Below, in pieces: positions 1 through 64,000 of a stretch of DNA of 64,000 nt. A program made the position numbers and the translations under genes. The first letter of the stretch is position 1. Every line of letters begins with the position of its first letter. The notes under the pieces were generated by a model. That model saw only the letters and a program-made list of their open reading frames with translations, searched no databases and was not told the DNA's origin. The DNA is from Saccharothrix deserti (GTDB lineage: Bacteria > Actinomycetota > Actinomycetes > Mycobacteriales > Pseudonocardiaceae). The stretch is taken from positions 287,109 to 351,108 of the forward strand of contig NZ_ML775961.1 in NCBI RefSeq assembly GCF_009769385.1, in the 5' to 3' direction.

Positions 1-2
1 GG

Positions 3-215
3 TCGCCGGTGTTGGAGGAGGTGGCGACGGGTTTCGCGGAGCGGTTCCCGTTGGCGTCGTGGATCGGGGCGGAGGAGCCGCCGCCGGTGGTGGGGGATGA
101 GTGCGTGCCGTACCTGGAGCGGGACGCGGTGCGGAATTTCGTGACGGGGTTGGACGTGTTGCTGGACGGTATCGAGGCGGCGGTGGCGCGGGCCGGGGCG
201 GGCGTCGAGGGCTGA
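3..215 (+). CDS. TetR-family regulator, C-terminal end (partial)
   Basis: Only the last 71 or so codons are present; the 5' part lies before the window. The visible residues end in an amphipathic helix, FVTGLDVLLDGIEAAVAR, typical of the final dimerisation helix of TetR/AcrR regulators. No DNA-binding domain is in view, so the family call rests on this short tail. The gene converges on the encapsulin gene, and a strong hairpin lies between them. The frame is open to the left edge. Confidence 0.55.
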   Translation, partial: SPVLEEVATGFAERFPLASWIGAEEPPPVVGDECVPYLERDAVRNFVTGLDVLLDGIEAAVARAGAGVEG

Positions 216-255
216 GGTCGGTCCCACCGTGCCCAGTCGGTCCTGGGAAACAGGG

Positions 256-285
256 CGGCGACGGCGCGTGTGTGCGCCGTCGCCG
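256..285. terminator. Bidirectional hairpin terminator
   Basis: A perfect 12-bp stem (CGGCGACGGCGC pairing with GCGCCGTCGCCG) closes a GTGTGT loop. It sits between the convergent TetR-like gene and the encapsulin gene, so it can end transcription from both sides. No U-tract is present, which is usual in actinobacteria. Confidence 0.7.
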
Positions 286-306
286 GGTGCCGATCTCGGT
301 GTGGGG

Positions 307-1722
307 TCAGTCTTCGCGGCCGAGTTGGACGTGCTCCAGCACGCCGATGGCGTCCGGTACGAGGACCGCGGCGGAGTAGTACGTGCTGACGAGGTAGGAG
401 ATGATGCCCTTTTCGCTGACGCCCATGGTCCGCACCGACAGGCCCGGCTGGTACTCGTCGGGGATGCCGGTCTGGTGCAGGCCGATGACGCCCTGGTTCT
501 GCTCGCCGGCGCGCAGCAGCAGGATCGAGCTGGTGCGGTTGTCGCTGATCTCCAGCTTGTTGCACGGCAGCAGCGGAACACCGCGCCACGCGGGCACGTG
601 GTGGCCGTTCAGGTCCACTGTGGACGGGTAGACGCCGCGTTTGGTGCATTCCTTGCCGAACGTCGCGATCACCCGCGGGTGGGCCAGGAACGCGGTCGGC
701 TCCTTCCACACGGTGGCCAGCAGGTCGTCCATGTCGTCCGGCGTCGGCGCGCCGTTGCGGGTGTGGATGCGCTGCTTGAGGTCCGCGGCGTGCAGCAGCC
801 CGAACGAGCGGTTGTTCACCATCTCGTGCTCCTGGCGTTCGCGCAGGGCCTCGATGGTCAGCCGCAACTGCTCCTCGGTCTGGTTCATGGGGTTGTTGTA
901 GAGGTCCGCGACCCGGCTGTGCACCCGCAGGACCGTCTGCGCGACGCTGAGTTCCAGTTCGCGCGGCGTGAGCTCGTAGTCCACGAAGGTCGCCGGCAGG
1001 TCCGGCTCGCCGTCGTGGCCCGAGGCGATGTCGATCTCGGCCTCGCCGTGCGCGTTCTGCCGCCGATCGCCGACGTTGAAGGCGCGCTGGATGTGCGCGC
1101 GCAGGGCGCCCGCCTCGCCGTTGAGCTGCTCGAAGTCCTGCCACGACAGCACCAGCGCGGTGACCGGCGTGACGGCCTTGGCGGTGAAGTCCCACTCGTC
1201 CTGCGGCCCGGCGAGCACCTTGTCGCCGAAGTAGTCGCCGTCGGCCAGGACGCCGAGCACGGTCTTGTCGCCGTACTCGCCCGTGCCGATCTTGTCGACC
1301 TTGCCGTGCGCGACCAGGAACAGTTCGTTCTGCGGACGACCGCGTTCGACGATGACGTCGCCCGGGCCGTACTCGCGCTGCTGGAAGCAGCGCGCCAACG
1401 CGGACAGCGCCTCCACGTCGTCGAATCCCCGCAGCAGGGGCAGTTCGCAGAGCTCCTGCGGCACCACGTCGATGTCCGCGCCGATGTTGGTGAACGTCAG
1501 TCGGCCGTCGCCGATCGCGTAGCTGAGCCTGCGGTTGACCCGGTAGGCGCCGCCTTTGGCCTCCACCCAGGGCAGGACCTTCAGCAGCCACCGGGAGGTG
1601 ATGTTCTGCATCTGCGGCACGGACTTGGTCGTCGTCGCCAGGTTCCGGGCCGCGGCTGTGCTGAGGCTCAGCCGGTTTTGTTCGCTCTCCACGTCGGGGG
1701 TGGGTGAATCGGTCACAGTCAC
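307..1722 (-). CDS. Family 2B encapsulin shell protein with cyclic-nucleotide-binding domain
   Basis: Shell protein of a HK97-fold protein nanocompartment. The N-terminal arm contains [17 protein letters not shown] and [16 protein letters not shown], a hallmark of Family 2 encapsulins. A cyclic-nucleotide-binding-like domain is inserted at about residues 92-205 ([23 protein letters not shown]), which defines subfamily 2B; the shell fold resumes after it. Known 2B systems package terpene cyclases such as 2-methylisoborneol synthase and other isoprenoid enzymes. Here the gene is divergent from a flavoenzyme/terpene cyclase/P450 operon, which fits an isoprenoid role. The chosen start is GTG at 1722, giving MTVTDSPT as in relatives; TTG at 1737 would add five residues. 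Length is 471 aa, normal for the family. Confidence 0.9.
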
Positions 1723-2351
1723 CGCGTGCACCGCCAATCCATTTTTTGTTGACCGGATCGACTCGACCGTAGTCAGCGGAAAAGGAAGGGGGAAGTATCC
1801 GATACGGCGACCTCCCTCCGGGTTAACGGCGACCTCCCTCCGGGTTGTCTGTCGGTGCGGTGTGCGCGCGCTGTGTGACTGGAACGCGGAGGTGGCCGTC
1901 TTCGGGGAAGTTGGTGGTTTTACCGGTGTCGTTCACCTGGCCGTGGAGTTGACCGGTGGCGGGGTGTGGATTTATCGCCCGCCGGGGTCGGCGATGGGCC
2001 TTGACGTGCCGCAGGGTGACCAAATCCGCACATGTGCGGAGAGTGGTTCCTTCGTATGAGTTCATTCCGACGGTCGAACCGGCGATTTTTCGGCAGGTAA
2101 ATCTACCGGCACTCCGGAACGTGTCCACACCACAGTGCGGGGAATCACGAACGTGAATCGTCAGCGGATCGACGTCGATTTGCGTGATACCTGGTCGAGG
2201 GACTGCCCGGTGTCGACGGCGGTGTTAGTTTCCGAGAGGCGATCGGGGTCACGCCCGTCGCGACGCGAATGCACCGCTGTCCACCGCACCTTTCCCGGTG
2301 CGGATCCGGTGCCGCGTCTCGCCCGGAAAGCGGCACATGGAGGTTGATCCG
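1723..2351. other. Divergent intergenic region between encapsulin and terpene operon
   Basis: About 630 bases without a convincing gene. It must hold the promoters of both the encapsulin gene (leftward) and the flavoenzyme operon (rightward). The left part is less GC-rich than its surroundings and contains a 20-bp tandem direct repeat, listed separately. Short open frames here have no recognisable domain or ribosome-binding site. Confidence 0.6.
1805..1846. repeat. Two tandem copies of a 20-bp direct repeat
   Basis: The unit CGGCGACCTCCCTCCGGGTT occurs at 1805-1824 and again at 1827-1846, separated by AA, so the period is 22 bp (two helical turns). It lies about 85-125 bp upstream of the encapsulin start. 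Two identical sites on the same helix face suggest binding of a regulator to direct repeats; that function is inferred. Confidence 0.7.
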
Positions 2352-4052
2352 GTGGTCACCCCGTTCCTCGACGAGGGTCGGCATACGTACGGCTTCCCGG
2401 TCGGATCGCAGCAGCACGGCGCCGCGCCGCCTGGGTTCCCCGGCGGCGTCCCGGTGCGCCGGCAGCGCTACCGCAACTGGCTGGACCAGATCCACGTCGA
2501 CGACGTGTGGGTGTGCACCCCGCGCTCCGCCGCCGACGTGGTCGCGGTCGCCAACTGGGCGCGATCGCGCGGGTACCGGGTGCGGGCCAGCGGGCACAGC
2601 CACACCGCCTCACCGCTCGTGCTGACCGACCGGCAGCCGGACGCGGACCGCGTCGTCCTCGCCGACACCAGGGAACACCTGACCGGGATGAGCGTGGAAG
2701 CCGGCGCGGCGCCGGGAATCCGGGTTGGCACCGGTGTGTCGCTGCGGGAGTTGGCCGAGTTCGCGGAGCGCCACGGGTTCGGGTTGCCGCTGATGCCCTT
2801 GTGCGGCGAACTGACCGTGGGCGGCGTGCTCGCCGTGGGCGGCCACGGCACCGGCGCGTCCACCGCTCCCACCGCTCCCACCGCGCCCGGCGCGGCGGAC
2901 GGCGGATCCGGGTCGCTGAGCGACCTCGTCGCCGCCCTGACCGCCGTGGTGTGGGACAAGCCCTCCGGCGAGTACGTGCTGCGCACCTTCCACCGCTCGG
3001 ACCCCGACACGGCGGCCTTCCTGACCCACCTCGGCCGGGCGTTCATCACCGAGGTGACGCTGTCCGTCGTTCCCGACTACCCCCTGCGGTGCGTCAGCGA
3101 GGTGACCATCCCCGCCGGCGAGCTGCTCGCCGCGCCGGAGAAGGTCTCGTCCCGGTCGCTGGCGGCCCTGGTCGACCGCTGCGGGCGGGTCGACGTGGTG
3201 TGGTTCCCCCAGTCCGAGCGGACGTGGGTGCGGACGTTCGAGGTGGAACCCGAGCGCCCGCCCGAGTCGCGCCCGGTCGTCGAGCCGTACAACTTCCCGT
3301 TCACCGACCACGTCCCGGAGTCCGTTTCCCGCGCGGTGTCGCTCGTCGTCAGCGACGACCCCCGGCACACCGCCGAGCTGGGCGAGGTCCAGTACGCGGC
3401 GACCGTGGCGGGCCTGGCCGCGTCCGCCTCGGCCGACCTGTGGGGCCTGTCGAAGAACCTGCTGCTGTCCGCCAAGCCCAACATCCTGCGGTACGCCTGG
3501 AACGGGTACGCGATCCTCACCAGCCGCGACCTGCTCCAGCGGGTCGTCCACGAGTACGGCACGTTCTTCCGCGAGCTGGTCGACACCTACCGGAACCAGG
3601 ACAGGTACCCGGTGAACGGACCGGTCCAGCTGCGGATCACCGGTCTGGACCGCCCGCGCGTCACCGACGCCGGAGAGGTCCAGCCGCCTGCGCTCTCGCC
3701 GGTCAGGGCCGACCCGGAGAACCCGCACTGGGACGTTGCGGTCTGGGCGAACGTGCTCAGCTTCCCCGGGACGGAGCACGCCGAGAGCTTCTACCGGGAC
3801 TTCGAGGAGTTCGTCTTCGGCAACTACCGCGCGCCGTACGCCTGCGCGCGGCCCGAGTGGGCCAAGGGGTGGGCCTACACCGCCGAGTCCGCGTGGTCGG
3901 ACCCGACCGTGCTGAGCGGCACGGTGCCCGCCGCGTTCGGCGACTCGTGGGACTGGGCGGTCTCCCGGCTGCACGCACACGACCCGCACCGGGTCTTCGG
4001 CAACCCGTTCCTGGATCGCCTGCTGGTCGCGGAAACCGGAGGGGCAGCATGA
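2352..4052 (+). CDS. VAO-family FAD oxidase, cholesterol-oxidase type II-like
   Basis: 566-aa flavin-dependent oxidase of the vanillyl-alcohol-oxidase fold. An N-terminal PCMH FAD-binding domain (DDVWVCTPRSAADVV, RVRASGHSHTASPL, GGVLAVGGHGTG) precedes a cholesterol-oxidase substrate domain (YNFPFTDHVPE, NPHWDVAVWANVLSFPGT, RPEWAKGWAYT). The second His of SGHSH (H84) aligns with the His that binds FAD covalently in Brevibacterium type II cholesterol oxidase. From remembered alignment, the active-site Glu of that enzyme's Glu-x-Arg pair is Gln here (Q426, R428), while the other catalytic Glu (E289) is kept. The start is GTG at 2352 because GGAGGT lies 7 bases upstream; ATG at 2337 is the alternative. 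Its stop overlaps the next start (ATGA). The substrate is probably a terpenoid alcohol made by the operon rather than cholesterol (inference). Confidence 0.85.
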   Translation: MVTPFLDEGRHTYGFPVGSQQHGAAPPGFPGGVPVRRQRYRNWLDQIHVDDVWVCTPRSAADVVAVANWARSRGYRVRASGHSHTASPLVLTDRQPDADRVVLADTREHLTGMSVEAGAAPGIRVGTGVSLRELAEFAERHGFGLPLMPLCGELTVGGVLAVGGHGTGASTAPTAPTAPGAADGGSGSLSDLVAALTAVVWDKPSGEYVLRTFHRSDPDTAAFLTHLGRAFITEVTLSVVPDYPLRCVSEVTIPAGELLAAPEKVSSRSLAALVDRCGRVDVVWFPQSERTWVRTFEVEPERPPESRPVVEPYNFPFTDHVPESVSRAVSLVVSDDPRHTAELGEVQYAATVAGLAASASADLWGLSKNLLLSAKPNILRYAWNGYAILTSRDLLQRVVHEYGTFFRELVDTYRNQDRYPVNGPVQLRITGLDRPRVTDAGEVQPPALSPVRADPENPHWDVAVWANVLSFPGTEHAESFYRDFEEFVFGNYRAPYACARPEWAKGWAYTAESAWSDPTVLSGTVPAAFGDSWDWAVSRLHAHDPHRVFGNPFLDRLLVAETGGAA

Positions 4053-6322
4053 ACATCGCGGTACTCGACGTGGACGGCACGCTGCTGCCAGGGGCGTTGG
4101 CCGATCCGCTGCCCGCCATGCTGCTCGACGCCGGGCTCTCGCCCCGCGACCGCGGGGTCCGGTTGCGGGAGCTCCTGGCCACCGGCGAGCCGGAGACGCC
4201 GCCGCGGCCGGGTGCGTTCAACGAGTTGTTCGCGGCGATGCTCACCGACGTGCCGCGCCGCCCGGTGTCCGCGCTCATGGCCGAGCTCTGGCTGGTGCAG
4301 CGCGAGCGGCTGTTCGACTTCACGCGCCCGCTGGTCGCGGCGGTCCGGGAGGCCGGGTTCACGCCGATGCTGATCTCCGGCGGACCCGAGGAGATGGTCG
4401 CGCACCTGGCGGCGGAGTTGGGGGTCGACCGGTTCCGCGGCACCCGCTTCGCCGTCGAGGACGACCTGTACACCGGTGAGGTCGAGTCCACCGTGGAGGG
4501 CGCGAAGGACAAGGTGGCGCTGGAACTGGCCGCCGGCGCGGTCGTCGCCTGGTCGCGGTCGCTGGCGATCGGCAACTCGCTCGGCGACGTCGAGGTGTTC
4601 AAGCAGGTCGGGCACCGGATCGCGTTCGAGCCCACACCGGGGCTGCTCGCCGTGGCCCGGGAGAACCGGTGGCACCTGGCCGACCGCACCGACCTGCCCG
4701 ACGTGCTGCGCGACCGCGTGGGCATCACCCTGGTCCGGCGCCCGAGCCTGCCGCCGCCCTCAGGGGTCCCCGCGCCGCAGCGGTGGGACCTGCGGGACGC
4801 GGCAGAGCGGCTGACCACCCGCATCCTCGCTGAGGTCACCCCCTCGGGCGCGGTGGTGGGGCACAACGACAGCCGGGTCACCGAGTCCGCGCTCATGCTC
4901 ACGCTGCTGCGCCGCGAGAACCTGCTGCCCGCCGCGCAACGCGGGCTGCGGGCCTACCTCGCAGGTCGGGCGCCGACCGCCGACGCGTTCGACACCGCCG
5001 TCATCAACTCCGCCCTCTACGGCATCCCCGTCCCCGACCGGGAACGGCTCATCGACCAGACCTTCGAGGGGGCCGCCCAGCACTCGTCGGCGCGCAAGAG
5101 GCTCGCGCTGGCCGCGATCCTGGCGGTGGTCGGCTCGGAACCGTTCCACGTGGACGCGCCGTCGGACGCGTTCCGCCACCGGGGCGAGGCGACCTGGACG
5201 CGGTTGCGGATGATGGCGATCCACCACCTCAACTCCGCCGAGCCCGTGGCGCCGGAGCTGACAGCGCGGTTGTTGCGGCTGACCGAGACGGGCCAGCGGC
5301 GCGGGATCGGGGTCATCGAGCGGCAGACGTTCTCCCACCTGTTCGCCCTGCTGGCGCTCAACCGGGTGTTGCCAGGGCACCCGGTGATCCGCGAGGGGGT
5401 GACCGCGTTGGCCGCCCACCTGAAGCCGGACGGCGGCCTCGCGCTCAACGTCAGCGAGGAGGTCTTCGCCACCGCGACCGCCGGCCTGGCGCTGGCCCGC
5501 GCGGGAGTCGACCGGTCCACCCTGATCGCGATGGCCGACTACACCGCCGCGCAGCAGGCCGAGGACGGCGGTTGGCCCTTCGCGCCGGACGTGGTCCAGA
5601 CCGACCTCGACACCGCGACCCACGCCATGGCGTTCCTGCACGTCGTCGACCCCGCCCGGTACCGGACGCACGTCGCCGGAGGACTGCGGTACCTGCGTCA
5701 CATGGCCCGGTCGGACGGCGGCTTCCCGACCTACCTCGCCGGCCAGCCCGCCGAGGCCACGATGACCGCCAACGCGGTGATGGCCCTCGTCCCCCATGCC
5801 CGCGAACACCACCAGCTGATGGAGCGCGCGGCCGGTTTCATCGTGCGGTCCCAACGGTCCGACGGCACGTTCGAGCGGAGCTGGAGCCTCAGCGAGGCCA
5901 ACGCCATCTTCCGCGTCCTGATCGCGTTGCGCGCGGTGTACCACCGCAACCCCGCGGTCAACCAGGGCAGGCTGGCGCCCGCCATGCTGGCGGCCGAACG
6001 GCGGGTGCTGACCACGGCCAACCCCGACGGCGGCTGGGGGCAGACACCGGGCGAGCCCAGCGACCCGGTCAGCACCGCGTACAGCCTGATGGCCCTCGCC
6101 TGGAACCACCGCGACAGCGAGGTCGTCCGCGACGGCATCCGCTACCTGCTGTCCCGGCAGGACCCGGACGGCGGCTACACCTCGGTCTCCGACCAGGCCG
6201 CGCCCCGCCCGCTGCGGTACGGCGTCCCGATCCTGGTGAACAACTACGTGCTGCTCGCCATGACCTACCTGGACCCGGGCTTCCGGTACGCCGGTCACGG
6301 CCTCGGGAAGCACACGCCATGA
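4049..6322 (+). CDS. HAD phosphatase-class II terpene cyclase fusion (drimenol synthase-like)
   Basis: 757-aa bifunctional terpene enzyme. Residues 1 to about 230 are a complete HAD phosphatase: DVDGT (D7, D9), S110, K153 and GNSLGD (D180). Residues from about 260 to the end are an alpha-barrel squalene/oxidosqualene-cyclase-like domain with repeated DGGW/DGG motifs. The class II acid motif is D519-L-D521-T522-A, matching the DxDTT/DxDTA motif of bacterial HAD-fused cyclases that convert farnesyl diphosphate to drimenyl diphosphate and then dephosphorylate it to drimenol. The class I DDxxD motif is absent. Predicted action: protonation-initiated cyclisation of a prenyl diphosphate followed by phosphate removal, in the cytosol. 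ATGA overlaps at both ends couple it to the flavoenzyme and the P450. Product chain length cannot be read from sequence. Confidence 0.88.
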   Translation: MNIAVLDVDGTLLPGALADPLPAMLLDAGLSPRDRGVRLRELLATGEPETPPRPGAFNELFAAMLTDVPRRPVSALMAELWLVQRERLFDFTRPLVAAVREAGFTPMLISGGPEEMVAHLAAELGVDRFRGTRFAVEDDLYTGEVESTVEGAKDKVALELAAGAVVAWSRSLAIGNSLGDVEVFKQVGHRIAFEPTPGLLAVARENRWHLADRTDLPDVLRDRVGITLVRRPSLPPPSGVPAPQRWDLRDAAERLTTRILAEVTPSGAVVGHNDSRVTESALMLTLLRRENLLPAAQRGLRAYLAGRAPTADAFDTAVINSALYGIPVPDRERLIDQTFEGAAQHSSARKRLALAAILAVVGSEPFHVDAPSDAFRHRGEATWTRLRMMAIHHLNSAEPVAPELTARLLRLTETGQRRGIGVIERQTFSHLFALLALNRVLPGHPVIREGVTALAAHLKPDGGLALNVSEEVFATATAGLALARAGVDRSTLIAMADYTAAQQAEDGGWPFAPDVVQTDLDTATHAMAFLHVVDPARYRTHVAGGLRYLRHMARSDGGFPTYLAGQPAEATMTANAVMALVPHAREHHQLMERAAGFIVRSQRSDGTFERSWSLSEANAIFRVLIALRAVYHRNPAVNQGRLAPAMLAAERRVLTTANPDGGWGQTPGEPSDPVSTAYSLMALAWNHRDSEVVRDGIRYLLSRQDPDGGYTSVSDQAAPRPLRYGVPILVNNYVLLAMTYLDPGFRYAGHGLGKHTP

Positions 6323-7635
6323 TCGAATGTGGAACGTCGAGCGATGTCGGCGCCGCCTTCGACCCCCGCAACGCCCACCGGGACGACCCGTTCCCGTTCC
6401 TGCGGGAGGCGCGGTCCGCGGAGCCGGTGTTCTACGCGGAGTCGCTGCGCGCCTGGTGCGTGACCCGGCACGACGACATCACCGCGGTGCTGCGCGACCA
6501 CGGGTCCTTCTCGGTCCGCGAGCACAACCCCAGCCCCACGACGGCGTTGCCCCCGGAGGTCGAGCAGGCCTTGGGGGAGTGGCGCGGCGAGGCGCTGCCG
6601 CTGGGGTCGCTCGACTCACCGGAGCACACCAGGATCCGTGCGGTGGTGAACACCGGCTTCACCCGCACGGCGCTGAAGGCCTCCGAACCCAGGATCCGGG
6701 CCACCGCCCGCAGCATGGCCCGCAGGCTCGCCCGGGAACCCGGGTTCGAGTTCATCAGCGAGTTCTCCAAGCCCTACGCGCTCATGGTCATCCTCGAGGT
6801 GCTGGGGATACCGGGGAGCTTCCACGCCCGGTTCGACACCTGGACCGACCAGCGGATCAAGATCATGACCGCGCACGAGGGCACCGACCCGGACGAGCTG
6901 CGCGAGTGCGCGCGCGGACTGCTGGAGTACGGCCGGTTCGCCCGGGAGCTCGTGGCCGAGCGCCTGGCCCGGCCGCGCGACGACCTGATCAGCCGCATGC
7001 TGCACGAATGCCCGCACGGCCACCGCCTGTCGGTGGACGAGACGATCGCGCAGATACCCACGCTGATCACCGCGGGGTACCGGACGGCGGCCGAGACCCT
7101 GGCCACCGTCGTGTGGAACCAGGCCCGCACGGCGGGTGGGTGGGCCGTCGTCGTCTCGGGCGACGTCCCGTTGGAGGACCTCGTCGAGGAAGGGCTCCGG
7201 TTCGACTGCCCGATCGCCGGCATGTACCGCACCGCCCTGCGGGACGTCGAGATCGGCGGCGTGCGGATCCCGGCCGGCGGCAGGGTGCTGCTGGTGTACG
7301 GGTCGGCCAACCGCGACGAGACCAAGTACGCCTGTCCCGAGCAGTTCCGGCCGGGTCGCGTGAGCACCACGCACCACCTGGCCTTCGGGCTCGGCGAGCA
7401 CTTCTGCATCGGGGCTCCGCTGGGGCGCACGATGCTCCGGATCGCCCTCGAGGAGCTCGCCGCGGCGATGCCCGGCCTCACCCTGGCCGACCGCGCGGAA
7501 CCGACCTACCAGCCGACGTTCCCGTTCCGCGTGCGGTCCGCGCTGCCGGTGCTGACCACCGCGCCCGGGGCGGACGGGGCGGACGGGGCCGCGACGCCGT
7601 GCGCCGGTACCGCCCCCGGGTCTGTTCGGGGGTGA
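6319..7635 (+). CDS. Cytochrome P450 with C-terminal disordered tail
   Basis: 438-aa bacterial class I P450. The haem loop is FGLGEHFCIG with C363 as thiolate ligand, and the ExxR pair is E291-R294. The I-helix reads AGYRTAAET: the acid normally next to the conserved Thr256 is Arg255, so proton delivery may be unusual. The last 25 or so residues (from about 413) are Ala/Gly/Pro/Asp rich and look disordered. The start overlaps the cyclase stop (ATGA). The gene ends the terpene operon and probably oxidises the cyclase product; no ferredoxin or reductase gene is nearby. Confidence 0.88.
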   Translation: MIECGTSSDVGAAFDPRNAHRDDPFPFLREARSAEPVFYAESLRAWCVTRHDDITAVLRDHGSFSVREHNPSPTTALPPEVEQALGEWRGEALPLGSLDSPEHTRIRAVVNTGFTRTALKASEPRIRATARSMARRLAREPGFEFISEFSKPYALMVILEVLGIPGSFHARFDTWTDQRIKIMTAHEGTDPDELRECARGLLEYGRFARELVAERLARPRDDLISRMLHECPHGHRLSVDETIAQIPTLITAGYRTAAETLATVVWNQARTAGGWAVVVSGDVPLEDLVEEGLRFDCPIAGMYRTALRDVEIGGVRIPAGGRVLLVYGSANRDETKYACPEQFRPGRVSTTHHLAFGLGEHFCIGAPLGRTMLRIALEELAAAMPGLTLADRAEPTYQPTFPFRVRSALPVLTTAPGADGADGAATPCAGTAPGSVRG

Positions 7636-7929
7636 CCGCCGGCCCGTCGTCGGGAGCGCGGCCGGCCGGCTGGCCCGCCGAGGTGGAGGTGGAGGAGGAG
7701 TCGGACACCGTGTGTCCGGCGCGGCGGCGGTGACCGGTGCCCGTCGGGCCGGCGGCGGTGTTCCGGTCCGGGCGACCGGTACGTGTCGCCGGTGGGATAC
7801 GGTGTGGTGGTTCGCGCGGACTGAGGAGGTGGGACCCATTTCTGTTGGTGCACATCGGGTCGTCTCCGGCCGCGTAGTGGCGGTGTGAGAGGCGCCCGCG
7901 GGTTTCACGCGAGAGGCGTTGCGCTGTCC

Positions 7930-8694
7930 ATGTCGGTTCCCGATGTCGGTGTTGTCGCGCGGTTGCGTGCGGCGGGGTGTGTGTTCGCGGAGGACGAGGC
8001 GCGGTTGTTGGCCGCTGCCGCCCGGACGCCCGAGGAGTTCGAGGAGTTGACGGCCCGGCGGGTCGCCGGGTTGCCGTTGGAGCACGTCGTGGGGTGGGCG
8101 GAGTTCTGCGGGTTGCGGGTCTCGGTGGACCCGGGTGTGTTCGTGCCGCGTCGGCGGACCAGGTTCCTGGTGCGGGTGGCGGTGGGTGCGGCGCGGCCGG
8201 GTGCGGTGGTGGTGGACCTGTGCTGTGGTTCGGGTGCGGTGGCGGCGGCGGTGGCCGATCGGGTGGCGGCGGTGGAGTTGCACGCCGTGGACATCGATCC
8301 GGCGGCGGTGCGCTGTGCCCGGCGCAATGTGCCGGGCCAGGTGTACGAGGGTGATCTGTACGGGCCGTTGCCGGGGTCGTTGCTGGGGCGGGTGGACGTG
8401 TTGGTGGCGAACGCGCCCTATGTGCCGACGGACGCGATCGGTCTGATGCCGCCGGAGGCGCGTGAGCACGAGCCGCTGGTGGCGTTGGACGGTGGTGTGG
8501 ACGGTCTGGACGTGCAGCGGCGGGTGATCGCGGACGCGGCGCGGTGGTTGGCGCCGGGTGGGCGGTTGCTGGTGGAGACGGGTGCGGTGCAGGCGTCGGG
8601 GACGGTGGAGGCGTTCGCACGCGGTGGGTTGCGCGCCGAGGTCGTGTCGGACGAGGACCTGTCGGCGACCGTCGTGGTCGGCTCCCTCGGCTGA
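7930..8694 (+). CDS. PrmC/HemK-related putative protein-glutamine methyltransferase
   Basis: 254-aa class I SAM-dependent methyltransferase. The SAM site is VVDLCCGSGAVA (about 94-105), with the acidic AVDIDPAAV end of strand 2. The catalytic N-[P/A]-P-Y motif is NAPY (161-164), as in the PrmC-related actinobacterial subfamily, not NPPY as in true PrmC. It is short for PrmC and lacks most of the N-terminal helical domain, so it is probably not the release-factor methyltransferase itself. The ATG at 7930 gives a typical N-terminus; GTG at 7885 is an alternative. No strong Shine-Dalgarno sequence is visible. Confidence 0.75.
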   Translation: MSVPDVGVVARLRAAGCVFAEDEARLLAAAARTPEEFEELTARRVAGLPLEHVVGWAEFCGLRVSVDPGVFVPRRRTRFLVRVAVGAARPGAVVVDLCCGSGAVAAAVADRVAAVELHAVDIDPAAVRCARRNVPGQVYEGDLYGPLPGSLLGRVDVLVANAPYVPTDAIGLMPPEAREHEPLVALDGGVDGLDVQRRVIADAARWLAPGGRLLVETGAVQASGTVEAFARGGLRAEVVSDEDLSATVVVGSLG

Positions 8695-8761
8695 GTTCGG
8701 GACGAGTCCCCGACTGTGCGGCCTACACGGCGAAGTGCTGACCGGAACCCGGTGACGTCCT

Positions 8762-8792
8762 GGCGCGGGTCATCCCGGTGATGGCCCGCGCC
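8762..8792. terminator. Long hairpin between convergent genes
   Basis: GGCGCGGG pairs with CCCGCGCC, and CATC with GATG inside it across one T-G wobble, around a CCGGT loop. The hairpin overlaps the stop of the GNAT gene and lies after the methyltransferase gene, so it likely ends transcription of the former and perhaps of both. Confidence 0.6.
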
Positions 8793-9231
8793 GCGTCCAC
8801 GGGGCGGGGACGGCGAGTCGTGCCGCGACGCGGGTGCCGTCGACGTCGAGGATGGCGCCGGCCTTCTTGAGGATGGCCACGGCGGCGACGTTGTCGGTGG
8901 TGGTGTCCGCAAGGATGGTGCGGACGCCGCGGCGGGGTGCTTCCTCCACGACGCGGCGCAGTGCGGCGAGGCCGACGCCGTTGCCGCGTGCGCGGCGGGC
9001 GACCCACATGCCGGTCTCGCCTGTCGCGGTGAGCCGGGCCATGCCGACGGTGCGGCCGTCGTCGACGATCTCGTAGGCGTCCTGCTGGAAGCCGCGGTAG
9101 AACTCGCGGAAGTCGTCCGGCCGGTCCACGGTCCAGCCGGGTGGCATCACGTCGGCGGGGTCGGCGTCCGCGACCGCGAGGCCGAGCAGGCGCTCCAGTC
9201 CCTGGTCGTCCAACCGCCGCAACAGGATCAC
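8770..9231 (-). CDS. GNAT-family N-acetyltransferase
   Basis: 153-aa GNAT-fold acyltransferase. It has the acetyl-CoA loop RARGNGVGLAALRRVVEEA (motif A, R/Q-x-x-G-x-G/A) at about 80-98 and a typical end DNVAAVAILKKAGA. The substrate is not predictable. The GTG start at 9231 overlaps the stop of the upstream HTH_42 gene (GTGA), so the two are translationally coupled on the minus strand. Confidence 0.8.
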   Translation of the reverse strand: MILLRRLDDQGLERLLGLAVADADPADVMPPGWTVDRPDDFREFYRGFQQDAYEIVDDGRTVGMARLTATGETGMWVARRARGNGVGLAALRRVVEEAPRRGVRTILADTTTDNVAAVAILKKAGAILDVDGTRVAARLAVPAPWTRRGPSPG

Positions 9232-10385
9232 TTCGCCAACTCCTTCTCCAACGGGGTCCGGAAGCGGGGGATCACGCGCACCCCGTCCAACCAGGACGTC
9301 AGGCGGTCGGCCTCCCGGCTGATCGCCGCGGTCGCGTCCGCGCCGACGTCATCGAGGAGTCGCCACACCAGTTCGCCGTCGGGCCGTTGCGCCCATCCGC
9401 CGACGACGGCGCCGTTCCACCACACGGTCGGGCCGACGTTGCCCGCGGTGTCGAACAGGCGCGGCCGGTGTCGGGCGGGGAGGTACCAGTCGCGGGCCTG
9501 CCAGCCCATCGGGGTCGGATCCAGAGCGGGCAGCAGGGCGGCCCACGGCTCGGGCTCTCCGGTGTCCGCCAGGTCGTCCGGCAGTACGTAGCCGATGCCG
9601 GACGACAGTTCGACCTCGACCGCTCCGACGGCGGTGAGGGCCTTGCGGACCGCGCCGAGGGTCCAGCCCGTCCACCACTTGACGTCGGCCTCGGTGCCGG
9701 GCCCGTAGGAGGCGAGCCAGCGGCGCACGAGTTCCGCGCGGGCCTCGTCGGGATTGACGTGGGGCCACGGAGTCGCCGGGGCCCAGCGGAACTGGGTGCT
9801 CAGCCACGTGCCGAGAGGTCGGCTGCGGCGCATCCAGCCGTCGGCGGCGAGGACGCGGATGACGCGGCTGGACACGTTCTGGCGGGCCTCGTAGGGCTTG
9901 CCGGGCGCCATGACGAGCTGTTCGAGCAGGGCGGGCACGTCGCGGGTGAGTTCGACGGCGGTGGCCTCGCCGCGCAGGCGCAGTGCCTCCAGCGTGGCCT
10001 TCTCGACCTCGGCCAGGCGGTCGGCGTCCCAGCCGAGGCCGTCGGCGAGGTGCTGGAGCAGTTTGAGCCGTTCCTTCTCCGCGATCGCCGCCCCCGCGGC
10101 GGCCTGCACGACGGGCGCGGACGCGGCGGTGACGGCGAACATGGTGCGGCGCATGCAGAGCAGGCGCACCAGCGTCCGCCGGTCGTAGAACGCGGCCTCC
10201 ACGTCGGCCACCGTGGGTTGTTCCAGGCGGGCGCAGGCGGACAGGAACACGGTGGCCGGGTCGGTGGCGTGCAGACCCACCAGCGCGTCGGCGACGTCCT
10301 CGACCGAGGCGGCACGGGTGGACAGCAGGTGTCGGACGCCGAGGCGGGCCCGCCGCCGAGCGTCGTCGATCTTGGCGAGCGTCAC
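9228..10385 (-). CDS. Winged-helix DNA-binding protein, HTH_42 (AlkZ/YcaQ-like)
   Basis: 385-aa protein of the winged-helix HTH_42 family, which includes the DNA glycosylases AlkZ and YcaQ. Signatures are ARRRARLGVRHLL at the N-terminus, VGLHATDPATVFLSACAR, the RRTLVRLLCMRRTMFAV strand-helix and WLASYGPGTEADVKWWTGW. In AlkZ-type enzymes the Q-x-Q catalytic motif excises damaged or crosslinked bases. The corresponding site here is not clearly Q-x-Q, so enzyme activity is uncertain. Start is GTG at 10385. It is divergent from the PadR gene over 75 bp. Confidence 0.75.
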   Translation of the reverse strand: MTLAKIDDARRRARLGVRHLLSTRAASVEDVADALVGLHATDPATVFLSACARLEQPTVADVEAAFYDRRTLVRLLCMRRTMFAVTAASAPVVQAAAGAAIAEKERLKLLQHLADGLGWDADRLAEVEKATLEALRLRGEATAVELTRDVPALLEQLVMAPGKPYEARQNVSSRVIRVLAADGWMRRSRPLGTWLSTQFRWAPATPWPHVNPDEARAELVRRWLASYGPGTEADVKWWTGWTLGAVRKALTAVGAVEVELSSGIGYVLPDDLADTGEPEPWAALLPALDPTPMGWQARDWYLPARHRPRLFDTAGNVGPTVWWNGAVVGGWAQRPDGELVWRLLDDVGADATAAISREADRLTSWLDGVRVIPRFRTPLEKELAK

Positions 10386-10460
10386 CGGTCCATCCTCTGC
10401 GATCTACCCTGACCACGGAAACGGAAATGCGAAACCCGAATACCGCTGGGCGAGGACGCG

Positions 10461-11060
10461 ATGTCGGCTACACGGCTGTTGGTGCTCGGGGTGGTGCACG
10501 GCTACGGGCGCGCCCACGGCTACCTGATCGGCAACGACCTGATGTCGTGGGGCGCGGGGGAGTGGGCCAACGTCAAGTGGGGCTCGATCTACCACGCGTT
10601 GAAGCAGCTCACCAAGGACGGCTGCCTGGTCGACCACACCGTCCCGCCCGGTCGCACGGACTACGAGATCACGCCCGAGGGCGAGGCCGAGTACCGGAAG
10701 CTGTTGCGGGACGCGCTGCGCCGCCCGGAGACGCGGCCCGACCTGCTCGCCGCGGGGCTGGCGTTGTTGCCGTCGTTGTCGCGGGAGGAGGCCGTCGGTC
10801 TGCTCAACGAGCGGCTGGCGGCGTTGGAGACCCGTCGTGACGCGGCGCGCAAGCAGGCCGGGGAGTGGCGCGAGCCGTCGCACGTGAAGGAGCTGTTCGG
10901 GCTGTGGGAGCACACCGCGGCCAGTGGTGCGGAGTGGACGCGGGGGCTGGTCGAACGCCTCGAAGCCGGGACCTACCCGATGGCGGGGGAGCCGGGATCG
11001 CCCGGCACACCCGGCAGCTGGGCTATACTCAAACTTGAGTATAGCGAGGGGGAGCACTGA
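10461..11060 (+). CDS. PadR-family transcriptional regulator
   Basis: 199-aa PadR-type winged-helix repressor. The N-terminal DNA-binding domain shows the family pattern LVLGVVHGYGRAHGY, KWGSIYHALKQLTKDG and RTDYEITPEGEAEY. A longer helical C-terminal dimerisation domain follows (subfamily 2 like). GAGGA lies 5 bases before the ATG. The last 13 codons contain a perfect palindrome that resembles a PadR operator, placed just upstream of the SNF2 gene. This suggests the regulator controls the helicase operon from within its own 3' end (inference). Confidence 0.85.
   Translation: MSATRLLVLGVVHGYGRAHGYLIGNDLMSWGAGEWANVKWGSIYHALKQLTKDGCLVDHTVPPGRTDYEITPEGEAEYRKLLRDALRRPETRPDLLAAGLALLPSLSREEAVGLLNERLAALETRRDAARKQAGEWREPSHVKELFGLWEHTAASGAEWTRGLVERLEAGTYPMAGEPGSPGTPGSWAILKLEYSEGEH
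11022..11045. promoter_or_regulatory. Perfect 11-bp inverted repeat, likely PadR operator
   Basis: The arms GCTATACTCAA and TTGAGTATAGC are separated by AC. The palindrome lies in the last codons of the PadR gene and ends 23 bases before the SNF2 start. TATACT inside the left arm could serve as a -10 box, so binding would block transcription into the helicase pair. PadR operators are commonly AT-rich palindromes of this kind. The AT content contrasts sharply with the surrounding GC-rich coding DNA. Confidence 0.7.
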
Positions 11061-11068
11061 ACTCAGGG

Positions 11069-13786
11069 TTGGAGCGGTACGCGGCCGTCTTCGAGGCCGC
11101 CGACCCGCCACGCACGTCCACCATCGCCTTCTACCCCGACCAGGGCCCACCCGGAACGGATCTCACCGAGCCCCACGCAGGCGGCGCGCAAGGGTTGCCG
11201 GAGGGTTTCGGCGCCGACCGGCTCACCATCGCCGCCCCCGACGGCTCCCGCCGCACCGTCCCCGCCCTGCGGCTGCCCGTCGCCGACGCCATCCCGCTGC
11301 TCAGCCGCGCCCGCCGCACCCCGGACTCCCACCCGGCCACCGCGTTCTGGGGCGCCGCCGTGGTCGTCGCGCTGCAACTCGTCTCCCGCGGCCGGGTGCG
11401 GCCCGCGGTCACCGACGGGGATTTCGACGCCTGGCTCCTCGGGCCCCTCGACGCCGCCGACCACGCCCGCGTCCGCGACCTCGCCGACGCGATGCCCGCC
11501 CACGCACGGGCCGTGCCGCTGCCCGGACGGGAACCGCTCGAACTACCCGACGCCGAACCCCTGCTCCGGGCGTTCCTGGACGCCGTGGCCGACACCATGC
11601 CGCGTGGCGCGGCGGCCGTGCACGCCGCGGGTGCGCCCGCGTTCGCCGCCACCGTGCCCCAACAGGTGCCGCACCTGCGCGACTGGGCCGACCAGGGCGT
11701 CCGCATCTCGTTGCGGATCGAGGGCTTCGGCCCGTTCCGCGCCGTCGTCCAGGTCCACAGCCTCGCCGACCCCGCGCGGGTCGTGGACGCCGCCGAACTG
11801 TGGGCCGCCGCCAACCAGCGGTCCCGCGCGGACGCCATGGTGGCGCTGCGCCGTGCCGCCCGTGCCTGGGCGCCGCTGGAACGGCTGCTCGACCAGCCGG
11901 TGCCCGACGAGGTCACCCTCCTGGACTCCGACGTGGAGCACCTGCTCGCCACCGGCGCGGTCCGCCTGGCCGGCGCGGGCGTGGACGTGCACTGGCCGAA
12001 GGACCTGGTGCGGGACCTGACGGCGAAGGTCGTCATCGGCGAGCGCCCGAGCGACCGGCCCGCGTTCTTCGGACCCGACCAGCTCACCTCCGTGGACTGG
12101 CAGCTCGCCCTGGGCGACGACCCGCTCACCCCCGACGAGCTGGACCGGCTCGCCGAGGCCACCCGGCCCGTCGTGCGGCTGCGCGACCGCTGGACCCTGG
12201 TCGACCCCGAACTCGCCCGCCGCGCCCGGGAACGCGACCTCAAACCCGTCACCGCGATCGCCGCCCTCGGCGCCGCCCTCGCCGGCACCACCCGGATCGA
12301 CGGCGTCGAGGTCCAGGTGGCCGCCACCGGGTGGCTGGACGAGCTGAAGTCCCGGCTCGCCGACCTCGACGGCGAACCCGTCGCGCAACCACCCGCGCTG
12401 CGCGCCACCCTCCGCGACTACCAGCTGCACGGAATGCGCTGGCTGGACCGGATGACCTCACTCGGACTCGGGGCGTGCCTGGCCGACGACATGGGCCTGG
12501 GCAAGACCATCACCCTCGTCGCGCTGCACCTGCACCGCGACGACGGACCCACCCTCGTCGTCTGCCCCGCGTCCCTGATGGGCAACTGGCAGCGCGAGAT
12601 CGAGCGCTTCGCGCCCGGCGTCCCGGTCCGCCGCTTCCACGGCCCGCGCCGCGACGTCGCGCACGACGGTTTCGTGCTCACCACCTACGGCACGATGCGC
12701 CTGGACGCCGACCGGCTCGCCGACGTTGACTGGGGCATGGTCGTCGCCGACGAGGCGCAGCACGTGAAGAACCCCGCCTCCGACACCGCGAAGGCCCTGC
12801 GCCGCATCCCCGCTCGCGCCCGTGTCGCCCTCACCGGCACCCCGGTGGAGAACACGCTGTCGGAGCTGTGGGCGATCCTCGACTGGACCACCCCCGGCCT
12901 GCTCGGCACGATGGCGCAGTTCAAAGCCCGCTGGGCCACGCCCATCGAGGCCGACCACGACCGGGAGGCCGCGGAACGGTTCGCCCGCCTCGTGCGGCCG
13001 TTCCTGCTGCGCCGCCGCAAGACCGACCCCGGCATCGCGCCCGAGCTGCCGCCGAAGACGGAGACCGACCAGCCCGTCGCGCTCACCCGCGAACAGGCCG
13101 CGCTCTACGAGGCGGTCGTGCGGGAACTCATGGCCGAGGTCCGCGAGGCCGACGGCATCGCCCGCCGAGGCCGGATCGTCAAACTCCTCACCGGCCTCAA
13201 ACAGGTGTGCAACCACCCCGCCCAGTACCTGAAGGAGTCCTCGCCGAAGCTCACCGGCCGCTCCGGCAAGCTGGAACTGCTCGACGAACTGCTCGACACG
13301 ATCCTCGCCGAGGACGGCGCGGTGCTCGTGTTCACCCAGTACGTCGCCATGGCACGGCTGATCGAACGGCACCTCGCCGACCGCGGCATCCCCACCCAGC
13401 TGCTGCACGGCGGCACGCCCGTCGCCGCCCGCGAGGACATGGTGCGGCTCTTCCAGGACGGCGAGTGCCCCGTGTTCCTGCTGTCCCTCAAAGCCGCGGG
13501 CACCGGCCTCAACCTCACCCGCGCCGACCACGTCGTGCACTACGACCGGTGGTGGAACCCGGCCGTGGAGGACCAGGCCACCGACCGCGCGCACCGCATC
13601 GGGCAGACCCGGCCCGTGCAGGTCCACAAGCTCATCGCGGAGGGCACCATCGAAGACCGCATCGCCGCGATGCTGCGCGCCAAACGCGACCTCGCCGACG
13701 CCGTCCTGGCCCGCGGCGACGCCGCGTTCACCGAACTGTCCGACGACGAACTGGGCAACCTGGTCGAACTCAGGAACGGCACATGA
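11069..13786 (+). CDS. SNF2-family DEAD/DEAH-box helicase
   Basis: 905-aa SNF2/Rad54-type DNA translocase. After an N-terminal SNF2-associated domain (about 1-440) come the motor motifs: motif I DDMGLGKT, motif II DEAQ (VVADEAQHVKNP), motif III LTGTPVEN, then the helicase C lobe with LLSLKAAGTGLNLT and the motif VI region DQATDRAHRIGQ. It should use ATP to remodel protein-DNA complexes. The start is TTG at 11069 with GAGGGGGAG 14 bases upstream. The stop overlaps the SWIM gene (ATGA). The helicase/SWIM pair is common in actinobacteria; its process is unknown. Confidence 0.9.
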   Translation: MERYAAVFEAADPPRTSTIAFYPDQGPPGTDLTEPHAGGAQGLPEGFGADRLTIAAPDGSRRTVPALRLPVADAIPLLSRARRTPDSHPATAFWGAAVVVALQLVSRGRVRPAVTDGDFDAWLLGPLDAADHARVRDLADAMPAHARAVPLPGREPLELPDAEPLLRAFLDAVADTMPRGAAAVHAAGAPAFAATVPQQVPHLRDWADQGVRISLRIEGFGPFRAVVQVHSLADPARVVDAAELWAAANQRSRADAMVALRRAARAWAPLERLLDQPVPDEVTLLDSDVEHLLATGAVRLAGAGVDVHWPKDLVRDLTAKVVIGERPSDRPAFFGPDQLTSVDWQLALGDDPLTPDELDRLAEATRPVVRLRDRWTLVDPELARRARERDLKPVTAIAALGAALAGTTRIDGVEVQVAATGWLDELKSRLADLDGEPVAQPPALRATLRDYQLHGMRWLDRMTSLGLGACLADDMGLGKTITLVALHLHRDDGPTLVVCPASLMGNWQREIERFAPGVPVRRFHGPRRDVAHDGFVLTTYGTMRLDADRLADVDWGMVVADEAQHVKNPASDTAKALRRIPARARVALTGTPVENTLSELWAILDWTTPGLLGTMAQFKARWATPIEADHDREAAERFARLVRPFLLRRRKTDPGIAPELPPKTETDQPVALTREQAALYEAVVRELMAEVREADGIARRGRIVKLLTGLKQVCNHPAQYLKESSPKLTGRSGKLELLDELLDTILAEDGAVLVFTQYVAMARLIERHLADRGIPTQLLHGGTPVAAREDMVRLFQDGECPVFLLSLKAAGTGLNLTRADHVVHYDRWWNPAVEDQATDRAHRIGQTRPVQVHKLIAEGTIEDRIAAMLRAKRDLADAVLARGDAAFTELSDDELGNLVELRNGT

Positions 13787-14889
13787 GCGACCGCGTCAAA
13801 GGCTTCCCGGCGTTCGGCAAGGGTGTCCGCCGCGCCGGCTCCTGGTGGGGCAAGGCGTGGCTGCAGGCCCTGGAGGACACCTCCCTCGACCAGGCGCCCC
13901 TGCGGCAGGGCCGGAAATACGCGCACGCCGGGCTCGTCGGCACCATCACCGTCAGCCCCGGCCGCCTCGCCGCCACCGTCTACGACGTCGAGGACACCTA
14001 CCAGACCTCCGTGCACCTGACCCCGCTCACCGACGACGAGTGGAGCCGGTTCCTCACCCAGATCGCCGCGAAAGCCGGTCACCTGGCCGCGTTGCTCGAC
14101 CGCGAGATGCCCCGCGAACTCGTCGACGCCGCCGACGACGCGGGCGTGCCGCTGCTGCCCGGCATCGGCGACCTGGACCCCGAGTGCACCTGCCCCGGCT
14201 GGGAACTGCCCTGCAAGCACGCCGCCGCGCTGTGCCACCAGGCCTCGTGGCTGCTCGACGCCGACCCGTGGGTGCTGCTGCTCCTGCGCGGCCGGGACCA
14301 GGACGAGGTCGTCGCCGGCGTCTCCGCAACCGGCGTCTCCACCGGCGTCCTCGCCACCACCGCCTACGCCGAACCCGTCCGGGACCTGCCCGACGACCCG
14401 CCACCCGCGGACCTCGGCCCACTGCCGGAGTTCGAACCCGCACCCGGCCTGGACGTCGACGTGCTGCGGCTGCTCGTCGCCGACGCCGCCGCCAAAGCCC
14501 GCGAGGTGCTCGCCACCGGCCGGTGGCCCGCCCCCGACGACCGCCGCGACCACATCCGCATGGCCGCCACGCACCCCGCTCTGCGCGCCCGCCTCGACGC
14601 CGACCCCCGCGCCGTCCGCGCCTGGCGACAAGGCGGCCTCACCGCCCTCGACGTCCTCGAAAACCCCTGGACACCCGGCAAGACCGACAACGCCCGCGCC
14701 CGCGCGGCCTGGGACAGCGGCGAACTCCCCGAACCCACCGTCCGCCGCAACCAGTGGACGGTCCACGACAGACAACTCCGCTACGGCCCCGACGGCCGCT
14801 GGTACCCCTACCGCGCCGCCGACGGCGACTGGTGGCCCACCGGCACCCCACACCGCGACCCCGCCGCAGCCCTCACCGACACCGACTGA
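13783..14889 (+). CDS. SWIM zinc-finger protein
   Basis: 368-aa protein with a SWIM zinc finger at about residues 130-146: ECTCPGWELPCKHAAAL, fitting C-x-C-x(n)-C-x-H. The N-terminal part begins GFPAFGKGVRRAGSWWGKAW, typical of actinobacterial SWIM partners of SNF2 helicases. SWIM domains bind DNA or protein partners. Translation is coupled to the SNF2 gene by ATGA overlap, so the two probably form a complex. The C-terminal half is rich in Ala, Arg and Pro and has no recognised domain. Confidence 0.88.
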   Translation: MSDRVKGFPAFGKGVRRAGSWWGKAWLQALEDTSLDQAPLRQGRKYAHAGLVGTITVSPGRLAATVYDVEDTYQTSVHLTPLTDDEWSRFLTQIAAKAGHLAALLDREMPRELVDAADDAGVPLLPGIGDLDPECTCPGWELPCKHAAALCHQASWLLDADPWVLLLLRGRDQDEVVAGVSATGVSTGVLATTAYAEPVRDLPDDPPPADLGPLPEFEPAPGLDVDVLRLLVADAAAKAREVLATGRWPAPDDRRDHIRMAATHPALRARLDADPRAVRAWRQGGLTALDVLENPWTPGKTDNARARAAWDSGELPEPTVRRNQWTVHDRQLRYGPDGRWYPYRAADGDWWPTGTPHRDPAAALTDTD

Positions 14890-15020
14890 CCGCACCCACC
14901 CACTGGACCGACCTACCGGACCGCCCGTTCAAGAAGCGCCTGCCCACGCCGCCTCCACCGGCTGCCCACGCCGCCCCGAACCCACCGTGTTGCCCAACGC
15001 GACGGCGCACCGCGGCACCG

Positions 15021-16097
15021 TCATGAAACCTCTGCCGCGCCGCCGGTCCGCGCGGCGCCTTCGATCGCCGCGAGCAGCCGGTGGAGGCGCGCGGCGGTGT
15101 GGAAACCCGGGTGCGGCGGGCGTCCCTCCTCGATCGCCCGGGAGATCTCCCGGTAGAGGGCCGCGACGTTCGCGACCGGTCCGGCGGCCGGGTCGAAGGG
15201 CGTGGTCCGGTAGGCGTCCGGCACCTTCACCTGCTCGTCGTCGACACGGATGTCCCAGTCGGTCCAGTGCATGTACTTGCCCGGTTGGGTGGGGGTGATC
15301 GTCAGCGCGCCCGCGGAGCCGATCAACTTGACGAAGAACCCGTCGGGGCTTCCGTTGCCCCCGTGCACGGTGACCGACGCCGTCGCGCCGTTCCGCAGCA
15401 CCCCGTGAAGCAGCACCTGGCCGGGCACCCGGTTGGCGACTGTCCGGCCGGTCCCCGCGACGGCGACCCGCTCGTGCAGTCGGGGCAGCCTCGCGGACAC
15501 CTCCGCGAAGCCGCCCACCATCCGCTCCAACGTCGCCAGGAAGTGCCCGGCCATGATCGTCAAGACCGAGGTACCGCCTGCGGGATCGGTGCTCCACACG
15601 AGCTCCGGAGAGATGCTGTCGCCTCCCAGTGGGGCGCCTGAGGCAACCATGACGGCCGACTCCAACCGGCCGATCCGGTCCTCGGCGATCAGGTCCGCGA
15701 CGAAACGGGCGTCGGGGGACTGGTATCCCTGCAGGCACACGGCGTGGACCACGCCGGCAGCCGTGCCCAGCTCGGCCAGTTCGTCCGCCTCGTCGGGATC
15801 GACGGTCAGCGGCCATTCCGAGAGCACGTGCTTGCGGGCGTCCAACGCGGCCCTGATCACCTTCGCGTGGTCAGGGGCCTTCACCGACACCACGACCAGA
15901 TCCACGTCGCGATGGGCGGCGAGTGCCCCTGCGTCGGCGAACGCGAGAGGGACACCGTGGGCGGCGGCTGCCTTGTCGGCGCTCGCCTGGTTGGTCGTCG
16001 CCACCGCGGTCACCTCGAACTCGGCCAGCCCCGCGAGGGCGGGCAGGTGTGACATGCCGGCCCAACCGCTCGCTCCGACGACTCCGACCCTGATCAT
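15021..16097 (-). CDS. Gfo/Idh/MocA-family oxidoreductase
   Basis: 358-aa NAD(P)-dependent dehydrogenase. The N-terminal Rossmann fold starts VGVVGASGWAGMSHLPAL, and the EWPLTVD stretch corresponds to the family E-K-P motif with Trp replacing Lys, so the usual catalytic lysine is missing. The C-terminal alpha/beta domain (GGDSISPEL, GGTSVLTIMAGHFLATLE) binds substrate. Related fungal and bacterial proteins act like galactose/lactose regulators (Gal80-like) that lack this Lys, so a regulatory or atypical role is possible. It is a lone gene, with GGGGGG-rich leader bases upstream of the ATG. Confidence 0.8.
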   Translation of the reverse strand: MIRVGVVGASGWAGMSHLPALAGLAEFEVTAVATTNQASADKAAAAHGVPLAFADAGALAAHRDVDLVVVSVKAPDHAKVIRAALDARKHVLSEWPLTVDPDEADELAELGTAAGVVHAVCLQGYQSPDARFVADLIAEDRIGRLESAVMVASGAPLGGDSISPELVWSTDPAGGTSVLTIMAGHFLATLERMVGGFAEVSARLPRLHERVAVAGTGRTVANRVPGQVLLHGVLRNGATASVTVHGGNGSPDGFFVKLIGSAGALTITPTQPGKYMHWTDWDIRVDDEQVKVPDAYRTTPFDPAAGPVANVAALYREISRAIEEGRPPHPGFHTAARLHRLLAAIEGAARTGGAAEVS

Positions 16098-16344
16098 GCG
16101 AACGCCCCCCTGGATATGTACCGATTAGTTCGCACCCGTGACGAACTGCGCCAGGTCGCGGACCTCGCACTGCACTTACTGGCACCCTGGCCGGGCTGAG
16201 CACCACCAGTCCGGGACATGCGGACCGGGTACCGGCCGCCGTGAGCGTCCGGACCGGGTGGGCTCGGCGGCGTGGCGCGAGGCCGAGCGGGTCCGCCGCC
16301 ACCGCCGAAGCGATGCCGCCGCGAGACCCGCGTCGAAACCCGCC

Positions 16345-16560
16345 CTAGGTGATCACGCCCGGCATCACGGCGGCCGTCCGCTTGCGGCGCAGCCACACCT
16401 TGCGCGAACCGTCCCCGAACAACAACGTCCGCGACAGCTCCCACCCGGCGAACTCCGCGTGGATCGCCAACTGCGTCGTCGCCGTGCGACGGGAGACACC
16501 GGCCGGCAACCGCAGCGGCCGGTACTCCCAGTCCCCGTCGACCACCCCTTCGCCCATCAT
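16345..16560 (-). CDS. DUF5703-family small protein
   Basis: 71-aa conserved actinobacterial protein with the core WEYRPLRLPAGVSRRTATTQ and IHAEFAGWELSR, followed by a basic tail. Family function is unknown. Two ATG codons start the frame; the first overlaps the stop of the lipoprotein gene (ATGA), so the two are coupled. Confidence 0.8.
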   Translation of the reverse strand: MMGEGVVDGDWEYRPLRLPAGVSRRTATTQLAIHAEFAGWELSRTLLFGDGSRKVWLRRKRTAAVMPGVIT

Positions 16561-17519
16561 CCGATCACCTGCATCCCTCGGCCGTCCCCGGACGCGACGA
16601 ACACGCGCCCGCTGCCTGGATCAACCGCCACCGAGTCCGGCTGGCGGACCGTGGCGAACCGGTGCCGCTCCACCGGCTCGGCGCCGGCGACGTCGAACGC
16701 CACGACCTCGTTGCGCTCGGTGAGCGTGATCCACACCAGGTCGCGCGCCTCGTCGTAGGCCATCCCGTACGGCGCACCCGACAACGGGTAGCGCAACCGC
16801 ATGATCAACGGGCCGGTGGAGAACGCCATCAGCTCACCGCCGCGCGTGTCCACCACCAGCACCCGGCCGAACCGGTCGGCCACCGCGTTCGTCGCGCCCT
16901 CGCCCGCCCGCAACCCCTCACCCGGGCCGTCGGCCGCCGGGTCCAGGTCGAACACCGCGCTGCGCGGCCGGTCCAGCACCACCGCCGCGTCGCCCACCGC
17001 GACCAGCCGATCCGGGCTGGAGATACCGCGCACCACGTGGTCGCCCACGCTCACCTGCCGGGCGTCGCGCTGCGCCACCAGAGTCCGGCCGTCGACCCGC
17101 GCCACGTCCACCGGGCCACCGTCCACGGCGCGCTGCGAGGTCGTGCCGTCGGGACGCACGGTCACCACCACACCGGCGGGCACCACCGCCTCCACCGCGT
17201 CACCGGCGGCCACGAGCCGCTCCGCCGGACCGGGCAACGGCACCACCACCGGGTCACCGAGCACGTCCACGGGGTACAGGGCCACCGACGGGGGATCGGT
17301 CAACGCCACCGCCACCCGGCCGCCCGCGACCGCGACCGACGTCGCCCGCCCCAGCGGCACCACCCGGCCCTGCGGCGTCGCGGACTGGTCCGGCGACACG
17401 GCCGGCCGCGCCGGCTCCAGCGTCGCGACCAGCTGCAACGGGTCCCCGGGGTTCTCCTCGGTCGTACACCCCGAGACCACCACGGCCCCGGTCAGCACTA
17501 CCGCCGCCAGTCGGCGCAA
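16557..17519 (-). CDS. Secreted lipoprotein with beta-propeller repeats
   Basis: 320-aa exported lipoprotein. A lipobox VVSGC with C18 follows a short hydrophobic signal. The mature part has repeating blade-like segments (SVAVAGGRVAVALTDP, LVAVGDAAVVLDRP, DSVAVDPGSGRVFVASGDG) as in YVTN/NHL propellers. It probably sits on the outer face of the membrane as a binding scaffold. Partner or ligand is unknown. It forms an operon with the DUF5703 gene. Confidence 0.75.
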   Translation of the reverse strand: MRRLAAVVLTGAVVVSGCTTEENPGDPLQLVATLEPARPAVSPDQSATPQGRVVPLGRATSVAVAGGRVAVALTDPPSVALYPVDVLGDPVVVPLPGPAERLVAAGDAVEAVVPAGVVVTVRPDGTTSQRAVDGGPVDVARVDGRTLVAQRDARQVSVGDHVVRGISSPDRLVAVGDAAVVLDRPRSAVFDLDPAADGPGEGLRAGEGATNAVADRFGRVLVVDTRGGELMAFSTGPLIMRLRYPLSGAPYGMAYDEARDLVWITLTERNEVVAFDVAGAEPVERHRFATVRQPDSVAVDPGSGRVFVASGDGRGMQVIG

Positions 17520-17696
17520 CGTCGGACCTCCCAGTTAACCCGTTCGCTCACTGCCCTCCCAGCATCCATCACCGAACCACCATCGTCACGCAGGGGGCGG
17601 GTGTTGTCGTTGGTCTGGGAAGGTGATAGTCGCGCTCCACCCGTACCCACAGGGCCTTCTCGACGACTATCCCCGGTAGACGGGGAAGGCGGCGCG

Positions 17697-18764
17697 ATGA
17701 CGGTCGAGGAGCTGCGGAATCGGCACGTGGAACTGCTGCGGGACCGGCGGGTGGTCGACCGCCTCGACCCCCGGGCCCATCCCGCCGACACCGCCGCGCG
17801 CTACCACACCTGGACCCAGGTGGCCGCCGAACCGGTGCCCGGCAGGCTCGCGCGCCTGGTCGACGTGCGCGTGCGGCCCGCCGCCTACCGGCCCGGACAC
17901 CTGCACGACCAGCAACGCACCCTCGACGCCCTCCAACCCGAGGTGCTGCACCTGGCGCGCGCCGCGGGCCGGCCCGTCGACACACCGGTCTTCGCGGGCG
18001 TGTTCCCCACCGGAACCCTCGACGCGCTCAGCGTCCCCGTGCCCGGCCGCGGCATCCTCGTCCTGGTCAACACCTCGCTGCTCGACCTGCTCGGTGCTGT
18101 GTTGAAGATCATGACGGTGGCGTTGCCGAACTACGGCACACCACCCCTGCTGACCTCCGAACAGGCGTCCTACGCGCTCGCCGAGGCCGTCAACGCCCAC
18201 CTCTACGGCAACGGCGCGGTCGAGGCGCGGCGACTGCCCGAGCTGTCCGGGCAACGCCTCGCGCTGGTCGCGCTCATGGCACGCCGCGCCACCCAGTTCG
18301 TGCTGGCCCACGAGGTCGGGCACGTGCTGGCCGGACACCTCGTCCACGCCCGCCGCATCACCGACCCCGACACACCCGTCGGCGCGCTCGACGCCCAGTC
18401 CGTCGGCTGGCCCCGCGAACACGACGCCGACCGCCTCGCCGCCACGATCATGCTGCACACCCTCGACGACCTCGGTCCCCGCGAACTCGACGCGCACGAA
18501 CCGTGCCTGGTCGGGGCGCTGCTGCTGGTGCTGTTCCTGCACGAGGTCACCGACCGGCTCACCGACGAACTCGGCCTCACCGTGCCGTTCGCGGGCAACC
18601 ACCCGCCGCCCGTGCGGCGCATCCAGACCCTCGTCGAACACCTCACCGAGCGCGTCCGCACACCCCGCGCGCTCGACCTCGCCGCCGACGTCGCCAGCTG
18701 GCTGGAGGACCAGCTCACCGGCGTGCGGGAATGGTTCCGGCGCGTCGACGAAGTCCTCATCTGA
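17697..18764 (+). CDS. HExxH zinc metallopeptidase-like protein
   Basis: 355-aa cytosolic protein with a gluzincin-type zinc site: H205-E-V-G-H209 in QFVLAHEVGHVLAGH, and a downstream EHDADRLAATIM that supplies the third ligand region. No signal peptide is seen. The ATG at 17697 is preceded by GGGGAAGG. The substrate is unknown. A terminator hairpin separates it from the convergent carbonic anhydrase gene. Confidence 0.75.
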   Translation: MTVEELRNRHVELLRDRRVVDRLDPRAHPADTAARYHTWTQVAAEPVPGRLARLVDVRVRPAAYRPGHLHDQQRTLDALQPEVLHLARAAGRPVDTPVFAGVFPTGTLDALSVPVPGRGILVLVNTSLLDLLGAVLKIMTVALPNYGTPPLLTSEQASYALAEAVNAHLYGNGAVEARRLPELSGQRLALVALMARRATQFVLAHEVGHVLAGHLVHARRITDPDTPVGALDAQSVGWPREHDADRLAATIMLHTLDDLGPRELDAHEPCLVGALLLVLFLHEVTDRLTDELGLTVPFAGNHPPPVRRIQTLVEHLTERVRTPRALDLAADVASWLEDQLTGVREWFRRVDEVLI

Positions 18765-18778
18765 CGACGTGCCGATCC

Positions 18779-18811
18779 GGCGTCGGGCGCACCACCGGCA
18801 CGCCCGACGCC
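18779..18811. terminator. Bidirectional hairpin terminator
   Basis: A perfect 11-bp stem, GGCGTCGGGCG with CGCCCGACGCC, encloses an 11-base loop. It lies between the stops of the convergent metallopeptidase and carbonic anhydrase genes. Confidence 0.7.
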
Positions 18812-18816
18812 GCGCC

Positions 18817-19551
18817 TCACGTCAGGCGGGTGACCTTGCCGGTGTCGAGCTGGTAGCTGGCCGCCACGACCTTCACCCCGTGCTCGGCCACCGCCGTGCG
18901 GATCGTCACCGACCGCTCCAGCATCAGCGACGCCACCCGCTTGGCCTGGTTGTCCACCGCCGTCGCCAGGAACCGCGCCTCGTCGGTGTCCGGCGGCGTG
19001 GACAGCACGGCCGGCTCGATCGACCGGACCAGCGTGCTCACGTCACCCGACACCTCCGCCCGGCCCCGCACCACGTCGACCGTCGCCGACACCGCGCCGC
19101 ACTTCGCGTGGCCCAGCACGACCACCAGCGGCACGCCCAGGTGCTCCAGCGCGTACTCGACGCTGCCCAGCACGCTGTTGTCCAGCACCTCGCCCGCCAC
19201 GCGGATGGTGAACAGGTCGCCCAGACCCTCGTCGAACACCAACTCCGGCGGCACCCGCGAATCCGCGCACCCGAGGATCACCGCGAACGGGTGCTGGCCC
19301 TCGACCAGCGACTCCCGCCAGTTCAGCGATTCGTGGGGATGGGTCTGGTGACCCGAGACGAACCGCTGGTTGCCCTCCGCGAGCATGCGCCAGGCGCCTT
19401 CCGCGTCGAGGGAGGTGGCCCCCGGGATCGAGGATCCCGTCCGGGCCGATGCGGGCGCCCCGGCGGCCATCAAGGTCGCCGCGGTCCCAGCCGTGATGCC
19501 GAACAACCGACGCCGCGTCACCGCGGTCGGCTCACCACTCGATTCACGCAC
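18817..19551 (-). CDS. Beta-class carbonic anhydrase, Tat-exported
   Basis: 244-aa beta-carbonic anhydrase interconverting CO2 and bicarbonate. Zinc ligands are C95, H148 and C151 (CADSRV and GHAKCG) with the Asp97-Arg99 dyad. An N-terminal twin-arginine signal (TRRRLFG, residues 12-18, then an Ala/Gly-rich hydrophobic stretch) predicts folded export through Tat; beta enzymes are more often cytosolic. It is a single gene. Upstream lie GTGAC/GTCAC inverted repeats that may be an operator. Confidence 0.88.
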   Translation of the reverse strand: MRESSGEPTAVTRRRLFGITAGTAATLMAAGAPASARTGSSIPGATSLDAEGAWRMLAEGNQRFVSGHQTHPHESLNWRESLVEGQHPFAVILGCADSRVPPELVFDEGLGDLFTIRVAGEVLDNSVLGSVEYALEHLGVPLVVVLGHAKCGAVSATVDVVRGRAEVSGDVSTLVRSIEPAVLSTPPDTDEARFLATAVDNQAKRVASLMLERSVTIRTAVAEHGVKVVAASYQLDTGKVTRLT

Positions 19552-19583
19552 GGGGCGAAAGTAGCCCCCGTTCGACCCAATCG

Positions 19584-19598
19584 GTGACTTGGGGTCAC
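19584..19598. promoter_or_regulatory. Inverted repeat upstream of the carbonic anhydrase gene
   Basis: GTGAC and GTCAC are separated by TTGGG, 33-47 bases upstream of the start. A second GTCAC and a further GTGAC follow within 45 bases. The spacing fits a regulator site over the promoter; no regulator is identified. Confidence 0.4.
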
Positions 19599-19688
19599 AA
19601 AAGTCACAGATTCAATCACCGAAAGTGACAATCAGCCCAACTGAGGCTTTCGCGCCCAAACCCGACCGTTTCGGACACGACGCCCGAA

Positions 19689-20654
19689 TCAGACCAGCGG
19701 CCGTTCCGGGTAGCCGAACTCGACCGCGCTCACGTCGTCCAACGCCGCCCGGATCGCCGGCGGCAACGTCAACTCCTCCGCCGCCAACGACCCCAGCAGC
19801 TGCCCGGTGTCCCGCGCGCCCACCACCGGCGCCACCACACCCGGCCGGTCCCGCACCCACGCCAGCGCCACGCACAGCGCGTTCGTGCCCAGCCCGTCCG
19901 CCGCCGTCGCCACCGCCTGCACGATCCGCGCCGCCCGCTCCGTGCGGTGCTGCTCCACGTACCCGGCGAAGTGCGCCGACGCGCCCCGCGAATCCGACGG
20001 CGTGCCGTTACGGTACTTGCCCGTCAGCACACCCCGGCCCAGCGGCGCCCACGGCAGCAGCCCGATCCCGTGGTGGTCCGCCGCCGGCACCACCTCGCGC
20101 TCCACGCCCCGCTCCAGCAGCGAGTACTCCACCTGCGTCGACACCAGCGGTGTGTGCCCAGGCAGCGCCGCCGCCGTGCCCAACTGCCAGCCCGAGTAGT
20201 TCGACACCCCCGCGTACCGGACCCGGCCCGACGCCACCGCCGTGTCCAACGCCGACAGCGTCTCCTCCAACGGCACGCTCGCGTCCCACGCGTGCAGCTG
20301 CCACAGGTCGATGTGCTCCACGCCCAACCGGCGCAGCGACCCGTCCAGCGCGTGCAGCAGCGCGCCCCGTGACGCACCGCCGCCGAACGGGCCGTCGTTG
20401 CGCCGCGCCACCGCCTTCGTCGCGATCACGAGCTCCTCGCGCGGCACCACCTCGCCCAGCAGGCCGCCCAGGATCCGCTCGCTCTCGCCCTCCACGTACA
20501 CGTCGGCGGTGTCCACCAGCGTGCCGCCCGCCTCGGTGAACGCCAGCAGCTGGGTGGCCGCCTCGTCCGCGTCGGTGTCCCTGCCCCAGGTCATCGTGCC
20601 CAGGGCCATCCGGGAGACCCGCAGTCCGCTGCGCCCGAGGTATCGCTGTTCCAC
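19689..20654 (-). CDS. Aldo/keto reductase
   Basis: 321-aa NADPH-dependent (beta/alpha)8 reductase. The catalytic tetrad is visible: Asp and Tyr in VDTADVY, Lys in IATKA and His in WQLHAWD. The cofactor region PVVGARDTGQL lies near the C-terminus. The N-terminus EQRYLGRSGLRVSRMALGTM is typical when translation starts at GTG 20654; the frame is open further upstream but without homology. The physiological carbonyl substrate is unknown. Confidence 0.85.
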   Translation of the reverse strand: MEQRYLGRSGLRVSRMALGTMTWGRDTDADEAATQLLAFTEAGGTLVDTADVYVEGESERILGGLLGEVVPREELVIATKAVARRNDGPFGGGASRGALLHALDGSLRRLGVEHIDLWQLHAWDASVPLEETLSALDTAVASGRVRYAGVSNYSGWQLGTAAALPGHTPLVSTQVEYSLLERGVEREVVPAADHHGIGLLPWAPLGRGVLTGKYRNGTPSDSRGASAHFAGYVEQHRTERAARIVQAVATAADGLGTNALCVALAWVRDRPGVVAPVVGARDTGQLLGSLAAEELTLPPAIRAALDDVSAVEFGYPERPLV

Positions 20655-20793
20655 GCCGGGGAGCCTAAAGGCTGATCGACTTCCAGGTGGGCCGTGGCAC
20701 GCACCTGTCAAGGGCGAATCTCACCCCGATCGGGGACCGCACGCCCAGGACGCCTTGGCGGACCCCGCCCTGGCGGACCAGGTTACCGACGGG

Positions 20794-20799
20794 TAGGGT
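20794..20799 (+). promoter_or_regulatory. -10 box for leaderless transcription
   Basis: TAGGGT lies 8 bases before the GTG start of the LLM oxidoreductase gene, and no Shine-Dalgarno sequence is present. This fits the actinobacterial pattern in which the transcript begins at the start codon. Confidence 0.45.
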
Positions 20800-20807
20800 C
20801 CCGGTCC

Positions 20808-21857
20808 GTGCGACTGGGACTGAACCTCGGGTACTGGGGCGCGGGCAACGACGCCGCGAACCTCGAACTGGCCAGGGAAGCCGACCGACTGGGCTACTCG
20901 GTGGTGTGGGCCGCCGAGGCCTACGGCTCCGACGCCCCCACGGTCCTGGCGTGGGTGGCCGCGCAGACCGAACGCGTCGACGTCGGCAGCGCGATCCTGC
21001 AGATCCCCGCGCGGACACCGGCGATGACCGCGATGACCGCCGCCACCCTCGACTCCCTGTCCGGCGGCCGGTTCCGCCTCGGCCTCGGCGTGTCCGGACC
21101 CCAGGTGTCCGAGGGCTGGCACGGCGTGCGGTTCGACAAGCCCCTGGGCCGCACCCGCGAGTACGTCGACATCGTGCGCACCGCCCTGCGCCGCGACCGC
21201 CTGCGCTACGAGGGCGAGCACTACACGCTGCCCCTGCCCGACGGCCCCGGCAAGGCCCTCACCCTCACCGTGCACCCGGTGCGCGAGCACGTCCCCGTCT
21301 ACCTCGCCGCCGTCGGCCCCAAGAACGTCGAACTGGCGGGCGAGATCGCCGACGGCTGGCTCGCGGTCTTCTTCTCGCCCGAGCACTCCGCCGAATCCCT
21401 CGCCTCGATCAGGACGGGCCGCGAGAAGGCGGGCAAGACCCTCGACGGGTTCGACGTCGTGCCCACCGTGCCGATGGTCGTCGGCGACGACTGGCGCGCC
21501 TGCGCCGACCTCGTCCGCCCCTACGCCGCGCTCTACGTCGGCGGCATGGGCAGCAGGCAGAAGAACTTCTACAACAACCTCGCCGTGCGCATGGGCTTCC
21601 CGGCCGAGGCCGCCGAAGTGCAGGAGAAGTACCTCGCCCGCGACTACGACGGCGCGATGGCCGCGCTGCCGGTGGACTTCCTCGACGCCACCTCGCTGCT
21701 CGGCCCCAAGGAACGCATCGCCGAACGGATGCGCGCCTACGCCGAAGCGGGGGTCACCACTCTCACGCTTTCACCCATGCTGCAAGATCTCGATCAGGGG
21801 ATCGCCGCGCTCCGCACGGCGACCGAAGCTCTGGATCTGGCAGGAGTGGGTAGTTGA
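20808..21857 (+). CDS. LLM-class F420-dependent oxidoreductase
   Basis: 349-aa luciferase-like monooxygenase-fold protein of the F420-dependent type. Markers are [12 protein letters not shown] at the N-terminus, [42 protein letters not shown] and [21 protein letters not shown]. Such enzymes move hydride to or from coenzyme F420; the substrate is not predictable. The GTG start at 20808 is supported by a leaderless promoter. The stop overlaps the uppP start (TTGA). Confidence 0.85.
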
Positions 21858-22681
21858 GCTGGTTGCAGGCCCTTGTCCTCGGACTGGTCCAAGGACTGAC
21901 GGAATTCCTGCCCATTTCCTCGTCGGCGCACGTCAGGATCGTCTCCACGCTGTTCTTCGGCAACGACGCGGGCGCGTCGTTCACCGCGGTCATCCAGCTG
22001 GGCACCGAGGTCGCGGTGCTGATCTACTTCGCCAAGGACATCGGCAACTTCATCGCGGCCTGGTTCCGCGGACTGTTCAGCAAGGCCGCGCGGAAGACCG
22101 AGGACTACCGGATGGCCTGGTACGTCATCATCGGGTCCATCCCGATCAGCGTGCTCGGCTACCTGTTCAAGGACGAGATCCGGTCCTCGTTCCGCAACCT
22201 GTGGATCACCGCCACCGTGCTCGTGGTGTTCGGCCTGCTGCTCGGCCTGGCCGACCACTTCGCCCAGCACCTGCGCTCCAGGCTCAAGCTCACCGACGCC
22301 ATCGGCATGGGCCTGGCCCAGGCCCTCGCGCTGATCCCCGGCGTGTCCCGCTCCGGCGGCACCCTCACCGCGGGCCTGTTCCTCGGCCTGGACCGCGCCG
22401 CCGCCGCCCGCTACTCGTTCCTGCTCGCCCTGCCCGCCGTGTTCGGCGCCGGTATCTTCAGCATCCCCGACGTGCTGGACCGGGGCGCGGAGCCCAACGC
22501 CGCGTCCGTGCCGCAGATGATCGTCGCCACGGTCATCGCGTTCGCCGTCGGCTACGCCACCATCGCCTGGCTGCTGCGCTACGTCTCCAAGCACAGCTAC
22601 TCCGCGTTCGTCTGGTACCGGCTGATGCTGGGCATCGTCCTGATGGGGCTGCTGTCGATGGGACTGCTCAGCCCGACATAG
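21854..22681 (+). CDS. uppP: Undecaprenyl-diphosphate phosphatase
   Basis: 275-aa polytopic membrane enzyme (BacA family) that recycles the C55 lipid carrier of peptidoglycan and wall glycans and confers bacitracin tolerance. The two active-site motifs are present: [17 protein letters not shown] near the N-terminus and GVSRSGGTL in the middle. Length is normal. It starts at TTG 21854, overlapping the stop of the LLM gene, and is followed 10 bases later by a phosphatase gene. Confidence 0.95.
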
Positions 22682-22691
22682 GGTTGGCCCC

Positions 22692-23402
22692 GTGGCTACC
22701 GTGATCTTGCTGCGACACGCCCGGTCCACCGCCAACGGATCGGGCGTCCTCGCGGGCCGCCAGACCGGCGTGCGGCTGTCGGACCGGGGCGAGGACCAGG
22801 CCAAGGCCCTGGTCGACCGGCTCGCCGGCGTCCCCCTGCGGGACGTGGTGACCTCACCCCTGGAACGCTGCCGGCAGACCCTCGCGCCCCTGCTCGCCGA
22901 ACGCGGCATCGACCCGGTCGTCGAACCCGACCTCGTCGAGGTCGACTACGGCCAGTGGACCGGGCGCGAGATCAAGGACCTCCTCAAGGAACCCCTGTGG
23001 ACGGTCGTGCAGCAGCACCCGTCCGCGGCCGTGTTCCCCGAAGGGGAAGGCCTCGCCACCGTGCAGGCCCGCGCCGTGGCCGCCATCAGGGCCCACGACG
23101 CCCGCATCACCGCCGAACACGGCCCCCGCGCCGTGTGGCTGGCGTGCAGCCACGGGGACGTCATCAAGGCGGTGCTCGCCGACGCCCTCGGCGTGCACCT
23201 CGACGGGTTCCAGCGCATCGTGGTCGACCCCGCGTCGGTGTCGGTCGTCCAGTACACCGAGACCCGGCCGTTCGTGCTGCGCGTCAACGACAACGGCGGC
23301 GACCTGTCCGGTGTCGTGCCCGCCCCGGAAAAGGGCGCACCGGAGAAGACCGACGAGCCGCCGTCCTCCGACGCCGTCGTGGGCGGCACCACCGGCGCCT
23401 GA
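22692..23402 (+). CDS. Histidine phosphatase family protein (MSMEG_4193-like)
   Basis: 236-aa branch-1 histidine phosphatase. The RHG motif is LLRHARSTANG, with the second His in ACSHGDVIKAVLAD. It resembles the mycobacterial MSMEG_4193-type phosphomutase-like proteins linked to uppP in actinobacteria. The last 35 or so residues are Pro/Glu/Ser rich and probably flexible. Start is GTG 22692. A terminator follows directly. Confidence 0.85.
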   Translation: MATVILLRHARSTANGSGVLAGRQTGVRLSDRGEDQAKALVDRLAGVPLRDVVTSPLERCRQTLAPLLAERGIDPVVEPDLVEVDYGQWTGREIKDLLKEPLWTVVQQHPSAAVFPEGEGLATVQARAVAAIRAHDARITAEHGPRAVWLACSHGDVIKAVLADALGVHLDGFQRIVVDPASVSVVQYTETRPFVLRVNDNGGDLSGVVPAPEKGAPEKTDEPPSSDAVVGGTTGA

Positions 23403-23421
23403 CACACCGCTGAACGCAGCG

Positions 23422-23460
23422 CGTGGCCCCCGGACAGTGCAGGGTAGTCCGGGGGCCACG
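23422..23460 (+). terminator. Strong hairpin terminator
   Basis: A perfect 14-bp stem, CGTGGCCCCCGGAC with GTCCGGGGGCCACG, closes an 11-base loop 20 bases after the histidine phosphatase stop. It ends the LLM-uppP-phosphatase operon. Confidence 0.85.
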
Positions 23461-23886
23461 GTGTGTCCGGCCGGGGCGGGCGGCCATCTGAAGAGATCGT
23501 ATTGGCGTCAAAGCGCAGGTAAATGCCCTTCTCAGGGGTGGGCGTCCGGCGGTATCGCGCCGCCCCGCGCAGGTCAACTCGCCGCTCCGGCCCCGAAAAG
23601 TGGTTAAAACCGCAGCTCAAACTATGTGGAAACACGGCGGAAACAAACGGTGCAAGCCGTCGTGTGCCCTAATGGGCTCGACCGTTCGGTCCAGCCCGGA
23701 AGTACCGGCCGTGTTAGAAGTTAACGACGTAACGTGCGCCCTTGCTCACGGTGCGGCGGGACAAACGGCGTTGTCCTCCAACGGTTCCACGCCCCGGACA
23801 CCACCGCGCACTTTCCACCCTGACCTCTTTAACTCTTCAGTGTGGATTAAATAGAGCCTTGACGGTGACCGCTACTATGCGAAACC
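23461..23886. other. Gene-free AT-richer region
   Basis: About 425 bases with runs such as GTTAAAAC and GAAACAAACGG, clearly less GC-rich than the coding DNA around them. No gene is supported. The right end carries the TACTAT box of the ArsR-like gene. No other structure was recognised. Confidence 0.5.
23873..23878 (+). promoter_or_regulatory. -10 box of ArsR-like gene (leaderless)
   Basis: TACTAT lies 8 bases before the GTG start at 23887. There is no ribosome-binding site, so a leaderless transcript is likely. Confidence 0.5.
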
Positions 23887-24195
23887 GTGCGCGCCCTACA
23901 ACACCCGGATGTGGGAGACCTGCAACTGGCCACCGTGCTCAGTGCCCTCGCAGATCCCGTTCGACTGCGGATCGTGGCCGAGCTCGCACGATCGGGTGGG
24001 ATCGTCTGCGGCCAGTTCGACGTACCGGTCAGCATGTCGACGCTCTCGCACCACCTCAAGGTCCTCCGCGAGGCCGGCGTGCTGCGCGTGACACCCCAGG
24101 GCAGCTACCGCACCCACGAACTGCGGCGCGAGGAGATGGAACACCGGTTCCCCGGCGTGCTGGACTCCATCACGCGGGCGATCGGAACGCTCTGA
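23887..24195 (+). CDS. ArsR-family winged-helix regulator
   Basis: 102-aa ArsR/SmtB-type regulator. The DNA-binding core is LADPVRLRIVAELARSGG followed by MSTLSHHLKVLREAGVLRV. It has no clear metal-binding Cys cluster (one Cys only, in VCGQF), so the signal is unknown. The gene converges on the AftA-like gene. Start GTG 23887 is supported by the adjacent -10 box. Confidence 0.85.
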   Translation: MRALQHPDVGDLQLATVLSALADPVRLRIVAELARSGGIVCGQFDVPVSMSTLSHHLKVLREAGVLRVTPQGSYRTHELRREEMEHRFPGVLDSITRAIGTL

Positions 24196-24216
24196 CCGCC
24201 CGCGCGGGACCACACG

Positions 24217-25887
24217 TCACCCCGGGTGCAGCTCACCGACCTTCGGCGCGTTCTCCCGGAGTTCGCGCAACAGCTCGAAGTAGGCCTTGTCGCCCTCGAC
24301 GAAGCAGCCCCGGCCCAACGCCTGCGCGTACCGGGAGCACGTGCCGTCGAGCTGCATCGTCATCTGCGAGTTCATCGCCAGGTGACCCGGCGAGTTGTCC
24401 GACCGCGGCATGTACCGGTCGCCGATGGACGACCCCGCCGACGCCAGCAGCAGGAACAGCGCCGTGAACGCGCCGATCGCCACCGACCGCGGCCCGGCCA
24501 GCGAGCGCAACGGGTTGTCCAGGGCGATCCGGCGGATGCCGAAGTAGATCGCGAACCCGGTGAGCAGCAGCAGGCAGTACAACAACTCCGCGGTGCTGCG
24601 CGGGTACAGCTGCACGGCCTGCTCGGCGTACATCTTGGAACCGAAGTGGAACCGAAGGACCCACGCGCCGGCGAAAACCGACGCCAGCATGATCACCGCG
24701 GTGCGCTGCCGGGCCACCGCGATCGCCAGGCCCAGCCCCACGACGGCGAGCAGGGTGAACAGCCCGACGCCGCCCAGTTCGCCCGGAGGCGGCCACGGGC
24801 CGGGGCTCATGCTCTGCAGGTCGCCGCGCCACATCGCGATGTAGGTGGGCTCGGTCCAGGTGTCCCAGTAGAAGTACGTGTCCTTGATCGACCCGGACGC
24901 CAGCAGGATGCCGTAGAGGTGCCGCGCGGTGACGACCACGAACACGGCGCTGGTCACGGCGACGAGCAGCAGGCCCTTGCGCCAGCCGGTGCGCCACGGG
25001 AACAGCACCAGGGCGGCGACCGCGAAACCGGGCGCGGACCAGACGAACCAGCCGGAGTACACGACGAACACCACGCCGAGGGCAGCGCCGAACGCGAGGC
25101 CGGACAGCAGCACCTGGCGGGTGGTGGCCGTGGAGATGCCGCGCAGTCGCTTCAGCAGGAGCAGCAGCACCGGGATCAGCACGACCAGCATCAGGTTCGT
25201 GTAGGGCTTGTACGGGTCGATCAGCGGCAGCGCGGGCACGACACCCAGGCCCAGCGCCCACAGCGGTGACAGCAGGCGTCGCCAGGTGAGGTAGGCGAGG
25301 GGGCCGAACAGGGCGGTGATGGCGACCTGGAGGGTCTTGATCGCGTACTCGGGCGGTGCGCCGGTGATGCCGGAGTACCAGTAGAGGGCGTAGGGGAAGC
25401 CGGGCGGGTAGTTGGCTTCCATCGTGCCGTGCTGCTCGATGTACTTGGCGATGGCGACGAGCGCGCCGGAGTCGCCGTAGGTGGCGTGCAGGCCGTAGTG
25501 GGTGCCGGCGAGGGCGACCACGACGGCGCCCGCGATGAGGCCGCTGAACATGCCGGCGGCGGTGGCGGCGGCCAGGCGTTCCACGACGGGGGCGTGGGCG
25601 CGCCAGCGGACGCGGGCGGTGACGATCACGACGGCCATCACGATCACCGCGATGACCGCGAAGCGGTACTGGAGCGCGGCGAGGCCGCTGATCTGGCCGA
25701 TCCGGTCGAGCGGGTCGACCTCGACACCACCGGCGAGCAGCACCATGAGGGTGGCGGCGCCGAGGGAGGCGACGATCTCGGAGGCGACGAGCAGTGCGCG
25801 GCGTCGGGGGCTGCGGCGCACCGGCTCCAGGTGCGGGACGGTGCGCTGGTCCGCGAGGGTGTGCTGGTCGGTGGGTGTCAGCAGCAT
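24217..25887 (-). CDS. AftA-like arabinofuranosyltransferase (paralogue 1)
   Basis: 556-aa polytopic membrane glycosyltransferase, GT-C type, resembling galactan 5-O-arabinofuranosyltransferase AftA, which primes arabinan on galactan using decaprenyl-phosphoryl arabinose. Features are an acidic loop YGDSGAL after the first helices, NYPPGFPYALYW, IDPYKPYTNLML, YFYWDTWTEPTYIAMW, PWPPPGELGGVGLF and a soluble C-terminal segment with two Cys after GDRYMPRSDNSPGHLAMN. The start ATG 25887 follows GGCGGAG. The protein is closely similar along its full length to the product of 26678-28348, a tandem paralogue. Shorter than mycobacterial AftA, so the exact acceptor may differ. Confidence 0.75.
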   Translation of the reverse strand: MLLTPTDQHTLADQRTVPHLEPVRRSPRRRALLVASEIVASLGAATLMVLLAGGVEVDPLDRIGQISGLAALQYRFAVIAVIVMAVVIVTARVRWRAHAPVVERLAAATAAGMFSGLIAGAVVVALAGTHYGLHATYGDSGALVAIAKYIEQHGTMEANYPPGFPYALYWYSGITGAPPEYAIKTLQVAITALFGPLAYLTWRRLLSPLWALGLGVVPALPLIDPYKPYTNLMLVVLIPVLLLLLKRLRGISTATTRQVLLSGLAFGAALGVVFVVYSGWFVWSAPGFAVAALVLFPWRTGWRKGLLLVAVTSAVFVVVTARHLYGILLASGSIKDTYFYWDTWTEPTYIAMWRGDLQSMSPGPWPPPGELGGVGLFTLLAVVGLGLAIAVARQRTAVIMLASVFAGAWVLRFHFGSKMYAEQAVQLYPRSTAELLYCLLLLTGFAIYFGIRRIALDNPLRSLAGPRSVAIGAFTALFLLLASAGSSIGDRYMPRSDNSPGHLAMNSQMTMQLDGTCSRYAQALGRGCFVEGDKAYFELLRELRENAPKVGELHPG

Positions 25888-26211
25888 GGTGACCACTCCG
25901 CCGGGGCGTTCACCGGTCTGCCCGGTCGCGCGCTGTCGTGGTGGTCCGTTTCGTTTTCAGTGCACACTGCGTCGACACACCTTCCCCCTGAATTGGACAC
26001 CTGACCCCTGGTCGCCACCGGTCGCGATGCGAGGACTGCGCTGGGGTGGCGGCGCTGAAGCCTAGCGGGACGCGGCGTGGTGATCGGTGCGGGTCTGGTT
26101 GCGGCGCTTGGTGAACCTGCACGGGTCCGTGTTAGTCGAGGGGCGCCCGGCCCGCATCGCGGTGGTATCGATGGTGTGACGCGGGTGTGCCGGTCGTGTT
26201 GCTGGGTGGGT
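25888..26211. other. Intergenic region upstream of AftA-like paralogue 1
   Basis: About 320 bases between the AftA-like start and the VOC stop. It should contain the promoter of the first paralogue. Neither a gene nor a clear terminator for the VOC gene was recognised. Confidence 0.4.
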
Positions 26212-26574
26212 CTAAGGGTTGATGAACAGGCAGAAGGGGTGGCCGGCGGGGTCGAGGTAGACGCGGACGTCGTCCTGGGGTTGGAAGTCCGCGAGGGTGG
26301 CTCCCGTGGCGACGGCGTGCGCGCCGGCGGTCTCGAGGTCGTCGACCTCGATGTCCAGGTGGGCCATCATCTGCTGGTCGCCGTCGGCGGTGGGCCAGGT
26401 GGGGCGGCGGTAGCGGGATTCGGTCTGGAAGGACAGTCCGGCGCCGCCGCCGGGTGGGCGGACGGTGGCCCAGCCGGGTGTGTCGTCGCCGAGGGGCCAG
26501 CCGAGCAGGTCGCGGTAGAAGCGGGCGAGGGCTTGCGCGTCGGGCGCGTCGAGGACGGTCGCGATCAGCTTCAT
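26212..26574 (-). CDS. VOC-family (glyoxalase-like) protein
   Basis: 120-aa vicinal-oxygen-chelate fold protein with the paired beta-alpha-beta units: FYRDLLGWPLGDDTPGWATVRPP, then MMAHLDIEVDDLE and VYLDPAGHPFCLF. Such proteins act as lyases, dioxygenases or resistance binders; the role here is unknown. Start is ATG 26574; GTG 26592 is an alternative. It is separated from the AftA-like gene by a terminator and looks unrelated to the glycan genes around it. Confidence 0.8.
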   Translation of the reverse strand: MKLIATVLDAPDAQALARFYRDLLGWPLGDDTPGWATVRPPGGGAGLSFQTESRYRRPTWPTADGDQQMMAHLDIEVDDLETAGAHAVATGATLADFQPQDDVRVYLDPAGHPFCLFINP

Positions 26575-26620
26575 CACGTCGTCGATTTTCACTCGGTGGT
26601 GTGGACTTCGCATTCGCGCG

Positions 26621-26660
26621 CAAAGGGGTGCGGTCGAGTCGGTTCGACCGCACCCCTTTG
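26621..26660 (-). terminator. Strong hairpin terminator of the glycan operon
   Basis: A perfect 17-bp stem (CAAAGGGGTGCGGTCGA with its complement) around a GTCGGT loop lies 18 bases after the stop of AftA-like paralogue 2 on the minus strand. It should isolate the GT2-AftA operon from the VOC gene. Confidence 0.85.
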
Positions 26661-26677
26661 TCCGGGGTCCGGGGTCG

Positions 26678-28348
26678 TCAGCCCCTGGGCTGGTGCGGCA
26701 GTTCGCCGCGCCGGGGGCCGAGCTCGATCAGCTCGCGCAGCACCTCGCCGTAGCGCGGGTCGTCCATGGCGAAGCAGCCCCGGCCCAGCGTCGCGGCGTA
26801 CGCCGGGCAGGTCCCGTCGAGCAGCTTGATGAGCTGCGCGTTCATCGCGAGGATGCCCGGAGAGTCGTCCGCGCGCGGCATGTACCGGTCGCCGACCGAC
26901 GAGCCGGCGGAGGCGATGAGCAGCAGCAGCGCGGTGAGCACGCCGAGGCCCAGCGACGGTGAGGCCAGCGCGGAGCGGACGCGGGCGACACCGCCGAGGC
27001 GGCGCAGTCCGTAGTAGCCGGCGAACCCGGTGAGCAGCAGCAGGCAGTACAGCAGTTCGGCGGTGCTGCGCGGGTAGAGCTGCACGGCGTCGGTGGCGTA
27101 CATCTGCGAGGCGAAGTGGAACCGCAGCAGCCACGCGCCGCCGAACACCGCGGTCAGGGTGATGACGACGGTGCGGGTGCGGGCCACCGCGATGGCCGCG
27201 GCCAGGCCGATCAGGAGCAGGACGGTGAACAGGCCGACGCCCGCGAGTTCGCCCGGCGGCGGCCACGGGCCGGGGTTGCCGCCGGGCAGGTCGGACTTCC
27301 ACATCGCGATGTAGGTGGGCTCGACCCAGGTGTCCCAGTAGAAGTAGCGGTCCTTGACCGACCCGGACGCGCGCAGGATGCCGTAGAGGTGGCGGGCGGA
27401 GACGGTGGCGAACACGACAAGGGTGATCGCGACCAGGGCCAGGCCGCGCCGCCACCCGGTGCGCCACGGGAACACCGCGAGCGCGGCGACGAGCACGCCG
27501 GGCGCGGACCAGACGAACCAGCCGGAGTAGACCAGGAACACCACGCCGAGCGCGGCGCCGAAGCCGACGCCCCGCAGGACGATCCCGCGCCACGGGGTGT
27601 CTGCGGCCCGGCGCAGCCCGCGCAGCACGGCGAGCAGGACCGGGACCATCACCACGAGCATGAGGTTGGTGTAGGGCTTGTACGGGTCGATGAGCACCAT
27701 GGCGGGGACGACGCCCAGGCCCAGCGCCCACAGCGGTGACAGCAGCAGTCGCCAGGACAGGTAGGCGATCGGCCCGAACAGGGCGGTGCCGGCGATCTGG
27801 AGGATCCGCAGGGTGTACTCGGGCGGGGTGTCGGTGAGCCGGGAGTACCAGGCCGTGGCGTGCACCCAGCCGGGCGGGTAGTCGGCCTGCATGGTGCCGG
27901 TGCCGATCAGCGTCTCGGTCCAGCGGATGAGGGCGCCCGCGTCGCCGTAGCCGGCGTTGAGTCCCCACGACGTGCCGCGCAGGGCGACCGCGATCGCGCC
28001 CGCGACGAGGCCGCCGAACAGGCCGGCGGCGGTCGCGGCGGCGAGCCTGCGGACCAGGGGCGCGTGCGCGACCCAGCGGACGCGGGTGGTGAGCACGGCG
28101 AGCACGAGCAGCACCACGGCGATGAGCGCGTACCGGAGTTGGAGCGCGGCCAGGGCGCTGACCTGGCCGATCCGGTCGAGCGGGTTGACGTCGACCCGAC
28201 GGGCGAGGAACACCATCAGCGCGGCGGCGGCCACGGACACGACAGCTTCGGCGGCGAGGAGCCACCCCCGGCCCCGCGGTGCGGTGGGCGGCGGTGGCGT
28301 GTTCTCGGGGCTGGTCCGCAGCGGCTGTTCTGGCGCGGTCGACAGCAC
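26678..28348 (-). CDS. AftA-like arabinofuranosyltransferase (paralogue 2)
   Basis: 556-aa polytopic GT-C membrane protein, the second AftA-like paralogue. It shares the landmarks of the first: GYGDAGAL, DYPPGWVHATAWYS, IDPYKPYTNLML, YFYWDTWVEPTYIAMW, PWPPPGELAGVGLF, MYATDAVQLYPRSTAELLYC and GDRYMPRADDSPGILAMN with two C-terminal Cys. The two probably arose by tandem duplication and may add arabinose to different galactan positions or acceptors (inference). It lies 6 bases after the GT2 stop, so the two are in one operon. Confidence 0.75.
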   Translation of the reverse strand: MLSTAPEQPLRTSPENTPPPPTAPRGRGWLLAAEAVVSVAAAALMVFLARRVDVNPLDRIGQVSALAALQLRYALIAVVLLVLAVLTTRVRWVAHAPLVRRLAAATAAGLFGGLVAGAIAVALRGTSWGLNAGYGDAGALIRWTETLIGTGTMQADYPPGWVHATAWYSRLTDTPPEYTLRILQIAGTALFGPIAYLSWRLLLSPLWALGLGVVPAMVLIDPYKPYTNLMLVVMVPVLLAVLRGLRRAADTPWRGIVLRGVGFGAALGVVFLVYSGWFVWSAPGVLVAALAVFPWRTGWRRGLALVAITLVVFATVSARHLYGILRASGSVKDRYFYWDTWVEPTYIAMWKSDLPGGNPGPWPPPGELAGVGLFTVLLLIGLAAAIAVARTRTVVITLTAVFGGAWLLRFHFASQMYATDAVQLYPRSTAELLYCLLLLTGFAGYYGLRRLGGVARVRSALASPSLGLGVLTALLLLIASAGSSVGDRYMPRADDSPGILAMNAQLIKLLDGTCPAYAATLGRGCFAMDDPRYGEVLRELIELGPRRGELPHQPRG

Positions 28349-28354
28349 CGTCGA

Positions 28355-29269
28355 TCACTTCCTCACGGGTTTGGTGGGTCCGAATGCGTGGCGGGCCAGG
28401 GCTTTGGCGCTGGCGGCCTGCCGGGACGTGACGGCGCCGGGGAGCAGCAGCAGCGCGTGCAGGCGGGACGACAGGTGCAGGCGCGCCGCCCTGGCGGCGC
28501 GGTGCCAACCGATCCGGTCCATGTGTTCGGCGACGCCGAGGAAGAAGTCGTGCTCCTCGGTGAACCGGCCGCCCAGGCAGGCCAGGGAGGACGACAGGCT
28601 CCCCTCGTGGCGCCGGTACTGGAAGCAGACGTCGGGGACGACGGCGAGCTGCCCGCCGCGTTTGAGCAGGTCGAGCATGAGCGCGAGGTCGAGCACGACG
28701 CTGAGCCCCCGGCGGAAGCCGATGTCCTTGACGGCCGCGCGGCGCCAGCACAGGGACGGGAAGTAGGTCCAGTTGCCGCGCAGGAGGCTCACCGCGAGGT
28801 CTTCGCCGTCCAACAGCCGCGGTGCGGTGCCGGGCGCGTAGAGGCCGCGCTTGACGCGGTCGGTGAGGGGGTGCACGACCCGGCCGGAGCCGTCGATGAC
28901 CTCGACGCCCGGCTGCACGACGTCGGCGTCGGGGAAGCGCCGGGTGGCGCGGCGGACGGTGCTGACGTAGTTGGGCAGCATCGCGTCGTCGGAGCCCATG
29001 ATCACGAGGAAGTCGCGCTCGGCGAGGTCGAGGCACTTCTGGAAGTTGGCGTTGATGCCGAGGTTGTGCTCGTTGGACAGGTAGCGGACGCGGGGGTCGT
29101 CCAGCGAGCCGAACCACTCGGGCAGGTCGGTGTCGTCGGTGTCGCTGTCGTCGACGACGGTGAGGTGCCAGTCCTCGTCGTCCTGGGCGATGACGCTGTG
29201 CACGGCGGTCTTCAGGTACGAGGTGTCCCCGTAATGGGGGAGCATGATGTCGATGCCGGGCGTGGTCAC
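28355..29269 (-). CDS. Family 2 glycosyltransferase
   Basis: 304-aa GT-A fold inverting glycosyltransferase. The nucleotide-sugar part starts IDIMLPHYGDTSYLKTAVHS and has the acidic VVDDSDTDD and MGSDDAML motifs (the metal-binding DxD equivalent). It has no obvious membrane helix, so it acts at the cytosolic face. Start is GTG 29269. The downstream AftA-like gene and the divergent flippase-like gene suggest a role in building a wall or surface glycan. Confidence 0.85.
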   Translation of the reverse strand: MTTPGIDIMLPHYGDTSYLKTAVHSVIAQDDEDWHLTVVDDSDTDDTDLPEWFGSLDDPRVRYLSNEHNLGINANFQKCLDLAERDFLVIMGSDDAMLPNYVSTVRRATRRFPDADVVQPGVEVIDGSGRVVHPLTDRVKRGLYAPGTAPRLLDGEDLAVSLLRGNWTYFPSLCWRRAAVKDIGFRRGLSVVLDLALMLDLLKRGGQLAVVPDVCFQYRRHEGSLSSSLACLGGRFTEEHDFFLGVAEHMDRIGWHRAARAARLHLSSRLHALLLLPGAVTSRQAASAKALARHAFGPTKPVRK

Positions 29270-29403
29270 GTGGCGGGACCGACAATCACACCGCGGTCGG
29301 AAATGTGCATCCCCTGGACACGACCCTTCCCTTGCTCCCGATCCTCGCGAATCCCCTGGGCACCGGGGATACCGGTCTTCTAGGGGGTGGCGACGCCGGA
29401 GAC

Positions 29404-29409
29404 TACTGT
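29404..29409 (+). promoter_or_regulatory. -10 box of flippase-like gene (leaderless)
   Basis: TACTGT lies 7 bases before the GTG start at 29417, the ideal spacing for leaderless transcription. It also decides between the possible start codons. Confidence 0.5.
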
Positions 29410-29416
29410 GCGGACG

Positions 29417-30697
29417 GTGAGCGGAAAAATCATGTCACCGCATCGGATGAATTCCGCTGTCGTCATGGCATTGGGCACGCTGGTATTGGGTGCTTCGGGA
29501 TACGCTTTCGTCGCGATCGCGGGCCATTCGCTGCCGGCGGCCGAGGCCGCGGCGGTGGCGTCGTTCTACCTGCTGGCCAACATCGTCGGCCCGGGGACGT
29601 TCACGGCGGTGGAGCAGCAGGCCAGTCATGCCACGTCACGGGCGTTGGCGCGGGGCGAGCGGCCCGGTGGCGCGATGCGCCGGGTGACGCGTGAGGGCCT
29701 GGTGCTGATGCTCGTCGTGGTGGGCGCGTTGGCTTTGGTGTCGCCGGTGTTGGTGGAACGGTCGTTGAAAGGTTCCTGGCCGTTGTTCGCCGCCGTCGTG
29801 GTCGGCGTGGTGACGTCGACCGCCATTTATCTGACCCGCGGTGTGCTGGGTGGAATGCGGCGGTTCACCGGTTATGCGGCGACTTTGGCCGGTGAGGGTT
29901 TCGCGCGGTTGCTCGGCGCGGGCGCCGTCGCGGTGGCGAATGCCGCGGGCGCCGGGCTGTTCGGCATGACGTTCGCTTTGGGAACGGTCGCGGGTGTGGC
30001 GGCCGGGTCGGTGTGGTTGCGGTCGCGCCCCGAACCGGCGGTGCGGGGCGGTGCGGCGGCGGGCCCGGAGCGGGTGGAGAGCCTGGCGCTGCTGGTGACC
30101 GCCGGACTGCTGGTGCAGGTGGTCGCGAACGTGGCGCCGATCGTGGTGACCGCCCGGTTGCCCGGGGACGCGGCGCTGGCGTTGGCGTTCTCGTCGGCGT
30201 TCATCCTGGTGCGGGTGCCGTTGTTCGTGTTCTCGCCGGTGCAGGCGCTGCTGCTGCCGGGGTTGACCGGTGCGGTGACGCGCGGCGACCTGGGCGCGGT
30301 GCGGGCGGTGCTGCGCCGGATCTCGCTCTGGGTGCTGGTGGTCGGCGTGGTCGGGGCCGTGGGGTCGGCGGTGCTGGGACCGTGGGCGGTGCGGGTGTTC
30401 TTCGGCGCGGAGGCCGAGTTGTCGCCGGTGCTGCTGGGTGTGCTGGGGGTGGGCACGATCCTGTTGATGGTCGCGCAGGTCCTCCAACCGGCGTTGATCG
30501 CGTTGGGCGCGCGGACGGCGATCACCGTGTCGTGGGTGGTGGGCACGGTGGTGCTGCTGGCGGTCCTGGTGCTGCCGGGGTCGCCGGTCGTGCTGGCGGC
30601 GACGGCGCAGATCGCCGGGCCGCTGCTGGTCGTGGTGGGCATGGCCGTCGTGCTGGCGCGCCGGCTGACCCGGGTGGGCGCGGTTCGGCGGTTCTGA
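29417..30697 (+). CDS. Polysaccharide flippase-like membrane protein (MOP superfamily)
   Basis: 426-aa protein with about 12 hydrophobic segments, resembling Wzx/MurJ-type lipid-linked oligosaccharide flippases and exporters. No enzymatic motif is visible. The segments near LVLGASGYAFVAIAGHSL, FSSAFILVRVPLFVFSPVQA and the C-terminal hydrophobic pairs fit this superfamily. Divergent from the GT2 gene by 147 bp, so it probably moves the glycan lipid made there. Start GTG 29417 is chosen from the -10 box; in-frame ATG 29432 is the alternative. Confidence 0.7.
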   Translation: MSGKIMSPHRMNSAVVMALGTLVLGASGYAFVAIAGHSLPAAEAAAVASFYLLANIVGPGTFTAVEQQASHATSRALARGERPGGAMRRVTREGLVLMLVVVGALALVSPVLVERSLKGSWPLFAAVVVGVVTSTAIYLTRGVLGGMRRFTGYAATLAGEGFARLLGAGAVAVANAAGAGLFGMTFALGTVAGVAAGSVWLRSRPEPAVRGGAAAGPERVESLALLVTAGLLVQVVANVAPIVVTARLPGDAALALAFSSAFILVRVPLFVFSPVQALLLPGLTGAVTRGDLGAVRAVLRRISLWVLVVGVVGAVGSAVLGPWAVRVFFGAEAELSPVLLGVLGVGTILLMVAQVLQPALIALGARTAITVSWVVGTVVLLAVLVLPGSPVVLAATAQIAGPLLVVVGMAVVLARRLTRVGAVRRF

Positions 30698-30713
30698 CGC
30701 GCGCCCGGCCGGC

Positions 30714-31427
30714 TCAGATCACCACGGTCTCACCCGGTCGTGCGACGGGTGCGTGGGCGCGCTCGGCGGCTTCGGCCGTGGTGAGGGCGTGGCCGATGTG
30801 GGTGAGCAGCAGCCGGCCGGCGCCCTTGGCCGCCGCGGCGGCGTCCTCGGGGGAGCAGTGGTAGGGCCCGGCGCCGTCGGCCTCGCACAGGAACAGGTCG
30901 GCGCCGCCGGCCAGGTCGTCCAGCGCCGGGCACGGGCCCGTGTCACCCGAGTAGGCGAACACGGCGTCGTCGTGGACGGCGCGCAGGCCGAACGCGGGCA
31001 GCCCGTGGTCCACGGCGTGGCTGGTCAGGGTGAGGTCGCCGACCTCCGCGCGGTGGCCGTCGTGCAGTTCGTGCACGACGAACGCGGCGGCGGCCGGGTT
31101 GGACGACGCGCCGGCCAGGAACGTCTCCAGACGCGCGGCCAGACCGGGCGGACCGTAGAGCGGGACGGGCGCGTGCGGTCGCTGGCCGGCGAACAGCAGC
31201 GCGTAGTAGTAGGGCAGCAGATCGGCCGCGTGGTCGGCGTGGCTGTGGGAGATCCACACCGCGTCGAGCAGGTCGGGCCGGTGGTGGCGTTGCAACTCGG
31301 CGAGCGTGCCGGGGCCGGCATCGACCCACACGGCGGTGTGCTCGGAGCGCAGCAGGTACCCCGAGCAGGGGTTGCCGGGGCGCGGGTAGGGCGTGGCGGT
31401 GCCCAGGACGGTCAGGCGGAAGGTCAC
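30714..31427 (-). CDS. MBL-fold metal-dependent hydrolase
   Basis: 237-aa metallo-beta-lactamase-fold hydrolase, RNase Z/phosphodiesterase-like. The metal motif is SHSHADHAADL (HxHxDH), with further ligands in AYSGDTGP and THIGHAL. The N-terminus FRLTVLGTATPYPRPGNPCSG is typical. The substrate may be a phosphodiester or lactone. Start GTG 31427 overlaps the stop of the repeat-protein gene (GTGA). Confidence 0.85.
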   Translation of the reverse strand: MTFRLTVLGTATPYPRPGNPCSGYLLRSEHTAVWVDAGPGTLAELQRHHRPDLLDAVWISHSHADHAADLLPYYYALLFAGQRPHAPVPLYGPPGLAARLETFLAGASSNPAAAAFVVHELHDGHRAEVGDLTLTSHAVDHGLPAFGLRAVHDDAVFAYSGDTGPCPALDDLAGGADLFLCEADGAGPYHCSPEDAAAAAKGAGRLLLTHIGHALTTAEAAERAHAPVARPGETVVI

Positions 31428-32398
31428 GGGACAGTGTGACGCAGCACGTGCACTCCCGCCGCCGTTTTCAGGTACGCCCAGGTGGTGGTGCCCGTGGTGG
31501 CCAGGCCCACGTGCGAGGCGGACGTGCGGCCGAGTTCGTCGGGCAGCTGCACGGCCGCCCAGTCGTGCCCGGTCCAGCGGTGGAACGCGGGCCTGGTCTC
31601 GAAGGAGTGCGGGGAGGCGCGCACGCCCCACGTCCAGCCGGCCGCGACGCCGTGCACGCTGAGCCGTCCCACCTCCTCGGGCGGCGGCACGGCGATCCAC
31701 TCCTCACCGTCCCACCGGTGCACGCGCAGGCCCTCGGTGTCGCGGACGTGACCGAGCCACACGTCGTCCGGTGCGGCGGCCGCGAGCCGGGCGACGTGGC
31801 CGCGTTCCAGCCTGGGGCAGGCGATGTCGGTCCACTCCTCGCCGTCCCAGTGCACCAGCACCGGGTACTCGTAGCTGGCCGGCCCGGCACCGGCCAGGCC
31901 GCCGCCGCCCGCCCACACGTCGTCGGGCCCGGCGGCGGTGATGGTCTGCAACCCCTCGCGCGGCGAGGACAGCACGGTGCGCAGGTGCCAGGCCGCGCCG
32001 TCGAAGTGCAGGGCGTCACGGCCGGAGCCGACCACGTGCACGTCGTCACCGCCCACCGCGGCGACCGCTTTGGCCCACGTGATGGGCGGTGTGGCGACGG
32101 TGCGCCAGGCGGCGCCGTCGTAGTGCAGCACGAGCGGGCGGCCGGCGCTGTTGCCGACCGCCCACACGTCGTCGGGCGCGGCGGCCGACACACCGGACAG
32201 GCTCGCCGCGGCGGGCAGGTCGGGCAACGGCTCCTCGCGCCAGGTCTCGCCGGTCCAGCTCAGCACCAGAGGCGCCGACGGACGGCTGGTGAACACACCG
32301 GTGGTGCCCGCGAGCCACGCGTGGTGCTCGCCCGCGGTCGTCAGATCGGCCAGTGCGGTGCTGGGTGGCAGCACGGGCACCGGCACGGGTCGGAACAA
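31424..32398 (-). CDS. Beta-propeller-like repeat protein
   Basis: 324-aa protein with five or more repeats of the pattern A-A-x-P-D-D-V-W-x-G followed by HWDGxEW (for example VSAAAPDDVWAVGN, TAAGPDDVWAGGG, AAAAPDDVWLGH). The spacing of about 50 residues suggests a kelch-like propeller. There is no signal peptide. TTG at 32398 is the chosen start, since GAGGGGGAG lies 6 bases upstream; ATG at 32431 is the alternative. Coupled to the MBL hydrolase gene; the function is unknown. Confidence 0.65.
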   Translation of the reverse strand: MFRPVPVPVLPPSTALADLTTAGEHHAWLAGTTGVFTSRPSAPLVLSWTGETWREEPLPDLPAAASLSGVSAAAPDDVWAVGNSAGRPLVLHYDGAAWRTVATPPITWAKAVAAVGGDDVHVVGSGRDALHFDGAAWHLRTVLSSPREGLQTITAAGPDDVWAGGGGLAGAGPASYEYPVLVHWDGEEWTDIACPRLERGHVARLAAAAPDDVWLGHVRDTEGLRVHRWDGEEWIAVPPPEEVGRLSVHGVAAGWTWGVRASPHSFETRPAFHRWTGHDWAAVQLPDELGRTSASHVGLATTGTTTWAYLKTAAGVHVLRHTVP

Positions 32399-32517
32399 GC
32401 CAACTCCCCCTCGATGGGTCCCCCGACTCATCGCATGATCCAGCTCATCGGCCGCAGTGCCCATCCGCTAGCCGCCGAACGGCGGTTTGTCGTTGGCGCA
32501 ACAGCACGCCCCTATTG

Positions 32518-32534
32518 AGGACAGGAGCTGTCCT
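32518..32534 (-). terminator. Short hairpin downstream of ECF42 gene
   Basis: AGGACAG and CTGTCCT pair around a GAG loop, about 107 bases past the stop of the first ECF42 gene on the minus strand. It could be a terminator or a promoter-associated palindrome of the repeat-protein gene. Confidence 0.35.
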
Positions 32535-32640
32535 TTAACCCCGTCACGCTCGCGTTATGACCCGCACGGCCGCGTCGATCGCCCGCTTCGGCCGTCGGTG
32601 CCGTCGAGGCTGCGAGCCGTCGACCGACGCGGTGAGCCCG

Positions 32641-33869
<1,229 letters not shown>

Positions 33870-33873
<4 letters not shown>

Positions 33874-34244
33874 AACAGGAAGTCGTCCAGCGACGACAGC
33901 ACCGGCCGCACCTCCACCAGCCCCAGCTGCGCCTCCGGCACGCGTGCCGCGATCTCCACCGCCCGCTCCCGGGTCTCGCAGTCCACCAGGTAGAACCCGG
34001 CCAGCAGCTCCTTGGCCTCGGCGAACGGCCCGTCGGTGGTCAACGCCTGCCCGTCGCGCACCGTCACCCGCGCGGTCTGCGCCGGGTCCGCCAACGCCTC
34101 GGTCACGACCAGCTCACCCGAGGCCGCGAGCTCCTCGTTCAACGCCGCGTAGGCCTCCAGACCGGTCGCCCGCTCCTCGTTGCCCATTCCGTCCCAGATC
34201 GCACGGGATTCCGGGTTGCTGTAGATCAGGACGAGGTACTTCAT
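33870..34244 (-). CDS. YCII-related DGPF protein (pair 1)
   Basis: 124-aa YCII/DGPF-domain protein. It begins MKYLVLIYSNPES and has the diagnostic TTDGPFAEAKELLAGFYLVD. These small dimeric proteins are the usual partners of ECF42 sigma factors and may sense a signal or be their target. ATG 34244 is preceded by GGAGGTT. The coupled gene order YCII then ECF42 is conserved in actinobacteria. Confidence 0.9.
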
Positions 34245-34363
34245 CAGAACCTCCGAAATCCCTCCGAAGAAACGGTCTGGAGGTGTCGAGAATGCCGACC
34301 CAGCTTCTACGTCACCTGTGGAAGGCGCCCGTCGGGGGTGCCCCACCGGAGAGGAAGACCACC

Positions 34364-34798
34364 ATGAGCGACCAGACCCGCGTGCGTGACCTGCTCGAAG
34401 AGCGCGCCGCCGCGATGCGCGCCGGTAACGCCGACCGCCTCGTCGCCGACTACCTGCCCGACGCCGTCACCTTCACCCTCGCCCCGCCGCTCAAGCACAC
34501 CGCGCCCGAGGTGCACGACGCCGAGGCGCTGCGCGCGTGGTTCGCCACCTTCGCCTCCGCCGTGGACTACGAGATCCGCGACCTGGAGATCACCGTCAAC
34601 GGCCGCCTCGCGTTCTGCCACAGCCTCAACCGCATGTCCGCCGTCCCGCAGGGCCTGACCGAGCCGTTCGACCTGTGGTTCCGCTCCACCGTGTGCCTGC
34701 GGCAGGTCGACGGCGCGTGGCGCATCGCCCACGAGCACACCTCCACCCCGTTCTACATGGACGGCACCTTCAGCGCGGCCCTGGACCTCAAGCCGTAA
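34364..34798 (+). CDS. SnoaL-like nuclear transport factor 2 fold protein
   Basis: 144-aa cone-shaped alpha/beta protein of the SnoaL/NTF2-like superfamily. The pattern is RVRDLLEERAAAMRAGNADRL, YLPDAVTF, then AWFATFASAVDYEIRDLEI and WRIAHEHTSTPFYMD. Members are small-molecule enzymes or binding proteins. GAGAGGA precedes the ATG. The gene is divergent from the YCII/ECF42 pair, so it might be an ECF42 target (inference). Its end overlaps the convergent MocR gene by 11 bases. Confidence 0.8.
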   Translation: MSDQTRVRDLLEERAAAMRAGNADRLVADYLPDAVTFTLAPPLKHTAPEVHDAEALRAWFATFASAVDYEIRDLEITVNGRLAFCHSLNRMSAVPQGLTEPFDLWFRSTVCLRQVDGAWRIAHEHTSTPFYMDGTFSAALDLKP

Positions 34799-36197
34799 CG
34801 CTCAAGGCCAGGACCAGGGCCAACGCGTCCAGCGCGGCGCGGTAGGCGTGCTCGGCCGGGGTCCCGTACCCCACGATCACGCCCTGCCGCGCCGCCGGGC
34901 CCGGGTTGTGCCAGTGCTGCCGCAACCCGGACAGCGCCACCCCGTGCTCGGCGGCCCGCGCGAGCACCGCCGCCTCGTCCGGGTGCTCCACCAGCACGTG
35001 CAGACCGGCCGACACGCCGTGCACCGACACACCGCGTTCGGCGAGGCCGTCCAGCCGCCGCACCAGCAGGTCGCGGCGACGCCGGTAGCGCAGCCGGCAG
35101 CCGCGGATGTGCCGGTCGTAGGCGTGCGTGGCGATCAGGTCCGCCAACGCCAACTGCCCGACGACCTCGGTGTGGTGGTCGGTGTGCAGCTTCGCGTCCA
35201 CCACCGGGTCCACCCAGCGCGACGGCAGCACCAGCCACCCCAGCCGCACGCCCGGCCCGAGGGTCTTCGACGCGCTGCCCGCGTAGGCGACGTGGTCCGG
35301 TGCGGTGCCCTGCACCGCGCCCAGCGGCTGCCGGTCGTAGCGGAACTCGCCGTCGTAGTCGTCCTCCACCAGCAGCGCGCCCGTCGTGCGCGCCCACGTG
35401 GTCAGCGCGTGCCGCCGCGACGGGTGCAACGGCACACCCGTCGGGTACTGGTGGGCGGGCGTCACCACCGCCGCCGCCACGTCCGGCGGTGTCCGCGCGC
35501 CCAGTTCGTCCACCGGCAGCGGCACCACCTCGCGGCCGGTGCGGGCCACCACGTCCCGGTGGAACCGCAGCCCCGGGTCCTCCATCGCCACCGGCCCGTC
35601 GGTCACCGACGCCAGCAGCGACAACGCCTGCACGTACCCGGAGGTGACCACGATCCGCTCCGGCGAGGCCTGCACACCGCGCGTGCGGCCCAGGTACTCC
35701 GCCAACGCCGTCCGCAGCTCGATCCGGCCGCGCGGGTCGCCGTAGCCGTGCGCGCTCGCCGGTGCCGCGGCCAACGCCCGGCGCGTCGCGCGCAGCCAGT
35801 CCGCGGTCGGGAACCCCGACACGTCCGGGCTGCCCGGTTCCAGGTCGTGCCGCGGCCTCGGCGCGTCCGCCCCGGACGCCGTCGCGGTGGTGGCGGGCCG
35901 GGGGAGCGGCGCGACCTGCGTGCCCGCGCCCTGCCGTGCCGTCAGGTAGCCCTCGGCCACCAGCTGGTCGTAGGCGGCGGCCACCGTGTTGCGGGCCAAC
36001 CCCAGCTCCACCGCCAGCCGGCGGGTCGCGGGCAGCCGCGCGCCCGGCGCCAACCGGCCCGCCCGGATCGCCTCCCGCAACGCCCGTTCCAGCCCGCTGC
36101 GCCGCCCCGTCGTGGGATCGAGGTCCAGGTGCAGGTCCACACCCGAAGTGGCCCAGGGCTGTGACACAACAGTGGACCTTAGCAAGGAGCCAATCAC
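34788..36197 (-). CDS. MocR/PdxR-family GntR regulator with aminotransferase domain
   Basis: 469-aa regulator. The N-terminal GntR winged helix spans about residues 30-100 (RRSGLERALREAIRAGRL, LPATRRLAVELGLARNTV). A fold-type I aminotransferase domain follows, with the PLP lysine in YAGSASKTLGPGVRLGWL and the region VEDDYDGEFRY. Such proteins sense pyridoxal phosphate or amino acids. It is divergent, by 138 bases, from a PEP-mutase-family gene, a likely target. Confidence 0.9.
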   Translation of the reverse strand: MIGSLLRSTVVSQPWATSGVDLHLDLDPTTGRRSGLERALREAIRAGRLAPGARLPATRRLAVELGLARNTVAAAYDQLVAEGYLTARQGAGTQVAPLPRPATTATASGADAPRPRHDLEPGSPDVSGFPTADWLRATRRALAAAPASAHGYGDPRGRIELRTALAEYLGRTRGVQASPERIVVTSGYVQALSLLASVTDGPVAMEDPGLRFHRDVVARTGREVVPLPVDELGARTPPDVAAAVVTPAHQYPTGVPLHPSRRHALTTWARTTGALLVEDDYDGEFRYDRQPLGAVQGTAPDHVAYAGSASKTLGPGVRLGWLVLPSRWVDPVVDAKLHTDHHTEVVGQLALADLIATHAYDRHIRGCRLRYRRRRDLLVRRLDGLAERGVSVHGVSAGLHVLVEHPDEAAVLARAAEHGVALSGLRQHWHNPGPAARQGVIVGYGTPAEHAYRAALDALALVLALSVTA

Positions 36198-36335
36198 GCC
36201 GTAGGTTTGTGCGCGAACGGGCCTCGCGGCCCGGCGGCCGTGCGTACTGTGGATCTACGCGCGGCCGTGGCCGTGTTCGAGGGTGAAGGAGTCGTCCGAG
36301 GTGGAATGGGTGATCGACAGGTGACCGGAGTCGAC

Positions 36336-37070
36336 GTGACCGCGGCGGGGAGGCTGCGGGCGCTGCACATCCCCGGCCTCCCCGTCGTGCTGCCGAACGT
36401 GTGGGACGCCGCGTCCGCGCGGGTCCTCGCCGACGCCGGCTACCCGGCGGTCGCCACGGCCAGCGCCGCCGTGACCGCCGCCCTCGGCTACCGCGACGGC
36501 CACGACATGCCCGCCGACGAGGCGTTCGCCGCCGTCCGCCGGGTCGCCTCCGCCGTCACGGTCCCGGTGACCGCCGATGTCGAACGCGGCTACGACCTGC
36601 CCCCGGCGGAGATCGCGGCACGGCTGGCCGAGGCGGGCGCGGTCGGCTGCAACCTCGAGGACTCCGATCCCGCCACCGAGGCCATGGTCGACCTCGCCGA
36701 ACAGGCCCGGTTCCTGGCCGCCGTGCGCGACGCCGACCCCGAGCTGATCATCAACGCCCGGATCGACGTGCACGTCAACGGCAACCGGTCGTTCGACGAG
36801 AGCGTGCAGCGCGCGCTGGCCTACTTCAAGGCGGGGGCGCAGTGCGTCTACCCGCTCGGCCTGCCCGTCGACGACATCGGGCGGTTCGTGGACGCGGTCG
36901 GCGGCCGTCCGGTGAACATCGCGCACGGCCCCGGCGCGCCCACCCCGGCCGAACTGGCGAAGCTGGGCGTGGCCAGGGTCAGCTACGGACCCGGCCTGCA
37001 CCGGCTGCTCATGGCCCGGCTGAAGACCCTCGTCGCCGACCTGCACGACACGAGTCCCTACGACACCTGA
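36336..37070 (+). CDS. Isocitrate lyase/phosphoenolpyruvate mutase family protein
   Basis: 244-aa (beta/alpha)8 enzyme of the ICL/PEP-mutase superfamily. Characteristic pieces are LPNVWDAASARVLADAGYPAV, ALGYRDGHDMP, VTADVERGY, GCNLEDSD and INARIDVHV. It lacks the KKCG-type lyase motif of true isocitrate lyases, so it may be a C-C or P-C lyase or hydrolase for a 2-oxo acid. GTG 36336 with GGAG 5 bases upstream fits family N-termini; ATG 36306 is an alternative. It is probably controlled by the divergent MocR regulator. Confidence 0.8.
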   Translation: MTAAGRLRALHIPGLPVVLPNVWDAASARVLADAGYPAVATASAAVTAALGYRDGHDMPADEAFAAVRRVASAVTVPVTADVERGYDLPPAEIAARLAEAGAVGCNLEDSDPATEAMVDLAEQARFLAAVRDADPELIINARIDVHVNGNRSFDESVQRALAYFKAGAQCVYPLGLPVDDIGRFVDAVGGRPVNIAHGPGAPTPAELAKLGVARVSYGPGLHRLLMARLKTLVADLHDTSPYDT

Positions 37071-37209
37071 GCTACCGGCTCGCCGCCCGCGTCACCACCC
37101 GGCAGCTCGTCGCCCGGGCACGCCAACCCGCCCTCCTGCCCACCCGATGACCGGCCTCACCCGATAATCGGCGGCCCCACCGGTCCACCCCCGATATCCT
37201 TGACCCCAA

Positions 37210-40200
37210 ATGAACACGATGTCCCACGCTGACCTGCGCGAACGCCTGTCCGAACTGATGTCGCGGGACCAGCGGAGGCTGGCACGCAGGCTCGAGGGCG
37301 CGCGCAAGGTCCGCGACGACAAAGCCCGCGCCACCGTCCTGGCCGAGATCGAGGCCGACGTCGAGGCCGCCGAGCTGCGCGTCGCGCTGCGCCGCGAGGC
37401 CGTGCCGAAGATCACCTACCCGGCCGAGCTGCCCGTCAGCAACCGCAAGGACGACATCGCCGCGCTCATCCGCGACCACCAGGTCGTGATCGTGGCCGGC
37501 GAGACCGGCTCCGGCAAGACCACCCAGCTGCCCAAGATCTGCCTCGAACTCGGCCGCGGCGTGATCGGCCAGATCGGCCACACCCAGCCCCGCCGCCTCG
37601 CCGCGCGCACCGTCGCCGAACGCGTCGCCCAGGAACTCGACACCCCGCTGGGCAGCGCCGTCGGCTACAAGGTCCGGTTCACCGACCAGTCCGGCGAGGA
37701 CACCCTGGTCAAGCTCATGACCGACGGCATCCTGCTGGCCGAGATCCAGACCGACCGGATGCTGTCGCGCTACGACACGATCATCATCGACGAGGCGCAC
37801 GAACGCAGCCTCAACGTCGACTTCCTGCTCGGCTACCTCAAGCAGCTGCTGCCCAGGCGTCCAGACCTCAAGGTCGTCATCACCTCCGCGACCATCGACC
37901 CGCAGCGGTTCTCCCGCCACTTCGCCGACGCCCCGGTCATCGAGGTCTCCGGCCGCACCTACCCCGTCGAGGTCCGCTACCGGCCGATCGTGGACCCCGA
38001 CGACCCGGACGCCGACCCCGACCGCGACCAGACCCAGGCCATCTGCGACGCCGTCCGCGAACTGCAGGCCGAAGGACCCGGCGACGTGCTGGTGTTCCTG
38101 TCCGGCGAACGCGAGATCCGCGACACCGCCGACGCCCTGGCCGCCCTCGAACTGCGCAACACCGAGATCCTGCCGCTGTACGCGCGGCTGTCGTTCGGCG
38201 AACAGCACCGGGTGTTCCAGCCGCACACCGCCCGCCGCGTCGTGCTCGCCACCAACGTCGCCGAGACGTCGCTGACCGTGCCCGGCATCAAGTACGTCGT
38301 CGACCCCGGCACCGCCCGCATCTCCCGCTACAGCCACCGCCTCAAGGTGCAGCGGCTGCCCATCGAACCCGTCTCCCAGGCCTCGGCCAACCAGCGCAAG
38401 GGCCGCTGCGGTCGCGTGTCCGAAGGCATCTGCGTCCGCCTCTACAGCGAGGACGACTTCGACGCCCGTCCCGAGTTCACCGACCCGGAGATCCTGCGCA
38501 CCAACCTCGCCTCGGTCATCCTCCAGATGACCTCCATCGGCCTGGGCGACATCGCCGCGTTCCCGTTCATCGACCCGCCCGAGGCCCGCAACATCAACGA
38601 CGGCGTGCAGCTGCTGCAGGAGCTGGGCGCGATCCTGCCCGCCGAGCAGAAGCTCACCCCGCTGGGCCGCAAACTCGCCCAGCTCCCCGTCGACCCGCGC
38701 CTGGCCCGCATGGTCATCGAGGCCGACCGCAACGGCTGCGTCCGCGAGGTCATGGTCATCGCCGCCGCGCTGTCCATCCAGGACCCGCGCGAACGACCGT
38801 CGGACAAGCAGCAGGCCGCCGACGAGTTCCACGGCCGGTTCAAGGACCCCGAGTCCGACTTCACCGCGTTCCTCAACCTGTGGCAGTACCTGCGCGAACG
38901 GCAGAAGGAACTGTCGTCCAACCAGTTCCGCAGGCTGTGCCGCAACGAGTTCCTCAACTACCTGCGCGTGCGCGAGTGGCAGGACATCTACCAGCAGCTG
39001 CGGCAGGTCGCGAAAACCCTCGGCGTGCACGTCAACGACCAGCCCGCCGACCCGCGCAACGTGCACATCTCGCTGCTGTCCGGGCTGCTGTCCCACATCG
39101 GCGTCAAGGACGTCCCCAAGCGTGACCCCGGCAAGCGCGCCGCCACCGAGTACCTCGGCGCCCGCAACGCGAAGTTCGCGATCTTCCCCGGCTCCGCGCT
39201 GTTCCGCAAACCACCCCAGTGGGTCATGGCCGCCGAACTCGTCGAGACCTCCCGGCTGTGGGGCCGCACGGTCGCGAAGATCGAACCCGAGTGGGCCGAG
39301 AACCTGGCCGGCCACCTCGTCAAACGCACCTACAGCGAACCGCACTGGGAAGCCAAACGCGGCTCCGTCGTCGCCCTGGAGAAGGTCACCCTCTACGGCG
39401 TGCCCATCGTGGCGTCCCGCAAGGTCAACTACGGGCGCATCGACCCCGAGCTGTCCCGCGAGCTGTTCATCCGGCACGCCCTGGTGCAGGGGGAGTGGAC
39501 CACCCACCACAAGTTCTTCCACCACAACCGGGAGCTGCTCGCCGAGGTCGAGGAACTGGAGAACCGGGCACGGCGCCGCGACATCGTGGTGGACGACGAC
39601 ACCCTCTACGACTTCTACGACCAGCGCGTGCCCGCCGACATCGTCTCCGCCCGGCACTTCGACACCTGGTGGAAGAAGACCCGCCACACCCAGCCCGACC
39701 TGCTCACCTTCGACAAGGCGATGCTGGTCAACGAACGCGCCGCGGTCACCCCCGACGCCTACCCCGACGAACTGCGGCGCGGCGGCCTCACCCTGCCGCT
39801 GACCTACCGGTTCGAACCCGGCACCGCCGTCGACGGCGTCACCGTCGACCTGCCGCTGCCCGCGCTCACCACCCTGCCCGACGACTCGCTGTCCTGGCAG
39901 ATCCCCGGCCTGCGCACGGAACTCGTCGTCGCGCTCATCCGGTCGCTGCCCAAACCGGTGCGCCGCAACTTCGTGCCCGTGCCCGACGTCGCCGCCGCCG
40001 CGCTCACCGGCATCGACCCCGACGAACCGCTGCTGCCCGCGCTGGAACGCCAACTGCGCACGTTGACCGGCGTCGTCGTGCCCCGCGACCAGTGGCAGCT
40101 CGACCAGGTGCCCGAACACCTCAAGCTCACGTTCCGCATCGTCGACGAGAACGACCGGGAACTCGCCCAGGGCAAGGACCTGGCTGCTTTGAAGGCCCAA

Positions 40201-41112
40201 CTCCGGGGACGGCTGCGCGAGACCCTGGCCGCCGCCGCGAGCAACCTCGCCCGCACCGGCCTGACCACGTGGACCATCGGCGACCTGCCGCGCACCGTGG
40301 AGCGGCAGCGTTCCGGCATCGTCGTCACCGCCTACCCCGCCCTGGTGGACAAGGGCGACACGGTCGCGGTGGAAATCCTCGACACACCCGGACGCCAACG
40401 GCAGGCCATGTGGCGCGGCACCCGCCGACTGCTGCTGCTCAACGTGCCGTCACCGGTCAAGACCCTGCAACGCGGCCTGAACAACGCCGAGAAGCTCGCC
40501 CTGACCCGCAACCCGCACGGCGGCGTCGCACCCCTGCTCGCCGACTGCATCTCCGCCGCCGTCGACAAACTGCTGCGCGACGCGGGCGGACCCGTGTGGG
40601 ACGAGGCCTCGTTCACCAAGCTCACCGACCACGTCCGCCGTGGGCTGGGGGAGACCACGTTCGACGTCGTGCACAAGGTCCGCCGGGTGCTGGAGGCCGC
40701 GCAGGACGTCGAACTGCGGATCAACGGCGTGCGCGGCGCGGTGTTCGACGAGTCGCTGGCCGACATCCGCGCCCAGCTCACCGGCCTGGTGCACAAGGGT
40801 TTCGTCACCGAGGCGGGCGCCGACCGGCTCGGCGACGTGCACCGCTACCTGCAGGGCATCGCCCGCAGGCTGGAGAAGCTCACCGAGAACGTCCGCCGCG
40901 ACCAGGAGTGGATGGACCGGGTGCACGCCGTCCACGCCGAGTACCGCGAACTGCGCGCGTCCCTGCCCGCCGACGAACCGCACGAGGAACTGGACGAGGT
41001 GCGGTGGATGATCGAGGAACTGCGGCTGAGCTACTTCGCCCAGACCATCGGCACCCGCTACACCGTCTCCGACAAGCGGATCTTCAAAGCCCTCGACGCC
41101 GTACCCCGGTGA
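37210..41112 (+). CDS. hrpA: ATP-dependent RNA helicase HrpA
   Basis: 1300-aa DEAH-box helicase. Motif I is GETGSGKTTQ, motif II DEAH (IIIDEAHERSLN), motif III SATID and motif VI QRKGRCGRV. They are followed by HA2/OB-fold regions and the long DUF3418 C-terminus typical of full-length HrpA. HrpA acts in RNA processing and in rescuing collided ribosomes. The gene stands alone. ATG 37219 is a possible alternative start three codons downstream. Confidence 0.93.
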   Translation: MNTMSHADLRERLSELMSRDQRRLARRLEGARKVRDDKARATVLAEIEADVEAAELRVALRREAVPKITYPAELPVSNRKDDIAALIRDHQVVIVAGETGSGKTTQLPKICLELGRGVIGQIGHTQPRRLAARTVAERVAQELDTPLGSAVGYKVRFTDQSGEDTLVKLMTDGILLAEIQTDRMLSRYDTIIIDEAHERSLNVDFLLGYLKQLLPRRPDLKVVITSATIDPQRFSRHFADAPVIEVSGRTYPVEVRYRPIVDPDDPDADPDRDQTQAICDAVRELQAEGPGDVLVFLSGEREIRDTADALAALELRNTEILPLYARLSFGEQHRVFQPHTARRVVLATNVAETSLTVPGIKYVVDPGTARISRYSHRLKVQRLPIEPVSQASANQRKGRCGRVSEGICVRLYSEDDFDARPEFTDPEILRTNLASVILQMTSIGLGDIAAFPFIDPPEARNINDGVQLLQELGAILPAEQKLTPLGRKLAQLPVDPRLARMVIEADRNGCVREVMVIAAALSIQDPRERPSDKQQAADEFHGRFKDPESDFTAFLNLWQYLRERQKELSSNQFRRLCRNEFLNYLRVREWQDIYQQLRQVAKTLGVHVNDQPADPRNVHISLLSGLLSHIGVKDVPKRDPGKRAATEYLGARNAKFAIFPGSALFRKPPQWVMAAELVETSRLWGRTVAKIEPEWAENLAGHLVKRTYSEPHWEAKRGSVVALEKVTLYGVPIVASRKVNYGRIDPELSRELFIRHALVQGEWTTHHKFFHHNRELLAEVEELENRARRRDIVVDDDTLYDFYDQRVPADIVSARHFDTWWKKTRHTQPDLLTFDKAMLVNERAAVTPDAYPDELRRGGLTLPLTYRFEPGTAVDGVTVDLPLPALTTLPDDSLSWQIPGLRTELVVALIRSLPKPVRRNFVPVPDVAAAALTGIDPDEPLLPALERQLRTLTGVVVPRDQWQLDQVPEHLKLTFRIVDENDRELAQGKDLAALKAQLRGRLRETLAAAASNLARTGLTTWTIGDLPRTVERQRSGIVVTAYPALVDKGDTVAVEILDTPGRQRQAMWRGTRRLLLLNVPSPVKTLQRGLNNAEKLALTRNPHGGVAPLLADCISAAVDKLLRDAGGPVWDEASFTKLTDHVRRGLGETTFDVVHKVRRVLEAAQDVELRINGVRGAVFDESLADIRAQLTGLVHKGFVTEAGADRLGDVHRYLQGIARRLEKLTENVRRDQEWMDRVHAVHAEYRELRASLPADEPHEELDEVRWMIEELRLSYFAQTIGTRYTVSDKRIFKALDAVPR

Positions 41113-41318
41113 TCGCACCCGATCCGCCGTCCACAGATCCGCGGTCCACGGTCGATCGGCACGACAGCGCGGAACGCGAGAACGCCTGGCGGGCCGAGCG
41201 GGAAATGGGTGCGGGGAACGTCGGAACACGGTCCGCAGTCAAGCCAGCAGGATCTGGTCGCAACCGCGCGGCGGCGGTACGCGCCCGGGGCGGTGCCGCG
41301 GAGGTATGGGGGCGTTCC

Positions 41319-41384
41319 GCACCTTGCGGAACATCGTTGCGCACCTTGCGAAACACCGTCGCGCACCTTCCGGAACGCCGTCGC
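41319..41384. repeat. Three tandem 22-bp repeats
   Basis: Three direct copies of a unit GCACCTTGCGGAAC plus 8 bases ending in GTTGC or GTCGC, at 41319-41340, 41341-41362 and 41363-41384, with a few base changes each. The 22-bp period equals two helical turns. The copies lie 125-190 bases upstream of the -35 box. Confidence 0.75.
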
Positions 41385-41506
41385 GCATCCTCGTCGAAGT
41401 GCTCGCCGCACGGGAGCGTAGTGAGATCGTCTTCCCTCAAACGGCGGACAAAACGGTGACCGTATCGCCGTTCCAGCATTCAACGATGGGCCGATCGTGT
41501 GACGGC

Positions 41507-41535
41507 TTGACAGTCCCATCCGACGCGGATACTCT
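41507..41535 (+). promoter_or_regulatory. Consensus-like housekeeping promoter
   Basis: TTGACA (41507-41512) and TACTCT (41530-41535) are spaced by 17 bases, matching the housekeeping sigma consensus. Transcription should start near 41542, leaving a leader of about 130 bases before the TTG start of the oxygenase gene. This is the best promoter match seen in the window. Confidence 0.75.
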
Positions 41536-41543
41536 CCAGGCGA

Positions 41544-41615
41544 GATTCGTAGTAACTCTGGGGACGAATCGTGGGGGAATTTCACGGGTGCCCGGCCGGG
41601 CTGACGGCCCGGTCG
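41544..41615 (+). promoter_or_regulatory. Structured 5' leader with two hairpins
   Basis: GATTCGT/ACGAATC (41544-41570) forms a 7-bp stem with a 13-base loop at the start of the transcript. A second GC-rich hairpin, CCGGGC/GCCCGG with flanking pairs, lies at 41593-41615 and is followed by a pyrimidine-rich TTCTTCTC stretch. The arrangement could support attenuation or a ligand-responsive element, but no known riboswitch class is matched. Confidence 0.4.
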
Positions 41616-41671
41616 TGACGTGAGTAATTCTTCTCCGCTCTCGCTCCATTGCCTCAACGGGGAGGAAAGAC

Positions 41672-42409
41672 TTGTCGTCGCAGTTGGAATCGACCATCGC
41701 AGATCATTTACGGCTGAACGTGGACAACGAGCAGCTCTGGGTGTCCCGCAAGTCGTTCTACGAAACGGGCTTCGCCCTCGTCTCCTACCTCCTCCCGGAT
41801 GAGGTCAAGGAGCAGGTGGCAGCCGAGGTCGAGGATCTGCTCGCCGCGCAGTCCGTCCGGCGCGACCTGCGTCTGAAGGAGACCGGCAACAGCCCGCGCT
41901 ACATGCGCAACGTCACCGCGGCCGACATTCGCGCCCGTGACGGCGTCACCGTCGCGCTCTACCGGTCCCCGGCTTTCCTGGCCGGCCTGACCAGCGTCGC
42001 GGGCGAAGAGGTCATGGAGTGCCCGTACGAGCCCGAGCACTACGTGATCACCCACCTGGAACGCAAGGGCGACACCCACGGCTGGCACTGGGACGACTAC
42101 AGCTTCGGCGTCATCCTGGTCGTCGACTGCCCCGAAGTGGAGATGGGCGGATTCGTGCAGACCGTGCCCAACACCCAGTGGGACAAGGACGACCCGCAGG
42201 TGTTCAAACAGTTGGTGAACAATCCGATATATTCCTATGAATTGCGCCCCGGTGACATCTACCTGTTGCGCACCGATACAACCCTGCACCGCGTCCACCC
42301 GCTCGAGGACGGCGCGCAGCGCACCATTATCAACATGGCCTACGCGGCCCAGCGTGATCTGACCAAGAACATTTCGCACGAGACTATGGAAGACCTCTTC
42401 CGAGTCTGA
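41672..42409 (+). CDS. Fe(II)/2-oxoglutarate oxygenase, HalD/BesD-like amino-acid hydroxylase
   Basis: 245-aa non-haem iron oxygenase. The metal triad is H139-W-D141 and H206 (TLHRVHP), with R217 to bind 2-oxoglutarate. Because the carboxylate ligand is present (HxD), it should hydroxylate rather than halogenate. Overall it resembles the free-amino-acid-acting HalD/BesD group, often named ArpA in actinobacteria; that link is from memory. TTG 41672 with GGGGAGGA 5 bases upstream is the start. Codons such as ATA, AAT and TAT cluster near residues 183-190, unusual for this genome. It is the first gene of the operon with ArgG-like, formyltransferase and permease genes; the substrate is probably an amino acid (inference). 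Confidence 0.75.
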
Positions 42410-42435
42410 CCGGCCAAGCAAGGAGAATCGGTCAA

Positions 42436-43643
<1,208 letters not shown>

Positions 43644-43647
<4 letters not shown>

Positions 43648-44567
43648 AGCTGGTGTTCTTCGGTTATGGAGAACTCGGCGCCGTGGGGGTCGACTCGCTC
43701 GTCGAGCCACACGTCGTCGCGCTCGTCCTCACCCACCGGACCGAGTTCACCGGCCTCGGTGAGCCCCACGTCGCCGAACTGGTCGAGAAGCACGGCCTGC
43801 CCGTGCACATCTCGTCGAACGCGCGCGAGCCGGAGATCAGGCAACTGCTGCGCGATGCCGACGCGGACGCCATCGTGTCCACGAACTGGCGCACCCGGCT
43901 GCCGGGCGACCTGCTGGGCATGGCGAAGCTGGGCGCGCTCAACGTGCACGACGCCCTGCTGCCGTCGTACTCCGGCTTCGGGGCCGTCAACTGGGCGATC
44001 CGCAACGGCGAGACCGAGGCGGGCGTGACCGTGCACCTGATGGAGGAGGAGTTGGACACCGGTCCGGCCGTCGTCCAGCACCGGGTGCCGATCGGTCCGC
44101 ACGACACCGCGCTGCAGGTCTACGAGGCGGTCACCGCGCAGTACGTGCCCGCGACCCTGGCCGCGCTGGAGAAGTTGGCCGCGGGCGACCGCGGCACACC
44201 GCAGGACCCGACGCGGCGGACCTTCTACCACCGCATCGGCGAAGACGACACGATGATCGACTGGTCCCAGTCGACCGCTAGGATCTACAACCTGATCCGC
44301 GGCCAGTCCGACCCGTACATCAACGCGTGGACGACGTTCGACGGCCGCAAGGTCGCCGTCAAGTCCGCCGCGCTGCCCGACGGCGGCTACTGCGGCACAC
44401 CCGGCAAGGTCGTCCGGCAGGCGCAGGGAGGTGTCGCGGTCGTGTGCGGCCAGACCGGCTCGCCGGACGCGCTGGGGATCATCCTGCTCGAGGTGCAGGT
44501 CGAGGGCGACGAGCCGCGTCCCGCGACCGAGGTGTTCAAGAAGATGGGAGTGCGCCTGGGTTCGTGA
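43644..44567 (+). CDS. Formyltransferase, methionyl-tRNA formyltransferase/ArnA-like
   Basis: 307-aa 10-formyl-tetrahydrofolate-dependent formyltransferase. The catalytic triad is N100, H102 and D138 ([15 protein letters not shown] and EELDTGPAV), followed by a smaller C-terminal FMT-like domain. It lacks the tRNA-specific features expected of housekeeping Fmt and sits in an amino-acid-modifying operon, so an N-formylated small amine or amino acid is the likely product. It is coupled to the ArgG-like gene by ATGA overlap. Confidence 0.85.
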
Positions 44568-44620
44568 CCGACCAGCAACACAGGCGAACACCCCTGAACC
44601 GAACTCGGAGCTGTCCGGAC

Positions 44621-45931
44621 ATGTCAGACACGCCCTCGTCCACGTTACAACGCACCCTGCGCGCGCCAGGTCTCGTCGTGCACTACATCGCATCGGTGAT
44701 CGGCGTGGGCGTGCTGATCATTCCGGGCCACGCGGCGGCGGAGGCGGGACCGCTCTCGCTGCTGGCCTGGCTGATGCTGATCGCGTACTCGTACCCGTTC
44801 GCGCTGATCTTCGCCAGGCTCTCGATCCTGTACCCGACCAGCCGGGGCATCACGCAGTTCATCGAGATCGCCTTCGGCAAGACGTTCGCCCGGTGGATCC
44901 AGGCCTTCCTGCTGCTCACGCTCCTCGTCGCGAACCCGGTGCTCGGCCTGGCAGGCGCGCGCTACCTGCTGAACATCTGGGACGCGAACCCGAGCAACCT
45001 GCAGATCGTCGGCGTCGGATCGCTGTTCGTCATCGGCTCGATCCTGTTCAACCTGCTCGGCGTCAAGCTGAGCACAAGGGTGCAGGCCACCGTGCTCGGC
45101 GTCCTGATCTTCTTCCTGGTCGTCGTCATCGCGGTGTCCATGCCGCACGCCAAGGCGGAGAACCTGGACCCGGTCGCGCCGAACGGCTGGCTGTCGCTGG
45201 GCACGGCCCTGATCATCTGCTTCTACGGGTTCGTCGGCTGGGAGAACGCGGCGCCGGTCGCCGAAGAGGTCGTCGAGCCCGCCAAGACCTACCCGAAGGC
45301 GATCTTCTGGGCCGTCGTCAGCGTCGGCACGCTGTACTTCGCGATGGCGGTGGCCGTCGTGCTGGTGCTGCCGAGGGAAGCCGCGGGTGGCAAGCAGATC
45401 ACCGCGTTCGCGACGTTGCTGCAGGTCGCCACCGGCCGGGAGATCTCCCAGATCGGCAACGTGGTCGCGCTGATCCTGCTGATCCTCGCCATGAACGCCT
45501 GGGTGCTCGGCACGTCGAGGGTGATCTACTCCTCGGCTCGCGACGGGCTGCTCCCGGCGGGCCTGGCGAAGATCGCGCGACGCGGCAGCGTGCCCTACGG
45601 CGCACTGCTGTTCCTGATCCCCGGCTACGGCGTGCCGGTCGGTCTGCTCGCGCTCAGCGGCGCCGACGAGACGATGCTGATCACCGCTTCGTCGGCGGCC
45701 TTCCTGCTGATCTTCCTCACGACGTTCTTCGCGGCGCGCAAACTGCTCGTGGGCAAGGCGATCCGCATCTGCAACATCGTGGTCATCGTCGTGACCGTGG
45801 CCGTGATCCCGTTCTTCGGCACGAGTCTCATCTTCGCGATCGCGCTGATGGTCAGCGCTTTCCTGCTGGTGACCCTGCGCAAACCCAAACCGGAGGAGCT
45901 GACCGAGACGGAGGAGAGGTCCTCGGTCTGA
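44621..45931 (+). CDS. APC-family amino-acid permease
   Basis: 436-aa transporter with about 12 membrane segments, amino acid-polyamine-organocation superfamily. It has the unwound first helix GVGVLIIPG and the conserved YGFVGWENAAPVAEEV region of helix 6. It should import a precursor or export the product of the preceding enzymes. It is the last gene of the operon; only 11 bases separate it from the convergent RidA gene. Confidence 0.88.
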   Translation: MSDTPSSTLQRTLRAPGLVVHYIASVIGVGVLIIPGHAAAEAGPLSLLAWLMLIAYSYPFALIFARLSILYPTSRGITQFIEIAFGKTFARWIQAFLLLTLLVANPVLGLAGARYLLNIWDANPSNLQIVGVGSLFVIGSILFNLLGVKLSTRVQATVLGVLIFFLVVVIAVSMPHAKAENLDPVAPNGWLSLGTALIICFYGFVGWENAAPVAEEVVEPAKTYPKAIFWAVVSVGTLYFAMAVAVVLVLPREAAGGKQITAFATLLQVATGREISQIGNVVALILLILAMNAWVLGTSRVIYSSARDGLLPAGLAKIARRGSVPYGALLFLIPGYGVPVGLLALSGADETMLITASSAAFLLIFLTTFFAARKLLVGKAIRICNIVVIVVTVAVIPFFGTSLIFAIALMVSAFLLVTLRKPKPEELTETEERSSV

Positions 45932-45942
45932 CGGTCTGACGT

Positions 45943-46341
45943 CTACCCGGCAGCGGCGGCGACGACCTCGATCTCCAGGAGCCAAGCCTCGTCGTAGATG
46001 CCCGTGATGATCACGGTGACCGCCGGTTCGTGGTCACCCAGCAGCTCGCGACGTACCGCGCTGTTCGCAGCGCGGTACTCGCGGTCGCTGAGGAACGTCG
46101 TGACCTTGACGATGTTCTCCCGCGTCATCCCCGCCGCGGCGAGTGCGGCGAACACGTTCGTCCACACCTGACGGCACTGCGCCTCGAAGTCCTCGGGCAC
46201 GACGCCGTTCTCGTCGACGGGGATCTGGCCGCTGACGAACACGAGCCTGCTGTCCGCCGACACGCTCGCGGCCTGGCAGTAGCCAGAGCTGGGAATCGCG
46301 GTCATGATCGGTGTTACCGGTGTGATGTGCACGTCCGCCAT
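45943..46341 (-). CDS. RidA-family protein
   Basis: 132-aa Rid/YjgF/UK114-family trimeric deaminase of reactive enamine/imine intermediates. Markers are YCQAASVSADSRLVFVSGQIP and the C-terminal PAVTVIITGIYDEAWLLEIEVVA. The canonical catalytic Arg of RidA is not clear (the usual R-x-C-V-E is replaced around YDEAW), so it may belong to a Rid subgroup with another role. It is convergent to the permease. Confidence 0.85.
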   Translation of the reverse strand: MADVHITPVTPIMTAIPSSGYCQAASVSADSRLVFVSGQIPVDENGVVPEDFEAQCRQVWTNVFAALAAAGMTRENIVKVTTFLSDREYRAANSAVRRELLGDHEPAVTVIITGIYDEAWLLEIEVVAAAAG

Positions 46342-46452
46342 GTTCCCGCACCCCCCTCGGCCACGAACGGGTGATCCCCGGTCCCCGGGAAGGCGTCATG
46401 GCCCGTGGCGGACGAAGCGGCCCGCCGGTGGCCACCTGCGGTGAGCAGACTC

Positions 46453-47145
46453 TCAGCCGGCTGCGTCGGCCCGCCCGCCCGAGCGGTGCAGGGTGATCGT
46501 GGTCCACGCACCCACGTGGACCCGGTCGCCCGGCTCCAACGGGTAGGGGCGGTTGGGCCGCAGCGGGTCGTCGCCCTCGTTCACCGTGGTCCCGTTCGTC
46601 GAGTCCAGGTCCACCACCGACCAGCCCTCACCCGACGCCACCAGCAACGCGTGGTTGTGCGAGACACCCGGGTCCTCCGGCGGGCCCAGCAGGTCGATGC
46701 CCGGGAAGATGCCCCGCGACCGGCTGCGCCGCCCGATCGACACCTGCCGACCCGACAACTCGAACCGGCGCGGCGGGCAGAACTCCGGGAACACCATCGC
46801 GCCCGCGTCCGGCCCACCCGCGGCCACGACCCGGTCGAAGTACGCCCGGTCCGCCTCCACCGTCACGTGCCACGACACCGGCACCTCCGCCGGCGACGGC
46901 GCCACCGGAGTGGGCGCGACCACCGGGTTCAGCGAATCGTGCCCGCACTCCTCGCAGAACCGACCCACCCGCACCGCGCCGCACGCCGCGCACGTCTCCT
47001 CGACGACGGCCGACGCCGGGGCCGTGCCCGACTCCGAACCGGAGGACCGAGGTGCGGCGGCGGAGCCGACGGCCGGCATCGGCGCGCCGCACACGTCGCA
47101 GTAGTCGTCGGTCGCCGAGTCGTGGCCCGCCGGGCACGTCGCCAT
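46453..47145 (-). CDS. FHA-domain protein with two zinc ribbons
   Basis: 230-aa phosphothreonine-binding adaptor. Two CxxC-type zinc ribbons (CPAGHD..YCDVCG and CAACG..FCEECGH) occupy about residues 1-70. A C-terminal FHA domain carries the core GRRSRSRG, DPGVSHNHALL and DSTNGT. It lies 3 bases after the vWA gene in the same operon and probably reads out PknG phosphorylation. It is not GarA/OdhI: it is longer and lacks the ETTS phosphosite. Confidence 0.85.
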   Translation of the reverse strand: MATCPAGHDSATDDYCDVCGAPMPAVGSAAAPRSSGSESGTAPASAVVEETCAACGAVRVGRFCEECGHDSLNPVVAPTPVAPSPAEVPVSWHVTVEADRAYFDRVVAAGGPDAGAMVFPEFCPPRRFELSGRQVSIGRRSRSRGIFPGIDLLGPPEDPGVSHNHALLVASGEGWSVVDLDSTNGTTVNEGDDPLRPNRPYPLEPGDRVHVGAWTTITLHRSGGRADAAG

Positions 47146-47148
47146 CCC

Positions 47149-48438
47149 CTAGCCCTTCCCGACCCGCTTGGTCACCGTCGACCGGGTGTCCAGCGTCATC
47201 TCGTCCGCGTCGGCCACCCGCGCCCGCAGCTTCACCGTCCCGGTCCTCGGGTCCTCCACGTCCACCACCTTGGCCAGCAGCTTCGCCGTGTCCGTGTTCC
47301 CAGACTCGTGCGCCAGCTTCACCGCCCGACCCAGCTTCGCCGTCGCCCGACCGACGTCACCGGCCTTGCGCGCCTCCAGACCGTCCTGGATCGCCTCCGC
47401 CAACTCCGCCTGCCCGGTGTAGTGGGCGACCTCGGAGTTGATCCGGGTCGACAACACCGTGTCGTCGGTCCACGTCGCCAGCACCCGCCCCTGTCCCAGG
47501 ACCTCACCCGAGGGCCCGACCAGGCTGACCCGCGACGCCAGCATCCGGTCGCCGACCTTCGCCGGCTTCACCCGCACGCACAGGTGGTAGTCGCGGCTCT
47601 CCGCCCCGGCCCACGCCCCGGTCGGGTACTCACCCGTGCGCGGCCCCGCCTCCACCCGCCGCCCGGTCAGGTCCAGCAACCCCGGCGACGCCTGCTTCAG
47701 GAACCGGACCTGCGCGCCCTCCGGCGTCCACAACCGCAGCGACACGTCCGCCATCGCCTTGCCCATCGCGTTCGCCGCCATGGACCGGAAGTCGTCGGCC
47801 AACCCCTGCGGGTCGGCCACGATGTCCACCGTCCCCAACAGCGCCTCGGAGATCCGGCGCAGCTCCGACACCTGCCAGTCCGTGCCCACACCCCGGCAGT
47901 CGCAGGTGAAGCTGCCCGCCACCTCGTCCAGCACCCGCGCCAACTGCTGCGGCGTCTCGTGCTGGTTCTCGCCGTCGGTCAACAGGATCGCGTGCTTCGG
48001 CCCGCCCGAGTGCACGGCGAACAGGTTGTCGGCCAACACCAGCCAGCGACCGATCGCCGTGCCGCCGTCCGCGCGCAACCGCTGCACCGCCTCCTTCGCC
48101 GCCGCCCGCGTCCGCGGACCCGCCAACTCCAGCGCCTGGATCCGCGGGTAGACCATCCGGGCCGTGTCCGTGCCCGCGACCACCGCGAACCGCACCCCGT
48201 CGCGCAGCGTGTCGATCGCCGCCGCGGTCGCCTGCTTGGCCGCGGCCAGCTTCGTCGGCGGGTACCGCATCGACCCGGACGTGTCCACGATGATCACCTC
48301 GGCCGCGTCTGCCGACGCCACCGGCGCCACGTCGGCGGCCGTCCCGGTCGCGGTCACCGTAACGATCGCGTTGACCTCCGCGGCACCCTCCGGCAGGTAC
48401 TCGTTCTGGAACACCTCGACGGCGAACTCAAGCGCCAT
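47149..48438 (-). CDS. vWA-domain protein
   Basis: 429-aa von Willebrand A-domain protein. The MIDAS metal site is D52-x-S54-x-S56 (VDTSGS), with the later Thr in DGGTAIG and Asp in LLTDGENQ. An N-terminal beta segment with FQNEYLPEG and a C-terminal helical part after the vWA domain resemble TerY-type scaffold proteins that accompany kinase/phosphatase pairs. The start is ATG 48438; a GTG two codons upstream is possible. It overlaps the end of the PP2C gene by 11 bases. Confidence 0.85.
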   Translation of the reverse strand: MALEFAVEVFQNEYLPEGAAEVNAIVTVTATGTAADVAPVASADAAEVIIVDTSGSMRYPPTKLAAAKQATAAAIDTLRDGVRFAVVAGTDTARMVYPRIQALELAGPRTRAAAKEAVQRLRADGGTAIGRWLVLADNLFAVHSGGPKHAILLTDGENQHETPQQLARVLDEVAGSFTCDCRGVGTDWQVSELRRISEALLGTVDIVADPQGLADDFRSMAANAMGKAMADVSLRLWTPEGAQVRFLKQASPGLLDLTGRRVEAGPRTGEYPTGAWAGAESRDYHLCVRVKPAKVGDRMLASRVSLVGPSGEVLGQGRVLATWTDDTVLSTRINSEVAHYTGQAELAEAIQDGLEARKAGDVGRATAKLGRAVKLAHESGNTDTAKLLAKVVDVEDPRTGTVKLRARVADADEMTLDTRSTVTKRVGKG

Positions 48439-49396
48439 GCCCACCCCGCAGTTGAACGACGACCACCGTGATGTTGTCGTGCCCGCCGGCCTTCAACGCG
48501 ACCTCCACCAGCTCCCGCGCCACCTCGATCGGCGTCACCCCGCGCGGCAGCACCTCCAGCAGGTCCTCCGGCTCCGGCACGTAGTTCCACAACCCGTCGC
48601 TGCACAGCACCAGCAGACCCGGCGTCTCCACCTTGAACGTCACCGTCTGCGGCGCCTCGATCCCCGAGTCCGCGCCCAACCACCGCGACAGCACGTGCGC
48701 CCGCCGGTCGGTCAGCGCCTCCTCCTCGGTCAGCACGCCCTCCGCGACCAGCTGCGCCGCCCACGTGTCGTCCGTGGTCAACCGCGCCGCACCGGTCTCG
48801 GCCACCAGGTAGGCGCGGCTGTCGCCGACCCAGCCCACCGTCGCCGAATCGTCGGTCATCACCGCCGACACGAACGTGCAGGACGGCGCCACCTCGGCCG
48901 CCTCCGGCCGCGCCAACCGGCTCACCGCCTCGTTCGCCGCGATCACCGCGTCCGTCGTGGCCACCTCGGCGTCCGACCCCGACTGCAACCCGGTGAGCAG
49001 CACGTCCACCGCCGTGTCCACCGCCGTCTGCGACGCCTGCTCGGCCCGCTCCGACGACGCCACCCCGTCGCACACCACCACCGCGACACCACGTCCCCGG
49101 ACCCGGCCGAACGCCATCGAGTCCTCGTTGCGCTGCCGCCGCTTGCCCCGGTCGCTCACCCCCGCCACACCGGGCAGCACGAACTCCACCCGGTCACGCG
49201 CCGACGGACGCGCCCGCCCGCACTGCTCGCAGAACCCGTCCGCGTCGAACTCCTCACCGCCGCACACGCACATCGGCGGCCACTGCGCACCCGGACCACC
49301 CACCGGGGTCCGCTGCACGCGCAGGTTCCGCCCGCACGCCTCGCAGAACCGATCCTGCGCCGACACCGGCGACGAGCACTCGGGACAAGACTCCAT
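48428..49396 (-). CDS. PP2C-family Ser/Thr phosphatase with zinc ribbons
   Basis: 322-aa metal-dependent protein phosphatase. Metal-binding Asp motifs are RNEDSMA, VVCDGVA, CSDGLWNY and HDNITVV. Two N-terminal zinc ribbons (CPECS..FCEACG and CVCGG..FCEQCG) precede the catalytic domain. It probably reverses phosphorylation by the nearby PknG. The start has GAGGAG upstream. In the ancestral operon it would follow pknG directly; a TnpB element now lies in between. Confidence 0.88.
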   Translation of the reverse strand: MESCPECSSPVSAQDRFCEACGRNLRVQRTPVGGPGAQWPPMCVCGGEEFDADGFCEQCGRARPSARDRVEFVLPGVAGVSDRGKRRQRNEDSMAFGRVRGRGVAVVVCDGVASSERAEQASQTAVDTAVDVLLTGLQSGSDAEVATTDAVIAANEAVSRLARPEAAEVAPSCTFVSAVMTDDSATVGWVGDSRAYLVAETGAARLTTDDTWAAQLVAEGVLTEEEALTDRRAHVLSRWLGADSGIEAPQTVTFKVETPGLLVLCSDGLWNYVPEPEDLLEVLPRGVTPIEVARELVEVALKAGGHDNITVVVVQLRGGHGA

Positions 49397-49472
49397 CAGG
49401 TTCTCCTCAAGCGAACCGTAGCCTTCGGGCGACAGGGGAATCGAGGTCGGCCCGTCAGCGCCGTCGTGTCGC

Positions 49473-49500
49473 TACCGAACCTGTGTTCGACTGCTCGGTA
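49473..49500. repeat. Possible left-end hairpin of the TnpB element
   Basis: TACCGA and TCGGTA form a 6-bp stem 22-49 bases before the TnpB start. IS200/IS605-type elements carry such subterminal structures, but the left boundary could not be fixed because no transposition-site motif is certain. Confidence 0.3.
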
Positions 49501-49521
49501 AGGTGAGCGGGTGGGGGTGCG

Positions 49522-50733
49522 GTGGTGAGGCGGTCGTTCAAGTTCCTGTTGCGGCCGACCGCGAAGCAGACGCAGGCGCTGTCGGCGATGCTGCGGGACC
49601 ACTGCGCTCTCTACAACGCGGCGTTGCAGGAGCGGCGGGACGCCTACCGGCACGTGTCGCGAACGACGGTCCGGTACGGGGACCAGTCGGCGCAGCTGAA
49701 GGACATCCGCGGGTTCGACCCGGATCAGGCGCGGTGGTCGTTCTCCTCGCAGCAGGCGACGCTGCGCTGGCTGGACAGGGCGATGCGGGCGTTCTTCCGG
49801 CGGGTGAGGGCCGGACGGACACCGGGCCATCCGAGGTTCCGGTCGGCGGCGAGGTTCGACACCGTCGAGTTCCCCCGGGACGGGGACGGCTGTCGCTGGG
49901 ACTCCACCCCGCACGACCCGGTCACCTGCGTACGTCTGCAGGGTGTCGGGCACGTCCGGGTGCACCGGCACCGGCCCGTGCGGGGCCGGGTCAAGACGGT
50001 GTCGGTGAAGCGGGAGGGCAACCGCTGGTTCGTGGTGCTGTCCTGCGACGACGTCCCCAGCGCGCCGCTGCCGCCGACCGACCGGCAGGTGGGGGTCGAC
50101 GTGGGCGTGACGCACTTCCTGACCACCAGTGACGGTGTCCACGTCGCCAACCCGCGCTACCTCAGGGCCACCGCGGACCGGCTCGCCGACGCCCAACGCA
50201 CCCTGGCCCGGTTCGGTCGGGTCCACCGCGACAGGCGCAGCCGCCGCCACCGCGCGGCGGTCGCCAAGGTCGCCGCACTGCACGGCAAGGTCCGCCGCCA
50301 ACGCTTGGACCACGCCCACAAGACCGCACTGCACCTGGTCCGCACCGCCGACGTCATCGCCCACGAAGCGCTGACGGTGGCGAACATGGTCCGCCGCCCG
50401 TCCCCGCGCCCCGCCGGGGACGGATCGTTCGAGCCGAACCGTGCCGCCGCCAAGGCGGGTTTGAACAAGGCGATCCTGGACACCGGTTGGCGGATGTTCC
50501 TGGGAATCCTCGCGCACAAGGCAGCATGCGCCGGTCGCGAACTGATCCCCGTGAACCCCGCCGACACGTCCCGGACCTGCCCGGAATGCCGGCACACCGC
50601 CAAGGCCAACCGCCACGGCGAGGACTTCCGGTGCGTCTCGTGCGGGCACACCGGACACGCCGACGTCGTCGGCGCACGCAACATCGCACACAGGGCCGGG
50701 CTGGTCCTGCGCGACACCACACCGGTGGCTTAG
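49522..50733 (+). CDS. tnpB: TnpB RNA-guided nuclease (IS200/IS605, IS1341-like)
   Basis: 403-aa TnpB. The split RuvC site is complete: D193 (VGVDVGVTHF), E282 (AHEALTV) and D381 (HADVVGARN). The zinc finger is C353-x2-C356 and C371-x2-C374. TnpB cuts DNA guided by an RNA transcribed from its own 3' end. No TnpA transposase gene is present, so this is a TnpB-only element. It lies on the plus strand inside a minus-strand operon, between pknG and the PP2C gene. Start is GTG 49522. Confidence 0.93.
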   Translation: MVRRSFKFLLRPTAKQTQALSAMLRDHCALYNAALQERRDAYRHVSRTTVRYGDQSAQLKDIRGFDPDQARWSFSSQQATLRWLDRAMRAFFRRVRAGRTPGHPRFRSAARFDTVEFPRDGDGCRWDSTPHDPVTCVRLQGVGHVRVHRHRPVRGRVKTVSVKREGNRWFVVLSCDDVPSAPLPPTDRQVGVDVGVTHFLTTSDGVHVANPRYLRATADRLADAQRTLARFGRVHRDRRSRRHRAAVAKVAALHGKVRRQRLDHAHKTALHLVRTADVIAHEALTVANMVRRPSPRPAGDGSFEPNRAAAKAGLNKAILDTGWRMFLGILAHKAACAGRELIPVNPADTSRTCPECRHTAKANRHGEDFRCVSCGHTGHADVVGARNIAHRAGLVLRDTTPVA

Positions 50734-54406
<3,673 letters not shown>

Positions 54407-54407
54407 G

Positions 54408-55388
54408 TCAGTCCCGGTACACGGCGACGGGCGGGGCCGGGGGAGCACCGAGCCACCGCCGGTGGATCGACGCCCACGTGCCGTCCGCGCGCAACCGCTC
54501 CAGCAGCGCGTTGACGAACCGCACGAAGTCCTCGTCCGCCTTGTGGAACGCCATCCCGTACGGCTCGGCGGTGAACTGCGGGCCGACCACCTTCGTGTAG
54601 GGGTCCTGCGCGGCGAACCCGGCCAGGATCGTGTCGTCGGTGGAGATCGCGTCCACCTGCCCCTGCTGGAGCATCACCAGGCAGTCCGTCCAGTTCGGCA
54701 CCGACACCGCCACCGGCTTCGACGGCGCCGCCGCCACGTTGGCCAGCGAACTGGACCCCTTCGTCGCGCACACCCGCTTGCCGCCCAACGACTCGATGCC
54801 CGTCACCTCCGAGTTCGACGGCACCAGCACCCGCTGCCCGGCGTGGTAGTAGACGGTGGAGAAGTTGACCCGCTGCCAGCGCTCGCAGTTCACCGTCATG
54901 GTGCGCACCACGATGTCCACCCTGCGCTCCTCCAGGGCCGGCATGCGCTCGTCGGAGGTCAGCACCTTGAACTGGATCGCGCCCGGATCGCCGAAGATCG
55001 CCCGCGCGACCTCCCTCGCCATGTCGACGTCGAAACCCTCCAACTCGCCGGAGAACGGGTTGCGGAACCCCATCAGGTAGGTGTTCTGGTCCACGCCCAC
55101 CACCAGTCGGCCGTGCGCCTGGATCCGCGCCATGGTCGACCCGCCCGGCATCTGCCCCGGCGTGGGCAACGGGCCCGTCGGGCGCAGGCTCGCCGTGGGA
55201 TCGCACGACGCGGGCGCCACCGTCGCACCACTGGGCGGCGCGGTCAGCTCCTCCACACCGGCCGGTCGCGGCGGCACCGCCGAGCCGCCGCCGATCGCCG
55301 GCGCGCCACTGGGCACCGGCGCGCACGCCGCCAACACCACCGCCAGCACCACGGCCGGCAGCACCGTCACCGCGGGCAGCCGTTTCAT
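54408..55388 (-). CDS. glnH: GlnH-like glutamate/aspartate-sensing lipoprotein
   Basis: 326-aa periplasmic solute-binding lipoprotein (SBP family 3). The lipobox is VVLAAC with C22. The binding fold shows GRLVVGVDQNTYLMGFRNP, LEGFDVDMAREVARAIFG, DIVVRTMTVNCERW and GTWASIHRRWLG. In Mycobacterium, GlnH binds Asp, Glu or Asn and signals through GlnX to PknG. No ABC permease or ATPase gene is adjacent, which supports a sensory role. The start overlaps the glnX stop (ATGA). Confidence 0.9.
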   Translation of the reverse strand: MKRLPAVTVLPAVVLAVVLAACAPVPSGAPAIGGGSAVPPRPAGVEELTAPPSGATVAPASCDPTASLRPTGPLPTPGQMPGGSTMARIQAHGRLVVGVDQNTYLMGFRNPFSGELEGFDVDMAREVARAIFGDPGAIQFKVLTSDERMPALEERRVDIVVRTMTVNCERWQRVNFSTVYYHAGQRVLVPSNSEVTGIESLGGKRVCATKGSSSLANVAAAPSKPVAVSVPNWTDCLVMLQQGQVDAISTDDTILAGFAAQDPYTKVVGPQFTAEPYGMAFHKADEDFVRFVNALLERLRADGTWASIHRRWLGAPPAPPVAVYRD

Positions 55389-56668
55389 CGGTACTCCTTC
55401 AGCCGCTGCCACAACCCGAACGTCGAGGCTGCCGCCGCCAGCAACGCCAGCACCACCACCGCGGGCACCGCGCCGCCCAACCCGGCCCGCGCCCGCCCGA
55501 TCGCGTCGGTCAACTCCGCCCGCGCCGCGCCGATCGCGTCCACCAGGTCCATGTCCAACTCGTCGAACGCCGTGGCCGCGCCCGTCGCGTCCCGACCCAA
55601 CGCCAGCGTCACCGCCGCCGTGTAGTCGCCGGCGTCGTCGGCCGCGCGGACCTTGCGGTGCGCCTCCTGCCACTGCGCGTGGTGGTCGACCGCCTCGATC
55701 AGCGGCGGCGTCCCGGTCGTCGCCCGCGCCCGCGTCAGCAGGTCGTCCAGGGTCTTGTCGACCTCGGCGTAGCGCTTCTCGTACGCCGCGCCGCTGCCCC
55801 GCGCCACCAACGTCAGCGTCTCGTCGCCGCGCGCGGTGAGCGTCGCGATCCGCGCCCGTGCCAGCGTGTCCACCAGCGACGCCTCGTTCTTGCTGGCGGA
55901 GGCGTTGTAGACCACGACCAGGCTCGCGGTCAGCACCCACAGCAGCGAGATCGCGGTCAACGCGGTCGCCACCAGCAGACCGGGGTTGAACACCCGGTTC
56001 GTCTTGCGGGTCAGGTACCGCTGCGCGAACACCAGCACCGCCAACGCCAGCGCGCCCAGCAGGAACTCCAGCCACGGCAGCGACCCGGCGTCCTCCAGGT
56101 CGCGCACCACGTCCCCGGTCTCCACCTCGTACAGGCCCTGCGCGGCGGGCAGCATCTGCTCCCGCATCAGCGTGGACGCCTCCCGCAGGTACGCCGCGCC
56201 CACCGGGTTGCCCTGCCGGTTGTGCGCGCGGGCCGTCTCGACCAGACCCGTGTACACCGGCAACTGGCCCGACAGCGTGGACAGCGACTCGGTCAGCTCG
56301 GGGGAACGGGTGATCTCGCTGGTCGCCGCCGACAACGCCGCGGCCGCCTTCGCCACGTCGGCCTCGTACCGCTGCCGCAGCACCGCCGACTCCACACCAC
56401 CGGACAGGAACGCGCTCGACGCCGTGGCGTCCGCGTCCGCCATCGCCCGGTAGACCTCCTGGGCGGCGAACGCCAGCGGCTCACTGCGGTCGGCCAACGC
56501 CTCCAACGCGTCCGACCGGCGCTGCACCGCGCCCGCCGTCAACGCCCCGACCAGCAGGCTCACCACGATCAGCAGCAGGGCCAGCAGGCTCAGCCGACCC
56601 GGCGTGCTGCGGGCCAGACCGGTTACCCGGCGCAGGGCACCGCGATTCCGCTGAGCCTCGACCAGCAC
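55385..56668 (-). CDS. glnX: GlnX-like membrane sensor protein
   Basis: 427-aa membrane protein with four transmembrane segments, near residues 25-48, in the middle (two close together) and at the C-terminus. They enclose two extracytoplasmic helical domains. This matches GlnX, the transmembrane link between GlnH and PknG. The GTG start at 56668 has GGGAAGGAGG upstream and is the first gene of the operon. The extracellular helical regions (AFAAQEVYRAMADADATA) resemble four-helix sensor bundles. Confidence 0.88.
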   Translation of the reverse strand: MLVEAQRNRGALRRVTGLARSTPGRLSLLALLLIVVSLLVGALTAGAVQRRSDALEALADRSEPLAFAAQEVYRAMADADATASSAFLSGGVESAVLRQRYEADVAKAAAALSAATSEITRSPELTESLSTLSGQLPVYTGLVETARAHNRQGNPVGAAYLREASTLMREQMLPAAQGLYEVETGDVVRDLEDAGSLPWLEFLLGALALAVLVFAQRYLTRKTNRVFNPGLLVATALTAISLLWVLTASLVVVYNASASKNEASLVDTLARARIATLTARGDETLTLVARGSGAAYEKRYAEVDKTLDDLLTRARATTGTPPLIEAVDHHAQWQEAHRKVRAADDAGDYTAAVTLALGRDATGAATAFDELDMDLVDAIGAARAELTDAIGRARAGLGGAVPAVVVLALLAAAASTFGLWQRLKEYR

Positions 56669-56796
56669 GACCGCCTCCTTCCCGAGGTGATCGGCGCCAC
56701 TCGCCGCACCGTTAGCGTAGATCGAAATCCACCAATCAGGACGCGATTGGACCGAACCGGCCCGCCGGCCGCTGCTACTGGCCTGATCTTTTCGGG

Positions 56797-56808
56797 GGTT
56801 GGCCAACC
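56797..56808. promoter_or_regulatory. 12-bp perfect palindrome in the glnX/oxidoreductase intergenic region
   Basis: GGTTGGCCAACC lies 43 bases before the oxidoreductase start and 129 bases before glnX. It could be a repressor site for either gene. The half-site GTTGG/CCAAC recurs upstream of the MarR gene at 63186. Confidence 0.4.
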
Positions 56809-56850
56809 GGCCGCTGGCCGAACCCGGACACATCGACGACGATCGAAGTC

Positions 56851-57789
56851 ATGAGTTCAATGCGCGCCATCAGCCAGACCCGACTCGGCGGCCCGGAGGT
56901 GCTGCACGAGGTCACCCTCCCCAAACCCCAACCCGGCCCCACCGAGGTCCTGGTCAGGGTCCACGCCGCCGGGGTGAACCCGGTCGACGCGAAGACCCGC
57001 CAGGCGCCCAACCTGCTCGGCGAACCACCGTTCGTGCTGGGCTGGGACGTGTCCGGCGTGGTCGAGGAGGTCGGCTACGGGGTGACCGTGCACCGGCCCG
57101 GCGACGAGGTCTTCGGCATGCCGCTGTTCCCGCGCCAGGCCGGCGCTTACGCCGAGTACGTCGTCGCACCCTCCCGCCACTTCGCCCGCAAGCCGAGCAC
57201 GCTGGACCACCCGCACGCCGCCGCCCTGCCGCTGGTCGGCCTCACCGCCTGGCAGAGCCTGGTCGAGACCGCCGACCTCCGAGCCGGTCAACGGGTCCTC
57301 GTGCACGCCGCCGCGGGCGGTGTCGGGCACGTCGCCGTGCAGATCGCCAAGGCCCGGGGCGCCCACGTCATCGGCACCGCCAGCGCCGGCAAGCACGACT
57401 TCGTCCGCAGCCTGGGCGTCGACGAGGTCGTGGACTACACCGCGGTCGACTTCGCCGACGCGGTGCGGGACGTGGACGTCGCGTTCGACACCGTCGGCGG
57501 CGACATCGCGGCCCGTTCCGTGCCCACGGTCAAGGACGGCGGGATCGTGGTGACCATCCTCGGCGGCGGCTACGGCCAGTTGGTCGAGGCCGCGGGCACG
57601 CGCGTCCGCACCGCCGTCGTGCTGTGCGAACCGGACCGGCACGGGCTGCTCGCGCTGGCCGAACTCGCCGAGAACGGCGTGCTGCGCCCCGAACTGGACT
57701 CGGTGCTGCCGCTGGCCGAGGCCGCCAAGGCGCACGAGTTGATCGACTCCGGCCACACCAAGGGCAAGATCGTGCTCACCGTCGTCTGA
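56851..57789 (+). CDS. MDR-family NADP-dependent quinone oxidoreductase
   Basis: 312-aa zinc-free medium-chain dehydrogenase/reductase. The N-terminal GroES-like domain reads AISQTRLGGPEVLHEV and AAGVNPVDAKTR; the cofactor-binding motif is HAAAGGVGHVAVQIAKARGA (AxxGGVG). It reduces quinones or enones with NADPH. Divergent from glnX. It converges on the NADAR gene, with a 14-bp overlap of the ends. Confidence 0.88.
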   Translation: MSSMRAISQTRLGGPEVLHEVTLPKPQPGPTEVLVRVHAAGVNPVDAKTRQAPNLLGEPPFVLGWDVSGVVEEVGYGVTVHRPGDEVFGMPLFPRQAGAYAEYVVAPSRHFARKPSTLDHPHAAALPLVGLTAWQSLVETADLRAGQRVLVHAAAGGVGHVAVQIAKARGAHVIGTASAGKHDFVRSLGVDEVVDYTAVDFADAVRDVDVAFDTVGGDIAARSVPTVKDGGIVVTILGGGYGQLVEAAGTRVRTAVVLCEPDRHGLLALAELAENGVLRPELDSVLPLAEAAKAHELIDSGHTKGKIVLTVV

Positions 57790-58279
57790 GCCGGTCCCGC
57801 ACGTCCATCAGGGCCTCACCCAGCAGGTTCAGGCCCAACCAGGTGCTCGGGTCGGCCGCGCGCCCGTCGTCCGCGGCCAACCCGATGCCCCAGACCCGGT
57901 CCAACGGGCTCGCCTCCACCAGCACCCGGTCCCCGGTGCGCAGCAGGTAGTCCCGCAGGTCGTCGTGCGCGCCGAACTTCGCCAGGTTCCCGCGCACCAC
58001 GATGTCCAGCCGCGCGGCCGCCCACGCGTCCTCGTCGAACCCGCGCACCTGGCGGCCCAGCGCCTTCGCCTCACCGGGCGTGCGCGCCGCGAGCACCCGG
58101 GCGGCGGTGTCCTCGTCGCCGAACAGCAGCGCCTTGCCGCACATCATGAAGTGCTCGGCGGTCCGGTAGGTCCGCCCGTCCACCGTGAACGGCGCCTCCC
58201 ACCACTGGCTGAGGCACTGCTTGCCGACCGGCGCGCCGGGCCGTGCCTCGTGGCCCCAGAAGAACAGGTACTTCGCCAT
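57776..58279 (-). CDS. NADAR-family protein
   Basis: 167-aa NADAR/COG3236 domain protein. Characteristic stretches are FTVDGRTYRTAEHFMMCGKA, GRQVRGFDEDAWAAARLDIV and DRVWGIGL. NADAR enzymes hydrolyse N-glycosidic bonds, including ADP-ribose on DNA guanine in toxin-antitoxin and phage-defence settings, or riboflavin-pathway intermediates (RibX). No toxin gene such as DarT or a DNA-modifying partner lies next to it, so its role is open. The chosen ATG is the family start. Confidence 0.85.
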   Translation of the reverse strand: MAKYLFFWGHEARPGAPVGKQCLSQWWEAPFTVDGRTYRTAEHFMMCGKALLFGDEDTAARVLAARTPGEAKALGRQVRGFDEDAWAAARLDIVVRGNLAKFGAHDDLRDYLLRTGDRVLVEASPLDRVWGIGLAADDGRAADPSTWLGLNLLGEALMDVRDRLRRR

Positions 58280-58488
58280 GGGGTAGACGGTGTCACACGG
58301 CAACCTCGCCCCAGCCCGCACGTCCTGCTCATCATGCGAGTGATCATCGTGTTCGCCGCCGTCCTGGCCTACCTGGGAGGCCGCCCGGTCCTCCACCGGT
58401 GAGGGCGAGTCCGCACGATGACGCTGCGCGGAGTCGTCTTCACCGCCCTCGCCGCCTGGCTGCACGACCACCCGGCGGGGTTCAAGGG

Positions 58489-59064
58489 TTAGCGCGGCGG
58501 CAGGGGCAACGGCAGCGCGGGCAGCCCGTCCATGCTGACCGCGTTGTAGTCCTTGCTCTCGCAGTAGGCCGCGAATTCCTCGTCGGACTTGCGGCCGAAG
58601 TAGTCCTCGTGCAGCGTCCGCTCACCCCGGTAGTCCATGAACGGCACGGCGAACCCGCAGGTGTCGCTGATCAGCTTCGCGGTCACCACCACGACCGCGC
58701 GCAGCGCGGGCCCGTCCGCCTCGCCGAACCCGGCCACCAGCTCGGGGAACCTCGGGTCGTCGCGGAACACCGGCTCGCCCGTCCCGTGCACCCGCACGAT
58801 GTTCGGCGGACCGTCGAACGCGCACCACATGAGCGTGATCCGGCCGTTCTCCCGCAGGTGGGCGATGGTCTCCGCGTGGCTGCCACCGAAGTCCAGGTAC
58901 GCCACCCGCTGGTCGTCCAGCACCCGCCAGGTGCCCTTGCGGCCCTTCGGCGACACGTTCACGTGCCCGTCGGCCGACAGCGGCGCGGTGGCGGTGAAGA
59001 ACACCGGCTGTTCCTCGATGAACTCGCGCAGACGTCCTTCGATCCGTGCATAGGTTTTCCCCAT
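58489..59064 (-). CDS. Pyridoxamine 5'-phosphate oxidase-family protein
   Basis: 191-aa split-barrel flavin-binding protein (PNPOx-like). It begins RLREFIEEQPVFFTATAPLSADGHVNVS and contains GTWRVLDDQRVAYLDFGGS and NGRITLMWCAF. Members bind FMN or F420 and act as reductases or biliverdin/haem binders. Substrate unknown. It is followed 22 bases upstream (in its reverse sense) by the monooxygenase-like gene with the same direction. Confidence 0.82.
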   Translation of the reverse strand: MGKTYARIEGRLREFIEEQPVFFTATAPLSADGHVNVSPKGRKGTWRVLDDQRVAYLDFGGSHAETIAHLRENGRITLMWCAFDGPPNIVRVHGTGEPVFRDDPRFPELVAGFGEADGPALRAVVVVTAKLISDTCGFAVPFMDYRGERTLHEDYFGRKSDEEFAAYCESKDYNAVSMDGLPALPLPLPPR

Positions 59065-59086
59065 GCCGCCAGTATCGCCGCCCGCG

Positions 59087-59617
59087 TCACTCGCCGACGA
59101 CCCGGTATCGCTTGACGCCGGCCTTCTTGAGAGCGGGGAACGACTGGACGCGTTGCCACTCGGGCGCGAGACCGACCGAGCCGTTGCCGCGCGCCAACGC
59201 GTCCTTGTGCGCCTGGGCCGACGTCCACTCGGCGTAGTTCAGCATCCGCATCCCGTCCTCGCTCACGTGGAAGGTCGCGGAGATCCCGCCGGGGTGCGGC
59301 ACCTCGTCGGCCGCCAGCGCCGCGAACACCAGGTCGATCCACTCCTCGGCGACGTCGGGCCGGTCGAACTCCGCCGTCACCAGCACCACGCACCCCACCG
59401 GCCGCTCCGGCTCGGCCAGGCCACCGGACCGGTAACGGCGGTAGGCGACCGCCCCGTCCACGTTCGCCGGGCCGGACCACTGCGAGTAGGTGACGACGTC
59501 GCCGCTGTCGAGGTGCTCCAGCCACCGCACGTCCAGCAGGCCGTCGGGACGCGGTTCGAACGGCACACGGCCGTGGTTGACGAGCACGAGCTTGGCGTCT
59601 TCACGAGTCAGATCCAT
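59087..59617 (-). CDS. Antibiotic biosynthesis monooxygenase-like ABM-domain protein
   Basis: 176-aa protein with two ferredoxin-like ABM-type halves: VVTYSQWSGPANVDGAVAYR near the middle and MRMLNYAEWTSAQAHKDALA in the second half. The family includes cofactor-free monooxygenases and small dimeric stress proteins. The ATG 59617 gives a normal N-terminus. Function is not assigned. Confidence 0.75.
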   Translation of the reverse strand: MDLTREDAKLVLVNHGRVPFEPRPDGLLDVRWLEHLDSGDVVTYSQWSGPANVDGAVAYRRYRSGGLAEPERPVGCVVLVTAEFDRPDVAEEWIDLVFAALAADEVPHPGGISATFHVSEDGMRMLNYAEWTSAQAHKDALARGNGSVGLAPEWQRVQSFPALKKAGVKRYRVVGE

Positions 59618-59714
59618 GCCACCGACGCTACGGTCGGCGCCCGTGCGGCCGCATCCGTCAGGTGACTGGTGAAACGTTGTTGCAAATGCTTGGCGACAAC
59701 ACCAGACTCCCTCC

Positions 59715-60758
59715 ATGGCACCCGAGATCCGTCGCTCCCTGGTCCAGCACTCCCGGCTCCGCCAAGACCCGCACTCGGTGCTGCGCCGACTGCTCGAACG
59801 AGTCCCGCCGGGCACCCGCCTCGACGAGCCGACCAAGGAGCTGGAGCAGCGGATCGCCGACCTGCTCGGCAAACCGGCCGCGCTGTTCTTCCCCTCCGGC
59901 ACGATGGCACAGCAGACCGCGCTGCGCGTGCACGCCGAGCGCACCGGCCGCCGCACGTTCGCCGCGCACCCCCAGTGCCACCTCGCGGTGTGGGAGGAGG
60001 AGGGCTACAACGCGGTGCACGGCCTGCGCCACCGGATGGTCGGTGACCACAACGGTCTGATCACCCTCGACGACCTCGCCGAGGTCCGCGAACCCATTGC
60101 CGCGCTGCTGCTGGAGCTGCCGCAGCGGGACATCGGCGGCCTCCTGCCCACCTGGGAGGACCTGGTCGCGCAGACGAAGTGGGCCCGCGACGGCGGCGCG
60201 GCGGCGCACATGGACGGCGCCCGGCTGTGGGAGGCGCAGACCTACTACGAGCGGCCGTTCGCCGAGATCGCCGACCTGTTCGACACCGTCTACGTCTCGC
60301 TCTACAAAGGGCTAGAAGGCACCCGCGGCGCGGTGCTCGCGGGCGACCAGGAGACCATCGACACCGCGTCGGTGTGGCGGCGCAGGCTCGGCGGCGCGAC
60401 CCCGGACGCCTGGCCGCCCGCCGTCACGGCCCTGATGGGGTTGGACGAGGTGCTGCCGAGGATGGCCGAGTTCCGCGACCACGCCCGCGCCATCGCCGCC
60501 GCGATCAACGCCGACGGCTACGCCCGCACCCAACCCGAGGTGCCGCAGACGCCGCTGTTCCACATCCACCTGCCCGCACCGAAGGACGCCGTCGCGGCGG
60601 CGGCGAAGCGGATCCTCGAGGAGACCGGCATCGAGCTGCCGCAGCGACCCAAGGCGTCGTCCGATCTGACGCGGTGCAGCATCGAACTGACCGTCGGCGT
60701 GGTGTCGCTGGACTTCACCCCGCAGGAGGTAGCCGAGCTGATCCGGCAACTGCGCTGA
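59715..60758 (+). CDS. PLP-dependent beta-eliminating lyase, threonine aldolase-like
   Basis: 347-aa fold-type I PLP enzyme related to low-specificity threonine aldolases. The PLP lysine lies in YVSLYKGLEGTRGAVL, and the Asp in AAAHMDGARLWEA contacts the pyridine nitrogen. It should cleave threonine or another beta-hydroxy amino acid to glycine and an aldehyde, or perform a related elimination. The ATG at 59715 is used. It stands alone and is followed by an imperfect repeat region. Confidence 0.85.
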   Translation: MAPEIRRSLVQHSRLRQDPHSVLRRLLERVPPGTRLDEPTKELEQRIADLLGKPAALFFPSGTMAQQTALRVHAERTGRRTFAAHPQCHLAVWEEEGYNAVHGLRHRMVGDHNGLITLDDLAEVREPIAALLLELPQRDIGGLLPTWEDLVAQTKWARDGGAAAHMDGARLWEAQTYYERPFAEIADLFDTVYVSLYKGLEGTRGAVLAGDQETIDTASVWRRRLGGATPDAWPPAVTALMGLDEVLPRMAEFRDHARAIAAAINADGYARTQPEVPQTPLFHIHLPAPKDAVAAAAKRILEETGIELPQRPKASSDLTRCSIELTVGVVSLDFTPQEVAELIRQLR

Positions 60759-60773
60759 TCCGGCAACCGACCC

Positions 60774-60910
60774 GAGCCGGTGACCGCGTCGAGCCCGGTG
60801 GCGCCGATCCGGCAGCTGACGACCGGGTAACCGGCTTGAGCCTGCGACCGCGTCGAGCCGGCGGCGCTAATCCGGTGACTGGGCTGGGCCGGTGACCGCG
60901 TCCAGGCGGC
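60774..60910. repeat. Imperfect direct repeats after the aldolase gene
   Basis: A core like CCGGTGACCGCGTCGAGCC recurs three times (near 60777, 60840 and 60889) with intervening GATCCGG/AATCCGG pieces, at periods of roughly 50-62 bases. The third copy enters the 3' end of the ECF42 gene. Possible slippage product or terminator remnants. Confidence 0.5.
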
Positions 60911-62111
60911 GGCGCAGCAGGTCGCGTTCGGCGGCGTTCCCGGCCAGGTCCAGCGCACGCCGGTAGGCCTCGGCCGCCGCCGAATCGCGGCCGAGACGGC
61001 GCAGCAGGTCGGCGCGGATGGCGTGGAACAGGTGGTAGCGGTCCATCGGGGAGTTCTCCGGCGCCAGGCCCTCGACCAGCGCCAACGCCGCCTCCGGCCC
61101 GTCGACCTCGGCCACCGCGACGGCCCGGTTCAACGCAACCACCGGCGTCGGCGTCAACGCCAGCAGGTGGTCGTACAGCTGCACGACCTGCGCCCAGTCC
61201 GTGGGCGGCGGGTCGCTGTGCACCGCGTTGATCGCCGCCTGCACCTGGTACGGGCCGGGCCGGTTGCGGCGCAGGCACCGCCGCACCAGCTCCCGGCCCT
61301 CGGCCAGCATCGCCCGGTCCCACAAGGACCGGTCCTGGTCGGCCAACCGCACCAAGCCGCCGTCCGTGCCGGTGCGCGCCGGACTCCGCGCGTGCAGCAG
61401 CAGCATCAACGCCAACAGCCCCAGGACCTCCGGCTCGTCGGGCATCAACTCCGCCAGCACCCGCCCGAGCCGCACCGCCTCCGCGCACAGGTCCTCGCGC
61501 ACCAGCGCGTCACCCGAACTGGCCGAGTAGCCCTCGTTGAACACCAGGTACACCACCGCGAGCACGGCACGCAGCCGGTCCGGCAGCTCCGCCTCGCCCG
61601 GCACCCGGTACGGGATCCGCGCGTCCCGGATCTTCGCCTTCGCCCGCACCAGCCGTTGCGCCATGGTCGCCTCCGGCACCAGGAACGCCCGCGCGATCTC
61701 CGCCGTCGACAACCCGCCGAGCAGCCGCAACGTCAACGCCACCCGTGCCGGCGGGTTCAACGCCGGGTGACAGCACGTGAAGATCAGCCGCAGCCGCTCG
61801 TCGCCCACCGCGTCCACCTCGAAAGCCTCGTCCTCGGCGTGTTCCCCACGGGCGTGCAGCAGCGCGGCCTGGGCGTACTTGTCGTCGCGCGACGACTCCC
61901 GGCGCAGCCGGTCGATCGCCCGGTTGCGGGCCGTGGTGATGATCCACCCCGCCGGGCTCGGCGGTACCCCGGTCTCCGGCCAGCGGCGCACGGCCTCGAC
62001 GAACGCGTCCTGGACCGCCTCCTCGGCGATGTCGATATCGCCGAAGACGCGGACCAGGACGGCCACCGACCGGCCGTACTCGGCCTGGAAGACCTGTTCG
62101 ACCGGGGTCAC
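60867..62111 (-). CDS. ECF42-type sigma factor (pair 2)
   Basis: 414-aa ECF42 sigma factor with TPR-like C-terminal extension. Region 2 has [20 protein letters not shown] and [19 protein letters not shown]; region 4 has [20 protein letters not shown] and [17 protein letters not shown]. The extension carries [15 protein letters not shown] and [13 protein letters not shown]. It is clearly paralogous to the factor at 32641-33873. GTG 62111 follows the YCII stop by 1 base. The C-terminal codons overlap a repeat region. Confidence 0.92.
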
Positions 62112-62112
62112 G

Positions 62113-62469
62113 TCAGCCGGGGAAGTCCTGGAACGGCCGCACCTCGACCGGCAGCGTGCACGCCACGCTCATCCGGCGCCCCCACTCCAGCGCGGCGTCC
62201 AGGTCCGGCACGTCGATGATGCTGAAGCCGCCGATGTGCTCCTTCGACTCGGTGAACGGGCCGTCGGTGACGATCACGTCGCCGTTCTCCTGCGGGCGCA
62301 GCGTGGTCGCCGTGTCCGGCGCGTGCAGGCCGCCGGCGAACACCCACACGCCGGCCGACCGCATGTCCGCGTCCACCGCCTCCACGTCCTTCATGATCCG
62401 ATCGAGCACTTCCGGCTCCGGGATGCCGTAGCCGGTCGGCTCGATCACGCTGATCAGGTACTGGGTCAT
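62113..62469 (-). CDS. YCII-related DGPF protein (pair 2)
   Basis: 118-aa DGPF/YCII protein, starting [15 protein letters not shown] and holding the motif [20 protein letters not shown]. It is the partner of the second ECF42 factor. GAGGAGGA lies upstream of the ATG. It differs enough from the first YCII protein to suggest separate signals or targets. Confidence 0.92.
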
Positions 62470-62548
62470 CTCGTCCTCCTCAAGTCGGGGTTCCTGCCCT
62501 CTACACGAACGGCCGACGACCCGATCGACACGACGCCGGGAAAAATTC

Positions 62549-62715
62549 TCAGACGATTTCCGAGGCCGGCCCCAGCCGGGTGTGAAACTCGGACCGGTTC
62601 ACCCCGAACGCGCGGACCTCCACCCGCACCCACCCGGCGGCGGTTCGGGCACCGGCACCTCCACCACGGCCAGGTTCTCCGCCGGACCCGGCCCGCTGAG
62701 CACGACGGCCCGCAT
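62549..62715 (-). pseudogene. Frameshifted N-terminal remnant of an MDR dehydrogenase
   Basis: On the minus strand, ATG 62715 opens MRAVVLSGPGPAENLAVVEV and runs to a stop after a Pro-rich stretch. In another frame the sequence continues WVRVEVRAFGVNRSEFHTR then LGPASEIV and a stop at 62549. Together these match the N-terminus of zinc-binding/quinone oxidoreductases, so one indel has broken it, and everything after about codon 55 is missing. It lies 8 bases after the MarR gene, an arrangement common for MarR-MDR operons. Too short for routine gene finding. Confidence 0.65.
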
Positions 62716-62723
62716 GGTCCCGG

Positions 62724-63164
62724 TCATCCGTGGTGCTTCAAGACCGCGTTGAGCATCCGCGCCAGTTCCTCCCGCTCGGCCGCCGACAGCGGCGCCAGCA
62801 GCGCGTCCTGCGCCTGGCCCAACACTTGGTCGAGATGGCGCAGGTGGGCTTCACCCGATGGGGTGATGTTCACGATGTTGCGCCGCCTGTCCGCCGGATC
62901 CGGCCTGCGCTCGACGAACCCCCTGTCCGCCAACTCGTTGACGGTGGCCACCACGTCACTGCGGTCCAGGCCGCCCCGTCGTCCGAGGTCCGCCTGGCTG
63001 GCCGGTCCGAACTCCTCGAGCGCCGCCATCAGCGAGTAGTGGTAGCGCCGCGCACCGACCGCGCCCAAGGCGTCCGTCACGAGCCGGTGCGCGTGGGTCG
63101 TGGCCTGACCGAGCAGCCAGGTCGACGTGCTGCGCAGCCGCTGGGGCGTCATCCTGGTCTCCAT
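62724..63164 (-). CDS. MarR-family transcriptional regulator
   Basis: 146-aa MarR winged-helix repressor. The DNA-binding region is PASQADLGRRGGLDRSDVVA followed by the wing DRGFVERRPDPADRRRNIVN. Flanking helices form the dimer. ATG 63164 is used; ATG 63152 is possible. It would have controlled the adjacent dehydrogenase, now a pseudogene, and probably itself through the inverted repeat just upstream. Confidence 0.88.
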   Translation of the reverse strand: METRMTPQRLRSTSTWLLGQATTHAHRLVTDALGAVGARRYHYSLMAALEEFGPASQADLGRRGGLDRSDVVATVNELADRGFVERRPDPADRRRNIVNITPSGEAHLRHLDQVLGQAQDALLAPLSAAEREELARMLNAVLKHHG

Positions 63165-63185
63165 GCCGCCGCAGTCTACCGACTT

Positions 63186-63200
63186 GTTGGCCATACCAAC
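63186..63200. promoter_or_regulatory. Inverted repeat upstream of marR
   Basis: GTTGG and CCAAC are separated by CCATA, 22-36 bases upstream of the marR start codon. Size and place fit an autoregulatory MarR operator. Confidence 0.5.
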
Positions 63201-63497
63201 GATTACCCCGACCGCACTCAACGACCGTGGACCGGGACGGCGGCACCCGTCCACCGGAACCCGAACCGACGAAAAATGTTCGACAATCTCGGACGACCCT
63301 GCGTCGTCGGCGATTCACCCCGGTGAGTGTGCTTTTTCGGTCCACCGGGACCCGACCGGATCACCTCGTCGCGATAACACTTGGTGCGGCGTCCGCGCCG
63401 AGCGCGACGTGTGGAACTGATTTCGAGTCCCACGTTTAGGTGCTACCCGGCCAGGAACGGCCGGAGTCGATTTATCACAAGACATGGAGTTTCGATA

Positions 63498-63938
63498 ATG
63501 AAAAAGGTCCGACTCGTTGCGGTGGGGTTCGCCGCACTGCTCGCACTGTTCTCGCTTTCCGGCATCGCCCAGGCGTCCACGGCCCTCAGCCCGGCCACCG
63601 GCGCTGTCGCCGAGGTGGCATTCGCGCAAGCCGACACCCGGACGGCCACCGATGACGCGACACGGGGAAAGAAAGATTGCGGCGAATGGCACAACAAGCA
63701 CGTCAAGGTGACCTGTGACTTCGACGTCAAACCCGTTAGAGTGACGATCAAGGTCTTCATCTACGGGAAGCTGGTCAAGGAGTGGACCCTGAAGAAGGAC
63801 GACAGGGTCTGCGTGGAAAAGCACGGCAAAAAGGTCTGCGTGAAGATCGATTTCGACCGCAAGGACAAGTGCTTCAAGGTCACGATCAACCACAACGGCG
63901 AGCAGGTGTGGAAGAAGGAGACCTGCTGGAAGGACTGA
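63498..63938 (+). CDS. Secreted Lys/Cys-rich small protein with internal repeat
   Basis: 146-aa exported protein. A Sec signal peptide with hydrophobic core LVAVGFAALLALFSLSG is likely cleaved after AQA near residue 26. The mature part is strongly basic and has six Cys. From about residue 70 two similar segments occur: CDFDVKPVRVTIKVFIYG then a Trp-containing KEWTLKKDD, and CVKIDFDRKDKCFKVTIN then a Trp-containing QVWKKETC. Alternating hydrophobic residues predict beta strands. GGAG lies about 10 bases before the ATG. No known family is recognised; an antimicrobial or wall-binding role is only a guess. Confidence 0.75.
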   Translation: MKKVRLVAVGFAALLALFSLSGIAQASTALSPATGAVAEVAFAQADTRTATDDATRGKKDCGEWHNKHVKVTCDFDVKPVRVTIKVFIYGKLVKEWTLKKDDRVCVEKHGKKVCVKIDFDRKDKCFKVTINHNGEQVWKKETCWKD

Positions 63939-64000
63939 CGTAAGTGGTGGGGGCAGGCCGGGGGCCCGCAGTCCACCCCCCCGGGCCGATCCCGCCCGCC

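What the first reader, a model, noticed from the sequence alone, without database searches (positions are those of the whole stretch)
307..7635. Family 2B encapsulin divergent from a HAD-terpene cyclase/P450/flavoenzyme operon
The shell gene (307-1722) faces an operon for a HAD-class II cyclase fusion, a P450 and a VAO oxidase. Known 2B shells package 2-methylisoborneol synthase-type cyclases or isoprenoid-linked enzymes. A drimenol-synthase-like fusion plus oxidases would be a different, possibly undescribed cargo set: a compartment that makes and oxidises a sesquiterpene. None of the operon enzymes has a long N-terminal disordered extension like known 2B cargo; the P450 C-terminal tail is the only obvious candidate for loading.
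Basis: partly seen in the sequence, partly recalled or inferred. Interest (0 to 1): 0.8.

Follow-up and report, generated by a model that had tools for sequence, protein, structure and literature searches.

The report
Protein shell beside drimane-type terpenoid operon
An actinobacterium carries the gene for a virus-like protein shell back to back with genes for a terpene cyclase and two oxidising enzymes; a second species has the same four genes, and the shell would likely house at least one of those enzymes, most likely the flavin oxidase.

Summary
The genes are as described: a Family 2B encapsulin shell (307-1722, -) divergent from a coupled operon of VAO oxidase (2337-4052), HAD-class II cyclase (4049-6322) and P450 (6319-7635). 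The pairing is not unique. Of 25 genomes of the genus, two carry the operon; in both, an extra 2B shell, beyond the pair found in all 25, sits directly divergent from it, with unrelated flanks. The P450 tail proposed for loading is not conserved. Better candidates: the VAO's closest relative in the protein search carries N-terminal TGLGTSAAR, the published putative 2B cargo motif, and three further close VAOs carry variants; the second cyclase of S. syringae is 69% identical to a motif-bearing cyclase. Against: no protein of either operon has the motif, two Streptomyces HAD-cyclases have no shell, the S. syringae HAD-cyclase has lost its catalytic acid, and loading is untested. I read it as a new variant of the terpenoid 2B encapsulins, with the oxidase the likeliest cargo. 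The open library searched held no description of it.

The parts
307..1722 (-). Family 2B encapsulin shell protein (Enc1-type), 471 aa, with cNMP-binding-like insertion
   Evidence: NF041163 757.8 bits; PF19307 + PF00027; closest solved structure 9bje = S. lydicus Enc1; groups with Enc1 shells in the trees
1723..2336 (.). 614-base divergent intergenic region; shell-proximal leader partly resembles that of the genus' core Enc1 genes; a 14-base block at the shell start is shared with S. syringae
2337..4052 (+). VAO-type FAD oxidase related to type II cholesterol oxidases; no Tat-like signal, no cargo motif in this strain
   Evidence: PF01565 + PF09129; 3js8 E 3.9e-150, His89 aligned with a His of both solved enzymes; N-termini
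4049..6322 (+). HAD-IB phosphatase fused to a class II (TC-beta) terpene cyclase, 757 aa, drimenyl-diphosphate-synthase-like; acid motif DLDTA with the middle Asp kept
   Evidence: PF12710 + PF13243; SsDMS structures are the nine best Foldseek matches; AF2 pLDDT 87.9; motif
6319..7635 (+). cytochrome P450, 438 aa, with a C-terminal tail not seen in the three relatives compared
   Evidence: PF00067; tail comparison

Best explanation
The four genes form one linked unit, present in two species, in which a Family 2B encapsulin shell likely compartmentalises part of a terpenoid pathway whose predicted steps are FPP cyclisation and dephosphorylation to a drimenol-type alcohol by the HAD-cyclase, hydroxylation by the P450 and alcohol oxidation by the VAO flavoenzyme, with the VAO the likeliest cargo. 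Shown: the gene block, its recurrence with unrelated flanks, extra full-length shells beside the operon in both genomes of the genus sample that have it, and the 2B cargo motif on the closest VAO relative. Inferred: substrates and products, by homology to SsDMS and the HAD-TC-beta drimenol synthases; in S. syringae the cyclisation would fall to the second class II cyclase, because its HAD-cyclase has lost the catalytic Asp. Inferred: loading; in the window strain the VAO has no recognisable tag, so it would need a diverged signal, a partner, or mixed shells with the core Enc1/Enc2 pair and its polyprenyl synthase on contig C25. The advantage would be to feed prenyl diphosphate locally and to keep H2O2 and reactive aldehyde from the oxidase inside the shell.
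For: Same block in G021: shell 75%, VAO 63%, HAD-cyclase 67%, P450 66%, with Enc2', polyprenyl synthase, DXS and IspG on the shell arm. No other ORF of 120 aa or more from the window or the 18 kb upstream matches the 35 kb around it at E 1e-12, apart from a 29% P450-to-P450 match and antisense shadows. All 25 genus genomes have an adjacent shell pair (by coordinates); a HAD-cyclase with both halves occurs in 2 of 25 (a third hit, G003, covers only the cyclase half), and both have further full-length shells beside it. VAO tag: P0028, grouped with the window and S. syringae VAOs, has TATGLGTSAAR; P0031, P0032 and P0033 have GPTGPGTSAAR, GPTGLGTSAAR and RPTGLGTSAAQ. P0028 and HAD-cyclase P0007 are both listed from a JGI contig of 5861 bases. 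Motif specificity: 10 matches in 8 of 25 genomes, 0 for the reversed control, 9 of 10 in class I terpene synthase ORFs. Six VAO relatives are fused to a class I terpene synthase domain. Three of 80 class II cyclase ORFs carry the tag, one of them (L036) 69% identical to the second cyclase of the S. syringae cluster. Cyclase: SsDMS top fold match; D521 aligns with SsDMS D303.
Against: No protein of the window or S. syringae cluster carries the motif by a loose pattern, and the strict pattern has 0 matches in the whole window genome. Two Streptomyces genomes with 57-58% HAD-cyclases have no shell, VAO or P450 in the stretches read, and 0 of 80 more distant cyclase loci have a 2B shell in the DNA held: at most the shell follows the whole operon, not the cyclase. 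Only two genomes show shell and operon together. The S. syringae HAD-cyclase reads DAGDT where 22 of 23 aligned sequences, the window's included, keep the middle Asp, and GRGRS for ERSWS, so its cyclase half is probably inactive. Within the VAO tree the tag needs 3 changes for 4 carriers (shuffled mean 3.9, 31 of 500 as low), so it comes and goes. The trees do not join the two operon-linked shells; the data only fail to reject joining them (p 0.40). That P0028 and P0007 share one contig rests on equal contig lengths.
Confidence: 0.5

Rival explanations
1. The shell's cargo is the polyprenyl diphosphate synthase, as may hold for the genus' core locus; the cyclase, P450 and VAO work outside and merely use the prenyl diphosphate. 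In the window strain the solo Enc1-type shell would mix into the core Enc1/Enc2 shells.
For: Core Enc1-Enc2-polyprenyl synthase-MEP gene locus in the genus; S. syringae has a second polyprenyl synthase, DXS and IspG on the shell arm; polyprenyl synthases are a published putative 2B cargo class (passages) and mixed two-component shells are reported for S. lydicus (abstract and introduction).
Against: No polyprenyl synthase match in the window; the two synthases read lack the 50-100 residue disordered N-terminus reported for cargo synthases; does not explain the cargo motif on VAO relatives.
Confidence: 0.27
2. A cyclase is the cargo: the HAD-cyclase in the window strain, or in S. syringae the second class II cyclase, taking the place of the class I cyclases that sit beside other extra shells of the genus.
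For: Four other extra or fragmentary shells of the genus sit beside class I terpene synthases; 3 of 80 class II cyclase ORFs carry the cargo motif, including L036, 69% identical to the S. syringae second cyclase, which keeps an intact DVDDT motif; the HAD-cyclase has a low-confidence linker at 230-245.
Against: No tag-like match in the window HAD-cyclase or in any of its 22 aligned relatives; two shell-less Streptomyces relatives (L193, L194) are the same protein type; the second cyclase is absent from the window strain's locus.
Confidence: 0.2
3. The shell is a duplicated gene that happens to be a neighbour and has no role in the pathway.
For: Extra shells and shell fragments are found in 9 of 25 genus genomes, three of them without a cyclase that my three class I queries or the HAD-cyclase hit; HAD-cyclases occur without shells elsewhere; no tag in this strain.
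Against: Direct divergence from the same operon in both genomes that have it, with unrelated flanks; rough arithmetic of 2 shell loci x 2 sides in an assumed 9500 genes gives 4e-4 per genome by chance; cargo motif on the closest VAO relative.
Confidence: 0.15

Closest known systems
Family 2B encapsulins with terpene cyclase or polyprenyl synthase cargo (2-MIBS-like and geosmin-synthase-like; PMC8346489, passages read)
   Same: Shell family, actinobacterial host, terpenoid enzymes and (in S. syringae) MEP-pathway genes beside the shell, and the GPTGLGTSAAR-type motif (on relatives of the VAO and of the second cyclase)
   Different: Published 2B cyclases are sorted into 2-MIBS-like and GS-like; the paper's main text has no word beginning with oxidase, flavin, P450, squalene or drimenol and no 'class II'. 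Here the cyclase is class II fused to a phosphatase, with a VAO and a P450
Two-component 2B encapsulin of Streptomyces lydicus (PMC12407261; 9BJE/9BIX; abstract, introduction, section 2.1 and passages read)
   Same: Window shell is Enc1-like; S. syringae and the window strain's other locus have an Enc1-Enc2 pair
   Different: The window locus has one shell gene only
HAD-TC-beta drimenol synthases such as AsDMS (PMC9128629, PMC12365925; passages read)
   Same: HAD phosphatase fused to a class II cyclase with a flexible linker; acid motif with the middle Asp
   Different: Acid motif DLDTA; actinobacterial; in an operon with tailoring oxidases and beside a shell
cav cluster of S. clavuligerus (drimane sesquiterpenoids, PMC11035983; first of three parts read)
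   Same: Bacterial drimenyl diphosphate synthase with P450 tailoring
   Different: Nudix hydrolase instead of a HAD fusion; no VAO or shell match in the 25.5 kb examined
Type II cholesterol oxidases (3js8, 1i19)
   Same: FAD and substrate-binding domains; FAD-domain His aligned
   Different: No Tat-like signal; sits on the side of the family tree that holds the cargo-tagged and terpene-synthase-fused members. 'Type II' is a recalled label

Membership tests
Family 2B encapsulin | HK97/SrpI-type shell domain with inserted cNMP-binding-like domain | tested here: met
   NF041163 757.8 bits over cut-off 400; PF19307 and PF00027
Family 2B encapsulin | Assembly into shells | not testable with these tools
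   Homologous to solved 2B shells; no experiment
Family 2B encapsulin | Neighbouring cargo with GPTGLGTSAAR-type motif (seen in many, not required of all, 2B systems) | tested here: not met
   Not met in the window or S. syringae cluster; met in the closest VAO relative P0028
HAD-TC-beta drimenol synthase | HAD phosphatase domain fused to class II TC-beta domain | tested here: met
   PF12710 residues 4-184 and SQHop_cyclase_C 568-712; model matches SsDMS and SerB-type HAD folds
HAD-TC-beta drimenol synthase | DxDTT acid motif with catalytic middle Asp | tested here: inconclusive
   DLDTA at 519-523: middle Asp kept (22 of 23 aligned sequences), full DxDTT in 9 of 23, DxDTA in 2 of 23; D521 aligned with SsDMS D303
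HAD-TC-beta drimenol synthase | DDxxE metal motif of the HAD half (AsDMS 195-199) | tested here: inconclusive
   Window has GNSLGDVEV at 175-183; AsDMS itself was not aligned
HAD-TC-beta drimenol synthase | Makes drimenol from FPP | not testable with these tools
   Needs enzyme assay
Type II cholesterol-oxidase-like VAO flavoprotein | FAD_binding_4 + Chol_subst-bind, conserved FAD-domain His | tested here: met
   (His89 invariant in 10 of 10 aligned); that this His carries FAD covalently in 1i19 is recalled
Bacterial cytochrome P450 | P450 domain over the Pfam cut-off, heme-binding Cys motif | tested here: met
   77.1 bits over cut-off 22.8; FGLGEHFCIG read

The most novel reading that the evidence does not exclude
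A flavin oxidase is encapsulin cargo: Family 2B shells make a drimane factory in which the product of a class II cyclase is oxidised inside the shell, with the H2O2 and reactive aldehydes confined; class II cyclases and VAO oxidases are two cargo classes that have gone unrecognised.
Probability: 0.35. Interest if true: 0.8.

Novelty: new variant of a known kind. Interest (0 to 1): 0.6.

Why it matters
The 2B terpenoid encapsulins described in the papers read here are tied to class I cyclases or prenyl synthases, which only make scaffolds. A shell tied to a class II cyclase, a P450 and an oxidase would extend compartmentalisation to tailoring, and the motif-bearing VAO relatives give a direct, cheap test of whether a flavin oxidase is natural encapsulin cargo.

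Tried and rejected
P450 C-terminal tail as loading tag: rejected, absent from the S. syringae P450 and two Streptomyces P450s. Recent duplication of the window shell from its own core Enc1: marginally rejected (p 0.046), so not relied on. Shared promoter between window and S. syringae: only short blocks match; the 14-base block lies at the shell's translation start, so I do not claim co-regulation. A shell-HAD-cyclase link across actinobacteria: not found; 0 of 80 genome-contig loci (the best 80 of 294 relatives; several are short) and 0 of 2 Streptomyces contexts. Search for more close HAD-cyclases: 0 of 392 in one genus sample (query P0002), 1 of 394 in a family sample (query P0009), and 1 plasmid record with at least 80% coverage out of 24 with a match. 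In the class sample 2 of 394 genomes matched at 1e-90: the window's own and one cyclase-half hit. Motif-bearing VAO P0032 in 390 genomes of the family: 11 genomes matched, all of the genus; apart from the window operon's VAO, those whose N-terminus could be read were Tat-type. VAO AlphaFold model: pLDDT 59.6, not used. Motif hit L085 is inside a cyclase domain and was dropped as false; loose hits in P0089 and P0117 lie in Tat-like signals and were dropped. On checking I found that the S. syringae HAD-cyclase lacks the catalytic Asp; it is now told as evidence against. The same call also tied the second cyclase to a motif-bearing relative, so I left the odds as they were.
Full report
WHAT IS THERE. 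The window is contig C6 (287109-351108) of a 10.8-Mb genome. That naming is an inference from lengths. The shell gene 307-1722 (-) passes the NCBIfam 2B equivalog cut-off (757.8 against 400 bits) and has the inserted cNMP-binding-like domain. Facing it, 614 bases away, are a VAO-type oxidase, a HAD-class II cyclase and a P450 whose reading frames overlap by ATGA.

THE PAIRING RECURS. In G021 the same four proteins occur in the same arrangement: shell 75%, VAO 63%, HAD-cyclase 67%, P450 66% identity. There the cyclase arm goes on to a second class II cyclase without HAD, and the shell arm to a second shell, a polyprenyl synthase, DXS and IspG. No other ORF of 120 aa or more from the window or the 18 kb upstream has a match (E 1e-12) in the 35 kb around the G021 cluster, except a 29% P450-to-P450 match and antisense shadows of the four genes. 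So the shell travels with the operon. All 25 genus genomes of the sample (the window's included) have an adjacent shell pair (by coordinates), followed in the longer stretches read by polyprenyl synthase and MEP genes. Additional full-length shells occur in 5 of 25 genomes (G000, G021, G017, G019, G009) and fragments or partial matches in 4 more. The HAD-cyclase with both halves occurs in 2 of 25, and both are among those five. Of the other seven extra or fragmentary shells, four lie beside a class I terpene synthase and three beside none that my queries hit.

ORIGIN OF THE SHELL. The window shell is Enc1-type. Grouping it with the G021 operon-linked shell is not rejected (p 0.40); grouping it with its own genome's core Enc1 is marginally rejected (p 0.046); grouping the G021 operon-linked shell with its own core Enc1 is not rejected either (p 0.48). 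Whether there was one association or two is open.

THE ENZYMES. The HAD-cyclase model (pLDDT 87.9, 18 sequences) has SsDMS, drimenyl diphosphate synthase, as its nine best PDB matches, and SsDMS entries are also the best sequence matches. D521 aligns with SsDMS D303, the acid changed in the substrate-bound structures. Of the 23 aligned sequences 22 keep the middle Asp of the acid motif, 9 have DxDTT and 2, the window's among them, DxDTA; SsDMS has DVDD. The exception is S. syringae: DAGDT, with GRGRS where 20 sequences have ERSWS. As the corresponding D333N change abolishes cyclisation in AsDMS (PMC9128629, PMC12365925, passages), its cyclase half is probably inactive, and the neighbouring second cyclase, with an intact DVDDT, may have taken over. 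Substrate length (FPP or GGPP) is not settled. The VAO is closest to cholesterol oxidase 3js8, with the FAD-domain His aligned. Bacterial drimane chemistry with P450s is known from the cav cluster of S. clavuligerus (PMC11035983; first of three parts read).

THE LOADING SIGNAL. PMC8346489 (passages read) names GPTGLGTSAAR as a putative 2B targeting motif in terpene cyclases. In the genus a strict DNA pattern for TG[LF]GT-AAR matched 10 times in 8 of 25 genomes with 0 matches for the reversed control; 9 of the 10 lie in class I terpene synthase ORFs and the tenth, L171, does not (L172 was itself a query and rests on its Pfam match). Among 161 VAOs (the window's plus those listed, each a list of the best 120, less the duplicate entry P0027), four carry it in an N-terminal extension: P0028, P0031, P0032, P0033; six are fused to a class I terpene synthase domain; 132 have a Tat-like RR signal by a simple pattern; 19 have neither. 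In a quick tree of all 29 non-Tat VAOs and 30 randomly drawn of the 132 Tat ones, one side (SH-aLRT 100) holds the window VAO, all four tagged and all six fused ones and no Tat one; the window VAO, S. syringae VAO and tagged P0028 form a group (SH-aLRT 100). The tag label needs 3 changes on that tree for 4 carriers (shuffled mean 3.9, 31 of 500 as low), so by itself it is not strongly clustered. P0028 and HAD-cyclase P0007 (69%) are both listed from a JGI contig of 5861 bases, which points to a third copy of the operon with a tagged VAO; I could not read that contig. In the genus, a roughly 49% identical VAO paralogue occurs in 11 genomes; its Tat-like N-terminus was legible in six. The operon's VAO has no such signal and, in the window and in S. 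syringae, no motif either. The strict pattern has no match in the window genome, and two matches to a looser one lie in no plausible gene, with five control matches. Among class II cyclases, 3 of 80 ORFs carry the tag, and one of these, from Spongiactinospora (L036), is 69% identical to the second cyclase of S. syringae, whose own N-terminus has at best a degenerate form (SGLGGTAQA, read by eye).

LIMITS AND COUNTER-EVIDENCE. None of 80 more distant cyclase loci has a 2B shell in the DNA held. So the HAD-cyclase does not need a shell. Only two genomes show operon and shell together. Nothing here shows loading, products or co-expression.

VERDICT. The linked unit is well supported; that the shell compartmentalises part of the pathway is likely; that the VAO is the cargo is the best single guess. 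Literature: full-text searches of the open PMC library for encapsulin with class II terpene (0 papers), cholesterol oxidase (1, unrelated by title), GPTGLGT (1, the 2021 survey), cytochrome P450 plus terpenoid (2, unrelated by title), sesquiterpene (6, engineering or reviews by title), 2-methylisoborneol (2), Family 2B plus terpene cyclase (3), terpene plus prenyltransferase since 2022 (3) and drimenol/HAD/terpene (10 listed of 12, none of the 10 holding the word encapsulin) showed no description of this pairing; of these hits only PMC8346489 and PMC12407261 among the encapsulin papers were opened. Subscription papers and preprints are not in that library.

Noticed in passing
L028:9289-11532 (-) and L028:6493-7995 (-): S. 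syringae HAD-cyclase has DAGDT and GRGRS in place of the catalytic D-x-D and ERSWS motifs, while the second cyclase next to it keeps DVDDT: possible division of labour, HAD half for dephosphorylation only.
   Followed up: partly
L033:8009-11653, L102:5997-8696, L036:9503-12607: Class II (drimenyl-synthase-like) cyclases that carry the GPTGLGTSAAR-type motif; in L033 and L102 it lies between a class I terpene synthase domain and the class II domain. Whether their genomes have 2B shells was not checked.
   Followed up: partly
window 1626-1671 (shell N-terminus) and shells of the genus: The shell N-terminus ([22 protein letters not shown] in many shells) resembles the cargo motif GLGTSAAR; 29 of 34 distinct N-termini, preselected for [12 protein letters not shown] sequence, fit L[GS]T-x-[AGS]-AR. 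Could mean the tag mimics a shell segment.
   Followed up: partly
P0040, P0041, P0062, P0166, P0167, P0185: VAO oxidases fused to a class I terpene synthase domain (PF19086), one named Nannocystis.
   Followed up: partly
L156, L159, L162, L163: Extra or broken 2B shells of other genus members beside class I terpene synthases, three with the motif.
   Followed up: partly
L029:11316-17969, L161, L164, L165: Core Enc1-Enc2-polyprenyl synthase locus with MEP genes (IspH, DXS, IspG in varying completeness of the stretch read); the synthases of L028 and L029 lack the long disordered N-terminus reported for cargo synthases.
   Followed up: partly
L065, L087: Streptomyces loci where a P450 49-50% identical to the window's lies beside a 32-33% identical cyclase, without VAO or shell match.
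   Followed up: no
L031, L032: In two Nostoc records the HAD part lies downstream of the cyclase part, the reverse of the window's order.
   Followed up: no
window 1806-1846: A GGCGACCTCCCTCCGGGTT block is present twice, 22 bases apart, between shell and VAO (read).
   Followed up: no
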